Part shown: positions 1 through 64,000 of the stretch, piece by piece
Layout of the letters: every line of letters begins with the position of its first letter
Position numbering within the stretch: position 1 is the stretch's first letter
Source: Burkholderiaceae bacterium
GTDB lineage: Bacteria; Pseudomonadota; Gammaproteobacteria; Burkholderiales; Burkholderiaceae_B
Length of the DNA stretch: 64,000 bases
Reading direction: 5' to 3'
Assembly (NCBI GenBank): GCA_023653055.1
Contig: JAMNXR010000001.1
Location: forward strand, 248,001 to 312,000
Made by a program: the position numbers and the translations under genes
The notes under the pieces: model-generated
Database searches by the model: none
The model's input: only the letters and a program-made list of their open reading frames with translations
What the model was told of the DNA's origin: nothing

Positions 1-522
1 GGTCAGTTAGATATTTTGGGTGAACGTGTACTGCCGCTGCGCTGGCAGCATTTATCGCGTGTGATTCCTGCCACGATTAGTTCGACGGTCACTGGAATGG
101 GTTTAATCGCGATTGGTGAGGGCGTGGTGCTTGGCTCGGCCTATTGGATCGCGGGCGTGCCTTCTCCTGTGTTGTTGGGCGTGATCACCGCGGTCATGGC
201 AATGATCCCCGGAGGGGCGCCTTTGGCGTGCGGGTTAGTTTCTCTCTACCTCGTGGGTTCGGGCGAGCCGTTGACCGGAGCGGCGCTGTTTGCCTGGGGC
301 TCTATTGAGTTGTTTATTGTAGACAAGACCTTACGCCCTCGACTTGTTGGCGGCCCAGTCAAATTGCCATTTCTGCCAACGTTCTTTGGTTTGGTGGGCG
401 GCGTGACAACAATGGGTTTTATCGGTCTTTTCATTGGGCCTGTCTTGATGGCCCTGATTGTTGCGTTATGGCGTGAGTGGGTGTTTGAGGTCCAGCAAAA
501 GACCGAGCAGCCGCCCAGCTAA
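1..522 (+). CDS. AI-2E family transporter (PerM-like permease), C-terminal part
   Basis: The gene is cut by the left edge: the reading frame is open from base 1, five codons before the first internal TTG. About 173 residues remain. They hold several hydrophobic helices and the family's C-terminal signature, a DKTLRPRL segment followed by a Gly-rich helix pair ending in GLFIGPVLMAL. Family members are inner-membrane proteins with about eight helices, some acting as autoinducer-2 or Na+/H+ exporters; the substrate cannot be deduced here. The stop overlaps the stop of the convergent response-regulator gene by four bases, leaving no room for a terminator. Confidence 0.88.
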   Translation, partial: GQLDILGERVLPLRWQHLSRVIPATISSTVTGMGLIAIGEGVVLGSAYWIAGVPSPVLLGVITAVMAMIPGGAPLACGLVSLYLVGSGEPLTGAALFAWGSIELFIVDKTLRPRLVGGPVKLPFLPTFFGLVGGVTTMGFIGLFIGPVLMALIVALWREWVFEVQQKTEQPPS

Positions 523-1166
523 GGTTTTTTGTTTGCAGACAATAGGTCGGTGCCTTCAAACATCGTAATCAGCTCACTGAGGGATTTGGCTTGCATCTTG
601 CCCAAGACCCGGGCGCGATGCAGTTTGATTGTGGCGGCAGCCGAACCACTGATTTCAGCAATTTCCTTGTTTGAACGTCCCGAGATAATCTCGCTGCAGA
701 CTTCTTTTTCGCGCGGAGTGAGTCGCGCGTAGCGCTGCTGAATATTGAGTGAATGCAACAGCACGGCATGTTGTTCCGCGTCTTTGGCGAGTCCGCTATC
801 GACCGCACGCAGTAGTGATTCCATTGAAAAAGGTTTGAGCAAGAAGTCCACCGCACCTTGCTTCATTGCCCGAATGATTTGCGCGGGAAGGCTTTCACCG
901 CTAATAAAAATAATAGGCGTGCGCCATTTGTTGGCGATGAGCTCGGCTTGAACTTCGACGCCTGACTTGCCTGGCATATGCATGTCCAGCAATACGACTG
1001 CGGGTGAAACGGGGACCGCGCTTTTGAGAAAGTCATCAGGCGACTCATAGACGCTGACAGAGTAGCCTAAGCGCGAGAGCGTACCCGTCAGTGCGTGCCG
1101 AATAGACGCGTCATCGTCGATTAAATAAATGTGACCCGAGACAGAAGAATCGCCAGAGATATCCAC
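519..1166 (-). CDS. FixJ/NarL-type two-component response regulator
   Basis: An N-terminal receiver domain has the acidic pocket in LIDDD, the phosphoacceptor Asp in LLDMHMPG and the conserved Lys in LLKPF. A C-terminal LuxR-type helix-turn-helix starts at LTPREKEV and continues through SNKEIA and TIKLHRARV, the usual FixJ layout. I chose the GTG at 1166, which puts about a dozen residues before the receiver strand. A GTG at 1247 would add 27 residues with a hydrophobic run atypical of the family; neither start has a clear ribosome binding site. No kinase is adjacent, so it is an orphan; a kinase at 18830-20200 is a speculative partner. Confidence 0.88.
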   Translation of the reverse strand: MDISGDSSVSGHIYLIDDDASIRHALTGTLSRLGYSVSVYESPDDFLKSAVPVSPAVVLLDMHMPGKSGVEVQAELIANKWRTPIIFISGESLPAQIIRAMKQGAVDFLLKPFSMESLLRAVDSGLAKDAEQHAVLLHSLNIQQRYARLTPREKEVCSEIISGRSNKEIAEISGSAAATIKLHRARVLGKMQAKSLSELITMFEGTDLLSANKKP

Positions 1167-1358
1167 GCTGCACCGAATAATTATTGTGATGATACTAAGC
1201 AGAGCGCTAGATGAAACAGACAGCTTTGTTCGCCTAGTGATCCGCACGCTTACATATTGAAGCCGAACATTACAAAATTTTTCAACTTGTGGATATACGC
1301 CATGTGGCGGATGCGCCTAAGCGAAGTAAGTTTCAAACAGCTAGCGTATAAATACTAT

Positions 1359-2933
1359 TTATATGCTGTGGATTTTGGTTTGCCCTGCTTCAACAGAAAA
1401 GCGCGCAAGTGTCATCGCCTCAGAATTCGGATCTCTGACGTTTTTAACTGCGCGCAACGTGGTGGTCATATTGTGTGGCGTGACGTCCACAACGCCATAC
1501 CCACGGTACTCGGCATTTGCAAAGACAAAATAAGGGCTATGGCGCAAAATTTCTGCAAGTGCAGCCTGCGTAGCGCCGTTGCGCGAGGAGATGCTTGTGC
1601 CGCAAAACTCTACCCCAACTGTTTGACTCTCGGGTTGGGCGTAGTTGGACAAAATCTGGCCTACCCAGTTTTGGTGGACGTCCCCCCCCAGTACAACCGG
1701 ATTTTGTAAGCGCGATGAGCGCATGGCATCAATGAGTCGCTGTCGAGCTACAGGGTAGCCGTCCCAACCATCGTTGGAGATGAAGCTAGGGGTGGTGCCT
1801 GCGTTGCGTGGACCAAGCAGGCTTTGTTGACCAATGACATTCCATGTTGACTGACTACGTTTAAATTGGCGTGTGAGCCATCCTTCTTGCTGCTCTCCGA
1901 GTAGCGAACGGTTATCTTGTGTCAGGAGCGCGCACTGCTCTGGATTGATCCGTGCACTGCCAAAACGATCCACTGGTGTGCACGCTTGACGATCCCGGTA
2001 TTGACGATTGTCGAGAGTATAAAGTGTGGCGAGTTGACCGAATTGAACGCTGCCAAACACTTGAACTTGATTGCTTTGATGTTCAAGCAGCTGTGCAAAG
2101 TCAGCGTAGCGCACCGGCATATTTTCATAAAAGGCTTGATACGCCGCGCGCCTGCGTCCAACAAAAGATGCAACGGTGTCGTCGCCTGGAAAGCCTGGAG
2201 TTAATGCAGCATAGTCATTTTGAACTTCGTGATCATCCCAGGTCACGATCCATGGGCAGGCCGCATGCATGGCTTGTAAATGCGGGTCGGATTTATGGAG
2301 TGCATAACGATCGCGGTAGTCCTCCAAGGTGATGACCCAACCCCCCGTTGTGAGCCTGACATCGCGTGAGGCAGCGGTAGGGTACTCGTAGATGTAGTCG
2401 CCCAAAAACATGACGACATCCAGATTTTGCTCGCGCATGTCACGGTAGGCGGAGTAAAAACCATCTCCCCAGCGTTGGCAGGAGGCATAGGCGAGTCGCA
2501 GTCTTGACGCGGGTTGGTCGGGTGTGGGAAAGGTCCGTGTTTGTCCCGTGGGGCTGCTGGCGTTCCCAGTAAGAAAGCGATAAAAGTATGTGCGTGCAGG
2601 TAAGAGACCCGAAACCTCGGCGTGCAAGGAATGACCGAGTTCGGGTACGGCTGTGAGGGAGCCTTGTTGAACGATTTGGGTAAATTGTGGATCGTTAGCC
2701 AGTTGCCAAGTGACGGGGACATGCGCAAGCGTCTGACCGGCTTGCGCAAGCGCTTCTCGACCCAATCTCGTCCATAGCACCATAGACTGGCTGGTGGGCG
2801 AGCCGCTCGCGACCCCGAGTGTGAACGGATCGGATGGCCAGCTCAGCCGCGCCCAACTGGTTTTAGGTAGGCCAACTAAGGCTGCAGAAGCCGCTGAGGC
2901 GGCCGCCAGGCCCAAGAGTTGGCGACGTTGCAT
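1359..2933 (-). CDS. phoD: PhoD-type alkaline phosphatase/phosphodiesterase, Tat-exported
   Basis: The 524-residue protein starts with a twin-arginine-like signal (MQRRQLLGLA, then an Ala-rich stretch to about residue 28). PhoD metal-site motifs follow in order: SCQRWGDG near 151, LGDYIYEY near 177-184, WDDHEVQNDY near 232 and GGDVHQNW towards the C-terminus. Family members are Fe/Ca-dependent periplasmic phosphomonoesterases or diesterases that release phosphate from organic esters. The start lies 12 bases after the stop of the UPF0114 gene, so the two are probably co-transcribed. A candidate Pho box upstream of that gene fits phosphate-starvation control. Confidence 0.92.
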   Translation of the reverse strand: MQRRQLLGLAAASAASAALVGLPKTSWARLSWPSDPFTLGVASGSPTSQSMVLWTRLGREALAQAGQTLAHVPVTWQLANDPQFTQIVQQGSLTAVPELGHSLHAEVSGLLPARTYFYRFLTGNASSPTGQTRTFPTPDQPASRLRLAYASCQRWGDGFYSAYRDMREQNLDVVMFLGDYIYEYPTAASRDVRLTTGGWVITLEDYRDRYALHKSDPHLQAMHAACPWIVTWDDHEVQNDYAALTPGFPGDDTVASFVGRRRAAYQAFYENMPVRYADFAQLLEHQSNQVQVFGSVQFGQLATLYTLDNRQYRDRQACTPVDRFGSARINPEQCALLTQDNRSLLGEQQEGWLTRQFKRSQSTWNVIGQQSLLGPRNAGTTPSFISNDGWDGYPVARQRLIDAMRSSRLQNPVVLGGDVHQNWVGQILSNYAQPESQTVGVEFCGTSISSRNGATQAALAEILRHSPYFVFANAEYRGYGVVDVTPHNMTTTLRAVKNVRDPNSEAMTLARFSVEAGQTKIHSI

Positions 2934-2945
2934 GGTAGGTGTACG

Positions 2946-3467
2946 TCAGTGTTTTGAGTGCAGCAGCTTTTCGGTATAGGCGATGGCGAGTGCGGACACC
3001 ACAAAGGCTAGATGAATAATGGTTTGCCACATCATCGTTGAGTCATCGATGCTGGGTGCGTTAATAAATGTCTTTAGCAGGTGAATAGAGGAGATACCAA
3101 TGATGGCGGTCGCCAACTTAACCTTGAGAACCCCAGCATTGACGTGGGACAACCACTCCGGTTGGTCTGGGTGATCTTCCAGATCAAGCCTGGATACAAA
3201 AGTTTCCCAACCACCGACGATCACCATGATCAACAGGTTTGAAATCATCACCACGTCAATCAGACCGAGCACAATCAACATGAGTTCGGTTTCAGTGACT
3301 GTTCTTTCAACAGCCATCATGCCAATGAGGTGAATGAGCTCTTGCCAAAATTGCCAGACGTAGATACCTTGGGCGACGATCAGGCCCAAATACAGTGGCG
3401 CCTGGAGCCAGCGACTCATGAAAATCCAACGTGGGAGCGAACGCATTTTGCTTTTTTCTGAGGTCAT
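2946..3467 (-). CDS. UPF0114 / YqhA family inner-membrane protein
   Basis: This 173-residue protein has about four predicted membrane helices. It has the family layout of [17 protein letters not shown] near the N-terminus, then an [18 protein letters not shown] helix, a [13 protein letters not shown] loop and an HLLKTFI segment. The molecular function of the family is not established. It is the first gene of a two-gene unit with phoD, and a candidate Pho box lies 41 bases before its start. This link to phosphate is an inference from position. Confidence 0.88.
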
Positions 3468-3507
3468 TTTCTATTTGTAACTAGGTGTAATAAACGAACG
3501 CGATTAA

Positions 3508-3525
3508 ATCATAGTTTGATGACAA
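3508..3525 (-). promoter_or_regulatory. Candidate Pho box upstream of UPF0114-phoD
   Basis: On the minus strand this reads TTGTCATCAAACTATGAT. Compared by eye with the enterobacterial Pho box (two CTGTCAT half-sites in 18 bases), 13 of 18 positions match and the half-sites are correctly spaced. The site ends 41 bases before the first start codon of the operon, and the downstream phoD gene is a classic PhoB target. The second half-site is degenerate. Confidence 0.45.
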
Positions 3526-3537
3526 ACTAAGTATTTG

Positions 3538-4692
3538 TCAGACGGGATACGTGCCAGGTAGCAGGATACTTTTATCCACGGTTTCAACATCTGTTCGGCC
3601 GCAAAAAGCCATCGTGAGATCGAGTTCTTTGTGAATCATTTCCAGTACTTTAGTGACGCCTGGTCCGCCCATGGCGCCTAAGCCGTACAAAAATGCACGA
3701 CCGATGTAGCAGCCTTGTGCACCGAGTGCACGTGCTTTAAGGACGTCTTGACCGCTGCGTACACCACCATCCATGTGGACTTCGATTTGCTTGCCGACCG
3801 CATCGACGATGGCAGGAAGACACTGAATGCTGGACTCTGCACCATCGAGTTGGCGTCCACCGTGATTACTGACAATCAAGGCATCGGCGCCGCTATTGAG
3901 CGCGAGACGGGCGTCCTCGGGATCTTGAATGCCTTTAAGAATGAGCTTGCCACCCCAACGTTTTTTGATCCACTCGACGTCGTTCCAGTTGAGTGCGGGA
4001 TCAAATTGCGACGCGGTCCATTCGCTGAGCTTGCTCATGTCGGAGACACCTTTGACGTGCCCAACGATATTGCCAAACTGGCGGCGCGGCGTGCCAAGCA
4101 TTCCAAGCGCCCAGCGCGGTTTGGTGGCGATGTCGATCATGTTGGCCAGCGTCATTTTTGGCGGAGCGCTCAAGCCGTTTTTCAGATCTTTGTGGCGTTG
4201 TCCCAGGATTTGCAAGTCGAGTGTGAGGACAAGCGCAGAGCAATTGGCGCGTTTGGCGCGCTCAATCAAACGCTCAATAAAGTCACGGTCTTTCATCACA
4301 TACAGCTGGAACCAGAAGGGGTGATGGTCGGTTCCTTCGGCAACGTCCTCGATCGAGCAAATGCTCATCGTCGAGAGCGTAAAAGGCACGCCAAAGTCTT
4401 TGGCTGCACGGGCCGCCAAAATCTCACCATCTGCGTGTTGCATGCCAGTGAGCCCAGTGGGAGCAATCGCAACAGGCATCGCAACTCTTTGACCGATCAT
4501 GGTGGTCGCCGTTGAACGGTGTTCCATGTTGACCAAAATACGCTGCCGAAGTTTTATTTTTTGAAAATCACTTTCGTTGGCACGATAGGTGCTTTCAGTC
4601 CAAGAGCCCGAGTCTGCGTAATCGTAAAACATACGTGGGACACGTTTTTTCGCGAGAACGCGAAGATCTTCGACGCTAGTAATGACTGTCAT
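3538..4692 (-). CDS. lldD: FMN-dependent L-lactate dehydrogenase / alpha-hydroxy-acid oxidase
   Basis: This 384-residue TIM-barrel flavoprotein oxidises L-lactate or a related 2-hydroxy acid and passes electrons to the membrane chain. Visible motifs are APTGLTGMQH (FMN site), FQLYVMKDRDF, LTLDLQILGQRHKD, SNHGGRQLDGA with the catalytic His and substrate Arg, and the phosphate-binding MDGGVRSGQDV and GRAFLYGLG. I chose the ATG at 4692 because GGAGA lies just upstream and the protein then begins at the usual MTVITSVEDL; a longer frame to 4731 lacks support. It appears to be a single-gene unit. Substrates other than lactate are possible. Confidence 0.9.
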   Translation of the reverse strand: MTVITSVEDLRVLAKKRVPRMFYDYADSGSWTESTYRANESDFQKIKLRQRILVNMEHRSTATTMIGQRVAMPVAIAPTGLTGMQHADGEILAARAAKDFGVPFTLSTMSICSIEDVAEGTDHHPFWFQLYVMKDRDFIERLIERAKRANCSALVLTLDLQILGQRHKDLKNGLSAPPKMTLANMIDIATKPRWALGMLGTPRRQFGNIVGHVKGVSDMSKLSEWTASQFDPALNWNDVEWIKKRWGGKLILKGIQDPEDARLALNSGADALIVSNHGGRQLDGAESSIQCLPAIVDAVGKQIEVHMDGGVRSGQDVLKARALGAQGCYIGRAFLYGLGAMGGPGVTKVLEMIHKELDLTMAFCGRTDVETVDKSILLPGTYPV

Positions 4693-4833
4693 GTTGCATG
4701 GTCTCCGGACATGAGTGCGTAAATGAACCAAACGGGTGCATACGCATGATAGCTGTAAGTTTAACGGGCGAGGATCGTTTTTGCAGGTAATATTTGATCG
4801 TCTCTTTTGAGTTTATGTTTTAAGGTGTGTGGA

Positions 4834-5028
4834 ATGAAAAAGCAAAAACTGTGGGTATTTGGGGCGTTAGCTGTCGCGAGCGTTCAAGCGAGTGCGCACC
4901 CCGGGCATGGCGAGAGCGTGTTGGAGGAGATTTTTCACACACTCACTGCCGCCGATCATTTGCCGATCACGATGGTCGTGGCGGTAGTCTTAGTCACAGG
5001 ACTTTTGATCTGGCAGAGCCGTCGGTAG
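4834..5028 (+). CDS. Small exported/membrane protein with HPGHGE motif
   Basis: This 64-residue ORF starts at an ATG preceded by GGTGTGTGGA. It has a basic N-terminus, a hydrophobic segment ending near ASA that resembles a signal peptide, then HPGHGE, a short amphipathic stretch containing TAADHLP, and a final helix (MVVAVVLVTGLLIW) ending in Arg-Arg. HPGHG directly after a signal peptide recalls the mature N-terminus of HupE/UreJ nickel/cobalt permeases, but the permease body is absent. A role in metal binding is a guess. It stands alone between lldD and a convergent EamA gene. Confidence 0.6.
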   Translation: MKKQKLWVFGALAVASVQASAHPGHGESVLEEIFHTLTAADHLPITMVVAVVLVTGLLIWQSRR

Positions 5029-5072
5029 AGGTTTAATTGCTTCGGCCGACTAAGTCGGCTGAGCTGCAACCA

Positions 5073-5954
5073 TCAGCTTCTGCGTCTGAGCCAATTGGGC
5101 CACGATGCCTGGTTGATAATCAGTACTCCCATCATAGTGATAAAAATGCCCACTAGGACTATGGGGGTCAAGGGCTCGTCAAACAACACCCACGCCATGA
5201 TCGCCGTGGTGGGTGGCACCAGATACATCATGCTGCTGACTTTAGTCGCATCGCCACGCCGTAGCAAGACGAACCACAAGCTCATGGCGCCGATAGAGAT
5301 CGCCAGGGTTCCCCAAAGCATCGCCCCGATCATTGGCACGGTCCATTGAATCTCGCGTGTTTCAAAAATAAACATCATGATCGTGCACAGTAAGGTGCTG
5401 ATGGAAAACTGAATGACCGAGCCTGTGCGCAAATCAAATGTGGGGCAAAAACGCTTTTGATACAGTGTGCCAAAGGTGATGGCAAACATGCCGACAAAAG
5501 CGAACAAAGTACTCGCGAGAGAAAGGCCTTCGAGTCGGATGTTGGTAAACAGTACGAGCGCCACGCCGGTTAGGCCGAGAATGAGGCCGAGCCATTGTCG
5601 AGGGGAAACACGCTCTGAGACAAAGGAGGCAAGCAGGCCAGTCAAGATGGGTTGTAAGCCGATGATGAGTGCTGCCAGCCCTGCAGGCATCCCCATTTTG
5701 ACGGCCACCCACACCCCGCCTAGGTAGCCAAACTGAAAAAGAGCGCCAGCGATGGCGATGTGCCAGACTTGTCGTCCACGCGGCCAAGGCGCTTTGAGCC
5801 AAAGGACAATCGGGAGCATGCACAGCACGACTGCGCCGAAGCGAATCGCCAAAAAGGTCATCGGTTCAGAGTAAGGCATGCCGTAGCGGGCAATGATGAA
5901 ACCGGTGCTCCAGATCAGGATGAAAACCGGGGTAAACCAGAGAGTACTTGTCAT
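5073..5954 (-). CDS. EamA/DMT-superfamily transporter
   Basis: The 293-residue protein has ten likely membrane helices in two five-helix EamA repeats. Family landmarks include an N-terminal WSTGFIIARYGMPYSEPMTFLAIR segment and a second-repeat PPTTAIMAWVLFDEPLTP segment. Members export amino acids, nucleosides or other metabolites; the substrate cannot be read from sequence. It is divergent from the MFS gene at 6037 across an 82-base gap. A six-base-pair hairpin with a three-base loop (5045-5059, GCCGAC/GTCGGC) lies just beyond its stop but lacks a U-run. Confidence 0.88.
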   Translation of the reverse strand: MTSTLWFTPVFILIWSTGFIIARYGMPYSEPMTFLAIRFGAVVLCMLPIVLWLKAPWPRGRQVWHIAIAGALFQFGYLGGVWVAVKMGMPAGLAALIIGLQPILTGLLASFVSERVSPRQWLGLILGLTGVALVLFTNIRLEGLSLASTLFAFVGMFAITFGTLYQKRFCPTFDLRTGSVIQFSISTLLCTIMMFIFETREIQWTVPMIGAMLWGTLAISIGAMSLWFVLLRRGDATKVSSMMYLVPPTTAIMAWVLFDEPLTPIVLVGIFITMMGVLIINQASWPNWLRRRS

Positions 5955-6036
5955 GGATCAGAGTGTACGTCTAGATGCTGGCCTATTGTGCGGGTTTGAG
6001 TCATGTTACGCTGCATCGTCCACCTGAATACTTCGT

Positions 6037-7287
6037 ATGAACAACACACCGGCTCCTGCAGAACTCATCGATTCGCGCTACGCATTTTGGCGCCTGGTCA
6101 TTGCCTTGCTGGCGATGCTGATGGGCAGCAGCTGCATGTTCGTCGTCGCGGTCGTTCTGCCTGAAGTGCAAGCCGAATTTGGGGTGTCACGCTCCGATGC
6201 TTCGTTGCCCTACACCCTAATGATGATTGGTTTTGGTGTGGGTGGAGTCTACATGGGCAAGATCGCAGATCGTTTTGGGGTCACGATTTCTTTGCTCATC
6301 GGTTCAGCCGGAATTGTGATTGGTTTTATTTGGGCGGGATTGAGTACCAGCATCATGGGTTTTGCGATGGCACACGGGCTTTTTTTGGGCTTGTTGGGGA
6401 CTTCGTCGACGTTTGCGCCACTCGTGGCCGATACCTCACTGTGGTGGAATAAACGACGCGGTATCGCAGTCGCCGTCTGTGCGAGCGGTAACTATCTGGC
6501 AGGCTCAGTTTGGCCATATTTAGCTCAATGGGGCGTGACGACGATTGGCTGGAGAGAGACCTATCTCTGGATGGGCGTTGTTTGTGGCGTCAGCATGGGG
6601 ATTCTTGCTTTGTTTTTGAGGCGTCGCCCTCCGCTTAATGTGGCCTCTCCTTCCACGGTTTCAACCGCCTTTTCTTCGACACGCCCTTTTGGGTTGAGTA
6701 TGGGGCAGGCACAGACATTCCTGATCATTGCCGGTTTGGCGTGTTGCGTGGCGATGTCGATGCCGCAGGTCCATATCGTGGCTTACTGTGTCGACTTGGG
6801 CTATGGCGCCGCGCGTGGTGCGGAAATGCTGTCGCTGATGCTGGCGTGCGGGGTAGTGAGTCGTCTGATTTCGGGTGTTATTTGCGACAAAATTGGCGGC
6901 ATCCGAACGCTCTTGCTGGGCTCGTCTTTGCAGGGTATCGCGTTGCTGATGTTCTTGCCCTTTGATGGCTTGGTGTCGCTGTATTTGATTGCTGCGACGT
7001 TCGGATTATTTCAGGGCGGTATTGTGCCCTCTTACGCGATCATCATTCGTGAGCATTTCCCTGCAGCGGAAACCGGGCGGCGTGTGGGGGCGGTCATCAT
7101 GGCGACGATGTTGGGCATGGCTCTGGGTGGCTGGATGTCCGGAAAAATATTTGACGTCACCGGTTCCTACAAGGTTGCGATGATTAACGGCTTGATCTGG
7201 AATGCGCTCAACTTGACGATTGCTTTTTGGTTGTTCTGGCGCCTCAGACGTCAGAGCCTCTCAATGTCAGGTAAAGCGTTTGGCTAG
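6037..7287 (+). CDS. MFS transporter (12 TM)
   Basis: The 416-residue protein has twelve predicted helices. The MFS motif between helices 2 and 3 appears as GKIADRFG near residues 75-82, and a long hydrophilic central loop (RRRPPLNVASPSTVS) separates the halves. General features resemble carboxylate/oxalate-type MFS carriers, but the substrate is not determined. Its 3' end overlaps the 3' end of the convergent carbonic anhydrase gene by 21 bases, the longest tail-to-tail overlap in the window. Confidence 0.88.
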   Translation: MNNTPAPAELIDSRYAFWRLVIALLAMLMGSSCMFVVAVVLPEVQAEFGVSRSDASLPYTLMMIGFGVGGVYMGKIADRFGVTISLLIGSAGIVIGFIWAGLSTSIMGFAMAHGLFLGLLGTSSTFAPLVADTSLWWNKRRGIAVAVCASGNYLAGSVWPYLAQWGVTTIGWRETYLWMGVVCGVSMGILALFLRRRPPLNVASPSTVSTAFSSTRPFGLSMGQAQTFLIIAGLACCVAMSMPQVHIVAYCVDLGYGAARGAEMLSLMLACGVVSRLISGVICDKIGGIRTLLLGSSLQGIALLMFLPFDGLVSLYLIAATFGLFQGGIVPSYAIIIREHFPAAETGRRVGAVIMATMLGMALGGWMSGKIFDVTGSYKVAMINGLIWNALNLTIAFWLFWRLRRQSLSMSGKAFG

Positions 7288-7947
7288 CACCAGTTGGTAG
7301 CGTTGTTCAAGTTCGTCGGGGGTCGCAACGCTCACGCCCAGATCGCGTGCAAGTCCGTCCTCTACTCCATAGACCCATCCATGGATTGTCACGGGTTGGT
7401 TGCGCTGCCAGGCATCTTGGACGCTTGTGGTCTGACACACATTGACCACCTGTTCGATGACATTGAGTTCGCACAAGCGATCAAGCCGTTCGGTCTTGTG
7501 GGTGAGCCGACCGAGGTAGGTCCCGTGCTTGTCATGCACGTCTTTCACGTGACGAATCCAATTGTCCGCCAAACCGATACGAACATTTTCCATCGCTGCC
7601 CGCACACCACCACAACCATAATGACCCACGACGATGATGTGTTTGACTTTGAGTTGATCAATAGCAAACTGAATCACGGAGAGTGCATTGAGGTCGGTAT
7701 GCACCACAACGTTAGCGATATTTCTGTGAACGAAGACTTCGCCCGGTGCGAGACCCGTGATTTGATTGGCGGGTACGCGTGAATCTGAACATCCAATCCA
7801 AAGGTATTCGGGCGATTGCTGATTGGCAAGGCGGTTAAAAAACTCAGGGTCACTTTGAATGACCGAAGCGACCCACTCTTTGTTTTTTTCAAAGAGCTGG
7901 GTGAGTTCGTGGGGGTTGGCAGATTTTGTCGTGTTTGGCAGTGTCAT
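7267..7947 (-). CDS. can: Beta-class carbonic anhydrase
   Basis: This 226-residue enzyme interconverts CO2 and bicarbonate using zinc. The zinc ligands and catalytic dyad are visible: Cys53 and Asp55 with Arg57 in CSDSRVPANQ, and His109 with Cys112 in HYGCGG. VFVHRNIANVV near residue 71 is also typical, and length and motifs match the E. coli Can type. It is a monocistronic minus-strand gene whose end overlaps the MFS gene. The lipoprotein gene lies downstream of the SDR on the same strand, 32 bases upstream of this start, so the three may be co-transcribed. Confidence 0.95.
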   Translation of the reverse strand: MTLPNTTKSANPHELTQLFEKNKEWVASVIQSDPEFFNRLANQQSPEYLWIGCSDSRVPANQITGLAPGEVFVHRNIANVVVHTDLNALSVIQFAIDQLKVKHIIVVGHYGCGGVRAAMENVRIGLADNWIRHVKDVHDKHGTYLGRLTHKTERLDRLCELNVIEQVVNVCQTTSVQDAWQRNQPVTIHGWVYGVEDGLARDLGVSVATPDELEQRYQLVLAKRFT

Positions 7948-7979
7948 GTGCAGGGGGTCTCGTTGAGGCGCATTAGCGT

Positions 7980-8477
7980 TTAAGGCTGCGTGCCACCTGC
8001 TTGCTTCAGTAGCGCCTCAAGCATTGAGAAAGAGGCGTTATCGAGTAGATTGATACGTTTGATTTTAACGCCCGCATCAAATTCGACACCCAGTGGTGAA
8101 GCAAATTGAAGATATGCATGACCGATGACTCGAACATCACGTCCCTCGGGCGTGATAACGAATTTGACGTTGTCTGTGATGTTTCTAGCAAAGTCGTCAT
8201 TCGCGAGTGTCACCAGCATCTGTTCGCGATCTTCACTCAGTCGATTACGGATACAGAGGACTTCGGCTTGGTCGGGCAACATACGCATCCGGCTCTGAGA
8301 ACACGCGCTCATCAAGCTGTTTTTAACTTGAACAGCGGACATGTTTTTAAAAATGACTTCAGCGGTGCGCTCCGGCATCGCCTTCACTTCTTTTTTCTCG
8401 TCTTTGCTGGAAGAGCTGCAGCCGAGCAGGAACGCAAAGAGTGCGACACCGAGGATGGTCTTAAAGGGAGTGCGCAT
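7980..8477 (-). CDS. Small lipoprotein of unknown function
   Basis: The 165-residue product starts with MRTPFKTILG and a hydrophobic core ending in the lipobox LLGC, followed by a Ser-rich and Lys/Glu-rich linker. I chose the ATG at 8477 because GGAA sits eight bases ahead; an in-frame ATG at 8489 is less suitable. The mature part has an alternating hydrophobic pattern and two Cys residues that might pair (SACSQSR and VLCIRN), suggesting a small periplasmic beta-rich domain. I do not recognise the family. It begins 15 bases after the SDR stop, so it probably shares that transcript. Confidence 0.75.
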   Translation of the reverse strand: MRTPFKTILGVALFAFLLGCSSSSKDEKKEVKAMPERTAEVIFKNMSAVQVKNSLMSACSQSRMRMLPDQAEVLCIRNRLSEDREQMLVTLANDDFARNITDNVKFVITPEGRDVRVIGHAYLQFASPLGVEFDAGVKIKRINLLDNASFSMLEALLKQAGGTQP

Positions 8478-8492
8478 GAGGTATTCCATTGG

Positions 8493-9239
8493 CTAGAGTG
8501 TTTGTCCGCCGTCGACAACGATGGTCTGGCCGGTGACCCAAGAACCGAGATCACTGACCAGGAATGCGACAACTTGACCAATCTCTTCGGGTTTTCCGTA
8601 GCGACCAAAAGGAATTTTAGCCAGCGTCGCTTCGTATAGTTTTGGGTTATCGCGTTTGACCTTGTCCCAGTTTCCGCCTTCAAAAAACACAGAACCTGGA
8701 GCGATACAGTTTACTCGGATGTTTTTCTTGGCGTAAGACAAGGCTTGTGTCTGTGTGTATTCCATCATGGCGGCTTTGATCGCACCATAAGGCACCGAGC
8801 GAACGGTCGCTTTGAGGCCAGAAATCGAGGAAATGTGAATGATGTTGCCACCTTGTTTTTCAAGATAGGGCATTGCAGCGGCGCTGGCACGGACCGCTGC
8901 CATCAAATCAATTTGTACACTCGCCGCCCAGTCTTCCTCGTTGTCTTGACGACCGAACGCGGAGGCGTTGTTGACCAAAATGTCGACGCCGCCCAACTCA
9001 GTAGCCGAGCGGTTCACCCAAGATTGAATCGCCTCGGCATTACCCAGATCGCAAGCGGTGGTGAGAACGCGACCGCCATGTTGGGAGAGGATTTTTTCTG
9101 CATCGACCAGCGAGCTCGGTGTGCGGGCACAAATGGACACGTCGGCGCCCGCTTGGGCGAAACACTGGGCGATTCCCAGGCCGATGCCGCGACTGCCACC
9201 GGCGATCAGGGCGCGCTTACCTTTTAAGTTGATCTGCAT
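8493..9239 (-). CDS. SDR family oxidoreductase
   Basis: This is a classical 248-residue short-chain dehydrogenase. The Rossmann glycine motif is GGSRGIG at 14-20, NNA is near 90, and the catalytic Ser138, Tyr151 and Lys155 are in place. It ends with the usual TGQTIVVDGG. Members reduce or oxidise carbonyl/alcohol substrates with NAD(P); this one resembles 3-oxoacyl-ACP-reductase-like SDRs but its substrate is unknown. A strong terminator separates it from the upstream terC gene. Confidence 0.92.
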   Translation of the reverse strand: MQINLKGKRALIAGGSRGIGLGIAQCFAQAGADVSICARTPSSLVDAEKILSQHGGRVLTTACDLGNAEAIQSWVNRSATELGGVDILVNNASAFGRQDNEEDWAASVQIDLMAAVRASAAAMPYLEKQGGNIIHISSISGLKATVRSVPYGAIKAAMMEYTQTQALSYAKKNIRVNCIAPGSVFFEGGNWDKVKRDNPKLYEATLAKIPFGRYGKPEEIGQVVAFLVSDLGSWVTGQTIVVDGGQTL

Positions 9240-9314
9240 AGTTGCTATTCTTTAAGTGGGGTTACAAGTGAGTGTAAAGCAGAACAGACGGTCGAGTGGT
9301 CGAAAGAGAGGGAT

Positions 9315-9341
9315 GAAAAAATGGCCCCAGAGGGGCCATTT
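9315..9341 (-). terminator. Rho-independent terminator of terC (riboswitch unit)
   Basis: A perfect ten-base-pair stem (AAATGGCCCC with GGGGCCATTT, three-base loop) is followed on the minus strand by a run of six U. It lies 33 bases after the terC stop. Confidence 0.9.
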
Positions 9342-9373
9342 ATACCTACAAACCGGCGTAAAGCTGATTGCGA

Positions 9374-10075
9374 TTAGTGCGCTTGGGAGGATGCTTTCGC
9401 TTTTTTGGCCTTCATCTGGCCAACCAGTAAAACACCTACGATGGCAACCACAATCACACCCCAATACAAGATAGTTGAGGTACTGGTGCCGGCTTTGAAA
9501 ATATCACTCAGAAGTTGCTCGTTCACGATCATTTTGCCGGCGGTGAATGCCAGAACGGCTGCGCCAAGGCTAATGACGATCGGGAAGCGCTCAACAATCT
9601 TCAGTACAACGGTGCTGCCAAGCACAACAATTGGAATACTGATCAGCAGACCAAGCACGACCAGATCGAAGGAGCCTTGAGCGGCGCCTGCGACGCCAAG
9701 TACGTTGTCGATACCCATCAGTGCGTCAGCGATGATGATGGTTTTCATCGCACCCCAGAAACCATTGACTTTCATATCGTCATGGCCTTCTTCTTCACCT
9801 GAGTCGGCTAAAAGCTTGTAGGCGATCCAGACCAAGCCCAAGCCACCAATCAGCATGAGACCAGGGATCTTGAGCAGCCAGACGACAACAAGAGTCATGG
9901 CTGAACGTACGACGATGGCACCGACGGTACCCCAAATGATCGCCTTTTTCTGAAGGGCAGGAGGCAACTTGCGCGCGGCAAGTGCAATCACGATAGCGTT
10001 ATCGCCCGCGAGGACGAGATCGATAATAATGATGGCCAGTAGTGCAGACCACCAGGGGGTAGAGAACATTTCCAT
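9374..10075 (-). CDS. TerC family membrane protein, probable Mn2+ exporter
   Basis: This 233-residue protein of about seven helices carries the TerC acidic signatures GDNAIVIALA and DALMGIDNV, which coordinate metal in characterised relatives. YkoY/YceF- and Alx-type members export Mn2+ and supply exoenzymes with metal. The open frame extends to 10153, but that stretch lies inside the riboswitch, so translation must start at the ATG at 10075 or at 10069, two codons later. The Mn2+-type riboswitch upstream strongly supports manganese as the ligand. A terminator closes the unit. Confidence 0.92.
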   Translation of the reverse strand: MEMFSTPWWSALLAIIIIDLVLAGDNAIVIALAARKLPPALQKKAIIWGTVGAIVVRSAMTLVVVWLLKIPGLMLIGGLGLVWIAYKLLADSGEEEGHDDMKVNGFWGAMKTIIIADALMGIDNVLGVAGAAQGSFDLVVLGLLISIPIVVLGSTVVLKIVERFPIVISLGAAVLAFTAGKMIVNEQLLSDIFKAGTSTSTILYWGVIVVAIVGVLLVGQMKAKKAKASSQAH

Positions 10076-10104
10076 AATGAGTAGAAGCCTTTGGTGTAAG
10101 AAGT

Positions 10105-10258
10105 GAGCGATGGTCTTGCTCAGCGAATCCGTGAATGACCCGATGCCCGACAAACCGGAAGCGCTTAATACGCTAGGCTTCGTGTATGACGACTTGTCGA
10201 AGGTTCATTGGGCAGGTCTCAATGACCTGTTCAGATGAACCCGAGCTACTCCCCATCG
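10105..10258 (-). promoter_or_regulatory. yybP-ykoY (Mn2+) riboswitch leader of terC
   Basis: Read on the minus strand, the leader begins CGATGGGGAGTAGC, the invariant 5' element of this class. It contains a long arm GGTTCAT...ATGAACC capped by CAGGTCATTGAGACCTG, and ends with GAGCAAGACCATCGCTC, the invariant 3' element. CGATGG (10258-10253) can pair with CCATCG (10113-10108) as P1. The competing GAGC/GCTC hairpin overlaps P1, giving an obvious switch. The element ends about 30 bases before the terC start, so it could control translation or transcription; Mn2+ relieves repression in known members. Confidence 0.9.
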
Positions 10259-10349
10259 AGCGCACAATGTAACAAAGTTTGCAGTGCTGCGCGCTTGTTC
10301 GAGTGAAGAAACCCGACCTTTAAGGGCTTTCCCTAGGTTAGAGAAGTCG

Positions 10350-10901
10350 TTATCCTCCCTGCTTGCACCACATGCGCTGAAAGACGCCGTCCTTTTTGAT
10401 CAGTAAATGGTGAAGTGCCGCCCCAATGTGCGCAAGCGCTAAGGCCGCCAAGGCAAGGGCGAGGGTGCCATGTATTTCAAAAAGTTGCTTGGCCAATGCT
10501 TGGTCTTTGGGGATGCCAGGCATCGCAGGGAGGTCATAGCCGCCAACTGTAATCAAAGCCGGATAGGCGGTGACACCGGCCCAGCCTAAAAGAGGCACAA
10601 CAAGCAACAGTAAATAAAGCACGCCATGGGCCGCGGCCGCGAACTTAATCGTAAGTGGGGCCACACTGTCGGGATAGGCGGGGCGCGTGGAGCGTAACTT
10701 GACCGTCAGTCTGATCGCTGTCAGTAACAGGACAAGAAAGCCAATGAGTTTATGCCAGGCGTACAAAGTGTTCGTGAGTGCATCCCAGATATTCGCGGCT
10801 GAGCGTTCGGTCATCCATACGCCGAGGACAATCAGCGCGATGATAAAAATGGCCGTGAGCCAATGCAGCAAGCGAGCGGCAGTCGAATAGGTTTGGGTCA
10901 T
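10350..10901 (-). CDS. Cytochrome b561 family protein
   Basis: This 183-residue protein has four membrane helices with the His residues expected for two b hemes: RLLHW near the N-terminus, AWHKLIGF, AAAHGVLY, and EIHGTL followed by LAHIGAALHH. Members shuttle electrons between quinone and periplasmic partners, for example oxidising superoxide. I chose the ATG at 10901 because GGAG lies six bases upstream; for the ATG at 10907 the GGAG would be adjacent to the start codon. It is divergent from the symporter gene at 11027. Confidence 0.9.
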   Translation of the reverse strand: MTQTYSTAARLLHWLTAIFIIALIVLGVWMTERSAANIWDALTNTLYAWHKLIGFLVLLLTAIRLTVKLRSTRPAYPDSVAPLTIKFAAAAHGVLYLLLLVVPLLGWAGVTAYPALITVGGYDLPAMPGIPKDQALAKQLFEIHGTLALALAALALAHIGAALHHLLIKKDGVFQRMWCKQGG

Positions 10902-10945
10902 GGACATCTCCGGAGGTGTGGTGGGTCGCGATGCGTTGTAGAGAT

Positions 10946-10976
10946 TTCACGAAATTATGCACGGCTTGTCTATAAT
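10946..10976 (+). promoter_or_regulatory. Candidate sigma70 promoter of the SSS symporter
   Basis: A perfect -10 hexamer TATAAT lies at 10971-10976, 50 bases before the symporter start. The best -35 is a poor TTCACG at 10946-10951 with a 19-base spacer, so the assignment rests mainly on the -10. Confidence 0.35.
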
Positions 10977-11026
10977 CCGAACGATTAATTTTCCTCAAGA
11001 CCGTGTGCCGAATAGGGACTTTAGAT

Positions 11027-12442
11027 ATGTTGCTCTGGCTCGTGATTGCTTATCTGGCTATTTCAGTTGCCATTGGACTGTATGGCGCCTCTAAAGTACA
11101 TAACGCGCGCGACTATGTAACGGCCGGTCGCAATTTGCCCATGGCGATCGTTTTGGCCATGGTCTTTGCGACTTGGTTTGGCGCTGAGACTGTATTGGGA
11201 ATTTCTGCGACATTTTTGAAGGAAGGCTTTAGAGGCCTTATTTCAGATCCCTTTGGCGCCTCACTCTGTCTTGTGCTGTTTGGACTGATTTTTGCCCGTC
11301 CGCTGTATCGGATGAATCTTTTAACGCTAGGGGATTATTTTAGGATTCGCTACAACCGCCAAACAGAATTGCTGCTGTCAATCTGTATTGTGGTGTCCTA
11401 TCTAGGTTGGGTGTCTGCACAAATTACCGCGCTCGGACTGGTATTTAACGTGCTCTCGCTTGATGTGATCTCCATGACGCAGGGGATGTTGTTAGGTGCG
11501 GGCGTGGTCGTGTTGTACACAATTTTCGGTGGCATGTGGTCTGTCGCGTTAACGACTTTTGTGCAAATGATTGTGATCATCATTGGACTATTGCTCGTCA
11601 CGCATTTTGCTGCAGAGCAGGCAGGTGGCATATCAAGTGTCCTCGCCAAAGCTTCTGCCGAGGGCAAGTTCGAATTTCTGCCCACACTCGAAATCTGGGA
11701 CATTTTGGGTTGGACGGCGGCCTTGGTCACAATGGCGTTAGGTTCGATTCCTCAACAGGACGTGTTTCAGCGTGTAAACGCTTCGCGTAATGAGTCGATC
11801 GCGGTATGGGCGACAACCTTAGGGGGAGTTTCGTATTTCTTTTTTGCAGCGGTGCCACTGCTTCTCGCCTATACCGCCAATATCATTGATCCAGAGATGG
11901 TCGCTCGACTGATTGATTCGGATTCACAATTGATTTTGCCCACGCTGATTATGAATCACATGCCGTTTTATATGCAGGTAATTTTTTTCGGCGCACTGAT
12001 TTCTGTGATTATGAGTACAGCCTCGGGAACATTACTCGCGCCATCAATTACGTTTACAGAAAATATTTTGAAGGGCTTTGCACCACATATGACTGACAGG
12101 CAGTTACTGTGGTCTACGCGCATTACAGTGCTGGTATTTAGTGCGATGGTGACGCTCTATGCTGTCGCGACGGAAGCCTCCATCCATACGATGGTGGAAA
12201 ATGCCTATCGCATTACGCTTGCGGGGGCGTTTGTACCTTTAGTGGCAGGACTGTTTTGGAAACGGGCGAGTAATCTTGGTGCAGCCTTTGCGATTTTCTT
12301 TGGTTTGGCCACGTGGATTATTTTGGAAATCACCGATTTGGATATTCCGGTGCCGCCGCAGTTCTTTGGTTTGTTCGCGAGCTTGTTTGGCATGATCTTG
12401 GGCTCTTTTATTACGCCTAACAAAAATCATTTACGGTCATAA
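11027..12442 (+). CDS. Sodium:solute symporter (SSS) family protein
   Basis: The 471-residue protein has about 13 predicted helices. It shows the family's early DYVTAGRNLP segment, the helix-2 FGAETVLG segment, the GDYFRIRYN loop and SIPQQDVFQRV before helix 7. Members import solutes such as amino acids, organic acids, sugars or pantothenate with Na+; this subgroup is often unassigned. I chose the ATG at 11027, preceded by AGGGA, over a GTG at 11003. It converges on the MATE gene with only 14 bases between stops. Confidence 0.88.
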   Translation: MLLWLVIAYLAISVAIGLYGASKVHNARDYVTAGRNLPMAIVLAMVFATWFGAETVLGISATFLKEGFRGLISDPFGASLCLVLFGLIFARPLYRMNLLTLGDYFRIRYNRQTELLLSICIVVSYLGWVSAQITALGLVFNVLSLDVISMTQGMLLGAGVVVLYTIFGGMWSVALTTFVQMIVIIIGLLLVTHFAAEQAGGISSVLAKASAEGKFEFLPTLEIWDILGWTAALVTMALGSIPQQDVFQRVNASRNESIAVWATTLGGVSYFFFAAVPLLLAYTANIIDPEMVARLIDSDSQLILPTLIMNHMPFYMQVIFFGALISVIMSTASGTLLAPSITFTENILKGFAPHMTDRQLLWSTRITVLVFSAMVTLYAVATEASIHTMVENAYRITLAGAFVPLVAGLFWKRASNLGAAFAIFFGLATWIILEITDLDIPVPPQFFGLFASLFGMILGSFITPNKNHLRS

Positions 12443-12456
12443 CAAATCAGCAAACG

Positions 12457-13830
12457 TTAACGTCTAAACCATATACGGGGATTGGTCGTCACCAAGATTA
12501 CTCCGCCATACAAGGTCATAGCCAGCGCTGATGCGGCAAAGAACCAACTCAGCGATCCAGTAATGTGTAAGATCGCCCAGCCTCCCAACACTGCGATGAT
12601 TAAACGTAGAACGCCCGAGGCAAGAGGCCACGCGAGTTTTCTGGCACCTTGCGCTGCAAAATAAAGCGTAAAGCCCATTCCAAAGAAACCAAAAAATGGC
12701 CCCACGACCCTCAGGTATGACACGCCTGACTCAATCATGTGAGGGTCGTCACCAAACAACTGCATCCAATGATATGGCCAGATCGCCGCTGCAAGTCCAA
12801 TGATCTCAGCTACGACAAACGACATGGCACCGCCGGTTAAGGCGATCCGTAATGCGCGCTCAGGCTGATTGGCACCCAGGTTGGAGGCGACCATGGCAAC
12901 CAGCGGTGCGCCAATACCGAAAGCCACTGGAAAAATCAGATACTCAAGCCTCGCTGCAGTGCCATAGCCGGCCAATGCTGCTGTGCCGAGATACGCGCCG
13001 ACAACGGCTGTGGTGGAGGCGATCAAGCCATTTGTCAGGAGGGGGTTAAGGGTAGCGAGACCCCCTACGGCGAGAATGTTACGCATCGGTGGCCAGCTGA
13101 GTGGGCCTTTTTCAAGGCGTGCAAGGTTACGGCCTGATAAAACATACCAAAGCAGCACTGCGGTGCCACTCGCGTAATACAACACCAAGGCCCAACCGGC
13201 CCCGGCTATCCCGAGTGCGGGAAACGGACCCCAACCAAAAATGAGTAAGGGAGAAATGGGAATAAGCAATACTGCGCCGCCTGAGATGACGATACCGGGT
13301 GTGAACATATTGCCAGAGCCCCGAATCACACTCGCGAGTGCATTCATGATCCACATGAGCACTAAGCCAGGGAACGCGATGTTCGCGTAAGCAAGTGCTG
13401 CGACAAGAGATGCATCTTTTGCTCCCATCAATTCAAACAAGGGCGTGCTAAAGACAATCAGGAGCGTAGCGCAGACAATGCCCAACAATGTATTGAGAAC
13501 AAGAGCATGAAGCGCGAGGCTGTTTGCCTGAGCAGGTTGACCAGCACCCAATGCGCGTGCGACGGCCGACGAGATGCCGCCACCCATCGCGCCTTGGGAC
13601 ATGCTTTGCATCAACATCAAAATTGGCAGAACCAGTGCTGCGCCTGCGAGTGCATCAATACCGAGTTTGGATAAAAACCACGCCTCGATAAAGCCGGTGC
13701 TGGATTGCGCGAGCATCATGACGAGGTTGGGCCAGGCAAGGCTCAGCAGCGTGATAAAGATAGGACCTTTTAACATCGCTTCAAGTTTCGCATTTGCTGG
13801 CTTGGGCGACGCGTGCGTTGGGGTGACCAT
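12457..13830 (-). CDS. MATE family efflux transporter
   Basis: This protein has 12 predicted helices in two six-helix halves, with the MATE-type PIFITLLSLAWPNLVMML first helix and ALVLPILMLMQSMSQG and GYGTAARLEYLIFP elements. Members expel cationic drugs or metabolites in exchange for Na+ or H+. I chose the ATG at 13830 (457 residues), which gives a short hydrophilic N-terminus as in relatives. A TTG at 13893 would add 21 residues, and neither start has a convincing ribosome binding site. It is divergent from a LysR gene, a frequent regulator-target arrangement. Confidence 0.88.
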   Translation of the reverse strand: MVTPTHASPKPANAKLEAMLKGPIFITLLSLAWPNLVMMLAQSSTGFIEAWFLSKLGIDALAGAALVLPILMLMQSMSQGAMGGGISSAVARALGAGQPAQANSLALHALVLNTLLGIVCATLLIVFSTPLFELMGAKDASLVAALAYANIAFPGLVLMWIMNALASVIRGSGNMFTPGIVISGGAVLLIPISPLLIFGWGPFPALGIAGAGWALVLYYASGTAVLLWYVLSGRNLARLEKGPLSWPPMRNILAVGGLATLNPLLTNGLIASTTAVVGAYLGTAALAGYGTAARLEYLIFPVAFGIGAPLVAMVASNLGANQPERALRIALTGGAMSFVVAEIIGLAAAIWPYHWMQLFGDDPHMIESGVSYLRVVGPFFGFFGMGFTLYFAAQGARKLAWPLASGVLRLIIAVLGGWAILHITGSLSWFFAASALAMTLYGGVILVTTNPRIWFRR

Positions 13831-14158
13831 ACGGGAGATTGAATCACTGTTGAATAGTGCTGTCAGTGTAATGACTATGTCACGCAGAAACAAAGGAAAT
13901 GAGATGCTGTTGATCCGACATGCAAATGGTGCGCCATAAAATAAAGGTGATCAACCGATCGATTGATCACCTTTTGACCATCTTCTGGTAAGAAGAATCG
14001 GCCTTGCCGTGCATGCGCCTCATTAAGAGGGTGATATCTGTTGAGGGTAATCAGCAGTCGCACAACAACAACCTGTTTGATCATTAGAGTGCTTTTTATA
14101 CTATCTGTATATTATTGATTTAAGCTATGTATATCTTTAATACAGATGGATTGTTAAA
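13831..14158. other. 328-base divergent intergenic region with two inverted repeats
   Basis: This AT-rich gap separates MATE and lysR. It holds a perfect 12-base-pair inverted repeat (13943-13954 with 13963-13974, AAAGGTGATCAA/TTGATCACCTTT, eight-base loop) flanked by T-rich sequence on both strands. It also has an eight-base inverted repeat ATCTGTAT/ATACAGAT at 14103-14110 and 14140-14147, just before the LysR start. The second is a plausible LysR-type regulator site. The first looks like a bidirectional terminator although neither flanking gene ends here. Confidence 0.55.
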
Positions 14159-15109
14159 ATGGAGCTCAGACAACTTCGTTATTTTGTGGCGATTACAGAG
14201 CACGGCACATTTTCCAAGGCCGCCGCCAAGGTGCATATCGCACAGTCTGCGCTCAGTCATCAGCTCGCTCAACTAGAAGAAGAGCTCGGCGCAGCTTTGT
14301 TTTTGCGTTCGCGTCGTGGCGTGACATTGACGGAAGCAGGCGTTATTTTTCATGTGCATGCGTTGTCGATCTTGAGGCAAGTGGCTGATGCGCAGGCCAG
14401 TGTGGCAAGCATGCTTAAGGCGCCTTCGGGGCGTGTGATCTTTGGCTTGCCGCATAGCGTTTCGCATGCGTTAGCGTTGCCCATCATCGCCGCAGTGCGT
14501 TTGGAGTTGCCCTTAGTCAATCTTGAGTTGACCGAGGAGCTCACGGGTAACTTGACTCAGCAGCTTCAGGCAGGCGCGCTCCACTTGTCTATTTTGTTCG
14601 ACGACGGTCACTTGGATGAGTTTTTGTTTGAAGCATTAGTGTCAGAGCGGATGTCACTTATTTTTCAGCCGCCTACACAAACTGGGCGCGTTAGAGCGTC
14701 TGTGACATTTAAGGATGCACTCAAACAACCGTTGATATTGCCTGCGCAGCCACACGGTGTACGCCCAATCATTGAGGAGGCAGCGTTCAACGCCGGTCTG
14801 AGCCCTCCTAATGTGATGGCCGATATCAGTTCAATCAGTATTTTGCGCAATTCGTTATTGGCGGGCTTGGGTCAAACCATTTTGCCAGTCATGCCTTTTA
14901 AGGCGGAGATTGAAAGTGGACTGCTCATGAGTTTGCCGATTCGTTCGCCTGCTCTGAGTCGGACTGTCGCGCTGTGTCATGCGCGCCACATCCCTTTGTC
15001 GACTGCGGCGCAAGCGGTAAGCGTCGTTGCGAGGCGAGTGATGAAAGAGCTGTGTCAGAAAAAAATATGGACGGATGCGACGTTTATTAGCGCAAAATCT
15101 GGTGATTGA
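14159..15109 (+). CDS. LysR-family transcriptional regulator
   Basis: This 316-residue regulator starts with a typical LysR winged helix-turn-helix (MELRQLRYFVAITEHGTF, then KVHIAQSALSHQLAQLEEEL and LFLRSRRGVTLTEAG). A periplasmic-binding-protein-like effector domain follows. The N-terminus is like that of the Nac/CynR group. The inverted repeat 12-55 bases upstream may be its autoregulatory site and could also control the divergent MATE gene. The effector is unknown. Confidence 0.92.
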   Translation: MELRQLRYFVAITEHGTFSKAAAKVHIAQSALSHQLAQLEEELGAALFLRSRRGVTLTEAGVIFHVHALSILRQVADAQASVASMLKAPSGRVIFGLPHSVSHALALPIIAAVRLELPLVNLELTEELTGNLTQQLQAGALHLSILFDDGHLDEFLFEALVSERMSLIFQPPTQTGRVRASVTFKDALKQPLILPAQPHGVRPIIEEAAFNAGLSPPNVMADISSISILRNSLLAGLGQTILPVMPFKAEIESGLLMSLPIRSPALSRTVALCHARHIPLSTAAQAVSVVARRVMKELCQKKIWTDATFISAKSGD

Positions 15110-15121
15110 TTTTTAACGGAT

Positions 15122-16024
15122 TTAAAAGGCAACTGCGTAACGCAGAATGACACGACGGGTTTCATTAAAGCCAAATTGCGTATCCAGGTTTGTACCGTAT
15201 TGCAGCGTAAAACGTCCCTTATTCGTGGTGGCGACCGCGCTGAGCAAATAGCGATGTGTCTGTAACGCGTTGTTATTGCTCATGCCATTTAATGCTGTTT
15301 CCGATCCCCACACATATAAATAGGTTGCCGCGACGGAGAAGGTTGGATTGATGTGATAAATGGGCCCGATCTGGGCTGTGTAAAGCGGCTTTTGCGTGAG
15401 TTGCGCGTTGTTTTTACCGAATTGATTGTTGGGGCCGAACCACATCACGTCAAAACCTGCCGTGCCATCAAGATTTTTTGTAAGTGCAGTTTGGTAAGCA
15501 AGTTGAACATCGCCAGCGACGCGTTTAGCGCCTAGATTGAATAACTGCTGGTTAGAGTAGCTGCCAGTAGGCAGCGTCAAATAGCCTGCTAAGCCCAAAT
15601 AGGTGCGAGACTCTCGATCAGAGTAGGGCCATATTGCAGTCGCGAGCGTGACATCGCCGATGCCATGATCAGTGGGTGAGTTTGAGGCCGCGCCTCCAGG
15701 TTGCAGCATTCCAACGGGAAGCTGGATAAAGGATAGTCCGGTATAGCCTCCGAGACTGTAGGAGCGCCCAAGCCTGAGTTGGAGCACATTGCTAGAGAGG
15801 GTCAGGGACGGGTTCGACTTCTCTCCGCGTGCATAGATGCCCTGTAGCTCTGAATTTATCAGCGTTGCTGAAAAGAAGGTTTTGTCTGGTTCTGGGGCAA
15901 CGATGTCAAAGGGGTTGAGATCAAGCGCATGGCTGGAGCCGGAAATAAAAAACAATGCAGCTAACAGAAAGAGGCTGACGCGCTTTTTATATGCGGTTGA
16001 AAATAAAGCCAGAGTTTGCAACAT
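15122..16024 (-). CDS. SphA/MetA-pathway-type outer-membrane protein
   Basis: The 300-residue protein has a signal-like N-terminus (to about residue 33, ending SGSSHA) and an otherwise beta-rich body with many aromatic-ended strands. It ends in a C-terminal Phe, as outer-membrane barrels do. The SSNVLQLRLGR, GIGDVTLATAIWPY and YLTLPTGSY segments match the family annotated as 'putative MetA-pathway of phenol degradation', thought to be channels for hydrophobic compounds. No aromatic degradation genes lie next to it. It converges on the lysR gene with a 12-base gap. Confidence 0.75.
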   Translation of the reverse strand: MLQTLALFSTAYKKRVSLFLLAALFFISGSSHALDLNPFDIVAPEPDKTFFSATLINSELQGIYARGEKSNPSLTLSSNVLQLRLGRSYSLGGYTGLSFIQLPVGMLQPGGAASNSPTDHGIGDVTLATAIWPYSDRESRTYLGLAGYLTLPTGSYSNQQLFNLGAKRVAGDVQLAYQTALTKNLDGTAGFDVMWFGPNNQFGKNNAQLTQKPLYTAQIGPIYHINPTFSVAATYLYVWGSETALNGMSNNNALQTHRYLLSAVATTNKGRFTLQYGTNLDTQFGFNETRRVILRYAVAF

Positions 16025-16181
16025 GCGGTTGAATTGCTGTTCGGTATGCGATTCGGTAAGTCGTAAGGTATCAAACTACTACAAACAGTATTCATTTGTA
16101 ATCTATTTGGCAAGGGAAGGATAACTGTTCCCCTGCATAATCTCAACCTATATGTTTGTATGACCGACTATTGGAGTAAGT

Positions 16182-16814
16182 ATGGATGCCTCAGTCTTTA
16201 CTACCGCTGAATTTGTGATTGAAATTGTTGGTGTGGTGGCCTTTGCACTTTCAGGGGTCATCGAGGCTGCCAGGCGCCGTCTCGATGTCGTGGGAGTGTG
16301 TGCAGTCGCGATATTGACCTCGTTCGGTGGCGGTACGCTTCGGGATGTGTTGTTAGATCGACGACCCCTTTTTTGGGTAGAAAACCATGCATTACTCTGG
16401 CTTGTTGTGCTGATGGCAAGTGCGGCAATTTTATTTATGCGCGGAAAGCATTTCGAGCCTACTGAGCGGGCGATGCAGTGGCCGGATGCGGTCGGGATGG
16501 GGCTCTTTTGTGCGGGTGGCACGCAGATCGCGCTTGGAATGGAGATGCCAGCCTTGGTGGCTGTCATGATGGGAATGATTACGGCGGTGTTCGGCGGGGT
16601 GTTGCGGGACGTCGTGTGTAACGAAATCCCACGCGTCTTTAGTGACCACCGGCCCTATGCGTTATGTGCATTTGCCGGTGGCTGGGTGCTTGTATTGGCA
16701 GATTACATGGGACTGCCGCAGTGGACGGGACTCTTCCTTGGCGCTGCGACGGCAACGGTTTTACGCGTCCTCGCCATGCTCTTCGACTGGAAAATTCCTG
16801 CGTGGCGGACTTAA
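16182..16814 (+). CDS. TRIC/UPF0126 (YicG-like) cation channel family protein
   Basis: The 210-residue, seven-helix protein contains two copies of a three-helix unit. Each carries the signature Gly-rich kink, LTSFGGGTLRDVL in the first half and VFGGVLRDVV in the second. Bacterial TRIC homologues are trimeric monovalent-cation channels; YicG-like proteins have also been discussed as glycine-related transporters. Its stop overlaps that of the convergent nhaR-like gene by four bases. Confidence 0.9.
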   Translation: MDASVFTTAEFVIEIVGVVAFALSGVIEAARRRLDVVGVCAVAILTSFGGGTLRDVLLDRRPLFWVENHALLWLVVLMASAAILFMRGKHFEPTERAMQWPDAVGMGLFCAGGTQIALGMEMPALVAVMMGMITAVFGGVLRDVVCNEIPRVFSDHRPYALCAFAGGWVLVLADYMGLPQWTGLFLGAATATVLRVLAMLFDWKIPAWRT

Positions 16815-17734
16815 TCGGCTTTTACATTCGTCTTTTTAATGACGTCGCCCTGTTTGATGACTTCGCCAGCAAGCAGTGCTTGCACGGCAGGATTGTTGAG
16901 CTTTGGGCGATCAACCAACGCGTAATAGTTTTCATACACGTCTTTGACGAGTCCGAGTTGGATGACTTGAAATTGCGTGGTGATGTCTGTGGGATCAATA
17001 AACGGTGAGGGAAAAAACCCCTCGCCATGCATGCCAAACGTTTTCATCAGCGCGCCGTCATCAAACTCCGCGATCACATTGACTTGGATGCGGTGCTGCG
17101 CCAACCAGTCATCAATTTGCGCACGCAAGACGCTGCCATGTGTGGGAAGCAGCATGGGCTTTCCATTTAGGCATGCTGGGAATGTGCCTGTCAGTTGAGA
17201 GACTAAGGCAGCATTTCCAAAAATAGCGACCGGACTTTTGCCCAGCAGATGTGAGCGGATTTGTTGTGGGCCGCCATGCGCGTAGGGGCGATCTGACAGG
17301 ACGAGATCTAAGCGATGTAACAGTAGCGAAGGTAATAGCTCCTCAAAACGGCCTTCGATGCATTCGATTTTGACTTGTAATTCGCCATGCAAAATAGGCG
17401 AGAGCAGGCGATAAGAGACAGTTTTTGGGAGTACGTCAGACACCCCAATCGTCAACCGTAACGTGCGTTCCAGTGATTCGTCGGCGAGGCTGTCGAGCAT
17501 TTGTTCGCCCAAGCGAAAGATTTCGTCTGCATAACGACGCGCTACGCGCCCAGCTTCGGTCAGCACAAGACGGCGACCCTCAAGTTGAAAAAGGGTTCGA
17601 CCGAGATCACTTTCGAGTTTCGAAATTTGTCCGCTGACGGTTTGAATACTGACGCCCAATTTTTCTGCAGCGCCAGCAAGGTTACCCTCGGTCGCAACAG
17701 CCCAAAAATAACGGAGATGGTGATAATTAAGCAT
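16811..17734 (-). CDS. nhaR: NhaR-like LysR-family regulator
   Basis: The 307-residue protein opens with LNYHHLRYFWAVATEGN, and its second half has PACLNGKPMLLP followed by EFDDGALMKTFGMHGEGFF. These match the NhaR subgroup of LysR regulators rather than general LysR proteins. NhaR activates the Na+/H+ antiporter gene nhaA in E. coli in response to Na+. No nhaA is present here; the gene is divergent from terC2 with 140 bases between starts, so an ion-linked role on that gene is an inference. Confidence 0.85.
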   Translation of the reverse strand: MLNYHHLRYFWAVATEGNLAGAAEKLGVSIQTVSGQISKLESDLGRTLFQLEGRRLVLTEAGRVARRYADEIFRLGEQMLDSLADESLERTLRLTIGVSDVLPKTVSYRLLSPILHGELQVKIECIEGRFEELLPSLLLHRLDLVLSDRPYAHGGPQQIRSHLLGKSPVAIFGNAALVSQLTGTFPACLNGKPMLLPTHGSVLRAQIDDWLAQHRIQVNVIAEFDDGALMKTFGMHGEGFFPSPFIDPTDITTQFQVIQLGLVKDVYENYYALVDRPKLNNPAVQALLAGEVIKQGDVIKKTNVKAD

Positions 17735-17828
17735 TTATTAGTTCGAATAAATCATAATAATGATCAGTTTATAAGTCATTTTAATGGACTTGAATAGTCT
17801 TTAGTCTCACTCCTATGCAGGAAATGAA

Positions 17829-17852
17829 CGGCGGCACACCTTGTGCCCGCCG
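17829..17852 (+). other. GC-rich hairpin in the terC2 leader
   Basis: CGGCGGCAC (17829-17837) pairs with GTGCCCGCCG (17843-17852), with one bulged C and a five-base loop. It lies 11 bases before the GGAGAG ribosome binding site of the terC gene at 17875. No U-run follows, so it is not a terminator. It may shape translation or message stability. Confidence 0.5.
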
Positions 17853-17874
17853 GAGCGCATATCGGAGAGAGCAG

Positions 17875-18840
17875 ATGGAAACGATTGGAAGTTGGTGGAT
17901 GTGGACAGGTTTTGCGATCTTCGTCGTGGTGGCCTGTGCTGTGGACTTATTGGTGCTGCAGCGCAAGGGTGACGACAAGGTCTCTATTGGTCAGGCGCTT
18001 CGGTGGTCCGCACTCTGGGTCTTCTTGGCTCTGGTATTCAATGCCTTGTTATGGTGGTACATCGATGGACAAGCCGGTAGAGAATTAGCGAATCAGAAAG
18101 GCTCGGAGTTCTTGACGGGATATCTGATTGAAAAGTCGTTAGCCGTTGACAACATTTTCGTATTTCTCATGTTGTTTACGTTTTTTGCCGTGCCACCCCA
18201 TTTGCAAAAACGTGTGCTTATTTTGGGTGTGATTGGCGCGATCGTGCTGCGGGCGGTGATGATATTGATTGGCGCTTGGCTGATCAAAGAGTTTCACTGG
18301 ATCCTGTATGTGTTCGGTTTATTCCTGTTGGTCACCGGGATCAAGATGTTGGTATTTGCAGAAGCAGAGGCGGATCTGGAAAAAAATCCAATCCTCAAGT
18401 GGATGCGCGGTCACATGAATATCTTGCCAAATTTCGAGGGCGAGAAATTTTGGGTGAACAAAAATGGTGTGCGTTTTTATACACCACTGTTTGTGGTCGT
18501 GATCATGATTGGTATTACCGACATTATTTTTGCTGTCGATAGTATTCCAGCCATTTTTGCGATCACAGAAGATCCATTTATTGTGATGACGTCCAACATT
18601 TTTGCAATCTTGGGCTTGAGAGCCATGTACTTTTTGCTCGCGGATCTCAAGGATCGTTTCCATCTATTGAGCTATGGCTTGGGATTCATCCTGGTGTTTG
18701 TGGGAACCAAAATGCTAATCGTGGACTGGATCAAAATCCCTGTCGGCGTATCGCTGGCAGTAGTGGGCGCAATCTTGTTGACCTCTATCTTGGCAAGTTT
18801 GTTGGTACCCAACAAGTCGAAGCATGAAACTAGTGAATAG
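17875..18840 (+). CDS. TerC family membrane protein, Alx-like
   Basis: This 321-residue protein of about nine helices carries the paired acidic TerC motifs YLIEKSLAVDNIFVFLML and IGITDIIFAVDSIPAIFAITEDPF. The long form with a LPNFEGEKFWVNKNG central loop is the Alx/YgjT type, associated with alkaline pH response and Mn2+ export. The ATG at 17875 has GGAGAG seven bases upstream; an ATG at 17815 would run through the leader hairpin. Unlike the other terC here it has no yybP-ykoY element. Its 3' end overlaps the histidine-kinase gene by 11 bases. Confidence 0.92.
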   Translation: METIGSWWMWTGFAIFVVVACAVDLLVLQRKGDDKVSIGQALRWSALWVFLALVFNALLWWYIDGQAGRELANQKGSEFLTGYLIEKSLAVDNIFVFLMLFTFFAVPPHLQKRVLILGVIGAIVLRAVMILIGAWLIKEFHWILYVFGLFLLVTGIKMLVFAEAEADLEKNPILKWMRGHMNILPNFEGEKFWVNKNGVRFYTPLFVVVIMIGITDIIFAVDSIPAIFAITEDPFIVMTSNIFAILGLRAMYFLLADLKDRFHLLSYGLGFILVFVGTKMLIVDWIKIPVGVSLAVVGAILLTSILASLLVPNKSKHETSE

Positions 18841-20200
18841 GCAGACTGACTAGAAACTTGGCGCCACCCTCGGGCATATGTATGTATTCGATCGATCCGT
18901 TATTTCTCGTGACGATTAGTTTGCAGAGCCATAGCCCGAGCCCCATGCCAGTTCGTTTCCCGTTTGCGTACAGTTCGAATAGTTGTGATTGTTGCTCGAT
19001 GGGAATGCCGGGACCATTGTCGGTAATGGTCAGCGTGACAGTATCCAATTGACGTGCTGCTTCAATCGTGATTTCTTTGTCTGTACGATCAACGCTTGAG
19101 TGCGCATGCATGGCATTGTTCAGAATATTCAGAATCACTTGTTGAATTTCGGGCGCATTGACGAATGCGATTGTTTGAGAATCAAGGTGTAGCTTGACGT
19201 TAATATTTCGTTGGGTGAGTTCAGGCGATGTAATTTTTAGGACAGACTGAACGATGTCGCCAATGTTGATTGGGGACGCGCTTGTATGTTCACTATTAAA
19301 AATCGAGCGCAGTGATTGAATAATGCTGCCTGCCCGTAAATTATCCGCAACGATTTTTCCTGCAAGGTCTTTCAGCAAGGCTTCATCAGCACGCCCTGTT
19401 GCAAGCTGAAGCTTCATAAACTCACTATTAATTTGTACGGCACCTAAGGGCTGGTTAAGCTCGTGGGCGATGGAGGCGGAAAGCGCACCTGTTGCGGCAG
19501 TTTTATTGGCCCACACGAGGCTATCAATAAGGAGTTTTTCTTTCTCGTTCTCTGCAATTTTGAGAAGAAAGATTGGGAAAATCATGTAGCGGAAAATCGC
19601 AAGTAGAAAAATGGCGATAAAAATAATAGTGTTGATGATATTGGCATCAAACGCTAAAAACGTAATGTCTAAAAGTACTAAAAGAATACGTGCAAGCCAT
19701 AAAAAGGCCGTAAAGAAAAATAGGATTCCATAGACCTTAATTAAATCAATGTTAGTTTTCTTAAAAATCTTTAATGATAGATATCCACCTTTACACGTGA
19801 GGTAGGCAACAGCCACACATACAAAGATCGTTTGATAGCCAGGATTAAAGAGCGCACCAATTGCGAAGAGTGCAATGGAATACGCAACAAAGACGGTGAG
19901 ATTGCTTAGAAAGGAGGGCTTGAGGTGTAGTTGCTCGCCGAGCAGGTTAATCAGTGAGTAGTTAAAGTATCGATATGCGAGGTATGCGAGCGCATTGGCG
20001 CCCACATAGGAAATGAGCGTCGGAATCTCCGCTCGAAAGATGGTGAGGATGGCAGCAGTACCAAGCAGAAACGCGCCAATCGCGCAGTTTTCGATAGACC
20101 GATTTTTTTGTTGCCTAAAATAAAACAACAAGGTGATGGAGTAAGCGATCGACAATATCCCGTAGAACATGAAGATCGCAGGGATGAGACTTAATTTCAT
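18830..20200 (-). CDS. Membrane-bound sensor histidine kinase
   Basis: The 456-residue protein has an N-terminal membrane domain of about seven helices (residues 1-215), a short linker, a HisKA-like dimerisation helix with phosphoacceptor His246 in SIAHELNQPLGAVQ, and an HATPase domain with ILNNAMHA near 359, DNGPGIP at 394 and GMGLGLW at 418. The HELNQPLGA form is typical of FixL/DctB-like kinases that often pair with FixJ-type regulators. No regulator gene is adjacent. Its start is two bases after the stop of the alpha/beta hydrolase gene, so the two are tightly coupled. Confidence 0.92.
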   Translation of the reverse strand: MKLSLIPAIFMFYGILSIAYSITLLFYFRQQKNRSIENCAIGAFLLGTAAILTIFRAEIPTLISYVGANALAYLAYRYFNYSLINLLGEQLHLKPSFLSNLTVFVAYSIALFAIGALFNPGYQTIFVCVAVAYLTCKGGYLSLKIFKKTNIDLIKVYGILFFFTAFLWLARILLVLLDITFLAFDANIINTIIFIAIFLLAIFRYMIFPIFLLKIAENEKEKLLIDSLVWANKTAATGALSASIAHELNQPLGAVQINSEFMKLQLATGRADEALLKDLAGKIVADNLRAGSIIQSLRSIFNSEHTSASPINIGDIVQSVLKITSPELTQRNINVKLHLDSQTIAFVNAPEIQQVILNILNNAMHAHSSVDRTDKEITIEAARQLDTVTLTITDNGPGIPIEQQSQLFELYANGKRTGMGLGLWLCKLIVTRNNGSIEYIHMPEGGAKFLVSLPIH

Positions 20201-20202
20201 TG

Positions 20203-20958
20203 CTAGGTGAAGTTGTTACTTTGGCGTGCTAGAAAGGCTCGCGCTTGTGCAACGGCTTCGGGCACACGCTCTTTCGGTTCTTTCCAAGGATAAATGCTGA
20301 CCTCTGCCTTGGGTGCAAGGTCGACGACCTCTTTGGCGACGGCATAGGGGTGCGGGGCGGTATCGTCAGGCATGACGAAAATAGGTGTCTGGCATTGCCG
20401 CACAAAATCTCTGGAAACGGTAAAGACAAAGTCTGGATTGGCGCGATACATTTTTTCTAAAAATGTATGAACGATATCCATATTTAAATCAGGGCGGCGT
20501 GCGCAAAGTGCTGGGCCCCACTCTTTAATATTGTTTGCATAAAACTGGTCAGGTAGCTCTGGACGAAAGCCGCTGGGTTGCGCCATGACAGCGGCAATCA
20601 CGCGTTCGGGTGCTCTTTTGAGCATGTTACAGATAAAAGGACCGCCAATGCAGAAGCCCATGACTAGAAACTTGTCGATGCCCAGATGGTCCATCAAGCC
20701 TAGCTGATCGTCTGTATAAGCATCCCAAGGGCGATCCACTTCAAGTGGTCCAGAAGACTCCCCGCCATTTGCATTGCGGGAATCCATCGTGATGCAACGA
20801 TATTCATTTTTAAATTCTTCTACGGCATCAAAGGGTGAGCGCGATTTAAAAAAAGACATCGTGGCATTGAGACCGCCACCGGGCAAAATCAGCAGAGGCA
20901 TGCCTGTACCGGTATCTTGGTAATGGATCCGGACTGCACCTTTTTCGTACACAGGCAT
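20203..20958 (-). CDS. Alpha/beta-hydrolase with a Cys nucleophile elbow
   Basis: The 251-residue protein has the alpha/beta-hydrolase fold with the oxyanion segment LILPGGGLNAT near 23-33 and a nucleophile elbow GFCIG at 101-105. Cys103 stands where Ser normally sits, as in dienelactone-hydrolase-like enzymes. The C-terminal region (SIYPWKEPKERVPEAV) lacks the usual catalytic His context, so activity may be unusual or lost. Only two bases separate its stop from the downstream kinase start, suggesting translational coupling and a possible sensory link. Confidence 0.8.
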   Translation of the reverse strand: MPVYEKGAVRIHYQDTGTGMPLLILPGGGLNATMSFFKSRSPFDAVEEFKNEYRCITMDSRNANGGESSGPLEVDRPWDAYTDDQLGLMDHLGIDKFLVMGFCIGGPFICNMLKRAPERVIAAVMAQPSGFRPELPDQFYANNIKEWGPALCARRPDLNMDIVHTFLEKMYRANPDFVFTVSRDFVRQCQTPIFVMPDDTAPHPYAVAKEVVDLAPKAEVSIYPWKEPKERVPEAVAQARAFLARQSNNFT

Positions 20959-21098
20959 GATGTCTCTCTCTGCTAATTATTTGTTTAATAAATTGCTCGG
21001 AGAGGAGTTTACAACTTTGGTTATAAAGGCGAACGCCAATTACCAAACTGGTGTTTAATTGCTTTGCAAGTTATCCACTCTTTATTGAGAAATCCCAA

Positions 21099-21407
21099 AT
21101 GCCTAGCGGTTCAGACGATTATCAGATCGATGTCTCCGAGGGCGTCGTGCTAATTAAAAATCAAAACACGACAATCGGGTATTGCCGTTTTAATGAGTCC
21201 GGAGAGGTGGAATACATCTTTGTGAATCCTCTTTATAGACGCAAGGGGTTTGGCAGGCTCTTGATCAATGAAATTAAGAGGCTAAAGGGGCCTATTGACA
21301 AGGTCCACGACCCGATTTCACCGCTGGGGGCGCAGTTTTTCAAGGGCATTGGCCTGGCTGAGGCGCTTACCGACGAAAAGAAAGATTCTGCTAAAAAAAC
21401 ATCGTAA
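21099..21407 (+). CDS. Small GNAT family N-acetyltransferase
   Basis: This 102-residue single-domain protein has the GNAT core YIFVNPLYRRKGFGRLLINE, including the RxxGxG acetyl-CoA pyrophosphate loop. It is short and resembles YjdJ-type GNATs. I chose the ATG at 21099, which starts MPSGSDDYQIDV; an ATG-like start at 21051 would add a Cys/Phe-rich stretch unlike the fold. It lies 59 bases before pyrB on the same strand, but a -10 element between them suggests pyrB has its own promoter. The acceptor substrate is unknown. Confidence 0.78.
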   Translation: MPSGSDDYQIDVSEGVVLIKNQNTTIGYCRFNESGEVEYIFVNPLYRRKGFGRLLINEIKRLKGPIDKVHDPISPLGAQFFKGIGLAEALTDEKKDSAKKTS

Positions 21408-21423
21408 TCTTACGCAAAGTGCA

Positions 21424-21429
21424 TATAAT
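21424..21429 (+). promoter_or_regulatory. Candidate -10 element for pyrB
   Basis: A perfect TATAAT lies 38 bases before the pyrB ATG and is preceded by TGCA, close to an extended -10. I find no good -35 at standard spacing, so the promoter is tentative. Confidence 0.35.
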
Positions 21430-21466
21430 GCAGTCGTTTAGGCCAACTTTTGTGTATAGGTGAGAC

Positions 21467-22729
21467 ATGGCAATCGCAACACAGGCACTGCTGCGCGACG
21501 CAATGCGTCGTTTAAATATGACCCGTGATGTGTTTGCCGAGCGAATCGGCTGTCGGCGCAGGACGCTCGATAGCTGGTTATTACCCGATGAGTCCAGCGA
21601 ATATCGCGCGATGCCAGAAGTGGCGCGCCGTTATGTGTCGGAAATTTTGGCCAATTTACCTGACAGCACCCCGAGTGGCTCGACCGCTTCCGGATTTTCA
21701 GACAATCATTTGCTCTCGGTGGATCAGTTGAGCCGTGAGTCGGTAGAGGAGTTGTTTTGGCTTGCCGATGTGATGCAGCCAATCGCGCGCCGTCAAAAAG
21801 TCACGCGCGTACTCGAAGGCGCTGTGCTCGCCAATCTGTTTTTCGAGGCGAGCACCCGCACGCGCATCAGTTTTGGTGCCGCTTTCTGCCGATTGGGCGG
21901 TTCAGTCTGCGATACAACCGGTTTTACCTTTTCCTCAATGGCCAAGGGCGAGTCGATTTATGACACCAGCCGCGTGGTCAGCGGCTATGTGGACGCGATG
22001 GTCATCCGTCACCCTGAAAAGGGTTCTGTCGCAGAGTTTGCGCGCGCGACCAATATCCCCGTGGTCAATGGCGGTGATGGTCCAGGCGAGCATCCGAGCC
22101 AGGCTTTATTGGATCTCTATACGATCCAACGTGAGTTTTCACGTCTTGGAAAACTGATTGATGGCGCACACATCGCGATGGTGGGTGATCTGAAGTATGG
22201 CCGCACCGTACATTCGTTGATTAAGTTGTTGTCTTTATATCGCGGTTTGACGTTTACCTTAATCGCGCCCGAGTCTCTGGAAATGCCATCAGAGATTGTG
22301 GACGTGGTGAGTCGTCAAGGTCATAAAATTGAGTTCAGCGATTCACCGGCAAATGGCTTGGCCAAAGCTGATATTTTGTATGCAACACGTATTCAAAAAG
22401 AGCGTTTCGGCGAAGAAGCCATCGATGGTTATGGCGCTGAATTCGAAATCAATCAAAAGCTCGTGAATCAAGCGTGCAAGAGCGATGTGGTGATCATGCA
22501 TCCATTGCCACGAGATGGTCGACCTGGATCCTATGATCTGAGTGTTGATTTAAATGCAGATCCTCGTTTGGCAATTTTCCGTCAAACGGACAATGGTATT
22601 CCGATTCGCATGGCGATCTTCGCTAAGTTGTTAGACGTTGATCGCTTGGTGCAGCGCTCAATGCGGGACGTTACGTGGACGACACCTGCGCATATCGGAC
22701 CAGACGATGCCTTGCCAGACTTTGAATAA
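21467..22729 (+). CDS. pyrB: Aspartate carbamoyltransferase with N-terminal HTH extension
   Basis: The enzyme condenses carbamoyl phosphate and aspartate in pyrimidine synthesis. The catalytic domain begins near residue 78 and has the carbamoyl-phosphate site FFEASTRTRISF, HPEKGS, GGDGPGEHPSQAL, HPLPRDG and a C-terminal GIPIRMAI segment. At 420 residues it is about 110 longer than the standard catalytic chain. The extra length is mostly an N-terminal module (residues 8-60) with a helix-turn-helix look (LNMTRDVFAERIGCRRRTLDSWLLP) and a Ser/Thr linker. No pyrI regulatory gene or dihydroorotase-like partner is adjacent. Confidence 0.92.
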   Translation: MAIATQALLRDAMRRLNMTRDVFAERIGCRRRTLDSWLLPDESSEYRAMPEVARRYVSEILANLPDSTPSGSTASGFSDNHLLSVDQLSRESVEELFWLADVMQPIARRQKVTRVLEGAVLANLFFEASTRTRISFGAAFCRLGGSVCDTTGFTFSSMAKGESIYDTSRVVSGYVDAMVIRHPEKGSVAEFARATNIPVVNGGDGPGEHPSQALLDLYTIQREFSRLGKLIDGAHIAMVGDLKYGRTVHSLIKLLSLYRGLTFTLIAPESLEMPSEIVDVVSRQGHKIEFSDSPANGLAKADILYATRIQKERFGEEAIDGYGAEFEINQKLVNQACKSDVVIMHPLPRDGRPGSYDLSVDLNADPRLAIFRQTDNGIPIRMAIFAKLLDVDRLVQRSMRDVTWTTPAHIGPDDALPDFE

Positions 22730-22759
22730 AACGATCAATTGCTCTAAGTGATAGTGGCG

Positions 22760-22790
22760 CGTGCAGCGCTATTGTTAAAGCTGCACGTTT
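22760..22790 (+). terminator. Probable pyrB terminator overlapping the phzF end
   Basis: CGTGCAGC pairs with GCTGCACG (22760-22767 and 22780-22787, 12-base loop), followed by TTT. It lies 30 bases after the pyrB stop and its 3' arm is inside the last codons of the convergent phzF gene. The short U-run makes it a modest terminator. Confidence 0.5.
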
Positions 22791-23620
22791 CCTTCGATCA
22801 AAATATGCACTTCGCCACCGATCCAAACGGTATCGTGATTCTCTGGCGTCACCGTGACACGACCATGTCGTCTGATCTGAGTCCCTTGTGCCACAAGATA
22901 AGGTTTTTGCAGACGACCGGATGCGAGTAGCCATTTCGCAATGGCGGCGTTGAGTGATCCTGTAATGGGATCCTCACTCATGCCGCTTGAGGGCGCCAGC
23001 ATACGAACCTCGAAGTCGCACTCGCTACCGGGTGGATGCGGCGCAATTAGCCCGATTGACTTAAAGGTCGGCCAGCGCACGCGTGAGGAATCCAGTGCCA
23101 GCACTTGTGATGCATGCTTGAGTTCAAACAGTTGCCATATCGGACCATTGCACAGCTCTGCGGTGTTTACAACTGCGTCAGTAGGGATGTCCAGCACCTG
23201 CATGATTTCAGCGCGGTGCGCGGGATCCATTTCTTTAATGGTGGTCGCGGGTGCACCAAAAGACAGAGTTGGATGTTTTGAGATATCTACCTCAACAATC
23301 CCAACACCACATTCTTGGCGAACAATCCCCGCAGTTTTGGTAATGCCACCACAATGGAGCCACGAGGCACAGGTGCCGAGCGTTGGATGACCTGCGAAAG
23401 GCATTTCACGGCTTGGGGTGAAGATTCGTACGCGATAGTCGGCGGTTGGATCAGTCGGTGTTAATAAAAATGTTGTCTCAGCGAGGTTTGTCCACGAAGC
23501 GAAACGTTGCATTTGCTCGTCTGTCAGGCCGTCAGCATCGATGACGACCGCTAAGCCATTACCTTGATAAGGTGTGGGACTAAAGACGTCACATTGAATG
23601 AAGCGGCGCAGTTTCGACAT
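22775..23620 (-). CDS. PhzF family isomerase-like protein
   Basis: The 281-residue protein has the two-lobed diaminopimelate-epimerase-like fold of PhzF: QCDVFSPTPYQGNGLAVV at the N-terminus, the catalytic Glu in NLAETTF, and FTPSREMPFAGHPTLG. The second lobe has GSECDFEVRMLAPSSGMSEDPITGSLNAAIA. PhzF itself isomerises a phenazine precursor, but most family members have unknown roles and no phenazine genes are present. It is divergent from the ABC-rubredoxin operon across 89 bases. Confidence 0.9.
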   Translation of the reverse strand: MSKLRRFIQCDVFSPTPYQGNGLAVVIDADGLTDEQMQRFASWTNLAETTFLLTPTDPTADYRVRIFTPSREMPFAGHPTLGTCASWLHCGGITKTAGIVRQECGVGIVEVDISKHPTLSFGAPATTIKEMDPAHRAEIMQVLDIPTDAVVNTAELCNGPIWQLFELKHASQVLALDSSRVRWPTFKSIGLIAPHPPGSECDFEVRMLAPSSGMSEDPITGSLNAAIAKWLLASGRLQKPYLVAQGTQIRRHGRVTVTPENHDTVWIGGEVHILIEGNVQL

Positions 23621-23709
23621 CGTGTGGACCTATATGTAAATAAGAAAACAATCGTTTGAGGCTGTCAGTCGGTTAGATACGATTCGGTTACATCTTAATA
23701 CTGTTTTTT

Positions 23710-24573
23710 ATGAATCCCTTATATACAAATAGCTCAAAGTTGGTATTGAGTGCGCACAAAGTTGCGCTTGCTTACGGCTCAGCACGTCCATTGATTGCTG
23801 ACTTTTCATTAGACGTCGAGGCAGGTGAAATTGTCACTGTACTTGGGCCTAGTGGCATTGGAAAATCCAGTCTTCTGCGTGTATTTGCGGGCTTGCAACA
23901 ATCCAGTGGTGGACAAGTTTTTGCTGGAGAAGAAGAGGTCACCGGCGCACACCCTCGCGTAGCCATGGCATTTCAAGACCCTAGTTTATTACCATGGCTA
24001 ACCTTAGAACAAAACGTTGCCTTTGGCTTAGATTTCAAACATCAGCCAAAGCTGAGCAGACAGGAACTAAAGATTCGCGTCGATCTGGCGATATGCGAAG
24101 TTGGCCTCGAGCACGCACGCACAAGATATCCACGTGAGCTTTCAGGTGGCATGGCACAGCGCACGGCACTTGCGCGTTGTATCGCACGTCAACCCTCGGT
24201 GTTGTTGTTGGATGAGCCGTTTGGCGCCCTAGATGAGGTCACGCGTGAAGCCATGCAGAAGTTGCTGCTGCGTGTTCGCGATGATTTTGGTACGGCAGCC
24301 GTGCTCATCACGCACGATATTGACGAAGCACTGAGTGTGTCAGATCGCATCGTATTGCTTGGGGGTACGCCAGCGCATGTGTTCGGTCAGTGGAGATTGG
24401 ATCGCCACCAGCCTAGAGATTTGCTTGAGTCATCGATGCAAAATCTTCGTTTAGAAATACTTCAGGCGTTGAGAGGGTCAATTGATGGCAAGTTCACACC
24501 ACATTCCTCGGTCCTTAATTTAAATCATTTACACAATACTTTTTTACATCAGGAGCTTTTGCATGTGCACTGA
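23710..24573 (+). CDS. ABC transporter ATP-binding protein (NitT/TauT type)
   Basis: This 287-residue ATPase has Walker A GPSGIGKSS at 46-54, a Q-loop in AFQDPSLLPWL, signature LSGGMAQR at 144-151, Walker B VLLLDEPFGALDE and the switch His in LITHDIDEAL. The LLPWLTLEQNV segment is typical of nitrate/sulfonate/taurine importers. It is the first gene of a six-gene unit and overlaps the substrate-binding gene by 11 bases. Confidence 0.93.
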   Translation: MNPLYTNSSKLVLSAHKVALAYGSARPLIADFSLDVEAGEIVTVLGPSGIGKSSLLRVFAGLQQSSGGQVFAGEEEVTGAHPRVAMAFQDPSLLPWLTLEQNVAFGLDFKHQPKLSRQELKIRVDLAICEVGLEHARTRYPRELSGGMAQRTALARCIARQPSVLLLDEPFGALDEVTREAMQKLLLRVRDDFGTAAVLITHDIDEALSVSDRIVLLGGTPAHVFGQWRLDRHQPRDLLESSMQNLRLEILQALRGSIDGKFTPHSSVLNLNHLHNTFLHQELLHVH

Positions 24574-25762
24574 ATACACGACACGACGCGATATGCTCAA
24601 ACTCGCCAGCCTGTTCACTGTTACTGGAGCGGCTCATCTGCTTTCGGCAGCGAATGTTTATGCACAAAGCAATCCAGATCAGCCCGTCAAAATCGGCTAT
24701 TTACCAATCACGGATGCTGCGCCATTGCTGATTGCACATCACAATGGCTATTTTGAAGAGGCGGGCGTCAAGGTTGAAAAACCGACATTATTTCGAAGCT
24801 GGGCGCAATTAGTGGAGTCCTTCATCGCGGGACAAACAAACGTTGTGCATTTGTTGTCGCCGATGACGGTATGGGCGCGTTTTGGTAGCAAGGTTCCTGC
24901 AAAAGTCGTCGCTTGGAATCACATCAATGGTTCGGCATTGACTGTTGCACCCAAGATCAATCATTTGAAAGAGTTGGGCGGCACGACAGTAGCCATTCCT
25001 TTTTGGTACTCGATTCATAACGTCGTTTTGCAAGACATGCTGCGCGCAGAGGGTCTCAAGCCTGTAGCACGACGTGTCGGTAAGGTCGAGGTTAATGAAG
25101 TGAGTCTGGTGGTTATGCCGCCCTCCGATATGTTGCCTGCCCTAGCAGCTGGCAGTATTTCTGGATACATCGTTGCCGAGCCATTTAATGCAGCGGCCGA
25201 GCTGATGAGCGTCGGCAAGGTGCTACGCTTTACAGGTGATGTTTGGCGCAATCATGCTTGCTGTACGGTATTTATGCATGAGCGTGATTTAAGTGGTCGA
25301 CCACAGTGGTCTCAAGGCGTGGTGGATGCAATTGTGCGTGCTCAGCTGTGGATTCTGGAAAACAGGGCTGAAGCAGCAAAAATATTGTCGCGCGAAAGTG
25401 GCAAACAATACACCCCACACGGTTTAAGCGCGCTGACAAAAGTCCTCGCACCACCAGCAAGTGATGCGCAAAGTTATTTGGCGTCCCGCGCCATCCGACA
25501 TGCTGATTGGAAAGAGGAGAGAATTGGCTTTCAGCCGTATCCATACCCCAGCTATACAGAAGAGTTAGTGACGCGTCTAAAGAATACGACCGTCGAAGCT
25601 GACCGTGGTTTTTTAAATCAGCTTGATCCCGCATACGCTGCGCAGGATTTAGTCGATGATCGCTTTGTCAGAAAATCCATTGAGGCAGTAGGTGGGTTAA
25701 AGAAATTCGGTGTGGAGGGTGCTTACACACGCAAAGAAACCATCGATTTGTCTAAGGCTTAA
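24563..25762 (+). CDS. ABC transporter substrate-binding protein (CmpA/NrtA-like), Tat-type signal
   Basis: This 399-residue protein has an N-terminal TRRDMLKLASLF twin-arginine motif and a hydrophobic core ending near AQS. The NMT1/SsuA/NrtA-type fold follows: VKIGYLPITDAAPLLIAHHNGYFEEAGV, then GQTNVVHLLSPMTVWARFGS. Relatives bind nitrate, bicarbonate, sulfonates or thiamine precursors; the ligand here is not evident. Use of a Tat signal suggests folding or cofactor loading before export. It overlaps the ATPase gene and is four bases from the permease start. Confidence 0.9.
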   Translation: MCTEYTTRRDMLKLASLFTVTGAAHLLSAANVYAQSNPDQPVKIGYLPITDAAPLLIAHHNGYFEEAGVKVEKPTLFRSWAQLVESFIAGQTNVVHLLSPMTVWARFGSKVPAKVVAWNHINGSALTVAPKINHLKELGGTTVAIPFWYSIHNVVLQDMLRAEGLKPVARRVGKVEVNEVSLVVMPPSDMLPALAAGSISGYIVAEPFNAAAELMSVGKVLRFTGDVWRNHACCTVFMHERDLSGRPQWSQGVVDAIVRAQLWILENRAEAAKILSRESGKQYTPHGLSALTKVLAPPASDAQSYLASRAIRHADWKEERIGFQPYPYPSYTEELVTRLKNTTVEADRGFLNQLDPAYAAQDLVDDRFVRKSIEAVGGLKKFGVEGAYTRKETIDLSKA

Positions 25763-25766
25763 GTGA

Positions 25767-26522
25767 GTGGCTACGAAAGCTTTTAGTCTCGTGCGTGGTC
25801 TAGTAGGACTACTTGTGCTACTGAGTCTTTGGTGGCTCATGACAGTTCCCTTTTCAGCAAGCACTGGCATGGTGCAGCGGTTTGCCCCAGGTCCTGCTTT
25901 GCTCACGCTTTTAGAGATGCTTGGTCGTAGTGAAATTTGGACACATATTGGTGTGAGTCTTCAGCGTGTTTTTGTGGGCCTTGGTTTTGCTTTATTAATT
26001 GGTGTGCCTTTAGGTTTAGTAATGGGCAGCTCAGCAAAACTAAATGCAACGTTTTCACCTGCATTTCAATTTTTACGCATGATCTCACCACTCTCTTGGA
26101 TGCCGATTGCAGTGATTGCTTTTGGTGTTGGTAATCACCCTGTTTATTTTTTATTGGCGTTCGCTGCTGTGTGGCCGATTATGTTGAACACCATCGCAGG
26201 CGTACGCGCGCTGGATCCTCGCTGGTTGCAGTTGTCTAAAAGTCTTGCTGCTTCACGTTGGGAGACGTTGCGCGGTGTCGTCTTGCCGGGCGTGTTGGGT
26301 CATGTATTGACGGGCGCACGTTTAGCGATTGGGATTGTCTGGATCGTCCTGGTGCCATGCGAGATGTTGGGCGTGACGGCAGGATTGGGCTATTTCATTT
26401 TGGATACACGTGATCGGCTTGCGTATCACGAGTTGATGGCGACGATCGTATTAATCGGAATCCTAGGATTTGTGTTGGATTGGTTGTTTAGAGAAATTTG
26501 TCAATTATGGAGCAAGGCATGA
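25767..26522 (+). CDS. ABC transporter permease (NitT/TauT type)
   Basis: The 251-residue permease has about six helices and a cytoplasmic EAA-like loop AASRWETLRGVVLPG that docks the ATPase. It begins with GTG at 25767, four bases after the binding-protein stop. Its TGA stop overlaps the ATG of the OsmC gene as ATGA, so translation is probably coupled. Only one permease gene is present, as in SsuC/TauC importers that homodimerise. Confidence 0.92.
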   Translation: MATKAFSLVRGLVGLLVLLSLWWLMTVPFSASTGMVQRFAPGPALLTLLEMLGRSEIWTHIGVSLQRVFVGLGFALLIGVPLGLVMGSSAKLNATFSPAFQFLRMISPLSWMPIAVIAFGVGNHPVYFLLAFAAVWPIMLNTIAGVRALDPRWLQLSKSLAASRWETLRGVVLPGVLGHVLTGARLAIGIVWIVLVPCEMLGVTAGLGYFILDTRDRLAYHELMATIVLIGILGFVLDWLFREICQLWSKA

Positions 26523-27070
26523 GCGCTACAAAACAAGCTGAGACTGTCAACGTTTATCTGCGTCCAATCGATGCGGTCGGTCTCACAGCATTTGCAGAAA
26601 AAGGTCGAGGTAATCCGACAGGTAAAGGCACCAACAAGGTTCATACAGTCTTGGAAGGGCAATATCGGTCTCTAAATTATGTGGGAGATCATGCGCCCGT
26701 GATTGTGGACGAGCCCTTGCACTTGTTTGGTGAAAATACTGCACCTGCACCTGGCGAGATTGTGCTGTCTGGTTTAGGCGGTTGTTTAGCAGTGGGTATC
26801 CAGGCAGTTGCCACGTGGAAACAAGTCAAGCTTACCAAACTTGAGATTTTTCTCGAGGGCGATATTGGTAATTCAGCGGCTTGGGGTGCCGGTGGTGCGT
26901 TAGATAAGCAGCCGACTCAGATGGGCTTTCAGGCGGTCCGCGTTAAGGTCAATATCGAAGGTAATGCTTCAAAAGAGGTGCTAGATGAAATTGTGAAGCA
27001 TGCAAACTTTTATTCGCCTGTTGCAAACAGCATACGCAACCCCATTCCTTTTGAAATCAGTTCAGTCTAG
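26519..27070 (+). CDS. OsmC family protein
   Basis: This 183-residue protein has the OsmC/Ohr fold, with a first conserved Cys in GLGGCLAVGIQAVATWK and the EGD strand after it. Characterised OsmC/Ohr proteins reduce organic hydroperoxides through two Cys residues. The second Cys in the usual VSP-C context is not visible here (the region reads FYSPVANS), so thiol peroxidase activity is uncertain. The ATGA overlap with the permease fixes the start at 26519. In this operon it may protect against peroxides from the flavoprotein or handle an acyl intermediate. Confidence 0.85.
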   Translation: MSATKQAETVNVYLRPIDAVGLTAFAEKGRGNPTGKGTNKVHTVLEGQYRSLNYVGDHAPVIVDEPLHLFGENTAPAPGEIVLSGLGGCLAVGIQAVATWKQVKLTKLEIFLEGDIGNSAAWGAGGALDKQPTQMGFQAVRVKVNIEGNASKEVLDEIVKHANFYSPVANSIRNPIPFEISSV

Positions 27071-27084
27071 TCAGAGAGTCTGCT

Positions 27085-28203
27085 ATGAAACAGTTTGAGG
27101 CAGGTAAAGAGTCAATGTTAGGAATGGTGCGCTCGATCGCGCAAGGTCACCTGTCTCGGTCTGTTCAGGCGATTGATCAGCAAGGACTTTACCCGGAGAA
27201 CGTCCTGCGTCAACTCGCCGCTGCGGGGGGAATGAGCGCACATCTGCGTGCACCTCATGGCTTTAATGATTTCGGTTTGTCTATTCATGCGATTGCCGAG
27301 GTGGGTCGAGTATGTGGTTCGACAGGCTTCATGATGTGGTGCCAGGCCGTCTGTGGGCTTTATCTACAAGAGGCCTTGTCGTCTAATTTGCACGGTACCC
27401 CACTTGCCCTGCATGTCTCTGGGGAGCGACTGGGTGGGACAGCATTGTCGAATCCCATGAAAACGTATGCCAAGATTGAATCCTTCATGCTCAAAGCGGT
27501 ACCCGTTGAGGGGGGCTATCGCGTGACGGGAAGCTTGCCTTGGGTCAGCAATCTTGGGCCTGATCATTATTGTGGTGCCATTGCCTCAATTGAGCATGAA
27601 AGCGGGACACGCGAGTTGATGTTCCTATTGCGTTGCGATGCGCAAGGTGTAACGCTGAAAGAATGTCCAAGCTTTTCAGGTATGGAGGGTACGGCTACCT
27701 ATGCCTTGCATTTGAAAGATTGTTTTGTACCAGCTGAAGAAGTGATTGCAGAGCCTGCACGACCATTGATTAAAAAAATCAGAGCGGCTTTTGTCATGTT
27801 GCAATGTGGCATGGCGGCGGGCATTATTCAAGGCGCGATTGATTCGATGTGGGCGGTTGAAGATCAGTTGGGTCATGTGAATCGTTATCTAGAGGACAGG
27901 CCCGATGCGATGCAAGAAGAGCGTGATGCGTGGTTAGACAGAGTGCTTAAGCTCGCCCAAACACCCTATGACGATTCGGATGCGTTTTTCATTCAAGTAC
28001 TCGATGCACGCGCGCATGGCGCAGAATTGAGCTTGAGAGCAGCGCAATCTGCGTTGTTACACCAGGGCGCACGAGGCTATCTAATGAGCTCAGACGTCCA
28101 GCGTCGCGTACGGGAGTCGCATTTTGTCGCGATTGTGACGCCTGCAATTAAGCACCTACGCAGTGAAATGGCTCGGCTTAGTCAGGAAACGATGCCAGCA
28201 TGA
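27085..28203 (+). CDS. Acyl-CoA-dehydrogenase-like flavoprotein
   Basis: The 372-residue protein has the fold of acyl-CoA dehydrogenases and their monooxygenase cousins (SfnB/DszC group): an all-helical N-lobe, a central beta domain with GYRVTGSLPWVSNLGPDHYCG, and a helical C-lobe. The SFSGMEGTATYALHLKDCFVP segment matches the FAD-domain border. I see no standard catalytic Glu context for beta-oxidation, which leans to an oxygenase or non-CoA substrate. It lies 14 bases after osmC and overlaps the rubredoxin gene as ATGA, so an electron-transfer partnership is plausible. This is an inference. Confidence 0.8.
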   Translation: MKQFEAGKESMLGMVRSIAQGHLSRSVQAIDQQGLYPENVLRQLAAAGGMSAHLRAPHGFNDFGLSIHAIAEVGRVCGSTGFMMWCQAVCGLYLQEALSSNLHGTPLALHVSGERLGGTALSNPMKTYAKIESFMLKAVPVEGGYRVTGSLPWVSNLGPDHYCGAIASIEHESGTRELMFLLRCDAQGVTLKECPSFSGMEGTATYALHLKDCFVPAEEVIAEPARPLIKKIRAAFVMLQCGMAAGIIQGAIDSMWAVEDQLGHVNRYLEDRPDAMQEERDAWLDRVLKLAQTPYDDSDAFFIQVLDARAHGAELSLRAAQSALLHQGARGYLMSSDVQRRVRESHFVAIVTPAIKHLRSEMARLSQETMPA

Positions 28204-29456
28204 GTATGCTAGAAGTATGGAGGGAGTATCTCTGCAAAGCGTGTGGCTATATCTACAACGAGCGTGATGGCGATGTGGACAGTGGGTTGGCACCAGGCAC
28301 GCGTTTTGAGGATATCCCTGAGGACTGGTATTGCCCAATATGCGGGGTGACCAAAACGGATTTTGTGTTGGTCGAAGCGGGGCGAGCAGGTGCTTTGTCG
28401 ACACGCTCTAGCGCTTCCACCAGTCTGCCTCGCGATAACAATTCTTCGCGTCGCTCAATCAAGAAAATTTATGATGTCTTGATTGTGGGGGGAGGGACGG
28501 CTGCCTGGAAAATAGCGGAGGTCTTACGCGCCACATCACAGGACATTTCCATTGCGATGGTTTCGCAATGCGAGGCAGATCGCTACGACAAGCCTCTTTT
28601 GTCCGTGGCGATGGCGCGAAACTTATCCTTGTCCGGACTCGTTAAAGAAACGGGCGCTGCGGCGGCACTTAGGCTGCAAGTGGCTCTTTTCTCCAATACT
28701 ACAGCCATTAGTGTCAATACTTCTCATCAGGCGCTTCGCACAACGCTCGGGAGCATTCACTATCAGCATTTGGTGATTGCCCAAGGCGCTCGATCTGTTT
28801 TGCCAGCACATCTACCAGCTGAGCATTGTTGGCGAATCAACCATCTGAATCAGTATGCAAGGTTCCGTAACGCACTTGGTTCGACGCCGCGCCGAGTGCT
28901 GGTGATCGGTGCTGGTCTCATTGGCGCGGAGTTGACGAATGATTTAGCGTTGGCAGGGCATCACGTCACGCTCGTGGATATTGCTCCAAGGCCACTTGCA
29001 CGGTTACTCACACAAGCGGAACAAGCCGAGGCATTGTTGAAAGCTTGGGAGCCTCTGCAGATTGAGTTTTTGGGTAATACGGAAGTGTTAGAGGTCAAGC
29101 CATCTTCAGTACAAGGCTATGACGTGCGCTTAAATCATGGGCGACACGTCACTGTCGATGAAATTGTTGTAGCAACTGGCCTAAAAAGCTGTGATCGCTT
29201 GGCGAATAGTGCGAATCTTGCTTGGAACAATGGAATTGTCGTGGATTCAACTACCTTAGTCACTAGCACTGAAGGGATCTATGCCTTAGGCGACTGTATT
29301 TCCATCGCGGGTGAAACAAGTCGTTTCATTGAACCTATCGGTCGACAAGCAAGAACGATTGCTAGCCAGATTGTTGGCGATGCGCTGATTCCTTATCAGA
29401 ATCAGCGTGTTCCTGTGCGCATCAAGACAACCTCTTTACCATTGACGGTCAAATAG
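28200..29456 (+). CDS. Rubredoxin-rubredoxin reductase fusion (FAD/NAD(P))
   Basis: The 418-residue protein has an N-terminal rubredoxin domain with iron ligands Cys12, Cys15, Cys45 and Cys48 (CKAC and CPIC), a Ser-rich linker (about 60-88) and a reductase domain. The reductase has an FAD site IYDVLIVGGGTAAWK, an NAD(P) site VLVIGAGLIGAELTNDLALAG, VATGLKSCDR and a final IYALGDC FAD motif. It presumably passes electrons from NAD(P)H through FAD to iron and on to a partner oxidase. Tight ATGA coupling to the acyl-CoA-dehydrogenase-like gene suggests that protein is the recipient. Confidence 0.9.
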   Translation: MSMLEVWREYLCKACGYIYNERDGDVDSGLAPGTRFEDIPEDWYCPICGVTKTDFVLVEAGRAGALSTRSSASTSLPRDNNSSRRSIKKIYDVLIVGGGTAAWKIAEVLRATSQDISIAMVSQCEADRYDKPLLSVAMARNLSLSGLVKETGAAAALRLQVALFSNTTAISVNTSHQALRTTLGSIHYQHLVIAQGARSVLPAHLPAEHCWRINHLNQYARFRNALGSTPRRVLVIGAGLIGAELTNDLALAGHHVTLVDIAPRPLARLLTQAEQAEALLKAWEPLQIEFLGNTEVLEVKPSSVQGYDVRLNHGRHVTVDEIVVATGLKSCDRLANSANLAWNNGIVVDSTTLVTSTEGIYALGDCISIAGETSRFIEPIGRQARTIASQIVGDALIPYQNQRVPVRIKTTSLPLTVK

Positions 29457-29611
29457 CGTGAGGATGAATAACTGAGGCGTTATATTTTTTAATATAAGGC
29501 GTTGTAAATCTTGACCATGGGTTTGTCGGTGATTGCGTTCTCTGAACCCGTTCTTAATGACACATTCAAAGAAATGAATAAAGAGCGGTGCAATATGCAC
29601 GGAGACAAACG

Positions 29612-30582
29612 ATGAATAAAAAAATTTCAACCTTGATCGCGAGCGGATTTACTGGTCTTGCCTTGATGTTTAGTTCAGGTGTTCATGCGAGTTACCCAGA
29701 CAAGCCCATCCGCATAATCGTGACCTTTGTCCCTGGAGGCGGTGCTGATGTGTTGGCACGCTATATGGCTAAAGAGATGGCGGATGTTTTAGGTCAACCC
29801 GTTGTGGTAGAAAATCGAACAGGTGCAGGAGGCCTGATTGGTGTCGAAGCGGGTCTCGCTGCGGCACCAGACGGCTACACATTGACCCTGATTTCCTCAA
29901 GCTACACCGTCAATCCTAGTCTATACAAACTTAAATTTGATCCTGTTAAGGAAATCTCGCCCATTATTAAAATGAGCGCAGGCCCGATGCTCGCGGTGAC
30001 CTCTAACAAATTGGGATCAAAACGGTCGCGGAGTTAGTCGCGGCTGCAAAAAAATCTCTAGGTGCTATTAATTTTGCCTCCTCAGGACAAGGGAGTGTGA
30101 TCCATCTCGCGAATGAGCTTTTTAACCAGCGCGCGGATATCAAAATGGCACACATCCCCTACAAAGGTGGTGGCAACGCTTTGGTTGATTTGCTTGCCAA
30201 TCAGGTTGATCTGTATTTTGCCGCAACCGCGAGTGCATTACCGCACGTGCGTTCTGGAAAAATTAATGCCGTGGCGGTCACGACACCGAATCGTATTCCA
30301 GCCTTGCCAGATGTGCCAACAATCGCTGAAAGTGGATTTCCTAATTATGAAGCGACCCTTTGGTACGGCCTCATTGGCCCTAAAGGAATGCCTATTGCAG
30401 TTGTAGACAGATTAAACACTGTCATCAATCAAATTTTATTAAAACCTTCTGCGAGAGAAAAGATTCAGGCTGATGGCGCCGAGCCTGCAGGTGGAACAGC
30501 GGTTGCGTTTCGAGAATCGATTGCAAATGAAATCCAGATTTGGGGCAAGGTTGTCAAAGACATTGGCATCACACCTCAGTAG
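29612..30582 (+). pseudogene. Frameshifted Bug/TctC-family binding-protein gene
   Basis: The first frame (29612 onward, ATG preceded by GGAGAC) encodes a signal peptide and the Bug core YPDKPIRIIVTFVPGGGADV. It ends at a stop at 30035-30037. The remaining Bug body continues in the +1 frame from about 30016 (IKTVAELVAAAKK, then HIPYKGGGNALVDLL) to 30582. One missing base near 30014-30016 (TTGGGATC, where TTG-GGN-ATC is expected) restores a single 323-residue reading frame. It is either a recent inactivation or a sequencing error. It lies 155 bases after the rubredoxin-fusion gene on the same strand. Confidence 0.88.
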
Positions 30583-30602
30583 GGTCACGATTTGATTCCT
30601 CT

Positions 30603-31400
30603 TTAACCTTCATCCCAAACATAGGACTCCATCGATAGCATGCCATAACGAATTTCTGTTTCCAGAACTTGTATAGAGTCCTCATTCATGCTTGCACCAA
30701 GCGCGACGAATAGCGGCAAAAAATGCTCATCTGTCGGATGCGCTCTCAATGCATGTGGCGCTTGTGTTCTGTAGTCCAATAGTTTTGTAAGGTCTCTTTT
30801 CTGAGTCGCTGATCTCACCCAACTGGAAAACGCTGTGACATATGCTTGAGGTTGTGTGACTTCTGTGCCCCGAAACTCATTAAAATTGTGTGTCATGCTG
30901 CCAGACCCAATCACTGCAATGCCTTGGGTGCGAAGTGTCGAAAGTGCGTTGCCTAATGCTAATGTGAATGAGGGTGTTGCATCCTCGGGTAAGGAAATGG
31001 GAACGACTGGAATATCTGCCTGCGGGCGCAGATGCAGCATGGGAATCCAGACTCCGTGATCCAAGCCTTGCGCTGCGTCGAGTTCAGAATTGATTCCGGC
31101 TTTCTCTAGCGTGGACTGAACCAGTCGAGACAGAGCCTGTGAGCCCGGAGCGGGGTAACGCAGCGTGTAAAGCTCTTTAGGGAAGCCACCGAAATCGTGA
31201 ATTGTTTCAGGTTGGGGGTGATTGCCAACCTTGAGCGTCTTGGTTTGCCAGTGTGGAGACACCACCACAATCCCGCGCACTTGCTCCCAATGTTTGCCAA
31301 GTTTTGCGAGTGCGGCGCCTATTGGCCCCGGTTCGACAGCCAGCATTGGCGAACCATGAGAAACGAAGAGTACGGGCGCGAGGGTCTTGTTCATTGTCAT
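30603..31400 (-). CDS. ygiD: DODA-type extradiol ring-cleavage dioxygenase
   Basis: The 265-residue protein resembles YgiD/4,5-DOPA dioxygenases: VLFVSHGSPMLAVEPG near the N-terminus, VVVSPHWQT with a metal-site His, LDHGVWIPMLHL, and VIGSGSMTHNFNEF. These are zinc- or iron-dependent LigB-fold enzymes acting on catechols. I chose the ATG at 31400, preceded by GAGGA. It lies 33 bases after doxX on the same strand and shares its transcript, a common pairing. Confidence 0.9.
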   Translation of the reverse strand: MTMNKTLAPVLFVSHGSPMLAVEPGPIGAALAKLGKHWEQVRGIVVVSPHWQTKTLKVGNHPQPETIHDFGGFPKELYTLRYPAPGSQALSRLVQSTLEKAGINSELDAAQGLDHGVWIPMLHLRPQADIPVVPISLPEDATPSFTLALGNALSTLRTQGIAVIGSGSMTHNFNEFRGTEVTQPQAYVTAFSSWVRSATQKRDLTKLLDYRTQAPHALRAHPTDEHFLPLFVALGASMNEDSIQVLETEIRYGMLSMESYVWDEG

Positions 31401-31433
31401 GAAAATCCTCTACTGAAACATTTGATCTGAAGA

Positions 31434-31853
31434 TTAAGCCGCAGTGTGATGATATTTCGCGCTGAGCGTCCAGGATCCCGGACCATGAGCCGCCAACACT
31501 AGCAAACCACCTATCACGCCGACGTTTTTATAGAACATGAGTTGTTGCATGAATGATTGTTCTGCAGGGACCGCCCAGTATGCATGAAACGATACTGTGG
31601 CCACGGCAGTAAACGCAGCGAGTATTAATGAAGCTGTACGGCTAAAGAGTCCTGTGATTAATGCTAAACCACCACCAATTTCGACCACAATTGCGACGAC
31701 GGCAGCAAGAGAAGCGAAGGGTAGACCCACGGAGCTGATGTAGCCGACGGTGCCTTCAAAACCACTAACTTTGGACAAGCCAGCAGGCAAAAAAAGTGCT
31801 GCAAGTGCTAGTCGGCCAAGCAGTGTCAAACTATTTTGGAATGTCGTATTCAT
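31434..31853 (-). CDS. DoxX family membrane protein
   Basis: This 139-residue, four-helix protein starts near MNTTFQNSLTLLGRLALAALFLPAGLSKV and contains the DoxX-type GGGLALITGLFSR segment. DoxX/DoxD proteins are small membrane quinone-linked redox subunits, and several act in stress resistance. It is first in a two-gene unit with the dioxygenase and is divergent from a LysR gene across a palindrome at 31951-31973. Confidence 0.9.
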   Translation of the reverse strand: MNTTFQNSLTLLGRLALAALFLPAGLSKVSGFEGTVGYISSVGLPFASLAAVVAIVVEIGGGLALITGLFSRTASLILAAFTAVATVSFHAYWAVPAEQSFMQQLMFYKNVGVIGGLLVLAAHGPGSWTLSAKYHHTAA

Positions 31854-31950
31854 AAAAACCCCAGGTAAATTTAGTGAAAAGTGAATATGGCGAAACAGAT
31901 GACAGTCTATTAATCAATTAAATAAAGATAAATTAGGTAAATAATTATTA

Positions 31951-31973
31951 ATTGTCTTTAAAATAAAGACAAT
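31951..31973. promoter_or_regulatory. Perfect 10-bp palindrome overlapping the lysR start
   Basis: ATTGTCTTTA, a three-base spacer and TAAAGACAAT form a perfect inverted repeat whose last two bases are the A and T of the lysR ATG. It has the T-N11-A layout of LysR-type sites. It sits in the divergent doxX-lysR promoter region, so binding could block lysR translation or transcription and control doxX-ygiD. Confidence 0.6.
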
Positions 31974-32865
31974 GGATAGATTCGATGCGATGCGCGCCTT
32001 TGTGGGAGTGGTGGATGCCGGCAGTTTTGTCGGTGCGGCTGAACGTTTGCAGATTTCCAAGGCAGTCGTCTCTCGCTTAGTCGCCGAACTCGAGGATCAT
32101 CTAGGTGTGAGATTGCTTCACCGCACGACTCGCAAACTTTCACTCACTCCAGAGGGCGATACTTTTGTGGGTCGGTGTCGGAGCGTTTTATTCGAACTTC
32201 AGGAAGCTGAAGACGATGTGAGTCATCGCAGCGCGCAAGCGCGGGGTCTTTTGCGTGTGAATGTACCGGTGAGCTATGGACTTTCGCATTTGGCTGAACT
32301 GTGGCCAGGCTTTATGCAAAAGCACCCGGAAGTTATCTTGGATGTGACGCTGTCTGATCGTGTCGTCGATTTGGTCGAAGAGGGCTACGACATGGCAGTA
32401 AGGATTGGAAAGCTCGAGGCCTCAACGCTCGTCAGTCGTCGTTTAAGTGAAACAAGAATGGTCTTGTGCGCATCACCAAGCTATGTGATGAAAAATCCAC
32501 TGCCTAAAATTCCTGAAGACCTCGGTCAGCACCGTATCCTCGCTTATAGTTTGTTGTCCACGGGTGATCAATGGATCTTTACCTCTAATCAGGATGTTAA
32601 ACATCAAGTGTCTGTGCGTATTGCCCCTGTTATGCGCACAAATAATGGAGATACATGTCGCGCGGCAGCACTACAAGGTCAAGGCATTGTTTTACAACCT
32701 GATTTTTTAATAGGTGATGACATCAAGGCAGGCCGCCTGGTTGAACTCATGCCGCAATGGAATGCAGGCGAATTAGGGATTTTTGCTGTGTATCCGAGTC
32801 GCCGTTATTTGTCAGCGAAGGTTCGATTGTTAGTTGAGTATCTGGTAGAGCAGTTGAAACGATAA
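31972..32865 (+). CDS. LysR-family regulator (doxX-ygiD divergent)
   Basis: The 297-residue protein has the LysR helix-turn-helix MDRFDAMRAFVGVVDAGSF, then LQISKAVVSRLVAELEDHLGVRLLHRTTR, and a typical effector domain. The MDRFDAMR opening is that of the DsdC/PecT-like subgroup that commonly sits next to doxX and redox genes. The ridA gene starts 26 bases after its stop and may share its transcript. Redox or electrophile sensing is a guess from context. Confidence 0.92.
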   Translation: MDRFDAMRAFVGVVDAGSFVGAAERLQISKAVVSRLVAELEDHLGVRLLHRTTRKLSLTPEGDTFVGRCRSVLFELQEAEDDVSHRSAQARGLLRVNVPVSYGLSHLAELWPGFMQKHPEVILDVTLSDRVVDLVEEGYDMAVRIGKLEASTLVSRRLSETRMVLCASPSYVMKNPLPKIPEDLGQHRILAYSLLSTGDQWIFTSNQDVKHQVSVRIAPVMRTNNGDTCRAAALQGQGIVLQPDFLIGDDIKAGRLVELMPQWNAGELGIFAVYPSRRYLSAKVRLLVEYLVEQLKR

Positions 32866-32891
32866 ATTGATTGATTACTTTTGAGCATCAA

Positions 32892-33281
32892 ATGAAACTC
32901 ATACATTCGCCACACACCCCCGCACCAGCCGGTCACTACAGCCATGCCGTTGAAGCCGGAGGCTTAATCTTTGTGTCTGGAGTATTGCCAGGCAAGCCAC
33001 TTGACAGTGAAGTTGATACTTTTGAACGTCAGGTCCGCGCTTCTTTCAAACACTGCGTAAACATTCTCAAAGCAGCAGACTGTAAGCTCAATGATGTGGT
33101 GCAGTGCACGGCATATATTGTCGGTGTGTCGAACTGGCCAGAATTCAACGCGATTTATGCGGATATTTTTGGAGACCATAAACCTGCTCGTGCTGTGGTC
33201 CCTGTACCCGAACTGCATTATGGATTCATGGTTGAAATTCAATTAGTTGTAGAGAAAAAGAGTTTAGAACGACTGAATTAA
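32892..33281 (+). CDS. RidA/YjgF family enamine/imine deaminase
   Basis: The 129-residue protein has the RidA fold with HSPHTPAPAGHYSHAVEAGGLIFVSG near the N-terminus and ARAVVPVPELHYGFMVEIQ near the C-terminus. The Arg-Val and Glu residues of the active site are present. RidA proteins hydrolyse reactive enamines and imines from PLP enzymes, and paralogues serve specific catabolic pathways. I chose the ATG at 32892, just after TTTTGAG. Its position between lysR and the thiolase-like operon leaves its pathway open. Confidence 0.88.
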   Translation: MKLIHSPHTPAPAGHYSHAVEAGGLIFVSGVLPGKPLDSEVDTFERQVRASFKHCVNILKAADCKLNDVVQCTAYIVGVSNWPEFNAIYADIFGDHKPARAVVPVPELHYGFMVEIQLVVEKKSLERLN

Positions 33282-33386
33282 ATAGAAAAATCGCTCGTTC
33301 TATTGAGCAGGATGCTCATGATTAAGCGTCCATGCAATATGACAGTTTTATATATTGACATGATCAGTTCAAAACTGAATATTTCG

Positions 33387-33415
33387 TTTACTTGTCAAAA
33401 CGCACGTGGTATAAA
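33387..33415 (+). promoter_or_regulatory. Candidate promoter of the thiolase-like operon
   Basis: TTTACT (33387-33392) and TATAAA (33410-33415) are separated by 17 bases, ahead of the operon's first start at 33489. An inverted repeat ATTGAATG/CATTCAAT (33427-33434 and 33461-33468) in the untranslated leader may be an operator. Confidence 0.45.
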
Positions 33416-33488
33416 AATTTACAAAAATTGAATGCCCCATTGAGTGGTTCAATCGGGTGACATTCAATATTCATAGAGACAACATCGC

Positions 33489-34646
33489 ATGAGCATTCGC
33501 GGCAAAGCCTACATTGGGGGCATTTACGAGCACCCCGCACGGAAAATTGAAAACAAATCACTCGCCCAGTTGCATGCGGAATGTGCAAAAGGTGCATTAG
33601 AGGATGCTGGACTCACGATCCATGACGTTGACGGTTACTTTTGTTCCACCGATGCCCCAGGTGGGCTAGGTGGTATCAATATGATCGACTACATGGGCCT
33701 CACTGTCAGACATTCGGACTCGACGAATACGGGTGGGTCTTCTTACTTATACCTTGTGGCGCATGCCGCCGAGGCTATTGCTGCGGGCAAGTGCAGTGTG
33801 GCGTTGATCACCTGTGCCGGCTTTGGTCGGCCCGGCACGATCGTACGAGAGCTTGATTCGAACATTCCGGATACGCCTTTTGAAATGCCCTATGGGCCTG
33901 TGACCGTTAATTTATATGCGCTCTCAGCCATGCGTCATATACATGAATTCGGGACAACCAGTGAGCAGCTCGCCTGGGTCAAGGTTTCTGCCTCGCATCA
34001 TGCGCAGCACAATCCAAACGCATATCTTAAAAAGGTCGTGACCGTTGAGGATGTCCTGAATTCACCCATGATCTCCGATCCTCTGCATCGCTTGGATTGC
34101 TGCGTGGTAACGGATGGTGGCGGTGCGGTCATTGTGGTGAGCCCAGAGGTTGCCAAACGACTCAAGCGTCCGATGGTCAAGCTCATTGGCGCGGGCGAAT
34201 CACCGAAAGGACAGATGGGTGGCAAGGTCGATATCACCTATACCGGTGCGGTGCGCTCAGGCCCAATCGCTTTTGCTGAAGCAGGTGTCACGCCTCAGGA
34301 TATCAAGTACGCCTCGATTTACGATAGTTTTACGATCACAGTCATCATGACGCTAGAGGATCTTGGCTTTTGTAAAAAAGGCGAAGGCGGCAAGTTTGTG
34401 ATGGATGGCAATCTCATTTCAGGTGTAGGTAAATTACCGTTCAATACGGACGGTGGTGGCTTGTGTAACAACCATCCCGTTAACCGTGGCGGTATTACCA
34501 AAATTATCGAGGCGGTGCGTCAATTGCGTGGCGAAGCGCATCCGCTCGTTCAAGTTAAAAATTGCGATATCGCGCTTGCTCACGGTACCGGTGGATCGCT
34601 CAGTACGCGCCACGGTAGTGCCACACTCATCATGGAAAGAGAATAA
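33489..34646 (+). CDS. Thiolase-fold protein lacking the nucleophilic Cys (SCP2/Ltp2-like)
   Basis: The 385-residue protein has the thiolase double fold, with SIRGKAYIGGIYEHPARK at the start and NTDGGGLCNNHPVNRGGI and HGTGGSLSTRHG late. Thiolases have a catalytic Cys near residue 80-90 in a Gly-Gly-x-Cys context. Here that position reads NTGGSSYLY (80-88), so the nucleophile is missing. In characterised cases such as the Ltp2-ChsH2 pair, a Cys-less thiolase-fold protein with a DUF35 partner is a retro-aldolase. A DUF35 gene follows immediately, so retro-aldol cleavage of a CoA ester is a reasonable hypothesis. Other thiolase-like lyase roles are possible. Confidence 0.82.
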   Translation: MSIRGKAYIGGIYEHPARKIENKSLAQLHAECAKGALEDAGLTIHDVDGYFCSTDAPGGLGGINMIDYMGLTVRHSDSTNTGGSSYLYLVAHAAEAIAAGKCSVALITCAGFGRPGTIVRELDSNIPDTPFEMPYGPVTVNLYALSAMRHIHEFGTTSEQLAWVKVSASHHAQHNPNAYLKKVVTVEDVLNSPMISDPLHRLDCCVVTDGGGAVIVVSPEVAKRLKRPMVKLIGAGESPKGQMGGKVDITYTGAVRSGPIAFAEAGVTPQDIKYASIYDSFTITVIMTLEDLGFCKKGEGGKFVMDGNLISGVGKLPFNTDGGGLCNNHPVNRGGITKIIEAVRQLRGEAHPLVQVKNCDIALAHGTGGSLSTRHGSATLIMERE

Positions 34647-34650
34647 TTCG

Positions 34651-35052
34651 ATGGCTACCCCTTATCAAGATAGAAAAATATCCGATCCAAAATTTAACTA
34701 CGGCGATGAGCCATTTTTTGAAGCGGCGACAAAAGGTAAGTTGTTGGTGAAGTTTTGTAACGACTGCGGCCAGTATCACCACTATCCCCGCGCACTCTGC
34801 CCCTTTTGTTTTAGTGACAAGACGGAATGGAAAGAAGCAACCGGCGCGGGTACGATTTACAGTTACAGTGTGACGCGCGTATCAGGACCAACCCCTTACG
34901 TCATTGCCTACGTCACGTTGGCGGAGGGTCCCACGATGCTTACAAACATTGTTGATTGTGATTTAGATACGATCCGCTGTGGTCAAAAAGTACAAGTGAC
35001 CTTCAAGCAAAGCGAGAATGGCATCGGCATACCCATGTTCAAGTTGGCATAG
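34651..35052 (+). CDS. DUF35 Zn-ribbon/OB-fold protein, thiolase partner
   Basis: The 133-residue protein has the zinc ribbon with Cys pairs in KFCNDCGQYHHYPRALCPFC near residues 32-52, then the OB fold. Members of this family bind acyl-CoA and form complexes with thiolase-fold partners (ChsH2 with Ltp2; PhlB with PhlA). It starts four bases after the thiolase-like stop, supporting one functional unit. Confidence 0.9.
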   Translation: MATPYQDRKISDPKFNYGDEPFFEAATKGKLLVKFCNDCGQYHHYPRALCPFCFSDKTEWKEATGAGTIYSYSVTRVSGPTPYVIAYVTLAEGPTMLTNIVDCDLDTIRCGQKVQVTFKQSENGIGIPMFKLA

Positions 35053-35068
35053 ACACAAGGATCAAGCA

Positions 35069-35794
35069 ATGAGCGATGCACTCTTTACCTATTGGGTGGG
35101 AATGGATATCCCCGCTGATACAAGCGCTGCAGATGTAGCCGACTTTAATCGTTTTTATAGCAACACGCATCGACCAGAGGTCTTGGCAAGTAATCCTGGT
35201 TTTCTGCGCGGACGCCGTTACGAGCTTGCCCAAGATGATCCTCGCGGGCCGCGAGGCCCACGATTTCTGGCGGCTTATGACATAGAAAGCGAGGAGGCAG
35301 CATTACTCTATATTTCTCGTAATGATGGTCCTGCCAGTGGCCGTCCTGTATACAGTGACGGCCCAAGCGCTTGGCAGCATCGCCAGACAAAATGGCGTCT
35401 CATGTGGCGTCATTTGTTAAATAACCCTGCAGCATTGAAAGTGTCTGCATCGCCTTACATGTATCTGGTCGGGATGAGTGAAGCGGCGGGATCAAGTGCA
35501 GCAGAGGTTGTTCAATTCAACGAGTTTTATAACCAGACGCACGTGCCTGAAGTGCTGGCCGGATATGGCTTTGTGAGTGGTGCACGCTATTCCTGTATGC
35601 GTGAGTTTATGCATCCTGCGCTAGGGGTGCCAAATTATGTTGCGATGTATGGCATTGCAGATGAGGCGCGTGCACAGGCGTTCATGCAATCGAGATTAAA
35701 AGCGGACCCGTCGGGCAATACATTCTCTTCGGGTCCCCCTTCTTGGGAAAATCGCGACACCAAGTGGCGCTTAACCTATCGACAAGTCGAATAA
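35069..35794 (+). CDS. Duplicated EthD-like (dimeric alpha-beta barrel) protein
   Basis: This 241-residue protein contains two copies of a roughly 110-residue module. Copy one begins LFTYWVGMDIP and has ADFNRFYSNTHRPEVL; copy two begins MYLVGMSEAAG and has VQFNEFYNQTHVPEVLAGYG. Both end in a W-x-R-T-KWRL-type segment (SAWQHRQTKWRL and SWENRDTKWRL). The conserved FYN/SxTHxPEVL is the EthD/dimeric-barrel signature. Single-domain EthD-like proteins assist or catalyse steps in ether, aromatic or polyketide pathways. A fused pair would make a pseudo-dimer. I do not know its reaction. Confidence 0.8.
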   Translation: MSDALFTYWVGMDIPADTSAADVADFNRFYSNTHRPEVLASNPGFLRGRRYELAQDDPRGPRGPRFLAAYDIESEEAALLYISRNDGPASGRPVYSDGPSAWQHRQTKWRLMWRHLLNNPAALKVSASPYMYLVGMSEAAGSSAAEVVQFNEFYNQTHVPEVLAGYGFVSGARYSCMREFMHPALGVPNYVAMYGIADEARAQAFMQSRLKADPSGNTFSSGPPSWENRDTKWRLTYRQVE

Positions 35795-35819
35795 CAAAAA
35801 TATCAAGGAGACAAAAACA

Positions 35820-36719
35820 ATGATTTATTCACGCAATGTCGGTCGCGCAAAGATTTATAACGTGCTCGAGTATAGCGGTCCAACCCACGCTGCAGATTTT
35901 GTATTTCCTGAGCTCGACGTCAAAGAAATCAAGCCACACCTTTCGTGGCTCGCGCCACATCATTACAACATCCGTCTGGAACGCTTTATCGTTGCGATGC
36001 AGCTGTGGGTCATGCACATTGACGACAAAGTGATTGTGATCGACTTGGGCGTAGGTAATCACAAAAAACGTGCCTCTGAGCGCATGAACAATCTCAATAC
36101 ACTGACGCCGTTATGGTTGGCCGCAGCGGGCGCTGATCCAAAGTCTGTGACGCATGTGATCGTGACCCACTTTCATCCTGACCATGTGGGTTGGGGGACT
36201 CGAATGGATAATGGGCAATGGGTACCGATGTTTCCAAATGCGCGTCATTTAATGCCTAAAGTAGATTTTGAAAATGCCCATGCGGCTTATCTGAAAGGTG
36301 ACAAGGGTGTCATTAGCGGATCTTTTGAGGACAGCGTGCTTCCCTTGTATGAGGCCGGTTTAATCAATTTGATTGGCGATGGGGATGTTGTAGCTGGGTG
36401 TCTGGAAGCTGAGGCGATGCCTGGGCACACCCCGGGTTCCTTGCATTTTCGTCTCCAGTCTGAGGGCAAAGAGGCGATCTTTGCGGGTGATGTGATGCAT
36501 AGCCCCTTACAAATTGCCATGCCACATATCAATACTTGGATTGATGCGCACGCTGAGCAGGCGCGTACTTCGCGTGCTTTGTTCTTAAAGCGCGCAGCTG
36601 AGCGTAATGCATTAATTATGCCTGTTCATTTTGGTTGGCCACACTGTGGTTATGTCCGTGGTGATAGCGTCAAGGGTTATCGCTTTGAACCTGCTGAGCC
36701 AGACGCACGCGGTGAGTAG
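35820..36719 (+). CDS. MBL-fold metallo-hydrolase
   Basis: This 299-residue hydrolase has the HxHxDH motif THFHPDHVGWG (His117, His119, Asp121, His122), a later AMPGHTPGS His, AGDVMHSP Asp and PVHFGWPHCG His. It probably binds two zinc ions and hydrolyses a thioester, lactone or phosphodiester. Its position inside the CoA-ester operon favours a thioesterase or lactonase role. It starts 25 bases after the EthD-like gene. Confidence 0.9.
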   Translation: MIYSRNVGRAKIYNVLEYSGPTHAADFVFPELDVKEIKPHLSWLAPHHYNIRLERFIVAMQLWVMHIDDKVIVIDLGVGNHKKRASERMNNLNTLTPLWLAAAGADPKSVTHVIVTHFHPDHVGWGTRMDNGQWVPMFPNARHLMPKVDFENAHAAYLKGDKGVISGSFEDSVLPLYEAGLINLIGDGDVVAGCLEAEAMPGHTPGSLHFRLQSEGKEAIFAGDVMHSPLQIAMPHINTWIDAHAEQARTSRALFLKRAAERNALIMPVHFGWPHCGYVRGDSVKGYRFEPAEPDARGE

Positions 36720-36770
36720 ATCGTGATTTGATCGCAGTATCTTGCAACATATAAAAACGGAGACAAAATA

Positions 36771-37727
36771 ATGAATATTTTTTTACGTTGTTTGGCACTG
36801 ATTTTCGCGTGTGTATCGCAAATTGCAGCAGCACAGCCTTATCCCAATAAACCCGTCAAGGTCATTATCACTTATCCAGTCGGTGGACCTGCAGACCAAA
36901 TTGCAAGAGAGCTTGCGATTGGATTGACTCAAAATCTGGGTCAGTCCTTTGTCGTGGAAGCCAAGCCTGGTGCGAGTGGCTCAATAGGTACTGCTTTTGT
37001 GGCAAAGGCACCTGCTGATGGGTATACGCTGCTTGTTGGGGCGGGTGCGCCACAGACTGCTTTCCCCGTATTTAGTACAAAGTCACCTTATGACGGTATC
37101 ACTGAATTCAGCCCAGTCCTCATGATCGTGGACGTGCCGAATGTGATGGTAGTAGCTCCACATATTAAAGCAAAGGACGTCAAAGAATTTATTGCGTTGG
37201 CCAAGACCAAGACGATGACGTATGCCTCAACCGGGACAGGAAGCTCTACGCATCTTGCGGGTGAGATTTTTCAACTCGAAACAAAAACTAAGCTGACGCA
37301 CGTCCCTTACAAGGGTGCAGCGCCAGTGATGACCGATATGCTAGGTGGACATGTCGATGTTTCATTTTTGAATTTATCTGCAATGTTGCCGCATATTCAG
37401 TCGGGACGTTTACGCGCGATTGGTTTGACCGCTGCATCACGCTCTAAGGCGCTGCCTGACGTTCCTACACTGACTGAATTAGGTATCAAGGACATTACGG
37501 GTTCTTGGTATGGATTGTTGGCTCCGGCCGGTACGTCTGAAGACGTTATCAGCACACTTTATAAAGCAGCCAATAAATATTTTTCCCAACCCGAGGTTCG
37601 TGCACGCATTGAGGCGGGAGGATCTGATCTCAAACTCTTGAATCCCCAGCAGTTTCGAGCTGCCATTATTCAAGAAAAAACAGAGCTCACCGAATTGAAT
37701 AAGATTTTGAAATTACGGATTGAGTAA
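36771..37727 (+). CDS. Bug/TctC-family tripartite tricarboxylate-type binding protein
   Basis: The 318-residue protein has a signal peptide ending near QIAAAQ, then the Bug core YPNKPVKVIITYPVGGPADQ and a HVPYKGAAPVMTDMLGGHVDV ligand loop. Bug proteins bind carboxylates such as citrate, glutamate or nicotinate in the periplasm and normally feed TctA/TctB. No tctAB genes are in the window, so it must use a distant or shared transporter. It sits inside the thiolase-like operon, 51 bases after the MBL gene, suggesting it captures the operon's substrate. Confidence 0.9.
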   Translation: MNIFLRCLALIFACVSQIAAAQPYPNKPVKVIITYPVGGPADQIARELAIGLTQNLGQSFVVEAKPGASGSIGTAFVAKAPADGYTLLVGAGAPQTAFPVFSTKSPYDGITEFSPVLMIVDVPNVMVVAPHIKAKDVKEFIALAKTKTMTYASTGTGSSTHLAGEIFQLETKTKLTHVPYKGAAPVMTDMLGGHVDVSFLNLSAMLPHIQSGRLRAIGLTAASRSKALPDVPTLTELGIKDITGSWYGLLAPAGTSEDVISTLYKAANKYFSQPEVRARIEAGGSDLKLLNPQQFRAAIIQEKTELTELNKILKLRIE

Positions 37728-37771
37728 GTATCTTTAGTTCTTGAAAATCTAAACCTTTAATAAAGAAGAAA

Positions 37772-39160
37772 ATGGATAAGGCAGTTGTTTCAGCTCAGCA
37801 GGCAATCGAAGACATCGCCAATGGTGCCAGTGTTGCAATTTCCGGTTTTGGTTTGGCACACCGCTTTCCAAACACCTTGATTTTTGCCCTGCGCGATAAG
37901 GGAGTCCGTGATTTAACTGTAGTCTGTAATTCGCTTGGCGCACCGGGTGAAAAAGGGCAACTCCTTGTTGAAAATGATCAAGTTAAAAAAATCATTACCT
38001 CCTTTTCGATTCGCGCTGGCATGGAAACGGAAGCAGAAAGACGGATTGCCGAAGGCACACTAGAGGTGGAGCTCGTACCCCAAGGTACGTTGGTTGAACG
38101 CTGCCGTGCAGGAGGCTCTGGGATCCCGGCTTTTTACACGCCAACCGGAATAGGGACTGATTTAGAAGCGGGTAAGGATATCCGTTACTTCAACGGCCAA
38201 CCGTATTTGTTAGAGCATGCGATACAAGTTGACTATGCATTTTTAAGTGCGTATCGGGCAGATCGTGCGGGTAATGTTCAGTTTCGCGGTGGGAGTTCGA
38301 ATTTCAACGCGAGCTTTGCCAAAGCCGCACGCATTGCTATTGTTGAAGTAGAGGAGATCCTTGAGGTGGGTGAGTTAGCGCCAGAGCTGATTCATCTCCC
38401 CGGCATCTTTATCGATCGTGTTGTAAAAATTACAGATCCTATCGATATCAATTCCTTGTCTCGTTCAGGTAAGCGCTCTGCAGACAGCGCGCGCTTATAT
38501 AACGGCAAACCTGCTTTGACTCGCAGTGGAATTGCTCAAAATGCCGCAAGCATCGTACGAAACAATTCTTATGTAAATTTGGGTGTTGGCATTCCCACGC
38601 TCGTCTCCAATTTCCTTGAAGGACGAGGCGTGTGGCTTCACGCTGAAAACGGGGTGCTGGGCTATGGTGGCATCGTGACAGGTGACGCTGTAGATCCAGA
38701 TGTCTTTAATGCGGGCGGTCAATTTGTCGAAGCAATCCCAGGCACATCATTTTTTGAGAGCGTCACCTCATTCGAGATGGCGCGTGGGGGTCATATTGAC
38801 ACAGTGATTCTCGGTGCGTATGAGGTGGATGCAGAGGCGAGTGTTTCGAACTGGAGTGTGACGGATGCAAAGCGCGGTGGTATTGGTGGCGCCATGGATC
38901 TCATCTCTGGTGATGTCGAGCTAATCATTGTGATGGAGCACGCTGATAGCAAGGGTCGTACCAAACTTCCATTGCGTTGCAAATACCCCCTCACTGGAAA
39001 ACGTTGTGTGGATTGGCTTGTGACTGACCTTGCCGTTTTACATTGGGTCGGTGGACGCTTTGTCTTAGAAGCCATCGCGCCTGGATTTACGCCCGAGGAA
39101 ATCAAAGCATTAGGAGACATCCAGTTTGATGTTGCAGCAGATTTGAAAGTGATGATTTAA
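37772..39160 (+). CDS. Fused alpha-beta 3-oxoacid CoA-transferase family protein
   Basis: The 462-residue protein joins both subunits of a class I CoA-transferase. The N-half has VAISGFGLAHRFPNTL and FQGGSSNFN-like loops (FRGGSSNFN), and the C-half has VNLGVGIPTLVSNF followed by the catalytic Glu292 in ENGVLGYGG. Such enzymes move CoA from one acyl group to another, for example succinyl-CoA to a 3-oxoacid. It is the last gene of the operon and converges on IclR with a four-base overlap. Confidence 0.9.
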   Translation: MDKAVVSAQQAIEDIANGASVAISGFGLAHRFPNTLIFALRDKGVRDLTVVCNSLGAPGEKGQLLVENDQVKKIITSFSIRAGMETEAERRIAEGTLEVELVPQGTLVERCRAGGSGIPAFYTPTGIGTDLEAGKDIRYFNGQPYLLEHAIQVDYAFLSAYRADRAGNVQFRGGSSNFNASFAKAARIAIVEVEEILEVGELAPELIHLPGIFIDRVVKITDPIDINSLSRSGKRSADSARLYNGKPALTRSGIAQNAASIVRNNSYVNLGVGIPTLVSNFLEGRGVWLHAENGVLGYGGIVTGDAVDPDVFNAGGQFVEAIPGTSFFESVTSFEMARGGHIDTVILGAYEVDAEASVSNWSVTDAKRGGIGGAMDLISGDVELIIVMEHADSKGRTKLPLRCKYPLTGKRCVDWLVTDLAVLHWVGGRFVLEAIAPGFTPEEIKALGDIQFDVAADLKVMI

Positions 39161-39927
39161 AAATGCGCGTGATGTGCTTGGATCAACTTGTTTTTGAGAC
39201 GATTGAGCTCAGGACCTAAGCGTTCCACCACGCGTTCAATATTTTCACTTGTCTGTATGCTCATATTCAGTATATGGATTGCTTGCGGCTCAATTGGAAG
39301 GGGAGTGGCCAGAGCAATCACTTGTGGTTGCCAACTCGCAGCACACCATCCATTCAGCTCAACGGATTGAATGGATGTATTAATTTCCGGGCGTAGTGCT
39401 GACCAATCTCGTGTATGTTTTGACTTGAGTTGTGCAAGTTGAGCGCGTCTTTCCTCGAGCGTGAGCGTACTGAGATAAGCACGTCCCAACGAGGTCAAGG
39501 CCATAGGAACGCGTTGACCCGAGACCACTTGTCGCAGCGAGGAGCTTCCTGAAAACCTAAGTGTTTCAAGGTAAACCATTTCATCTCTATCTGCGATGGC
39601 GATTCCTGCATTAATTTTTAGACGTCTAGCCTCCGCGATCATGATTGGGCGTGCGACCTGAAGAAGAATGGAACCACTTCGCATGGCATGTGAAAGACTT
39701 AAAACGGCACCACCAAGGCTATAACCATGGTGTTGGGGAGAATAAAAAAGAAACCCCGCCTTGAGCAATGTTCCTGTGAGTCGACTCACAGTGGATTTAG
39801 GCAGACCCGTCCGCTCTGCAATTTCAGCGTTTCCCAACACGTCGCTACCAGGACGAAAAGCGCGCAAAATTTCAAGCCCTCTGAGTAGAGAGCGATTGGG
39901 ATCGGACCGAGTTGGAACATTTGGCAT
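39157..39927 (-). CDS. IclR-family transcriptional regulator
   Basis: The 256-residue protein has the IclR N-terminal winged helix (SLLRGLEILRAFRPG, then IAERTGLPKSTVSRLTGTLLKAGF) and a C-terminal effector domain with IAIADRDEMVYLETL. I chose the ATG at 39927 because the longer frame to 39987 would run over a palindrome typical of operators. IclR proteins usually regulate carboxylate or aromatic catabolism. It is divergent from the Bug-hydratase-synthetase operon and convergent with the CoA-transferase, so it probably controls both. Confidence 0.88.
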   Translation of the reverse strand: MPNVPTRSDPNRSLLRGLEILRAFRPGSDVLGNAEIAERTGLPKSTVSRLTGTLLKAGFLFYSPQHHGYSLGGAVLSLSHAMRSGSILLQVARPIMIAEARRLKINAGIAIADRDEMVYLETLRFSGSSSLRQVVSGQRVPMALTSLGRAYLSTLTLEERRAQLAQLKSKHTRDWSALRPEINTSIQSVELNGWCAASWQPQVIALATPLPIEPQAIHILNMSIQTSENIERVVERLGPELNRLKNKLIQAHHAHF

Positions 39928-39952
39928 ATATACAGCGTCTATATTGGGAAAT

Positions 39953-39971
39953 AATTCCATTGGATGGAATT
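39953..39971. promoter_or_regulatory. Candidate IclR operator palindrome
   Basis: AATTCCAT-TGG-ATGGAATT is a perfect eight-base inverted repeat between iclR and the Bug gene at 40051. Size and A/T-rich flanks resemble IclR-type operators (GGAAAT...ATTTCC-like). It lies 26 bases from the preferred iclR start. Confidence 0.5.
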
Positions 39972-40050
39972 GTGCCATGGGCAACAATTATTCGATAGGA
40001 CTAGACTAAAAGTGTGACAAGACCCTGGGTTAATTAAAAAGGAGACAAAT

Positions 40051-41043
40051 ATGTTGTCTACAGTTAAAGCAAATCTGAATCGACTGCTGGTCCTCTTGAT
40101 GCTCGCCCCAAGCTTGGTGGCTATTTCTCCAGCAATGGCTCAGAGCAACACAACCGATCGTCCCATTAAAATAATTGTGCCTTTTTCTCCTGGCGGCGGT
40201 ACGGATACCATTGCACGAACACTCAGCGCTGCAATGTCTCAAGACCTTGGGCAAACCGTCATCGTAGAAAATAAACCTGGTGCAGGCACCGTGATTGGTT
40301 CAGATGCTGTTGCAAAGAGCGCTCCGGATGGAACGACTATTTTGATCGCAACATTTGCGCATGCTGTCAATCCAAGTTTGCGCAGCAAATTACCGTTTGA
40401 TACTGATAAAGCCTTTGACCCTGTAGTGCTGATCGGACGATCGCCTAACATTTTGGTGGTCCCAGCCAATAGTCCATACAAGTCTGTCAAGGAACTCGTG
40501 GCTGCGGCAAAAGCAGATCCTGGAAAGCTTACTTTTGCATCCCAAGGTGTCGGAACGTCAGCGCACTTAGCTGGGGAGCTTTTTAATTCGCTTGCGAATG
40601 TCAATATGACACATGTGCCATACAAAGGCGCAGGGCCCGCACTCAATGATTTACTGGGTGGACAAGTCAACATGATGTTTGCAACGGCAACGGCTGCCGC
40701 GCCACTGATTGAAAGTGGTAAGGTGCGTGCCCTTGGGGTGACAACACCAGAGCGATCGCCTGTTCGACCAGAGGTACCCTCCATTGCCGAGGCGGGCGTA
40801 CCAGGCTACGCAGCTGAGAGTTGGTATGGCTTCTTTGTTCCGGCAGGCACGCCAGCAGAGGTCGTTAAAAAGTTGAATGCTGCGACGGCTAAAGCTGCCC
40901 AATCAGACGTATTCCGCAAGCGTGTTGAGGGTGAAGGACTTGTGATCTCGGCAGGCACGCCCAAAGAATTGGCCGATTATGTGAGTGCGGAACAAAAGCG
41001 CTGGGCAGCCGTTGTAAAGGCCGCAAAGATTGAACCAAATTAA
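40051..41043 (+). CDS. Bug/TctC-family binding protein (IclR-divergent operon)
   Basis: The 330-residue protein has a signal peptide ending near SPAMAQ, and the Bug motifs IKIIVPFSPGGGTDTIAR and HVPYKGAGPALNDLLGGQVN. It is the first gene of the unit with the enoyl-CoA hydratase and synthetase, 46 bases before the hydratase. A second Bug for the same island (see 36771) suggests two related ligands or uptake stages. No tctAB are adjacent. Confidence 0.9.
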   Translation: MLSTVKANLNRLLVLLMLAPSLVAISPAMAQSNTTDRPIKIIVPFSPGGGTDTIARTLSAAMSQDLGQTVIVENKPGAGTVIGSDAVAKSAPDGTTILIATFAHAVNPSLRSKLPFDTDKAFDPVVLIGRSPNILVVPANSPYKSVKELVAAAKADPGKLTFASQGVGTSAHLAGELFNSLANVNMTHVPYKGAGPALNDLLGGQVNMMFATATAAAPLIESGKVRALGVTTPERSPVRPEVPSIAEAGVPGYAAESWYGFFVPAGTPAEVVKKLNAATAKAAQSDVFRKRVEGEGLVISAGTPKELADYVSAEQKRWAAVVKAAKIEPN

Positions 41044-41089
41044 GTTATTTCGATAAGCACCTACATCAAACCCTAATTTTGAGAGCAAC

Positions 41090-41884
41090 ATGAGTGAAAC
41101 GATTGAATTAATTGTGACGGACGGTATTGCGACGGTCTACCTAAATCGCCCCGAAAAACGTAACGCATTTAGCGATGACATGCGTGGTAAGTTTATTGAT
41201 ACGCTTGAGAGCATCGCGACAGATCGCAGTATTCGTGCGATGGTTTTGACTGGTCGCGGTAAAGGTTTTTGTGCAGGGGGTGATGTTGCTGGAATGGAAA
41301 AGCGTATGCAAGCTCCCCAAGGCGAAGTCGGCATCAATGGTTGGGCACGACAGCAACGCGTGCATCATACGCAATCTCTGCTCTACACAATGCCTAAACC
41401 TACGATTGCGGCTGTCAATGGTGCAGCATCCGGACTGGGTGCAGATACTGCACTTGCTTGCGATTTTGTGATGGTGAGTCCAAGTGCAAACTTTGCATGG
41501 TCATACATCAATCGCGGCTTGATCCCCGATGGCGGTGGTATGTATTTTTTGCCGCGAAGAGTTGGTTTGCCTAAAGCAAAAGCTCTCATTTTTAGTGGTC
41601 GTAAGGTCGATGCACAAGAAGCGCTCGCGCTGGGTATCGCTGATCAAATGAGTACCGATGAGGAACTTGTTGCAGATGCGCAGGCCTGGGCGAAATCACT
41701 GGCTCAAGGTTCACCCACAGCACTGGCACTCAGCAAGACGATTCTCAATCAGACCTTTGAACTGACTTCGACGCAAGTATTTGCACAAGGCAGTCAGGCG
41801 CAAGGTATTTGTTATACAAGTAGCGAACACCGTGAGGCCGTGATGGCATTTCTTGAGCGCGCTGCTGCAGCAAAAAAGGCATGA
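41090..41884 (+). CDS. Enoyl-CoA hydratase/isomerase family protein
   Basis: The 264-residue crotonase-fold protein has the oxyanion hole KGFCAGGDV and NGAASGLGADTALACD. The two catalytic Glu positions of classic hydratases are not clearly present, so it could be an isomerase, hydratase or C-C hydrolase. The start ATG at 41090 follows GAGAGCAAC. Its stop overlaps the next start as ATGA, coupling translation. Confidence 0.9.
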   Translation: MSETIELIVTDGIATVYLNRPEKRNAFSDDMRGKFIDTLESIATDRSIRAMVLTGRGKGFCAGGDVAGMEKRMQAPQGEVGINGWARQQRVHHTQSLLYTMPKPTIAAVNGAASGLGADTALACDFVMVSPSANFAWSYINRGLIPDGGGMYFLPRRVGLPKAKALIFSGRKVDAQEALALGIADQMSTDEELVADAQAWAKSLAQGSPTALALSKTILNQTFELTSTQVFAQGSQAQGICYTSSEHREAVMAFLERAAAAKKA

Positions 41885-43989
41885 GCGAAAAGATGGATTC
41901 GATTTCGAGACTGTTTCAACCCCGTAGTGTTGCGGTAATCGGCGCCTCCGCTGATTCACGTAAAACGACGGGCCGCCCGATTACATATCTGATGAAGCAT
42001 GGATATGCCGGAAAGGTGTATCCGGTCAATCCAAAGGCGGATCGCATTGGCGATCTTCCTTGCTACGCGAGTATTGCTGATTTGCCTGAGGCACCCGACG
42101 TCGCCATCGTATTGCTAGGCGCCGCAAGAGCACATGAAGCGGTGCGTGAATTGGCCTCGCGTGGAACAGCCGCCGCAATCGTACTGGCAAGTGGTTTTGG
42201 TGAAACCGGTGAAGCTGGTGCGGCACGACAGGCAGCACTCATGAGCGCAACGGGTCAGATGCGGATACTCGGTCCGAATACCATCGGTTTGGTGAACTTG
42301 ACGGATCGTATTATTTTGTCTGCGAGTGCCGCCCTTGAAATGGATGCGTTCGAAGCGGGCTCGGTCGGTCTCGTGTCACAGAGTGGCGGGATTCTTGGTT
42401 CAATCTTATCGCGCGGTGCCGCACGGGGCATAGGCTTTTCAAAACTGATCTCAACCAGTAATGAAGTCGATCTTGAGTTATCTGACTTTGTTGAATATCT
42501 AGCCAACGATCCTGCAACGCAGGTGATTGCTTTATACATAGAGACGATTCGCCATCCTGAGCGCTTTAGACGGGCGGTAGCCGTTGCGCGTGCAGCGGGC
42601 AAATCTGTTGTGGCTTACAAGGTAGGGCGCTCAGAAGCGGGCGCACGCGCGGCAATCTCCCATACTGGTGCGATGGCAGGCTCGGACAGAATGTATGACG
42701 CCTTCTTCAGGCAGATTGGTGTCATTCGCGCCGAGGAGTTTAATGATTTATTGGATCTTTGCTCTGCGCTCACGACCACCCGTATCCTAAAGGGCAAGCG
42801 CATTGCAGTCCTGACGTCGACAGGTGGTGCCGGAACGTTAGTTGCAGATAGTCTAGGTGTATCGGGTTTCGAGACACCTCCTCCTGATTTAATGACAGCA
42901 CAAGCCTTGCGTGATTTACAAAAGGGTGACGAAGCCGCGTTAGATAGAAATCCGATAGATGTCACGCTAGCCGGTCTTGACCCAGTATTGCTGCGCGGCA
43001 TTATCCGGGCGGTCCTTGCGAGCCCCACGTATGATGCGCTGGTCGTAGTGGTGGGTTCCTCAAGCTTGGCGATGCCAGACTTGGTCGCAGATGCGATTCG
43101 AGATTGTTTGGGTGACTCAGATAAGCCAATCTTGGCCTATGTCAGTCCTCATGCGCCAAATGTTGTGAAAGTTCTCGAAGGTCGTGGCGTTCCAGCCTTT
43201 TTAAATCCGGAGTCTTGCGCCATTGCATTTCAGGCGATGGAAACAGTTTCTCAATCATTGCCAACTTTTACGCCATTGCTCAAGGCACCAGAGCTGACTG
43301 CACTCGCGGCTCGTGAAGGTGCCTTAAATGAATATGAAGCGAGCCAGCTTTTTGGTCATTACGGCATTCACTGCGCTCAGACGCAAGTCGTCCATAGCGC
43401 ACAAGAAGCCGTTGCCGCGGCACAAAAATTAACAGGCCCTGTCGTTTTGAAAGTATTGTCTTCTGACATCCTTCACAAATCAGAGGTCGGTGGTGTACGG
43501 TTAGGGTTGACGGCTGAATCGTTACTCAAGGCCTTTGATCAAATGGTGATGGATGTCAGAACCCATACTGGTCTCGATGCTAAGTCTTTCATCATTCAGC
43601 CGATGTTACGTGCACCGACAGAGTTGATTGTCGGTATGCATCGGGATCCTCTTGGCACTGCACTCATGGTCGGTATGGGCGGTATTACTGCTGAACTGAT
43701 GAATGACAGTGTCTTGTGCTTGATGCCTCCCAATATGGTCGTATCAGAGGAGCAAGCGCGGAGTCTACTTCAGCAACTAAAGTCTTGGCCCATACTCGAT
43801 GGCTATCGGGGCAAGCCAAAGCTAGATGTGGACGCAGTTGTTCAAGCGATTATTGGATTTTCAACGATGGTGGCTTCGTTGGGTGATCGGTTGCTTGAGG
43901 CGGAGATGAATCCATTGTTAGTCATGGAAGCAGGGCATTCGGCGGTAGCCGCCGATGCCGTGGTGATATTGGCATCTAAGGCAATTTGA
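41881..43989 (+). CDS. ADP-forming acyl-CoA synthetase (acetate-CoA ligase type)
   Basis: The 702-residue protein has the CoA-binding domain (SVAVIGASADSRKTTGRPI), the ligase-CoA domain with an ISHTGAMAGSD phosphohistidine-site segment, and a C-terminal ATP-grasp domain (GPVVLKVLSSDILHKSEVGG). Such fused enzymes make acyl-CoA from a carboxylate and ATP with ADP release. In this unit it probably activates the imported carboxylate. Its 3' end overlaps capA by 14 bases. Confidence 0.92.
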   Translation: MSEKMDSISRLFQPRSVAVIGASADSRKTTGRPITYLMKHGYAGKVYPVNPKADRIGDLPCYASIADLPEAPDVAIVLLGAARAHEAVRELASRGTAAAIVLASGFGETGEAGAARQAALMSATGQMRILGPNTIGLVNLTDRIILSASAALEMDAFEAGSVGLVSQSGGILGSILSRGAARGIGFSKLISTSNEVDLELSDFVEYLANDPATQVIALYIETIRHPERFRRAVAVARAAGKSVVAYKVGRSEAGARAAISHTGAMAGSDRMYDAFFRQIGVIRAEEFNDLLDLCSALTTTRILKGKRIAVLTSTGGAGTLVADSLGVSGFETPPPDLMTAQALRDLQKGDEAALDRNPIDVTLAGLDPVLLRGIIRAVLASPTYDALVVVVGSSSLAMPDLVADAIRDCLGDSDKPILAYVSPHAPNVVKVLEGRGVPAFLNPESCAIAFQAMETVSQSLPTFTPLLKAPELTALAAREGALNEYEASQLFGHYGIHCAQTQVVHSAQEAVAAAQKLTGPVVLKVLSSDILHKSEVGGVRLGLTAESLLKAFDQMVMDVRTHTGLDAKSFIIQPMLRAPTELIVGMHRDPLGTALMVGMGGITAELMNDSVLCLMPPNMVVSEEQARSLLQQLKSWPILDGYRGKPKLDVDAVVQAIIGFSTMVASLGDRLLEAEMNPLLVMEAGHSAVAADAVVILASKAI

Positions 43990-44914
43990 TTTGCCCGTTG
44001 TTTCGCGGGATTCCATTGCCATCCAGCTTGGCTTCAAAGATTTTCCAGGAAATCGTTGAATCAGCTTGGATGGTCATTTCTACTGCCCAGCCCGTATTCG
44101 TATCTTCGGTATCAAAACTATCAAAAACAAAATTGCCGAGGCTATAAAAAATCGTCTTGCCTTTATATATTTCAATATTTTGTGTGACATGTGGATGTCC
44201 ACCAATGACGGCATCTGCTCCACTGTCGACCATTAAGTGTGCCAGAGCAACTTGATTGGCTGAGGCGATTTTTTCATTTTCCCAACCCCAATGCGGATAA
44301 GTGATCACAATGTCGGCTTTATGTATATGGCGAGCGCGCCTGATGCCCTCGCGCACATAATCATCCTCACCCCATGCGCTTCCAGCACGATCTTCAAGTG
44401 CTTCAAAGCTACGGGGGAAAAATAAGTTGTAGGCTAACAAGGCAATACGTTTGCCTTTGATGTCAAAAATGATGGGTGAATAAGCTTCCTGTAAATTTCT
44501 ACCGCCACCAAAATACTTGATGTCCGACTTGTCCAGTAGGTCAAGCATGGCTGAAAAAGCCGTTGGGCCAAAGTCGCCACTGTGGTTATTGGCAAGTGAT
44601 AGCGCATTGAAATATTTTTTAAGTACTGGCAAAACACGCGGATGCGCACGCAAAACAAATGGTTTTTCTTCTTCGGTGCCGGTTGTCCCTACTACACACT
44701 CAAGATTGCCTATCGTTAAGTCCGCAGCTTTAAAAAGAGAAGAGAACGCAGCAAAGGGGTCATTACCGTCTTTTATATATTTACCTGGCAGATCATCGAG
44801 CATGATGTCGCCAACAAAAACAATCTTGATAGATTGGTTATCTGCTCGCGCAAAATTCGCACATAAGATTAGTATTACAAGCGTGTATTGCAGAAATTTT
44901 TTGAGCATTGTCAT
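43976..44914 (-). CDS. CapA-family (poly-gamma-glutamate biosynthesis-type) metallophosphatase-like protein
   Basis: The 312-residue protein has a signal peptide and the CapA motifs VGDIMLDD, GNLECVVGT, LANNHSGDFG and GGHPHVTQNIE followed by YSLGNFVFD. The fold is calcineurin-like. Related proteins act in capsule or envelope polymers, but the function here is unknown. I chose the ATG at 44914 because it overlaps the upstream stop as ATGA. A TTG at 44935 is an alternative. Confidence 0.85.
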   Translation of the reverse strand: MTMLKKFLQYTLVILILCANFARADNQSIKIVFVGDIMLDDLPGKYIKDGNDPFAAFSSLFKAADLTIGNLECVVGTTGTEEEKPFVLRAHPRVLPVLKKYFNALSLANNHSGDFGPTAFSAMLDLLDKSDIKYFGGGRNLQEAYSPIIFDIKGKRIALLAYNLFFPRSFEALEDRAGSAWGEDDYVREGIRRARHIHKADIVITYPHWGWENEKIASANQVALAHLMVDSGADAVIGGHPHVTQNIEIYKGKTIFYSLGNFVFDSFDTEDTNTGWAVEMTIQADSTISWKIFEAKLDGNGIPRNNGQIKLP

Positions 44915-45282
44915 TGGGTACATTTTTTTCTGCAATGGAAATAAAGTTCGCGCTCATCCTCGCTGTCATAGACACGGTGTTGACCAAAATCTTGAGGACA
45001 AGATGCTTTTGCAATGGAAAAGGATTGAAGTGCCAGCAATACGTAACGCTCTTTAGGTGTGTGATAGACGTATGCTTTAAATGTTTTTAGTTCAGATAAG
45101 TATTGACCTGCAAAACGAAAGCCCCCAGGTAAGTCGATTTTGGAAGAGGTGTAAATGTCCTCACTAGGATAAAGCGTGAGCGTCTTTCGAATGTCATTGA
45201 CATCGAAGACGCATTCGATTTGGTCCGCGTAGGCAATCGTGTCTCCAAATACGATCAACAGTAGCAACCATAATTTTTTCAT
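44911..45282 (-). CDS. Small exported protein of unknown function
   Basis: This 123-residue protein has a signal peptide (MKKLWLLLLIVFGDTIAYA) and a mature region with four Cys, in IECVF, ASCPQ, FHCRK and KKCTQ, possibly two disulfides. I do not recognise the family. It is embedded by ATGA overlaps on both sides, with pirin at its start and capA at its end, so it is certainly translated with those genes. A periplasmic partner of CapA is possible. Confidence 0.75.
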   Translation of the reverse strand: MKKLWLLLLIVFGDTIAYADQIECVFDVNDIRKTLTLYPSEDIYTSSKIDLPGGFRFAGQYLSELKTFKAYVYHTPKERYVLLALQSFSIAKASCPQDFGQHRVYDSEDERELYFHCRKKCTQ

Positions 45283-46148
45283 GACGTTGCTACAATTTGA
45301 CCAAACATACCATTGTTGTAGTCTTGTATCGCCTGCGTGATCTCTGCGCGGGTATTCATGACAAAGGGACCGTGGCCAGCAATTGGTTCATTGAGAGGCT
45401 CTCCAGAGAGTAACAATACAACGGCGTCTTCCATGATTTCTGCTGCGAGCGCTGTTCCCTCACGCTCCATCACCGCCATTTCAGCTTTCTTAATGATTTG
45501 TGTATCTATTTTAAGTGTGCCGCTCAACACATACAGCGCTGTCGTGTGTCCTTTGGGGAGATCCAGAGAGAGCGTCTTTCCTGCGTTTAAACGCAGATCC
45601 CAAACGTTCATCGGAGTGAATGTGTGCGCAGCACCTTTCACGTTTTCAAAGGCTCCAGCAATGATGCGTGCGGTACCTGCATCATTCGCAAGCAAGACAT
45701 CGGTAATTTTATCTGAGGTGATCCCTTGGTAGCCAGGTTTTGACATCTTGTCTTTTGCAGGCAAGTTCACCCAAAGCTGAATCATCTCAAAAGGCCCGCC
45801 TTGTTGGGCAAAATCTTCACTATGAAATTCTTCGTGTATCAGACCGGATGCCGCCGTCATCCATTGAACGTCCCCGGGACCAATTGTGCCTCCACCACCT
45901 GATGAGTCACGATGTGAGACACCGCCTTGATACACAATCGTGACTGTTTCAAAGCCACGATGGGGGTGTTGGCCGACACCGAGTTTTTCTTGGGTGGGAG
46001 GAAAAACTGTTGGACCTGCATGGTCCATCATCAGAAAAGGTGAGATTTTTTCCGCGATATCGTTATAAGAGAAAATGTTTTGTACGGGGAAGCCATCGCC
46101 TACCCAGTGGCTACCATTACTGCGTTTGATAAATGCCAGTTTTTTCAT
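45279..46148 (-). CDS. Pirin family protein
   Basis: The 289-residue bicupin has the pirin metal and active-site motif HPHRGFETVTIV and the FLMMDHAGP and HEEFHSEDF segments. Bacterial pirins include quercetinase-like and redox-sensing proteins. Its stop overlaps the small exported protein's ATG, and it begins 27 bases after the wecB stop, so a four-gene transcript is likely. Confidence 0.92.
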   Translation of the reverse strand: MKKLAFIKRSNGSHWVGDGFPVQNIFSYNDIAEKISPFLMMDHAGPTVFPPTQEKLGVGQHPHRGFETVTIVYQGGVSHRDSSGGGGTIGPGDVQWMTAASGLIHEEFHSEDFAQQGGPFEMIQLWVNLPAKDKMSKPGYQGITSDKITDVLLANDAGTARIIAGAFENVKGAAHTFTPMNVWDLRLNAGKTLSLDLPKGHTTALYVLSGTLKIDTQIIKKAEMAVMEREGTALAAEIMEDAVVLLLSGEPLNEPIAGHGPFVMNTRAEITQAIQDYNNGMFGQIVATS

Positions 46149-46175
46149 AATAATTTCCTTGGATAAGAGGCGATT

Positions 46176-47330
46176 TCATGCCGCTACTGACCACGCAAGC
46201 ATAATCTCTGCAATTCTCCGGGCAGCCTGACCATCCCCGTAAGGATTGTTCGCCTCTGACATTTTTTTGTAGTGTGCTGCATCATCGATCAGACGTGTGC
46301 AAGCAGAAACAATATGATTGATGTCCGTGCCGACAAGTTCTACCGTTCCCGCCTCAACAGCCTCAGGCCGTTCTGTCGTCTGGCGCATCACCAGAACGGG
46401 CTTGCCAAGACTCGGCGCCTCTTCCTGAATGCCACCGCTATCCGTTAAGACAAAATAGCAGTGCTTAAGAAGCAAGCAAAAAGGCTCGTATTGCAAAGGG
46501 TCGAGCAAGTGCACGTTATGCAAGTCACCGAGTCGCGCCAAGACAGGCTCACGTACATTGGGGTTTAAGTGAACGGGGTAAACGACATGTACATCTGGAT
46601 AACGTTGCGCCAGGTCTCGGACCGCATCACAGATGTGGATAAAGCCGGAGCCGAAGTTTTCGCGGCGATGTCCAGTCATCAAAATAAATCGATGGTTACG
46701 CCAGTCGAACGGCAAAAGCTGATTAATCAAACGTGATGATTGGTTGTCTGCACTATTCTGGAGAGCGAGTCTTTCCAGCGTCCAGTGCAGGGCATCAATG
46801 ACGGTGTTTCCTGTGACATAGATCTGTGCAGAGTCAATGCCTTCATCGAGTAAATTATCCCGGCTGCTGAGAGTGGGTGCAAAATGCCATCGCGCAATTT
46901 TACTGATGACCTGGCGATTGAACTCCTCTGGAAAGGGTGAGTGCACATCGTGCGTTCTCAGTCCTGCTTCGACATGACCGACGGGTATGCCTGAATAAAA
47001 GCCTGCCATGGCTGCTGCCAGAGCCGTCGTGGTATCACCATGAACCAAAATCGCATCAGGCTTGTTTTCTCGAAAACGATCCCTTAGGCCCAAGAGAGCG
47101 CGACTCGTCACGTCCGCAAGATCCTGATTCGCTTGCATTAGATTGAGATCAATTGCCGGTTTGATATCAAACAAGTTAAGGACTTGATCCAGCATTTGTC
47201 GATGCTGTGCCGTCACACATATCGTAGTCTCTATTTCAGGGTGACCCTGCAAAGACTTGACGACGGGTGCCATTTTGATCGCTTCTGGCCGCGTACCAAA
47301 CACAACAAAGATATTTTTTTTCATTTTCAT
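46176..47330 (-). CDS. wecB: Non-hydrolysing UDP-GlcNAc 2-epimerase
   Basis: This 384-residue GT-B-fold enzyme converts UDP-GlcNAc to UDP-ManNAc for surface polysaccharides. It has FGTRPEAIKMAPVV at the start, HVEAGLRT near 125, TGHRRENFG and TDSGGIQEEAPSLGKP with the catalytic and UDP-binding residues. A terminator just upstream isolates it from the Bug gene. Its neighbours are not polysaccharide genes except the distant glycosyltransferase and galE at the right end. Confidence 0.93.
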   Translation of the reverse strand: MKMKKNIFVVFGTRPEAIKMAPVVKSLQGHPEIETTICVTAQHRQMLDQVLNLFDIKPAIDLNLMQANQDLADVTSRALLGLRDRFRENKPDAILVHGDTTTALAAAMAGFYSGIPVGHVEAGLRTHDVHSPFPEEFNRQVISKIARWHFAPTLSSRDNLLDEGIDSAQIYVTGNTVIDALHWTLERLALQNSADNQSSRLINQLLPFDWRNHRFILMTGHRRENFGSGFIHICDAVRDLAQRYPDVHVVYPVHLNPNVREPVLARLGDLHNVHLLDPLQYEPFCLLLKHCYFVLTDSGGIQEEAPSLGKPVLVMRQTTERPEAVEAGTVELVGTDINHIVSACTRLIDDAAHYKKMSEANNPYGDGQAARRIAEIMLAWSVAA

Positions 47331-47333
47331 AAC

Positions 47334-47371
47334 AAGAAAAAGGTGCCCTGATTGATATCAAACAGGGCACC
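47334..47371 (-). terminator. Terminator of the Bug gene at 47395
   Basis: CAGGGCACC and GGTGCCCTG (47363-47371 and 47342-47350) pair across a 12-base loop, followed on the minus strand by a TTTTTCTT run. It lies 24 bases after the Bug stop and just before the wecB start. Confidence 0.9.
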
Positions 47372-47394
47372 CTGATGAGCCGCTTTATAAGGAT

Positions 47395-48363
47395 TTATTC
47401 CATTTGGAGCTTGGCAGCCTCTACAATTTTTCTCCAGCTTTCGCGCTCTTTATCCATAAAGGCGCCAAACTCAGCTGGTGTGCCGCCACCTGGGACACCG
47501 CCCATTTCAGCAAAGCGTTTCTGAATGTCTGGCATAGCCAATACTTTTTTGGTGGCTTGCTGGATTTTATCCACGATCGCAGGCGGTGTGCCAGCAGGCG
47601 CCACAAAACCAAACCATGCCGTTACGACCATGTCTTTAATGCCCGCTTCAGCCATGGTTGGGACATCCGGCAGCTGAGGCGAACGTTCTGCACCCGTGAC
47701 TGCCAAAGCGCGGAACTGACCGGAGCGAATAAAGCCAATCGAGCTTGGGAGGTTGTCGATCGCAAACGTCACTTGTCCACCCAGTAGTGCCGCAACGGCT
47801 GGACCCATGCCTTTGAAAGGCACGTGTGTCAGATTGGTACCAGTTCGCTGTGCGAACATCTCTGCAGACATATGTGGTGATTGACCTGTACCAGAGGAGG
47901 CAAAGGTGAAATTACCTTTCGGATCTTTTTTAATTCCATCGACAAGTTCTTTCACATTGTTATAAGGTGATTTGCTGTTCACCACCAATACGTTTGGTAC
48001 TGAAATGACCAAAGTGATGGGGCTAAAGTCTGTCGGCTTGTAAGGCAGTTTTTTATAGAGGCTGTAGTTAATGCCATTGGGGCCGATATTGCCAAAGCCA
48101 ATGGTGTAGCCATCTGGTGGGGATTGTATAAGCGCTTGCGTACCGATAATACCCGCTGCGCCCGCACGATTTTCCACAACTACGGTAGTGCCAAGTTCAG
48201 CTCCAATCTTTTCGCTGAGTAAGCGTGCCGTGATGTCGGTCGTTCCGCCCGGCGCGGCTGGTACGATGAGCTTGATAGGCCTTTCAGGCCAGGCTGCGTG
48301 AGAAGCTGGAGTGAGCGCGAGTGCAAACAGGCTTAATAAGCTCGCTTTAAAAATAGACTTCAT
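47395..48363 (-). CDS. Bug/TctC-family binding protein (stand-alone)
   Basis: The 322-residue protein has a signal peptide ending near SHAAW, then the Bug core RPIKLIVPAAPGGTTDITAR and a HVPFKGMGPAVAALLGGQVTF loop. A well-formed terminator lies just after it and another stands upstream, so it is a monocistronic unit. No transporter partners are near. Confidence 0.9.
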   Translation of the reverse strand: MKSIFKASLLSLFALALTPASHAAWPERPIKLIVPAAPGGTTDITARLLSEKIGAELGTTVVVENRAGAAGIIGTQALIQSPPDGYTIGFGNIGPNGINYSLYKKLPYKPTDFSPITLVISVPNVLVVNSKSPYNNVKELVDGIKKDPKGNFTFASSGTGQSPHMSAEMFAQRTGTNLTHVPFKGMGPAVAALLGGQVTFAIDNLPSSIGFIRSGQFRALAVTGAERSPQLPDVPTMAEAGIKDMVVTAWFGFVAPAGTPPAIVDKIQQATKKVLAMPDIQKRFAEMGGVPGGGTPAEFGAFMDKERESWRKIVEAAKLQME

Positions 48364-48445
48364 GAAAGTGTCTCCTTAATATATTTTGTGTGTTTAGATC
48401 ATAATCTACTTCAAGCAGATCATCGATATCGATAGGCTAGGCATC

Positions 48446-48489
48446 AAAAAAAATCGCTCCCAACAATTAAACTTTGTTGGGAGCGATTT
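48446..48489 (-). terminator. Terminator downstream of the W/G-rich exported gene
   Basis: A 16-base-pair stem (AAATCGCTCCCAACAA with TTGTTGGGAGCGATTT, seven-base loop) ends on the minus strand in a U-run of eight. It lies 16 bases after the stop of the gene at 48506. Confidence 0.95.
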
Positions 48490-48505
48490 CATTTATGCAC
48501 TTAAC

Positions 48506-48919
48506 TTATTCTGGAACGACTCGGTAGAACAAGCCGTTTTTGCCATAAAGAGGCCGAACGCGATAGCCCGCACACTGATAAAAATTAATTTCATTACGTG
48601 GTGCGAGAACGCAACCGCCAGGTAGTGTTGGATACACAGAACCTATTGGTGGCACAGGGCTGTACTGAACGACAGGTTCAGGAGGTGCATAGGGAGGGGC
48701 AGCAACCACTGCGGCGCCAACACTCCCTGCGACGACCGCTGGCCCAACCCAGCCGCGTTCCGCCCAACCTGGGCCACCGCAACGCCAGCCGCAACCCCAT
48801 CCCGGATGATAAAAGCCACCTCCACCCCAATAGCGACCATGCCAATATGCTTGGGCATCGCTTGAGACGGCTGTCGTTCCTGCAATAGCAAAGAGGAGCA
48901 ATACGAGTATTTTTTTCAT
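48506..48919 (-). CDS. Small exported Trp/Gly-rich protein
   Basis: The 137-residue protein has a signal peptide (cleavage near AQA) followed by a Tyr/Trp/Gly-rich stretch (YWHGRYWGGGGFYHPGWG), an Ala/Val segment, a Pro-rich stretch and a C-terminal region with two more Cys. This composition is typical of small bacterial exported or surface proteins of unknown role. It lies 21 bases after the DUF2092 gene on the same strand, so the two are co-transcribed. Confidence 0.75.
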   Translation of the reverse strand: MKKILVLLLFAIAGTTAVSSDAQAYWHGRYWGGGGFYHPGWGCGWRCGGPGWAERGWVGPAVVAGSVGAAVVAAPPYAPPEPVVQYSPVPPIGSVYPTLPGGCVLAPRNEINFYQCAGYRVRPLYGKNGLFYRVVPE

Positions 48920-48940
48920 GTTGGTTATCCTTGAGCGCGA

Positions 48941-49756
48941 TTATTTCAAAGGCGCATCACGATGCGCAAAATCAACTTTGATTGAATTGGCAATTTTCGC
49001 TGTATTAAAACGCTGCGAATCAATCGTCGCGTTCACTTTCCAATCACTAAATTGAATCGTGACGCGGGGGCGATTGGGCTCTTTGGTATAAATCATTGAA
49101 ATCATATAGGGAAGCTTGTCCTTAGACCCAATCCAAAACTGACCTTCCATTCCGCTACCCGCTAAAACAATGACATCGGTTTCGACGCCACCTACTAGCT
49201 TTGTCTTTTCGACAATAAACGCAGCACGCATATCTCCAGTAAGACTTGTATATGGATCAGACAGCAGAATCATTCCACCAGGAAAATATAAGCCCGCTTT
49301 TTTGAAAATATATTCGGCCATGTCGTCAATATTTCCGGGGGCTTTGCTAAACGCAACGATTTCAGTATTGGGGGTGATCGCCACAATAGATTTACCATCG
49401 TAAATCAATTCGCTTGGTAAGCCTTGCCCCGTCGTGATGACAGTCATTTTATTCGGTCGTTGAATGGCGAAATCCGAGTTTGATGTGTAAATCACGGGGA
49501 TGCCGTCAATTGAAGGGGCATCGGATTGAACACGTGCTTGAAACTGTAAGGTTTTTGCGCTTGCGAGTGTTGTGCTCATCTGTTTGATGATGTCTAGCGC
49601 ACCCTTTTCAATTGCAGGTATTTGCTTTGGAGGAGCATTAAGCAGGGGTGCTGAGGTCTGAGCAATTGCCGATCCAAACCCTAGTGTTGCAGAGAGTGCC
49701 AATATTGCGCTAACTTGGCAGAGCAATTTCTTTGGTATTTCCGATAGTGTTTGCAT
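48941..49756 (-). CDS. DUF2092 periplasmic protein
   Basis: The 271-residue protein has a signal peptide (ending AIAQ), then a DUF2092-type beta-rich domain with a LASAKTLQFQARV segment, a FAIQRPNKMTVIT segment and SELIYDGKSIVAI. The family fold resembles lipoprotein-binding proteins such as LolA/LolB, and members are thought to act in the periplasm with unknown function. It is paired with the W/G-rich gene downstream. Confidence 0.85.
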   Translation of the reverse strand: MQTLSEIPKKLLCQVSAILALSATLGFGSAIAQTSAPLLNAPPKQIPAIEKGALDIIKQMSTTLASAKTLQFQARVQSDAPSIDGIPVIYTSNSDFAIQRPNKMTVITTGQGLPSELIYDGKSIVAITPNTEIVAFSKAPGNIDDMAEYIFKKAGLYFPGGMILLSDPYTSLTGDMRAAFIVEKTKLVGGVETDVIVLAGSGMEGQFWIGSKDKLPYMISMIYTKEPNRPRVTIQFSDWKVNATIDSQRFNTAKIANSIKVDFAHRDAPLK

Positions 49757-49940
49757 AGGCTATTTGACGGTCCATGTTGTGCATCATTTAATGCGAAACC
49801 CGTGACGTCCGGGATGATGTGTGCGATGGGATCGCACGACGTTTAGAGACGTTAATTTAAATCACTAAATTACAGACCACATTAACGCTTAAAGCAGTTT
49901 TTAACAATTGGAAAAGACCCTGAGTCGAATAATTTTTATG

Positions 49941-49988
49941 AAATAAAAAGCCCCTAAAGTTCGCGCTTTTATCGAACTTTAGGGGCTT
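49941..49988 (-). terminator. Terminator of the PH/SHOCT gene at 50010
   Basis: A 16-base-pair stem (AAGCCCCTAAAGTTCG/CGAACTTTAGGGGCTT, 49948-49963 and 49973-49988) is followed on the minus strand by UUUUUAUUU. It lies 22 bases after the stop of the gene at 50010 and before the DUF2092 gene. Confidence 0.93.
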
Positions 49989-50009
49989 TCAATTATAAAA
50001 ACTAAATTT

Positions 50010-50729
50010 TCAAATTGGCGCGCCGCTTAACACCTTGGACTTCAGCTCTTGATATTCAGCATCGCTAATGGCGCCCGAGTCAAAGAGCGCTTTAGCTTTT
50101 TGAAGGCGTTCAAATATGTCGTCACCTGCAGCACCCTTATTACCGTCTGATGCACCCATACTGACAACGGTTGCACCACTTGCCGCTCTACGGTTTTCAA
50201 GTTCGCGAATACGATTTTTTTCCTCCCACTCTTGCTCTTTTGCTTGAGCAAAAGAATAAATCTCAGTTGCAATTGCGCTAGGTACACCATCGATGACGAC
50301 TGGATGGCCACCGCTGTGAGTGGTGAATACAAGTTTTGAACCCGAGAGGCCTGGAATCGTATTTTCGGATAGTGAAACGTCGTGAAGATCTTTCCATTGG
50401 TGATCCTTCATCTTAAAACCACCCAAAATAGATCTCTTGATCTGAACCAAACGGCTGCTGGTGATGGCGATGAGCTCACGGCGTGAAAATAGTGCAAAGA
50501 CACGCATCTGAATACCGGTCGTGACAACTGTCTCACCTTTAATGAGTGCCCCATCTAATTTTGTTCGTGCCTTCAGGGCGCGTTTATCGCCGCCGGTAAA
50601 TACCATCCAGCAGTAAATCGCAAAAAGAATAATCGAGACTGCGAAGACTTCGATGCCTCCGACGAGAGCAACCGCAAAAAATAGCAACCAAGAAATAACA
50701 AAAGAAAGAATTTTGAATAAACCGATCAC
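50010..50729 (-). CDS. Membrane-anchored PH-like/SHOCT domain protein
   Basis: The 239-residue protein has two membrane helices at the N-terminus (residues 1-50), a central bacterial PH-like domain with RELIAITSSRLVQIKRS, a linker rich in Glu/Arg/Ala and a C-terminal SHOCT helix pair (FERLQKAKALFDSGAISDAEYQELKSKVL). I chose the GTG at 50729 because AAGGAG lies seven bases upstream; an earlier GTG at 50759 lacks this. SHOCT is a short oligomerisation domain. The function is unknown. Confidence 0.85.
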   Translation of the reverse strand: MIGLFKILSFVISWLLFFAVALVGGIEVFAVSIILFAIYCWMVFTGGDKRALKARTKLDGALIKGETVVTTGIQMRVFALFSRRELIAITSSRLVQIKRSILGGFKMKDHQWKDLHDVSLSENTIPGLSGSKLVFTTHSGGHPVVIDGVPSAIATEIYSFAQAKEQEWEEKNRIRELENRRAASGATVVSMGASDGNKGAAGDDIFERLQKAKALFDSGAISDAEYQELKSKVLSGAPI

Positions 50730-50807
50730 GAATGAACTCCTTATGTTTCTAAAGTGCACAAGTTTTGGCGGACATGATCAAAAGAGACCGCAAGACAGGA
50801 CGCAAGC

Positions 50808-50828
50808 TTATTTCCATTGTGGAAATAA
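50808..50828. other. Short palindrome between the PPK2 gene and the PH/SHOCT gene
   Basis: TTATTTCCA-TTG-TGGAAATAA is a perfect nine-base inverted repeat with a three-base loop, 20 bases after the PPK2 stop. It lacks a U-run, so it could be an operator or a weak terminator. Confidence 0.4.
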
Positions 50829-50848
50829 TTGGCGAAATGTTAACAGAG

Positions 50849-52324
50849 TTATGCCTGCTCTACGGCTTGTGTAATGCGCTTAAGCACTTCAAGTCGGGCA
50901 TGATGTTTGTCATTTGCAGGTAACACATGCCAAGGTGCATGCGAGGTATCGGTCTTTGCAAACATCTCCTCTGCAGCTTTCGTATAGGCAGGCCATTGAC
51001 GTCGGTTTCGCCAGTCTTCCGGTGTAATTTTGAAGTTTTTATAAGGCGAATGCTCGCGCGCCCTGAAGCGGGAAAGCTGTTCCTCAGGCGTTACAGCGAG
51101 CCAAAATTTCAATACGATCGCGCCTCGTTTTGCAAGTTGCATTTCAAAATCGTTGATTTCTTGATACGCCCGCTGCCATGCTGATCGCTTGGCGTAGCCC
51201 TCGATGCGTTCAACAAGGACTCGCCCATACCAAGAGCGATCAAAAATCGCGATGCGTCCCTGTCTCGGCACTTTGCGCCAAAACCGCCAGAGATAGGGTC
51301 TATCCATTTCAAAAGGCCTGGGTGCTGTCACAGAAATAGTTTGATATTGTCTTGCATCCAGAGCACGCGTTATACGCCGAATGGCTCCGCCTTTACCCGC
51401 AGCATCTTGACCTTCAAACACCAAGACGAGAGACTTCTTTTTAAAGCTTTTTTCACGGACAGCAGTAGAAAGTCTGTTTTGCCATTGCATGAGCTCTTGA
51501 TCGTAGTTTTCTTTGCTCACACTCGCTGCATAGTCCAGCTTGTCCAGGCGATGTCTAGATCGTGGGCGTTTGTTTGGCGAGCTAGGATCGTGTGAGGGAG
51601 GCACATGAATGGTGCGTTGTTGAAAAGCGGTCAGAACAGACTGTGCGGTTCTGAAGATACGCATATTTTTATCGGCACTCGGAATGATCGTCCATGGGGC
51701 ATGGGCCGCATCCGTTGCTTCAATGATCCGCTGGCCTGTTTGTCGGACATGATCAAAGTGTTTAAAAACTTTCTCATCGTTCTTATCTACCTGCCAAGCA
51801 GTAGAGGGGTTAGACAGTAGCAGTTCGATGCGTGCGCGTTGCGCCTCACGCGACAGATGAAACCAAAGCTTAATGATTTGCACATCATTGGCAACAAGTG
51901 TGTCCTCAAACTTTCGGACTGAACTGATCATTGCCTCGAGTTTATCTGGATTAACCTTCTTTTTAGAAAGCGCCTTCAAAATCGGCATATATACCGCACC
52001 AAACATAATCCCTACGGATCCTTTTGGTGGAATACTTTGCCAAAGTCTTCGAATGGACGGATAGGCTTTTTCTTCTTGAGTGGGTTCGTTAAAAGCGAGT
52101 GTTCGCACATGCCTTGGATCCAACCATTCATTGAGAAGATTAATGGTTTCACCTTTACCCGCACCGTCGATACCAGCCACTACAATCACTAAAGCACGGT
52201 CTTTGAGCTTTAGGTGCCGATATTGTTCTTTGAGTAGTTGAATGCGAAGGGGTTCCTCCAGTCGAGCAAACGCATCATCCGATAATGCCGGATCCTTTTC
52301 TGCTTCGTCAAACATGCTGCTCAT
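50849..52324 (-). CDS. pap: Two-domain PPK2 kinase (polyphosphate:AMP phosphotransferase type)
   Basis: The 491-residue protein contains two PPK2 domains. The first Walker A is GIDGAGKGETINL and the second is GQDAAGKGGAIRR, with PRQGRIAIFDRSWYGRVLVER in the C-half. Two-domain PPK2 proteins of this length transfer phosphate from polyphosphate to AMP, making ADP. The gene may link polyphosphate stores to the phosphate-related phoD and psiE genes in the window, which is an inference. Confidence 0.9.
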   Translation of the reverse strand: MSSMFDEAEKDPALSDDAFARLEEPLRIQLLKEQYRHLKLKDRALVIVVAGIDGAGKGETINLLNEWLDPRHVRTLAFNEPTQEEKAYPSIRRLWQSIPPKGSVGIMFGAVYMPILKALSKKKVNPDKLEAMISSVRKFEDTLVANDVQIIKLWFHLSREAQRARIELLLSNPSTAWQVDKNDEKVFKHFDHVRQTGQRIIEATDAAHAPWTIIPSADKNMRIFRTAQSVLTAFQQRTIHVPPSHDPSSPNKRPRSRHRLDKLDYAASVSKENYDQELMQWQNRLSTAVREKSFKKKSLVLVFEGQDAAGKGGAIRRITRALDARQYQTISVTAPRPFEMDRPYLWRFWRKVPRQGRIAIFDRSWYGRVLVERIEGYAKRSAWQRAYQEINDFEMQLAKRGAIVLKFWLAVTPEEQLSRFRAREHSPYKNFKITPEDWRNRRQWPAYTKAAEEMFAKTDTSHAPWHVLPANDKHHARLEVLKRITQAVEQA

Positions 52325-52389
52325 GTGCGTTCCTCGAATAGACTACCAACTGCGTTATCGTATGCCATTCAACGACAAATGGAGCATCC

Positions 52390-52881
52390 ATGAGCGAACT
52401 TAATCGTATGATTGACCTTCTTGCGCTACAGCCCCATCCAGAAGGCGGCTTTTATCGCGAAATGCATCGCTCAACAACCTCTATCAAAGACGCAAGCACG
52501 CTCGCAGATAAATGTGCTTACACCACTATTTACTATTTGCTAAGCGGGGAAGATTTTTCAGCGTGGCACCGTATTAAGTCTGATGAGACTTGGTTTTATC
52601 ACTTAGGATGCGATCTGCTTGTGTATTACTTTGATGAAAAGCATTCACTACAAACAATTCAGGTTGGAATGGAGTCAATGAATCTCCAGGCCACAATCCC
52701 AGCCAACACATGGTTCGCTGCAACGCCATCGAAGAAAAATTCATTTTCTTTGGTCAGTTGCGCAGTTGCTCCAGGTTTTCAGTTTAGTGAGTTTGAAATT
52801 GGGACTTTAGAAAAGCTTTTAGCTATTTATGGAAGTACGGATCAAAACTTGAAAGCGATTCAAGCGCTCACTCGCGCATAA
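52390..52881 (+). CDS. DUF985 cupin-like protein
   Basis: This 163-residue protein has the cupin_5/DUF985 motif LLALQPHPEGGFYREMHRST near the start, then TTIYYLLSGEDFSAWHRIKSDE, with the metal-type His and Glu residues. The family is a single-domain cupin of unknown function, with some members acting in sugar metabolism. It stands alone, divergent from the PPK2 gene and convergent with psiE. Confidence 0.88.
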   Translation: MSELNRMIDLLALQPHPEGGFYREMHRSTTSIKDASTLADKCAYTTIYYLLSGEDFSAWHRIKSDETWFYHLGCDLLVYYFDEKHSLQTIQVGMESMNLQATIPANTWFAATPSKKNSFSLVSCAVAPGFQFSEFEIGTLEKLLAIYGSTDQNLKAIQALTRA

Positions 52882-52930
52882 GCAGGTATTTGACTCATCT
52901 AATGGATGAAAAAAACGGTGTGACTGTTCA

Positions 52931-53350
52931 TTAACTCATGTCTGAATTTTTGTCGCTTGGATAGCGGGTGCTTGTATAACGTATGATAAAAATTGACAGA
53001 GCAATGACCAGTATCGTTCCACCCACTGCTAGCATTTCAAGAATGTTGATGGGGACATGACTCATGATGTCGACCATATGTCTCGTCAATGCAGTGATTG
53101 CAATGTAGAGTAAAAATCTGACGGGCATGTGGTTTGTTTTAAAGTAAATCCCAACCATGGCGCCAATTTCAAGGTAAATGAACAGCAACAAAAGGTCTTG
53201 AATTGTTGCATGGTGTTTTTGAAACATTTCAAAAAATGTCCAACCCGCAGCCCAGACTGTTGCCGCACCAATCGCAAAGAGTGCGAGTCGATGGAAAATA
53301 CCCACAAAAGCATTACCAAGTTTGTCGAATTTTTTTAATTGATCTTCCAT
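52931..53350 (-). CDS. psiE: PsiE-family membrane protein
   Basis: The 139-residue protein has four predicted helices. The QDLLLLFIYLEIGAMVGIYF and TRHMVDIM segments match the PsiE (phosphate-starvation-inducible) family. E. coli psiE is under PhoB and CRP control, but I see no clear Pho box upstream of this gene. Its function is unknown. Confidence 0.88.
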   Translation of the reverse strand: MEDQLKKFDKLGNAFVGIFHRLALFAIGAATVWAAGWTFFEMFQKHHATIQDLLLLFIYLEIGAMVGIYFKTNHMPVRFLLYIAITALTRHMVDIMSHVPINILEMLAVGGTILVIALSIFIIRYTSTRYPSDKNSDMS

Positions 53351-53465
53351 AGGTCATTCCCTGTAAGGTTTAGTCATTAAACGCGATTAAAATTAAAAAA
53401 CCAAGCTAAGTTACGGTTTCGGTGTATGTTAAATAATCTGATTAGGCAGGTATTCAAACACTGAC

Positions 53466-53930
53466 ATGCTTTTAGCCATTGCATTTTTCCTAAATACGCT
53501 TTTGATGAGTGCAACGATACTATTGCACTACGAATCTCTCTTTTACCTCGATAAAACACTTAAGCGTCTCAAGCACATTAAGCCACGGCTCAAAGTATTA
53601 ATCGGTGTTGCGGTTATTTTTGTGACACACGTGATAGAAATCTGGATATTCGCTTTAGGATTTTTTCTGTCTCTACAGATTGATGGAATGGGACAGCTTG
53701 TAGGCGAGACAGGCCAATTATTTCTGGATTGCGTGTACTTTTCCTTTATCACTTACACCACGGTCGGTTACGGAGATTTGGTCGCACAGGGCCCTATTCG
53801 TTATTTGACAGGTGTCGAGGCGCTGACGGGCCTGATATTAATTACGTGGTCTGCATCATTTCTTTTTATGGAGATGCAGCGACATTGGGAAGATGACAAA
53901 AAGAATAATTCAAAAAATAGCATCATTTAG
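53466..53930 (+). CDS. Two-helix K+ channel family protein
   Basis: The 154-residue protein has hydrophobic helices at 1-22, about 43-70 and 115-140. Between the last two lies a pore loop with the K+ selectivity filter TTVGYGDL. It lacks a cytoplasmic ligand domain. It could be a small K+ channel or part of one. It overlaps the YcaO gene tail to tail by eight bases. Confidence 0.85.
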   Translation: MLLAIAFFLNTLLMSATILLHYESLFYLDKTLKRLKHIKPRLKVLIGVAVIFVTHVIEIWIFALGFFLSLQIDGMGQLVGETGQLFLDCVYFSFITYTTVGYGDLVAQGPIRYLTGVEALTGLILITWSASFLFMEMQRHWEDDKKNNSKNSII

Positions 53931-56109
53931 CGCGTGCCGCATGAAGTTTTCGGTAGCTATCAATCAGACGATGATGCCTGTCTAATCCCTCTAGCTTTAA
54001 GCTGGTGGGACTTAACCCGTAGAAGCGTATTCTGCCGTCCACAGAACCGACTACGGCATCCATTTTTTCATGGCCAAACATTCGGCGCAAATTCACAATG
54101 TAGTCATTAAGCTCTAACTCATCATCCAGCACAATTTCCAGCACGGCATTGACTGCCTGATAAAACAATTTTCGCTCGACCGTATTATCGTTATATTGCA
54201 AAAAGGCACCAACCGACATATGCGCGTCTTCGAAATGCTTTAAGGCGAGTTGAATTAAGAGCTTTAATTCCAGAACTGTAAGCTGACCCCAAACCGTATT
54301 CTCATCAAATTCGATACCGATTAACGTCGCGATGTCGCCATACTCATCTAACTCGTTATTCTCAAGACGCTCAAGGAGTGCGCTAAGTTTGGAATCATCC
54401 AAATTTGTGAGATTCAAAATGTCAGCACGGAATAACAAGGCCTTGTTCGTATTGTCCCAAATTAAATCCTCGATTGGATATATCTCAGAATAGCCAGGTA
54501 CCAAAATTCGGCATGCACTTGCGCCTAACTGGTCATAGACCGCGACATACGTTTCCTTGCCTAAATCTTTGAGAATGCCAAATAAGGTTGCCGCTTCCTC
54601 AGCATTAGAATTTTTGCCATGAGCAGAAAAGTCCCATTCAACAAACGCGTAATCTGATGCAGCACTAAAAAAGCGCCAAGACACAATTCCACTCGAGTCA
54701 ATAAAGTGCTCCACAAAATTGTTTGGTTCTGTGACGGCTGCACTGGCGAAAGTGGGAGGGGGCAAATCATTGAGCCCATCTAAGCTGCGTCCCTGTAGTA
54801 GCTCTGTCAAGCTGCGCTCCAAGGCCACCTCAAAGCTCGGGTGAGCACCAAAAGAGGCAAAGACCCCACCTGTTCGCGGATTCATCAAGGTCACGCACAT
54901 CACGGGATAGACGCCACCGAGTGAAGCATCCTTGACCAAAATAGGGAAACCTTGATCTTCCAACGCTTGAATGCCAGCAAGAATGCCGGGATATTTGCTG
55001 AGTACTTCTGGAGGCACATCGGGCAAAGCAATCTCGCCTTCCAAGATTTCACGCTTGACTGCGCGTTCGAAAATCTCAGAGAGACATTGAACCTGAGCTT
55101 CGACTAACGTGTTGCCGGCACTCATACCATTGCTAACATAAAGATTTTCAATCAAATTGGAAGGAAAATAAACCGTCTCGCCATCCGATTGACGGACATA
55201 CGGTAGCGAACAGATACCGCGCTGCGCATTGCCAGAATTCGTATCAATTAAATGAGAACCGCGTAACTCACCATCAGGATTGAAAATTTCAAGACAATAC
55301 GCATCTAAAATTTCTGTTGGCAACGCATCCTTTTTGCCAGGCTTGAACCAGCGCTCATTTGGGTAATGCACAAACGCTGCCTTGGCAAGATCTTCACCCC
55401 AAAAGGCGCCAGCATAAAAATGGTTATGACTCAGTCGTTCAATATACTCGCCCAAGGCTGAGGCCAATGCACTTTCTTTGGTTGAACCCTTTCCGTTGGT
55501 AAAGCACATGGGTGAATGTGCATCACGGATATGTAACGACCACACATTTGGGATAAGGTTACGCCATGATGCAATCTCTATTTTGATGCCAAGGCTCGCT
55601 AACAACCCTGACATGTTAGCAATCGTTTCCTCTAGCGGTAGATCTTTGCCTGCAATATAGGTGCTCGTATCAGCGGTAGATTTCAACGCCAATAAAGCCT
55701 GTGCATCTGCATCAAGATTTGTGACGAATTCAATGACAAATTCTGGTCCTGCCTGCACAACTTTTTTAACCGTACAGCGCTCAATGGAACGCAAAATACC
55801 TTGACGGTCATGCGCAGAGATATCTTCCGGTAATTCAACCTGAATTTTGAAAATCTGTTTGTAGCGATTTTCTGGGTCAACAATGTTGTTTTGTGAAAGG
55901 CGGATATTTTCAGTAGAAATGTTGCGCGTGTCGCAATATAACTTCACAAAATAAGCGGCACATAATGCGGAGGACGCCAGAAAATAATCAAAGGGCCCCG
56001 GAGCCGAGCCATCTCCTTTGTAGCGAATGGGTTGGTCAGCGATGACCGTAAAGTCATCAAACTTGGCCTCGAGACGGAGCTTGTCGAGAAAGTTGACCTT
56101 GATTTCCAT
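53923..56109 (-). CDS. ycaO: OsmC-YcaO fusion protein
   Basis: The 728-residue protein has an N-terminal OsmC-like domain (residues 1-145, with ALCAAYFVKLYCDT) and a YcaO domain with family landmarks HDAHSPMCFTNGKGST-like (RDAHSPMCFTNGKGST), ALGEYIERLSHNHFYAG, QCLSEIFERAVKREILEGEIALP. YcaO proteins use ATP to activate backbone amides, and E. coli YcaO is linked to RimO-dependent methylthiolation of ribosomal protein S12. The OsmC fusion is a known variant. No RimO or precursor-peptide gene is adjacent. Confidence 0.9.
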   Translation of the reverse strand: MEIKVNFLDKLRLEAKFDDFTVIADQPIRYKGDGSAPGPFDYFLASSALCAAYFVKLYCDTRNISTENIRLSQNNIVDPENRYKQIFKIQVELPEDISAHDRQGILRSIERCTVKKVVQAGPEFVIEFVTNLDADAQALLALKSTADTSTYIAGKDLPLEETIANMSGLLASLGIKIEIASWRNLIPNVWSLHIRDAHSPMCFTNGKGSTKESALASALGEYIERLSHNHFYAGAFWGEDLAKAAFVHYPNERWFKPGKKDALPTEILDAYCLEIFNPDGELRGSHLIDTNSGNAQRGICSLPYVRQSDGETVYFPSNLIENLYVSNGMSAGNTLVEAQVQCLSEIFERAVKREILEGEIALPDVPPEVLSKYPGILAGIQALEDQGFPILVKDASLGGVYPVMCVTLMNPRTGGVFASFGAHPSFEVALERSLTELLQGRSLDGLNDLPPPTFASAAVTEPNNFVEHFIDSSGIVSWRFFSAASDYAFVEWDFSAHGKNSNAEEAATLFGILKDLGKETYVAVYDQLGASACRILVPGYSEIYPIEDLIWDNTNKALLFRADILNLTNLDDSKLSALLERLENNELDEYGDIATLIGIEFDENTVWGQLTVLELKLLIQLALKHFEDAHMSVGAFLQYNDNTVERKLFYQAVNAVLEIVLDDELELNDYIVNLRRMFGHEKMDAVVGSVDGRIRFYGLSPTSLKLEGLDRHHRLIDSYRKLHAARAK

Positions 56110-56280
56110 TAGAAAAGTTCCGTAAAAATTGCTATTAGATATGCCTGATGCATCGCAACATCAATTCCATCAACAATATTGAGTGTAAAGCGTAATATGC
56201 TGGGGCTGTATAGAAGTATGCTCAACAGCGCTTACTGACCCTGGTTTTAAGATAACTTTCTGGATGAATCGAGATAAAAA

Positions 56281-56943
56281 ATGAATCGTTATAAATTTTT
56301 AGTCGCACTGCCGATTCTTTGGTTGACGATCAGCAACGCATTTTCTGCAAGCTTCAATTGTAATAAAGCCCAAACAACATTAGAAAAATTTATCTGTAGC
56401 CAGGAGCAGTTGAATCAAGCGGATGAACAGATGGGTCATGAATTCAGGGCGGTCAATGCGTCGTTACCTTTGAAAGGGTTTGTGTTGACGACACAAAAAA
56501 GTTTTATAGCAAGTTACCCGACCTGTATGCTCGATAACAAAGGAAAAATGGTTGCAACACAAGCGACAGCCAATGCATGTATCAAAATGGTTCAGTCACG
56601 TATTGCCGAGCTTCGCCAGTATGGGCAAGCAAACGTTTACTCAAATGTGAAGGACAAATTCCTGCCTGATGACTTAGCAATCTTGATTTACAACGCTCAG
56701 GGTGAACGTTTCATCAAGTTTTGGGGAAATCATATGCCCGATGCCTATCGGCCCAAACCTTTCCCAGACGGTCATCTCTGCGATATCGAGGCGAAACTAA
56801 TGCCTGCCGATGGAAAATTTAAAACTGATCAAACAGACGATGCAATCATTTCAGTGACTGAGAGCGCCGTGAACTTAAGTTCTCATATATCGTGTTCGCC
56901 TCGTACTGGCATTGCAGAGGGTCGTTACAACCGCATCAAATAA
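56281..56943 (+). CDS. Exported LprI/DUF1311-like protein
   Basis: This 220-residue protein has a signal peptide (ending NAFSA), then SFNCNKAQTTLEKFICSQEQL, the Cys-rich N-terminal motif of DUF1311/LprI-like proteins, which include lysozyme inhibitors. The C-terminal half is unrecognised, with three more Cys. It starts 18 bases before the next gene's start region and may be co-transcribed with it. Confidence 0.8.
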   Translation: MNRYKFLVALPILWLTISNAFSASFNCNKAQTTLEKFICSQEQLNQADEQMGHEFRAVNASLPLKGFVLTTQKSFIASYPTCMLDNKGKMVATQATANACIKMVQSRIAELRQYGQANVYSNVKDKFLPDDLAILIYNAQGERFIKFWGNHMPDAYRPKPFPDGHLCDIEAKLMPADGKFKTDQTDDAIISVTESAVNLSSHISCSPRTGIAEGRYNRIK

Positions 56944-56961
56944 TCCCTTGCTGGAGCTGAT

Positions 56962-57876
56962 ATGTTTAGAACCCCATTTAGAAACATTACGATCTTCTTT
57001 GCGCTGACACTGCCGGCATTTGCTAATGAGCCAATGCCACCCTTGTTCAACGACCTTAATGTCGCTGCAAGAGAATCTTATGCGGCCGCGCGTGCCCTGG
57101 CATTAAAGAGCGACCAACCTGTCTTTCTGGTGACGGACACCGTTACGTTGATCAGGGGCGAAGATCTGGGCTCTTTACCCTATACGCCTCCCATTTATCA
57201 CTACCTGAAGTCCATTTCGCATCTGCCTCTGGGGGTGTACTCGGCGTCTATCGGACAGATTGAGAGTCCAACGGATGAACGATGGATGGAAAGGCTCAGG
57301 ACATTGCTTAAGCAAGTAAACAGTACCGAGACAGAACTGGCCCGCGCGTCATTTACTGAGCTACAAAGGGTACGCCAGCAGGATATCCTTTCGCTTTCAC
57401 GTACCTATCTCGAAGAGGTTTTGACGCGCGAAAAGACCGATATGGCCTCGGTCAATATTTATGCGCGCAAGATCGCACCTCTGCTGCTGGCCAATGCCGC
57501 AGATGCTGCAAGCGTACAGGTCGATGCGTTGGATCAGGCCGTGCGCGAACTCAGCGAAAAGCTCAAGCCGGGAGAATTTGAAAAAGCGGTTGCAGTCATC
57601 ACCGGTCCGAAGACGCCCCGTGAGGGGAATCTGCAATTCCAATACTTCGTTTTTGCGTTTGGTTCTGGCTCTGCCGGTACAAGGGTGCTTTATATGGAAA
57701 GTATCTTTGATCGCGATGCGGCGCTGAATGTTCTAAAAACTGTTTTGAATGACCGTGAGGCTAGCCAAGCTTTTTTTGGAGAGAAGTATCGCTTAGAACG
57801 CGACCTGATGGCCGATGGGGCCACCGTCGAATTGATGCGCAGATTTGGCTACCTTGGGACGCAGCCGAACAAATAG
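56962..57876 (+). CDS. Exported protein of unknown function
   Basis: The 304-residue protein has a signal peptide (ending PAFANE) and a mature region with mixed helix, including a long helical central part (about 105-170, rich in Glu/Arg/Leu) and a C-terminal GSGSAGTRVLYMES strand-like segment. No family is recognised. It follows the LprI-like gene by 18 bases and probably shares its transcript. It converges on the TRAP operon with a 13-base gap. Confidence 0.75.
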   Translation: MFRTPFRNITIFFALTLPAFANEPMPPLFNDLNVAARESYAAARALALKSDQPVFLVTDTVTLIRGEDLGSLPYTPPIYHYLKSISHLPLGVYSASIGQIESPTDERWMERLRTLLKQVNSTETELARASFTELQRVRQQDILSLSRTYLEEVLTREKTDMASVNIYARKIAPLLLANAADAASVQVDALDQAVRELSEKLKPGEFEKAVAVITGPKTPREGNLQFQYFVFAFGSGSAGTRVLYMESIFDRDAALNVLKTVLNDREASQAFFGEKYRLERDLMADGATVELMRRFGYLGTQPNK

Positions 57877-57889
57877 TGACACTACTACT

Positions 57890-59164
57890 TTATTTGTAAA
57901 CCAGATCTCTTAGGCCGAGTGAAAGGAATGGAACGTAAGTGACGACCATCAGGCAACAAAAAATCACGACAATAAAGGGAATCAGTCGACTCACGATCTG
58001 ATCAAGAGAAATTCGTGCGATGGTACATGCGGCGAACAAGTTAACTCCGAACGGAGGTGTAATCATTCCCATTGCAAGATTAATGACCATGACCAGTCCG
58101 AAATGAACGGGATCGATACCAAAATGCATGGCTACCGGGACGAGTATGGGTGCCAAAACAAGGATCGCTGCACTTGTTTCAATAAACATACCGATCACAA
58201 ACAGGGCAAGGTTGACCCCTAGCAAAAACATGGCGGGTGAATCAAGGACTGTATTCAGCCAATTACCAATTTGACCCGGTACACCTGCGCGCGTTAATAA
58301 AAATGCAAATAAGCCTGCGTTGGCGATGATGAACATGATCACCGCACTGGATACGACAGATTTCTTAAGAATTGGAAATAAATGACGTGGTTTGATTTCG
58401 CGATACACCACCATGCCTACGAATAAGGCATAAAAGACCGCGACCGCAGCGGCTTCAGTGGGTGTAAATACCCCACCATAAATACCACCCAAGATAATGA
58501 CTGGCATCAGCAGGGCCCAGGCGGCTTGAATCGTCGCACGTCCCACACTGAGTCGACCGTCGCCGTCGTTCTTGCCCCAGCCTTTCCATCGGCAGTACAG
58601 GTGGACAAAGAACATCAGGGATACACCGATAAAGATGCCAGGCCCAAACCCTGCGATAAACAATTCACCGATTGATACCTCTGCAGCGACACCGTACAAA
58701 ATCAGTGGGATAGAGGGAGGAATAATGACACCCAACTCTGCACTTGTGGCTTGCAGAGCCGCCGCATAGTTTGTCGGATAACCATGTTTGATTAAAGCGG
58801 GTATCAAAATGGCGCCGATTGCAAAGGTTGTTGCTACGCTCGAGCCTGATACTGCGGCAAAAATCATGCAAGTCAGCACACACGTCATTGGTAAGCCGCC
58901 TTGCACGCCTCCCACAATGCTTTTGGCGAATTCTACGAGCCGTCGCGAAATGCCGCCGGTCTCCATGAGATTGCCAGCCAAAATGAAAAAGGGAATCGCT
59001 GCCAAAGGAAACTTGTTCAAAGAGTTAAACATCTCTTTGACAGAAATCAACATATTGATATTGGCAATTTGAATACCCAAAATTGCAGCGAGTCCGATCG
59101 ATACCGCGACCGAAATAGTGAGCGTAAAGCACAACATCATCGTAACCAGCATGGTGATGCTCAT
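57890..59164 (-). CDS. dctM: TRAP transporter large permease DctM
   Basis: The 424-residue protein has about 12 helices and matches the DctM family, with LAAIPFFILAGNLMETGGISRRL and the MAMGMITPPFGVNLF segment. It is the membrane carrier of a Na+-driven tripartite importer. Its start overlaps the stop of dctQ by ATGA. Confidence 0.94.
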   Translation of the reverse strand: MSITMLVTMMLCFTLTISVAVSIGLAAILGIQIANINMLISVKEMFNSLNKFPLAAIPFFILAGNLMETGGISRRLVEFAKSIVGGVQGGLPMTCVLTCMIFAAVSGSSVATTFAIGAILIPALIKHGYPTNYAAALQATSAELGVIIPPSIPLILYGVAAEVSIGELFIAGFGPGIFIGVSLMFFVHLYCRWKGWGKNDGDGRLSVGRATIQAAWALLMPVIILGGIYGGVFTPTEAAAVAVFYALFVGMVVYREIKPRHLFPILKKSVVSSAVIMFIIANAGLFAFLLTRAGVPGQIGNWLNTVLDSPAMFLLGVNLALFVIGMFIETSAAILVLAPILVPVAMHFGIDPVHFGLVMVINLAMGMITPPFGVNLFAACTIARISLDQIVSRLIPFIVVIFCCLMVVTYVPFLSLGLRDLVYK

Positions 59165-59655
59165 TGTGCAGCCTCCAGTTCACTATTTTGAGGATCAAAA
59201 AACTGCGCCACAATCGCAGGAATACAAAAGAGTCCACCCACGGGGAGGGCTAAATAAGCCCAAAACATAGTGACCCCCTCTAGACCAATCACGCTTTGCA
59301 TGCGTCCACGTGTCGCATAGTCCCACCCCCACCAAATGATGGTGATCACTAATATGAGTGCCGCGACACAAGTGCAAAAGGAAAGAATGCGCTTGCCGAG
59401 TGGGCCGACCCAGCGTGCCAGCACATCAACGCTGACCATCGCCCCGGCTCTAAAGGCAAAGGGAATGCCCATAAAGACCATCCAGATCAGACTGAAGCGA
59501 ATGAGAACTTCAGTCCATTCGGCTGGGATTTCCAGCACAAACCGCATGATGACTTGGAACATACCAAGCGTAGCGGCAAGCGCCATCATCAAGCAGGCTA
59601 CAAGCGTTGAGAAACGGGTGGTCAGATTTTCTAGCGTAAACAAAAACTGTTTCAT
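59161..59655 (-). CDS. dctQ: TRAP transporter small permease DctQ
   Basis: This 164-residue four-helix protein matches the DctQ family (LEIPAEWTEVLIRFSLIWMVFMGIPFAFR). It pairs with DctM and is coupled to it by the ATGA overlap. A hairpin separates it from the binding-protein gene. Confidence 0.93.
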   Translation of the reverse strand: MKQFLFTLENLTTRFSTLVACLMMALAATLGMFQVIMRFVLEIPAEWTEVLIRFSLIWMVFMGIPFAFRAGAMVSVDVLARWVGPLGKRILSFCTCVAALILVITIIWWGWDYATRGRMQSVIGLEGVTMFWAYLALPVGGLFCIPAIVAQFFDPQNSELEAAQ

Positions 59656-59671
59656 TCTGAATCCAGAAAGA

Positions 59672-59701
59672 ATGGGCGCAGCACTTGCGCGCTACGCCCA
59701 T
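59672..59701 (-). other. Intercistronic hairpin between dctP and dctQ
   Basis: ATGGGCG(C)AGC (59672-59682) pairs with GCT(A)CGCCCAT (59691-59701), 11 bases with one mismatch. No U-run follows, so it probably protects the 3' end of the dctP part of the message and lowers dctQM expression, as in many binding-protein operons. Confidence 0.6.
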
Positions 59702-59717
59702 GTCAGATCACTCTTAA

Positions 59718-60698
59718 TTACTTGTAATTACGGATGGCGTCGATCTTATCTTTGCCAAATTCTTTTTCAAACTGAGCATTCACCGGCTTAAGTTTTGCGA
59801 CAAAGGCTGCTTTGTCGACATTCTCGACCACGGACATACCTTTCTTGCGTAATTCAGCTACACCATTTGCATCGTCTTGATCAACGCGTGCACGTTGAGC
59901 CTGAGAGGCCACCTTAGCCGCATCTAAAAAGACTTTTTGATCGGCAGGGGAGAGCTTATCAAAGGCCGCTTTATTCATTAGAAAAATGGCGGGGCTATAG
60001 ACGTGACCCGTCAAAGTCATATGCTTTTGTACTTGGTCAAACTTCGAGGCCATGATGACTGAAAGGGGGTTTTCCTGACCATCCACTACGCCTTGCTGCA
60101 GAGCTGTAAAGACCTCAGGAAATGCCATCGGAGTGGTGATGATCCCAAAGCCCTTGTATGCCGCGACGTGGACTGGGTTTTCCATCGTCCGCATCTTGAG
60201 ACCTTTTAAGTCATCTGGTCCGTTCACGGCTCTCTTGCTGTTGGTCATGTGCCGAACACCATTTTCTGACCATGCCAGCGCCTTGAAGCCTTTACTGTCA
60301 AATTCCTTGAGCATCGCCTGACCGATAGGGCCGTCTAACACGGCGCGGGCATGGGCCTTGTCACGAAATAAGAAAGGAATATCTAAAATGCGGACGGCAG
60401 GTACAAAGTTTGGTATGGGTCCCGTACTGGTACCAGCAAGTTCCTGTGTCCCCAATTGAACGGACTCAATACTTTCTCTCTCTCCACCAAGACTGCCGGA
60501 GTAGAAGTTTTTAATAATGATGCGGCCGTTGGTCCCTTTTTCTACTTCTTGGGCCAGTACGTCAATGCCAACCCCTTGATGCGAGTTTTGCGCGACTGAG
60601 ATGCTGTTGCGCATGACGGTTTGAGAATATGCAGTAGTGGCGAGGCCAAGGGTCAGGGCACCGGCCAGGACGAGGGTTGCGCGTTGTATAAGTTTCAT
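59718..60698 (-). CDS. dctP: TRAP transporter solute-binding protein DctP
   Basis: The 326-residue protein has a signal peptide (ending TAYSQ) and the DctP fold with the substrate-carboxylate Arg in LKGLKMRTMENPVH. It binds C4-dicarboxylates, sialic acid, sugar acids or similar organic acids. Substrate is unknown. It is first in the dctPQM operon. Confidence 0.93.
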   Translation of the reverse strand: MKLIQRATLVLAGALTLGLATTAYSQTVMRNSISVAQNSHQGVGIDVLAQEVEKGTNGRIIIKNFYSGSLGGERESIESVQLGTQELAGTSTGPIPNFVPAVRILDIPFLFRDKAHARAVLDGPIGQAMLKEFDSKGFKALAWSENGVRHMTNSKRAVNGPDDLKGLKMRTMENPVHVAAYKGFGIITTPMAFPEVFTALQQGVVDGQENPLSVIMASKFDQVQKHMTLTGHVYSPAIFLMNKAAFDKLSPADQKVFLDAAKVASQAQRARVDQDDANGVAELRKKGMSVVENVDKAAFVAKLKPVNAQFEKEFGKDKIDAIRNYK

Positions 60699-60876
60699 AA
60701 AATTCTCCAGATCTGGGTGACTGAGTGTCTAAGCAGGTATTTTGTCAATCATTGGGCTAAGTATTGTTTTTTGCTGCGCTACGATTATTTTTCTGCTGTT
60801 GTTGATGCTAAAAGAAAAGACCAAGCTTTGGGCTAGGTACAATCCCTTGGGTATCGTCTGGGAGTTGGCCTAAGTG

Positions 60877-61248
60877 ATGAAAAAAATAGATAGAGATCAG
60901 TTAATCGATATTGCAAAGTCCCCAAGGTCATTCAATGCTTGCACAGAATGCTCCTCGCTCTCTTGTCCGGGGTGGATATCTAAGCCAGGCTATTTCGACC
61001 TTGGCAAACTGAAAGTTTTAGGTACGCTTAGGATTGAAGGTGCAGAGGAGCGTTGGGATGAGTATCACCCCGATGGAACAAATCTTTGGTCTGAGGATGC
61101 CCCCATTTCAATTCAACATCACCCCTATAACAGGTCGGACGTCTGTAAATGTATGCAGTGCGAGAGAAAGTTTTTGCACTACACAGAATATGGTGGCTAT
61201 TATTTAGATGAGCGGATCAGGGAACTGAGTGCTACACGTATTGTTTAG
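60877..61248 (+). CDS. Small Cys-rich cytosolic protein of unknown function
   Basis: The 123-residue protein has five Cys in zinc-finger-like groups: CTEC...C near 23-32 (NACTECSSLSCPGW) and CKCMQC near 90-95. It has no signal peptide. Two such groups in one protein suggest a structural zinc site. I chose the ATG at 60877; a GTG is one codon upstream. I do not recognise the family, and flanking genes give no clue. Confidence 0.7.
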   Translation: MKKIDRDQLIDIAKSPRSFNACTECSSLSCPGWISKPGYFDLGKLKVLGTLRIEGAEERWDEYHPDGTNLWSEDAPISIQHHPYNRSDVCKCMQCERKFLHYTEYGGYYLDERIRELSATRIV

Positions 61249-61308
61249 CGATTTCACCTAAATGTATGTCTTTCATTTTTTCACTATCTTAAGACTTAAG
61301 GTACACGT

Positions 61309-62631
61309 ATGAAGCTGATCCAGCGAAACTATCATTCGGTTAAGGCATTTTTCTCCATAGCACTTCTGTCTGCGGTATTGACAGGCTGTGGCATGACGGG
61401 ATCGACTTCCTTTCAGGCGATGTCAACGTCTTATCGCGAGGTGCTAGAGGGCTATGCCAACGATAATATTTTGCTTAATGTCATCAGAGCATCCGAACAG
61501 TTGCCGATGAGCTTTTTGGATATGCCCTCTGTGATTGGATCGGGTTCGATTTCTGCATCTGTGGGGGTCTCGAGCAACATCATGAGTGCCAATCCTGCGA
61601 GTGTTAGCGGATTTTTTTCGTCCGCAGCGACGAATGCTGGATCGTACTACGCCCCAAGTGCCGGCTTGGGCGTCAACAATAGTTTTAACTTTACGCAATC
61701 ATCACTTGATAACCAGGCTTTCATGCAGTCTTTTTTGAGTGATTTAAAGCCAGAGGATATCAATAACCTCACCAATAACAGAGCAGGCCCTAAGTCTATT
61801 TTGTACTCTCTGGTGATCGAAAATGTACAGATTCGTGATGGTGAAGGCAATGTGCTCCAGAGCTGGGACAATGATCCGACGAGTCCCCGATATGCTGAGT
61901 TTCAACGTGTTCTGTATCGTTTGATCGACAGTGGTCTCAAAACTGAATTGGTCTCACAGAGAGAGGTTTTGTCAGGACCGATCAGTCTCGATTTTGTGTC
62001 GCAAAATCTGCATAAAGTATCTCCTTTTTACACAATACCTAATGTCAGATTGGTTCCTATTAAAGATAAACACAGATCGCGTTTATATGAGTTCGTCCGC
62101 ATCACACCTGTCACGAGAATGTGTTTAATTAAAAATCAAAGAGAGGAAAATCTGGAGAAACAATTTTCAGACTCTGCATTTTGTAATCCACATTACAAAA
62201 ACTCAAATGTTCCACACAATTTAATTGGGGACCTCTCCCAGCCGGGTGTGACGAACGATGATAAACATACCCTTGCAATTAAGCTACGTTCACCTAGAAA
62301 TATTTATTCCTTTTTGGGTAGTATTGTTTCGTTACAGCTACAGCCCGATCCCAAGATAATCAAAATTAAAAATTCGGATTTTTTTGCGACCAACCCAAGC
62401 ATGGTCCACGATCTAAACGACGATGCATCGTCGATGCCCTTATTTGAGGTGTTTAAAAATAATTCATCAATACGTCCAATCTCCACGGTCAACTACCGAG
62501 GTAGCACATATTCAATCTCGGCTGATCGAACAAGCAGATCGCGCGAGGTGCTTGTCTTGCTTTCCGAAATCCTCACGCTGAGCAAGGTGCCGGGCGCTAT
62601 TCCCGCCTCGCCCGCAGTATTGATCAACTAA
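61309..62631 (+). CDS. Large lipoprotein of unknown function
   Basis: The 440-residue protein has a lipoprotein signal with lipobox LTGC near residue 27, a Ser/Ala/Gly-rich low-complexity stretch (about 77-125), then an alpha/beta region with two extra Cys (RMCLIKNQ and AFCNPH). I do not recognise the family. Position 61 bases after the Cys-rich gene and 113 before a glycosyltransferase suggests an envelope role, which is only an inference. Confidence 0.78.
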   Translation: MKLIQRNYHSVKAFFSIALLSAVLTGCGMTGSTSFQAMSTSYREVLEGYANDNILLNVIRASEQLPMSFLDMPSVIGSGSISASVGVSSNIMSANPASVSGFFSSAATNAGSYYAPSAGLGVNNSFNFTQSSLDNQAFMQSFLSDLKPEDINNLTNNRAGPKSILYSLVIENVQIRDGEGNVLQSWDNDPTSPRYAEFQRVLYRLIDSGLKTELVSQREVLSGPISLDFVSQNLHKVSPFYTIPNVRLVPIKDKHRSRLYEFVRITPVTRMCLIKNQREENLEKQFSDSAFCNPHYKNSNVPHNLIGDLSQPGVTNDDKHTLAIKLRSPRNIYSFLGSIVSLQLQPDPKIIKIKNSDFFATNPSMVHDLNDDASSMPLFEVFKNNSSIRPISTVNYRGSTYSISADRTSRSREVLVLLSEILTLSKVPGAIPASPAVLIN

Positions 62632-62699
62632 TAAGTCTTAGTAGCATATAGAACGGTAAGCCTAATACTGCAGCGTCCGTCATTCGAGGTTCGGTACGT

Positions 62700-62721
62700 A
62701 TATTTCATCTTGATGAAATAT
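62700..62721. promoter_or_regulatory. Perfect 10-bp palindrome upstream of the glycosyltransferase
   Basis: ATATTTCATC-TT-GATGAAATAT is a perfect 22-base palindrome, 23 bases before the start at 62745. There is no U-run. It looks like an operator for a dimeric regulator rather than a terminator. Confidence 0.5.
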
Positions 62722-62744
62722 TCTTATGGCAATCTTATTTACAT

Positions 62745-63872
62745 ATGAATAGAAAAGTTCAACTCATTTACTTTAATGCAGGCGGTGGTCACCGTTCTGC
62801 CGCGCTTGCTTTGCAGGAAGTGATCGCTGAAAAGCATCCCGAATGGAATGTGTCGTTGATCAATCTTTTCGAAGTGATTGATTCAGAGCGTTATTTTCAA
62901 AAATTGACGGGATTTGCTCCAGAGGACTTGTACAACTTAAGACTCAAAAAGGGATGGACGCGAGGTTTAGCAACAGAATTAAAAATCTTCCAAGCCATGA
63001 TCCGTCTGACGCATACAAAACTCAAATTAAAAATTCAAAAGTTTTGGAAAATGGATCCCCCTGATTTGGTTGTTTCACTGATTCCTAATTTCAACAAGGT
63101 CATGTTCGAGGCGCTTAAAGATCAATGTCCAGACGTTCCTTATGTAACAGTTTTGACTGATCTGGCAGATTATCCACCCAACTTTTGGATCGAGACCGAC
63201 CAGGAGCAGTATCTGATTTGCGGTTCGGATCAAGCCGTTTTTCAGGCACGAGAGGCAGGGTATCGCGAACGTCAGATCACGCAGACTTCAGGGATGATTT
63301 TGCGACCTGCATTTTATTGGTCTCCCAAAATTGATCGACAGCATCGACGCCAAGAGTTCGGTTTAGACCCTGAGCAAGCGACAGGACTGGTTATGTTTGG
63401 TGGCCACGGATCTAGCCAGATGTTAAAAATCGCTAAAGATTTATCCAATAGGCAGATGATTTTTGTGTGTGGCCATAACGAAATGCTTGCAAAAAAAATT
63501 CAAGCACTTAAGCCTTCAGGGAAACATCTCGTATTTGGTTTCACCTCTGAAATCAATACCCTCATGCAGCTTAGCGATTACTTTATTGGAAAGCCGGGTC
63601 CAGGGAGTCTGAGCGAATCCATCCAGATGGGACTTCCCGTTATCACCTTCAAGAACGCAGCAACGATGCCGCAAGAGCGGTTTAACACCACTTGGGTGAG
63701 CACGCATGAATACGGGCTTGTTGTGACGAAGATGCGTGATTTACCCGATGCCGTTGATCAATTGATCGCTAACCTGCCATTGTTCAAGGCTAAGGTTTCC
63801 TCTGTCAATAACCTTGCCGTTTATGAGGTGGTCGAGGCATTGGATAGGATCAGGTCTGTGCCAGAATGTTGA
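62745..63872 (+). CDS. Family-28-like (MGDG/MurG-type) glycosyltransferase
   Basis: This 375-residue protein has a GT-B architecture with the N-terminal loop FNAGGGHRSAALAL typical of galactolipid synthase and MurG-like enzymes, and the C-terminal nucleotide-sugar site FGGHGSSQML and KPGPGSLSESIQMGLPV. It probably transfers a sugar from UDP-sugar to a lipid or glycolipid acceptor. It converges on the galE-like gene, which may supply its UDP-galactose donor. Confidence 0.85.
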   Translation: MNRKVQLIYFNAGGGHRSAALALQEVIAEKHPEWNVSLINLFEVIDSERYFQKLTGFAPEDLYNLRLKKGWTRGLATELKIFQAMIRLTHTKLKLKIQKFWKMDPPDLVVSLIPNFNKVMFEALKDQCPDVPYVTVLTDLADYPPNFWIETDQEQYLICGSDQAVFQAREAGYRERQITQTSGMILRPAFYWSPKIDRQHRRQEFGLDPEQATGLVMFGGHGSSQMLKIAKDLSNRQMIFVCGHNEMLAKKIQALKPSGKHLVFGFTSEINTLMQLSDYFIGKPGPGSLSESIQMGLPVITFKNAATMPQERFNTTWVSTHEYGLVVTKMRDLPDAVDQLIANLPLFKAKVSSVNNLAVYEVVEALDRIRSVPEC

Positions 63873-63909
63873 TGAGTAGGCGTGCCCTAGGCTATATTGA
63901 TCGATACCC

Positions 63910-64000
63910 TTAGACTTTCGAACGATAACCATTTGGGTTGTTCACTTGCCACCGCCACGTATCTTCACACATCTTATCGATGCCCAATTTCGCCTCCCAC
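63910..64000 (-). CDS. galE: UDP-glucose 4-epimerase, C-terminal end (partial)
   Basis: The last 29 codons before a TAA read ...AKLGIDKMCEDTWRWQVNNPNGY..., which matches the conserved C-terminal segment of GalE (KGIDEMC-DSWRWQ-NNPNGY). The gene continues beyond the right edge. It converges on the glycosyltransferase, 37 bases from its stop. Confidence 0.8.
   Translation of the reverse strand, partial: WEAKLGIDKMCEDTWRWQVNNPNGYRSKV

Follow-up and report, generated by a model that had tools for sequence, protein, structure and literature searches.

A six-gene operon in a relative of Zwartia

The window, a stretch of 64,000 nucleotides from the genome of a relative of Zwartia, contains six linked genes, all on the forward strand, at positions 23710 to 29456 (Table 1). 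The first-pass annotation had described this set, and all six open reading frames indeed lie where it had placed them, on the same strand and with matching domains. The ATPase and binding-protein genes overlap by 11 bases; the permease gene follows after a 4-base gap and shares an ATGA overlap with the OsmC gene, which is separated by 14 bases from the gene for a flavoprotein of the acyl-CoA dehydrogenase fold (ACAD-like). The latter overlaps the rubredoxin-reductase gene by 4 bases. We set the OsmC start at the ATG at 26519, which gives the ATGA overlap; the mechanical ORF list has a TTG at 26498. Scans of the operon for sigma-70 promoters and terminators returned fewer sites than in shuffled sequences.

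Table 1. Genes of the operon, with positions in the window and domain matches
Gene product	Position	Strand	Domain match
ABC importer ATPase, NitT/TauT type	23710..24573	+	ABC_tran 103.8 bits
Periplasmic substrate-binding protein	24563..25762	+	NMT1_2 160 bits; NMT1 also matched
ABC importer permease	25767..26522	+	BPD_transp_1 81.3 bits
OsmC protein, one-cysteine; proposed sulfur-accepting thiol	26519..27070	+	OsmC 74.9 bits
ACAD-like flavoprotein; proposed thiocyanate oxygenase/oxidase	27085..28203	+	Acyl-CoA_dh_N
Rubredoxin fused to NAD(P)H:rubredoxin-reductase-type flavoprotein; proposed electron donor	28200..29456	+	Rubredoxin 72.8 bits; Pyr_redox_2 141.1 bits

Conservation of the gene set

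The same six-gene order was found in Zwartia panacis, Zwartia vadi and a related MAG (L027, L028 and L032), and the ATPase is kept in three Zwartia-type loci with 78–90% identity. We then counted neighbors in a wider set of 145 loci (L027–L106, L107–L126, L156–L163 and L190–L226), leaving out short first looks and repeat fetches (L001–L026, L136–L138, L142–L155 and L164–L189) as well as loci from the cyanase and hydrolase searches. The named and unnamed locus sets may overlap in genomes, and some genomes are represented more than once, with two or three loci each for G026, G508, G605, G695 and Malikia spinosa strain 83. The gene-neighborhood check suggested earlier for OsmC, the ACAD-like protein and the rubredoxin fusion returned this trio in most loci, and the worry that the genes might not be co-conserved was dispelled, as an OsmC (120) or AhpD-like (21) gene adjoins the ACAD-like gene in 141 of the 145 loci. 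Among 398 genomes, 14 of the 15 strong OsmC-family matches adjoined an ACAD gene. Since the six-gene order is common to the Zwartia relatives and the OsmC–ACAD–reductase set recurs in most of the wider loci, the linkage is not due to chance.

OsmC and AhpD-like partners replaced each other at least four times on an ACAD tree built quickly from 90 of the 146 rows, in which the outgroup is very remote and long branches were flagged; this suggests that the system requires a thiol redox partner. A reductase or rubredoxin gene is adjacent in 79 of the 80 named-genome loci and in 117 of the 145 overall; as it is missing beside the ACAD gene in the other 28, mostly alphaproteobacterial and AhpD-type, the electron source is not fixed. 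The window's fusion protein scored 209 bits against the NorW model (cut-off, 392).

The gene set spans beta-, gamma- and alphaproteobacteria, and a reduced form occurs on the cyanobacterial sulfur plasmid pANL, where the ACAD–importer block lies downstream of cysK (cysteine synthase). The cited part of PMC8049743 describes many sulfur-related genes on pANL.

An ACAD-fold flavoprotein that lacks the catalytic base

The AlphaFold model of the ACAD-like protein (mean pLDDT 92.2; built without cofactor) adopts the acyl-CoA dehydrogenase fold, with a TM score of 0.84 and 18% identity to human SCAD in a Foldseek comparison. The first-pass annotation had called it SfnB/DszC-like. The superfamily assignment held, whereas a specific kinship with SfnB or DszC was not recovered: the SfnB model gave 23.7 bits (cut-off, 430.9), on the DszC side, XiaF (5lvu) and 5gj7/5z8t (acyl-CoA dehydrogenase type 2 domain) matched with E values of about 8e-4 and ranked below the dehydrogenases, and none of the best 50 of 610 Foldseek matches was named a monooxygenase.

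The fold, together with a distant sequence similarity to short-chain acyl-CoA dehydrogenases, would also fit an ordinary operon that oxidizes fatty or branched-chain acids. We consider this reading hardly credible. The position of the catalytic Glu before the C-terminal helix corresponds to Thr352, as placed by the alignment with 3pfd, which stops one residue short, together with the YEGT motif; it is occupied by Thr in 144 and Ser in 2 of 146 rows, and never by Glu. In a hand alignment, what we take to be the isovaleryl-type Glu position is a Phe. Lys126, Asn123 and Trp85 are invariant in the same 146 rows. In addition, the six genes include no ETF, hydratase or thiolase, and the fixed partners are OsmC or AhpD-like proteins, mostly joined by a rubredoxin or reductase. 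The flavoprotein therefore does not appear to be the normal beta-oxidation dehydrogenase that the earlier annotation had named as the outcome that would speak against its proposal.

A one-cysteine OsmC protein

The single Cys of the OsmC protein is invariant in all 121 aligned rows. In the column that presumably corresponds to the second Cys of Ohr, which we placed using Ohr motifs, the residues were Asn (103), Lys (6), Glu (3), Gln (2), Asp (2) and Ile, Met, Leu, Thr and Gly (1 each), and no Cys was found there or within three columns in any of the 121 rows; 44 carry another Cys elsewhere. The protein therefore lacks the resolving Cys near the C terminus that characterizes the two-cysteine Ohr/OsmC peroxidases.

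The binding protein clusters with proteins of thiocyanate hydrolase loci

An NMT1-type binding protein, a BPD permease and an ABC ATPase together mark the transporter as a NitT/TauT anion importer; the start of the binding protein looks twin-arginine-like by eye. In tblastn searches, the binding protein showed 44–45% identity (317–330 bits) to those of the thiocyanate hydrolase loci L257, L260 and L261. These loci are genuine, as ScnC of L260 and ScnB of L261 scored 533.7 and 283.2 bits, respectively, against the solved thiocyanate hydrolase 2dd4, and the ScnC proteins of L257 and L261 share 87% and 93% identity, respectively, with the L260 ScnC. Scores against the taurine model (28.5 bits), the sulfonate (SsuA) subfamily model (93.9; cut-off, 163.5) and solved nitrate/bicarbonate-type chains (45–61) were far lower, although bit scores from HMM, phmmer and tblastn searches are only roughly comparable.

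In a midpoint-rooted tree of 35 binding proteins, a 100/100 branch separated 18 ACAD-linked and 3 hydrolase-linked proteins from 14 cyanate-type ones, and the window protein fell within the former group, which we defined here as the thiocyanate-hydrolase-linked clade. The two sides differ in motif (WYSxHN versus [D/E/Q][Y/F]S[M/V][H/Q]N), and Cys233–Cys234 is invariant in the 21 rows of alignment A3. The genome also encodes a separate cyanate-type importer adjoining cyanase (L265), whose binding protein is only 26% identical to that of the window and lies on the opposite side of the tree, so that the window importer does not belong to CynABD and probably serves something else. Some observations run against thiocyanate: 8 of the 14 cyanate-type proteins in the tree stem from ACAD loci; the ACAD runs of L121 and L159 include a cyanate-type importer, neither stretch contains cyanase, and genome G044, from which L121 comes, lacks it altogether; and an importer of the window type was found in only 3 of the 5 thiocyanate hydrolase loci, within the stretches read.

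The ACAD-linked and cyanate-type importers are related, and this kinship, the cyanate-type importers at some ACAD loci and the thiol peroxidases of the OsmC and AhpD families would also suit an operon for cyanate-stress or peroxide defence, whose enzymes would shield cells during the import of cyanate or similar anions. The absence of the second Ohr cysteine and the cyanate-type importer and cyanase elsewhere in the window genome render this very improbable.

Cyanase, rhodanese and sigma-54 context

Cyanase is present in 13 of the 14 OsmC-type carrier genomes, compared with 53 of 374 non-carriers, and in only 4 of the 10 AhpD-type carriers (the 24 carriers were split by hand, with the window's genome among the 14). 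Of the 113 loci flanked on each side by 5.5 kb or more, 53 include a cyanase gene; in 12 loci it is encoded on the same strand as the ACAD gene. Among the 80 named-genome loci, 50 have a rhodanese and 56 a sigma-54 regulator. A sigma-54-like site with 11–12 of 12 matches precedes the enzyme genes in 72 of the 76 loci with a regulator, against a mean of 5.4 in shuffles that preserve base composition only; the window operon and its three Zwartia-type relatives have no such site (best, 8 of 12). No cyanase was seen beside the window's operon or beside its counterparts in the stretches read from the genus (none at the 10 loci of the relatives set that had full flanks); the cyanase of the window genome lies on another contig. 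Section 11 of PMC5328954, the part cited here, warns that the presence of cyanase does not demonstrate a cyanate pathway, and for this reason we did not take the linkage alone as proof of thiocyanate as the substrate.

The association with cyanase and rhodanese would be the same if the ACAD-like protein were a flavin monooxygenase hydroxylating cyanide, with cyanase finishing the conversion and rhodanese and OsmC handling cyanide and peroxide, and the electron supply does resemble that of an oxygenase. This cyanide-to-cyanate route is nevertheless quite improbable, given that the binding protein clusters with the thiocyanate-hydrolase-linked proteins and the pANL copy lies downstream of cysteine synthase. 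Moreover, as a mainly membrane-permeant acid, cyanide needs no ABC importer on general chemical grounds.

Cyanase might instead be a mere frequent neighbor of an SfnB/MsuC/DszC-type oxygenase acting on sulfones, sulfinates, sulfonates or organic thiocyanates and isothiocyanates. A NitT/TauT importer together with a flavoprotein is typical of sulfonate assimilation, the AhpD-type loci are mostly without cyanase, and the binding protein does match the SsuA subfamily model, below its cut-off. We regard such an organosulfur oxygenase as unlikely in view of the low SfnB score and of sulfonate and taurine scores that, on their roughly comparable scales, fall far below the thiocyanate-hydrolase-linked ones; of eight plasmid records, six carry annotation, and their stretches list neither a luciferase-like monooxygenase nor an FMN reductase.

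A candidate route for thiocyanate import and cleavage

The first-pass annotation had read the operon as uptake, flavin-dependent oxidation and electron supply, with assimilation of sulfur, nitrogen or small organic compounds as possibilities. Applied to sulfur or nitrogen, this outline fits the evidence, and the substrate that it had left open can be narrowed, as we infer, to thiocyanate. The grouping of the binding protein with its counterparts from hydrolase loci, the recurrence of cyanase, rhodanese and sigma-54 regulators, and the residue changes in the ACAD-like and OsmC proteins make thiocyanate the likely substrate, as judged from sequence. We also lean, somewhat less firmly, toward the fuller reading that the operon imports thiocyanate and splits it oxidatively in the cell to cyanate and sulfane sulfur. 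A Synechococcus cysR mutant is reportedly unable to use thiocyanate.

The chemistry that we propose, oxygenation followed by persulfide formation, is tentative and may well be wrong. The importer would bring in SCN−, and electrons would pass from NAD(P)H through the rubredoxin-reductase to the flavin of the ACAD-like protein, which, once reduced, would oxygenate SCN− at sulfur to give hypothiocyanite. The conserved Cys of OsmC could trap this product as Cys-S-SCN; hydrolysis at the cyano carbon would free cyanate and leave a persulfide, whose sulfur might be handed on by rhodanese (in the relatives) or by cellular thiols. Cyanase would convert the cyanate to CO2 and ammonia, so that the cell would gain the sulfur of thiocyanate and, through cyanase, its nitrogen. 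In the main variant, a two-electron flavin dehydrogenation would replace the oxygenation.

The chances seem about even that a cytoplasmic ACAD-fold flavin enzyme and a one-cysteine OsmC (or AhpD-like) thiol constitute a third, unrelated route for breaking thiocyanate, and that the importer defines a thiocyanate ABC transporter family that hydrolase clusters share. The cited part of PMC5328954 names only two primary enzymatic pathways and reports that heterotrophs of several genera can draw on thiocyanate for the nitrogen they need to grow. No title or abstract start among the literature matches listed, which covered few subscription journals, describes such a cluster; this does not in itself show that no description exists. 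If correct, the proposal would point to genes that could explain how many Burkholderiales, and bacteria of other groups, use thiocyanate; it would provide a marker for studies of thiocyanate and cyanide pollution and suggest what one set of anion importers transports. It would also mean that inorganic sulfur chemistry is performed by a protein of the acyl-CoA dehydrogenase fold and by an OsmC with one cysteine.

Comparison with known systems

The SsuABCDE/MsuC/SfnB systems for sulfonate and sulfone assimilation likewise combine a NitT/TauT importer with flavin oxidation for sulfur, but their models score weakly on the window genes and they use different flavoproteins and are not known to include OsmC or rubredoxin. 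CynABD–CynS cyanate assimilation likewise involves a cyanase and has a related importer, in which the Cys-Cys motif is also present, but differs in the tree position of its binding protein, and its separate locus in this genome (L265) contains no flavoprotein, OsmC or rubredoxin. The SAO (Sec-assisted organometallic) operon was considered because the permease and binding protein matched the NCBIfam models SaoP and SaoX, and the OsmC protein the (seleno)protein model OsmC_like_Se, all below cut-off; the six genes include no MerB-like lyase, and this system was set aside after comparison with the cited part of PMC13188914.

Three other leads came from the literature. The sulfur-limitation-induced osmC of Pelagibacter (PMC5069961), where the neighbors are bhmT and ordL, was dropped, as was the Afipia thiocyanate desulfurase (PMC8061750), a copper enzyme; within the main text of PMC5333837, the cyanide proteome of Pseudomonas pseudoalcaligenes includes no OsmC or acyl-CoA dehydrogenase.

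Thioalkalivibrio TcDH (a dehydrogenase/desulfurase) yields the same products as proposed here, cyanate and sulfur, but none of the six operon genes belongs to its family. According to section 11 of PMC5328954, TcDH is a copper enzyme with a Tat signal that is used for energy, and its cluster has ABC genes and a sigma-54-type regulator.

The Thiobacillus ScnABC cluster encodes a hydrolase that yields carbonyl sulfide and ammonia. None of its subunits is among the six operon genes, and the sole NHase_alpha match in the window genome (L264) scored higher as nitrile hydratase (218 bits) than as ScnC (192 bits). Conversely, no ACAD, OsmC or rubredoxin reductase was detected in the five ScnABC stretches, and a search of the five hydrolase genomes, run without a positive control, gave no ACAD match. 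What the two systems share is a NitT-type binding protein of the same clade (3 of the 5 loci) and cyanase (4 of the 5, L258–L261), in line with section 11 of PMC5328954, which describes a NitT/TauT importer, cyanase and sulfur-transfer genes for the ScnABC cluster.

Operon structure and genomic setting

The importer genes (ATPase, binding protein, permease) and the genes for an OsmC protein, an acyl-CoA-dehydrogenase (ACAD)-like flavoprotein and a reductase share a strand and are closely packed, neighbors overlapping by 11, 4, and 4 bases or lying 4 and 14 bases apart. A domain search recovered the domains of all six, bearing out the linkage and domain assignments of the first-pass annotation. 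The host genome is 2.84 Mb and 95% complete. Its closest named relatives, Zwartia panacis and Zwartia vadi, have the identical six-gene order, with ACAD-like proteins 87% and 85% identical to the window protein (92% in a related MAG). A PhzF-family gene upstream on the opposite strand and a TctC-type binding-protein gene directly 3′ fall outside the unit that recurs elsewhere; the latter looks interrupted, as its two ORFs match separate portions of the profile. A nearby ORF, aspartate carbamoyltransferase-like by eye, appears to have an N-terminal extension of ~75 residues that is helix-turn-helix-like, and is 95–97% identical among Zwartia-type loci.

Coordinates of features in the window and in other stretches read
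Stretch	Positions	Feature
Window	21467-22729	Aspartate carbamoyltransferase-like ORF
Window	23710-29456	Six-gene operon
Window	29588-30037	TctC-type ORF
Window	30097-30582	TctC-type ORF
L038, locus read	14799-15263	Presumed DUF1348/SnoaL-like gene
L163, plasmid pANL	8388-8915	DUF4242/SCO4226-like gene
L260, hydrolase locus	15785-16240	Presumed DUF1348/SnoaL-like gene
L261, hydrolase locus	19233-19499	Presumed DUF1348/SnoaL-like gene
L264, window's genome, contig C4	2648-3983	Nitrile-hydratase-like trio
L266	7357-7848	Lone OsmC-family gene

Co-conservation of the OsmC, ACAD-like, and rubredoxin genes

The named-genome scan with the ACAD-like protein used the best 80 of 111 relatives. OsmC adjoined the ACAD gene on the same strand in 74 of these 80 loci, an AhpD-like (carboxymuconolactone-decarboxylase-family) protein did so in 4, and the neighborhood ended at a contig end in the remaining two (L034 and L078); a reductase or rubredoxin adjoined in 79. 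With 20 loci from relatives, 8 from plasmid records, and a further 37 drawn from samples across the class and the phylum, the total came to 145 loci, with OsmC in 120, AhpD-like in 21, both in none, and neither in four (L034, L078, L163, and L220). A reductase or rubredoxin was adjacent in 117/145; the trio proposed earlier is co-conserved in most loci. Neither a reductase nor a rubredoxin was adjacent in the other 28, chiefly alphaproteobacterial and AhpD-type, where a different electron source must serve. A quick ACAD tree of 90 rows requires at least four changes between OsmC and AhpD-like partners.

In a 398-genome phylum sample, this OsmC family gave 15 strong matches (≥144 bits; next best 71) in 14 genomes, and 14 of the 15 matches adjoined an ACAD match. 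The fifteenth, a member of the one-cysteine family on L266, had the rest of the system absent from the 15 kb read. Importer and ACAD genes formed one same-strand run in Zwartia, Methylocystis, Pseudosulfitobacter, Acetobacter, Marinobacter, Moraxella, and the Synechococcus elongatus plasmid pANL. In pANL, the slot ahead of the ACAD gene is occupied by a DUF4242/SCO4226-like gene instead of an OsmC or AhpD-like one, and cysK lies upstream of the ACAD–importer block; this plasmid is described as carrying many sulfur-related genes, with srpI induced on sulfur starvation (PMC8049743). A Neisseria gonorrhoeae record (L161), chromosome-sized yet entered as a plasmid in PLSDB, has AhpD-like, ACAD-like, and rubredoxin genes in a run; an importer was not detected in that stretch.

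Association with cyanase, rhodanese, and sigma-54 regulation

Of the 113 loci flanked by 5.5 kb or more on each side, 53 had cyanase inside the stretch read (37/60, 0/10, 3/8, and 13/35 over the four sets), and in 12 loci, including Burkholderiales, Acetobacter, and Marinobacter, it shared the ACAD strand. In the phylum sample, cyanase occurred in 13/14 OsmC-type genomes and in 4/10 genomes with the AhpD type alone, against 53/374 non-carriers (Fisher p = 4e-10 and 0.046, respectively, values that overstate significance because related genomes are not independent). In the window's genus group, 18/19 carriers and 8/13 non-carriers had cyanase (p = 0.03), but in this group the stretches read showed no cyanase next to the operon. 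A presumed DUF1348/SnoaL-like gene lies near cyanase in thiocyanate hydrolase loci (L260 and L261) and in Comamonadaceae ACAD-system loci (L038).

Of the best 80 of 111 relatives, 50 loci held a two-domain rhodanese and 56 a GAF/sigma-54 activator. In the 116/145 loci with sufficient upstream sequence, we scanned the region preceding the first enzyme gene, which is either rhodanese or OsmC. Sigma-54 promoter-like sites scoring 11 or 12 out of 12 were present in 72/76 loci with the regulator and 25/40 without (shuffled mean, 5.4). No such site preceded the first gene at the window operon or in three Zwartia-type relatives (best, 8/12).

Importer evidence for thiocyanate as the probable substrate

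Thiocyanate hydrolase clusters are reported to include genes for a NitT/TauT importer, and the Thiobacillus thioparus cluster to have cyanase as well (PMC5328954). From NHase_alpha matches, seven of which were read wide, we picked five hydrolase loci (L257–L261); L262 and L263 were weaker relatives. Against the solved Thiobacillus enzyme, L260 ScnC scored 533.7 bits and L261 ScnB 283.2 bits, and ScnC of the other four loci was 86–93% identical to that of L260. Three loci (L257, L260, and L261) hold an importer whose binding protein is akin to the ACAD-linked ones, with 54–58% identity to the Marinobacter protein and 44–45% (317–330 bits) to the window protein, compared with only 27–32% to a cyanase-linked one; L258 and L259 have cyanase, and an importer of this kind was absent from the stretch read.

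A tree built from 35 binding proteins showed a 100/100 branch separating 18 ACAD-linked and three hydrolase-linked proteins from 14 cyanate-type proteins, among which falls the cyanase-adjacent protein of the window's own genome. The presumed ligand region reads WYSxHN on the ACAD/hydrolase side and mostly [D/E/Q][Y/F]SMHN on the cyanate-type side; Cys-Cys is invariant on both, where aligned nitrate-transporter-type chains show Gly-Lys. The ACAD profile, which matched 24/398 genomes in the phylum sample, matched 0/5 genomes of the hydrolase loci in a search without its own positive control. The simplest reading is that a single thiocyanate-importer family is paired with either of two distinct enzymes. 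Eight of the 14 cyanate-type proteins derive from ACAD loci, which speaks against so simple a scheme but would be expected if the product of the system is cyanate; in the counter-examples, L121 and L159, cyanase is absent from the stretch, and the L121 genome lacks it altogether.

The window's genome also encodes a nitrile-hydratase-like trio (230, 107, and 108 aa; His-rich start), whose largest protein better matches nitrile hydratase than thiocyanate hydrolase.

Enzymes and proposed chemistry

The predicted ACAD-like structure (mean pLDDT, 92.2) has an acyl-CoA dehydrogenase fold (TM 0.84, 18% identity). The catalytic-Glu position, next after the last aligned residue, holds Thr in 144 of the 146 sequences and Ser in the other 2; none of the 146 varies at Phe82, Trp85, Ser122, Asn123, Lys126, Trp153, Gln240, Glu344, or Pro353. 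Judged from sequence, the conserved Lys together with the aromatic side chains would be compatible with a small anionic ligand. OsmC has one invariant cysteine (121/121 rows) and none at the second-Ohr-cysteine position (0/121), and the reductase is a rubredoxin fused to a NorW-like flavoprotein.

Conversion of thiocyanate to cyanate and sulfane sulfur is a two-electron oxidation. We propose that the flavin would oxygenate thiocyanate at sulfur, that the OsmC thiol would trap the resulting hypothiocyanite, and that hydrolysis would then yield cyanate and a persulfide. In the main variant, thiocyanate would be dehydrogenated directly, with electrons exiting via rubredoxin. We prefer the oxygenation route because it uses every conserved part: an oxygenase-type electron supply, a single-cysteine acceptor, rhodanese as a sulfane-sulfur carrier, and cyanase.

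Comparison with known systems

No description of the cluster appeared among the titles and abstract starts of the literature matches listed. As an importer plus enzyme set for thiocyanate or sulfur assimilation, the operon would be a variation on a known sort of arrangement. Two thiocyanate enzymes are described, a hydrolase and a copper-containing dehydrogenase/desulfurase (PMC5328954; PMC8061750), and we see an even chance that the operon encodes a third thiocyanate-splitting chemistry beside them.
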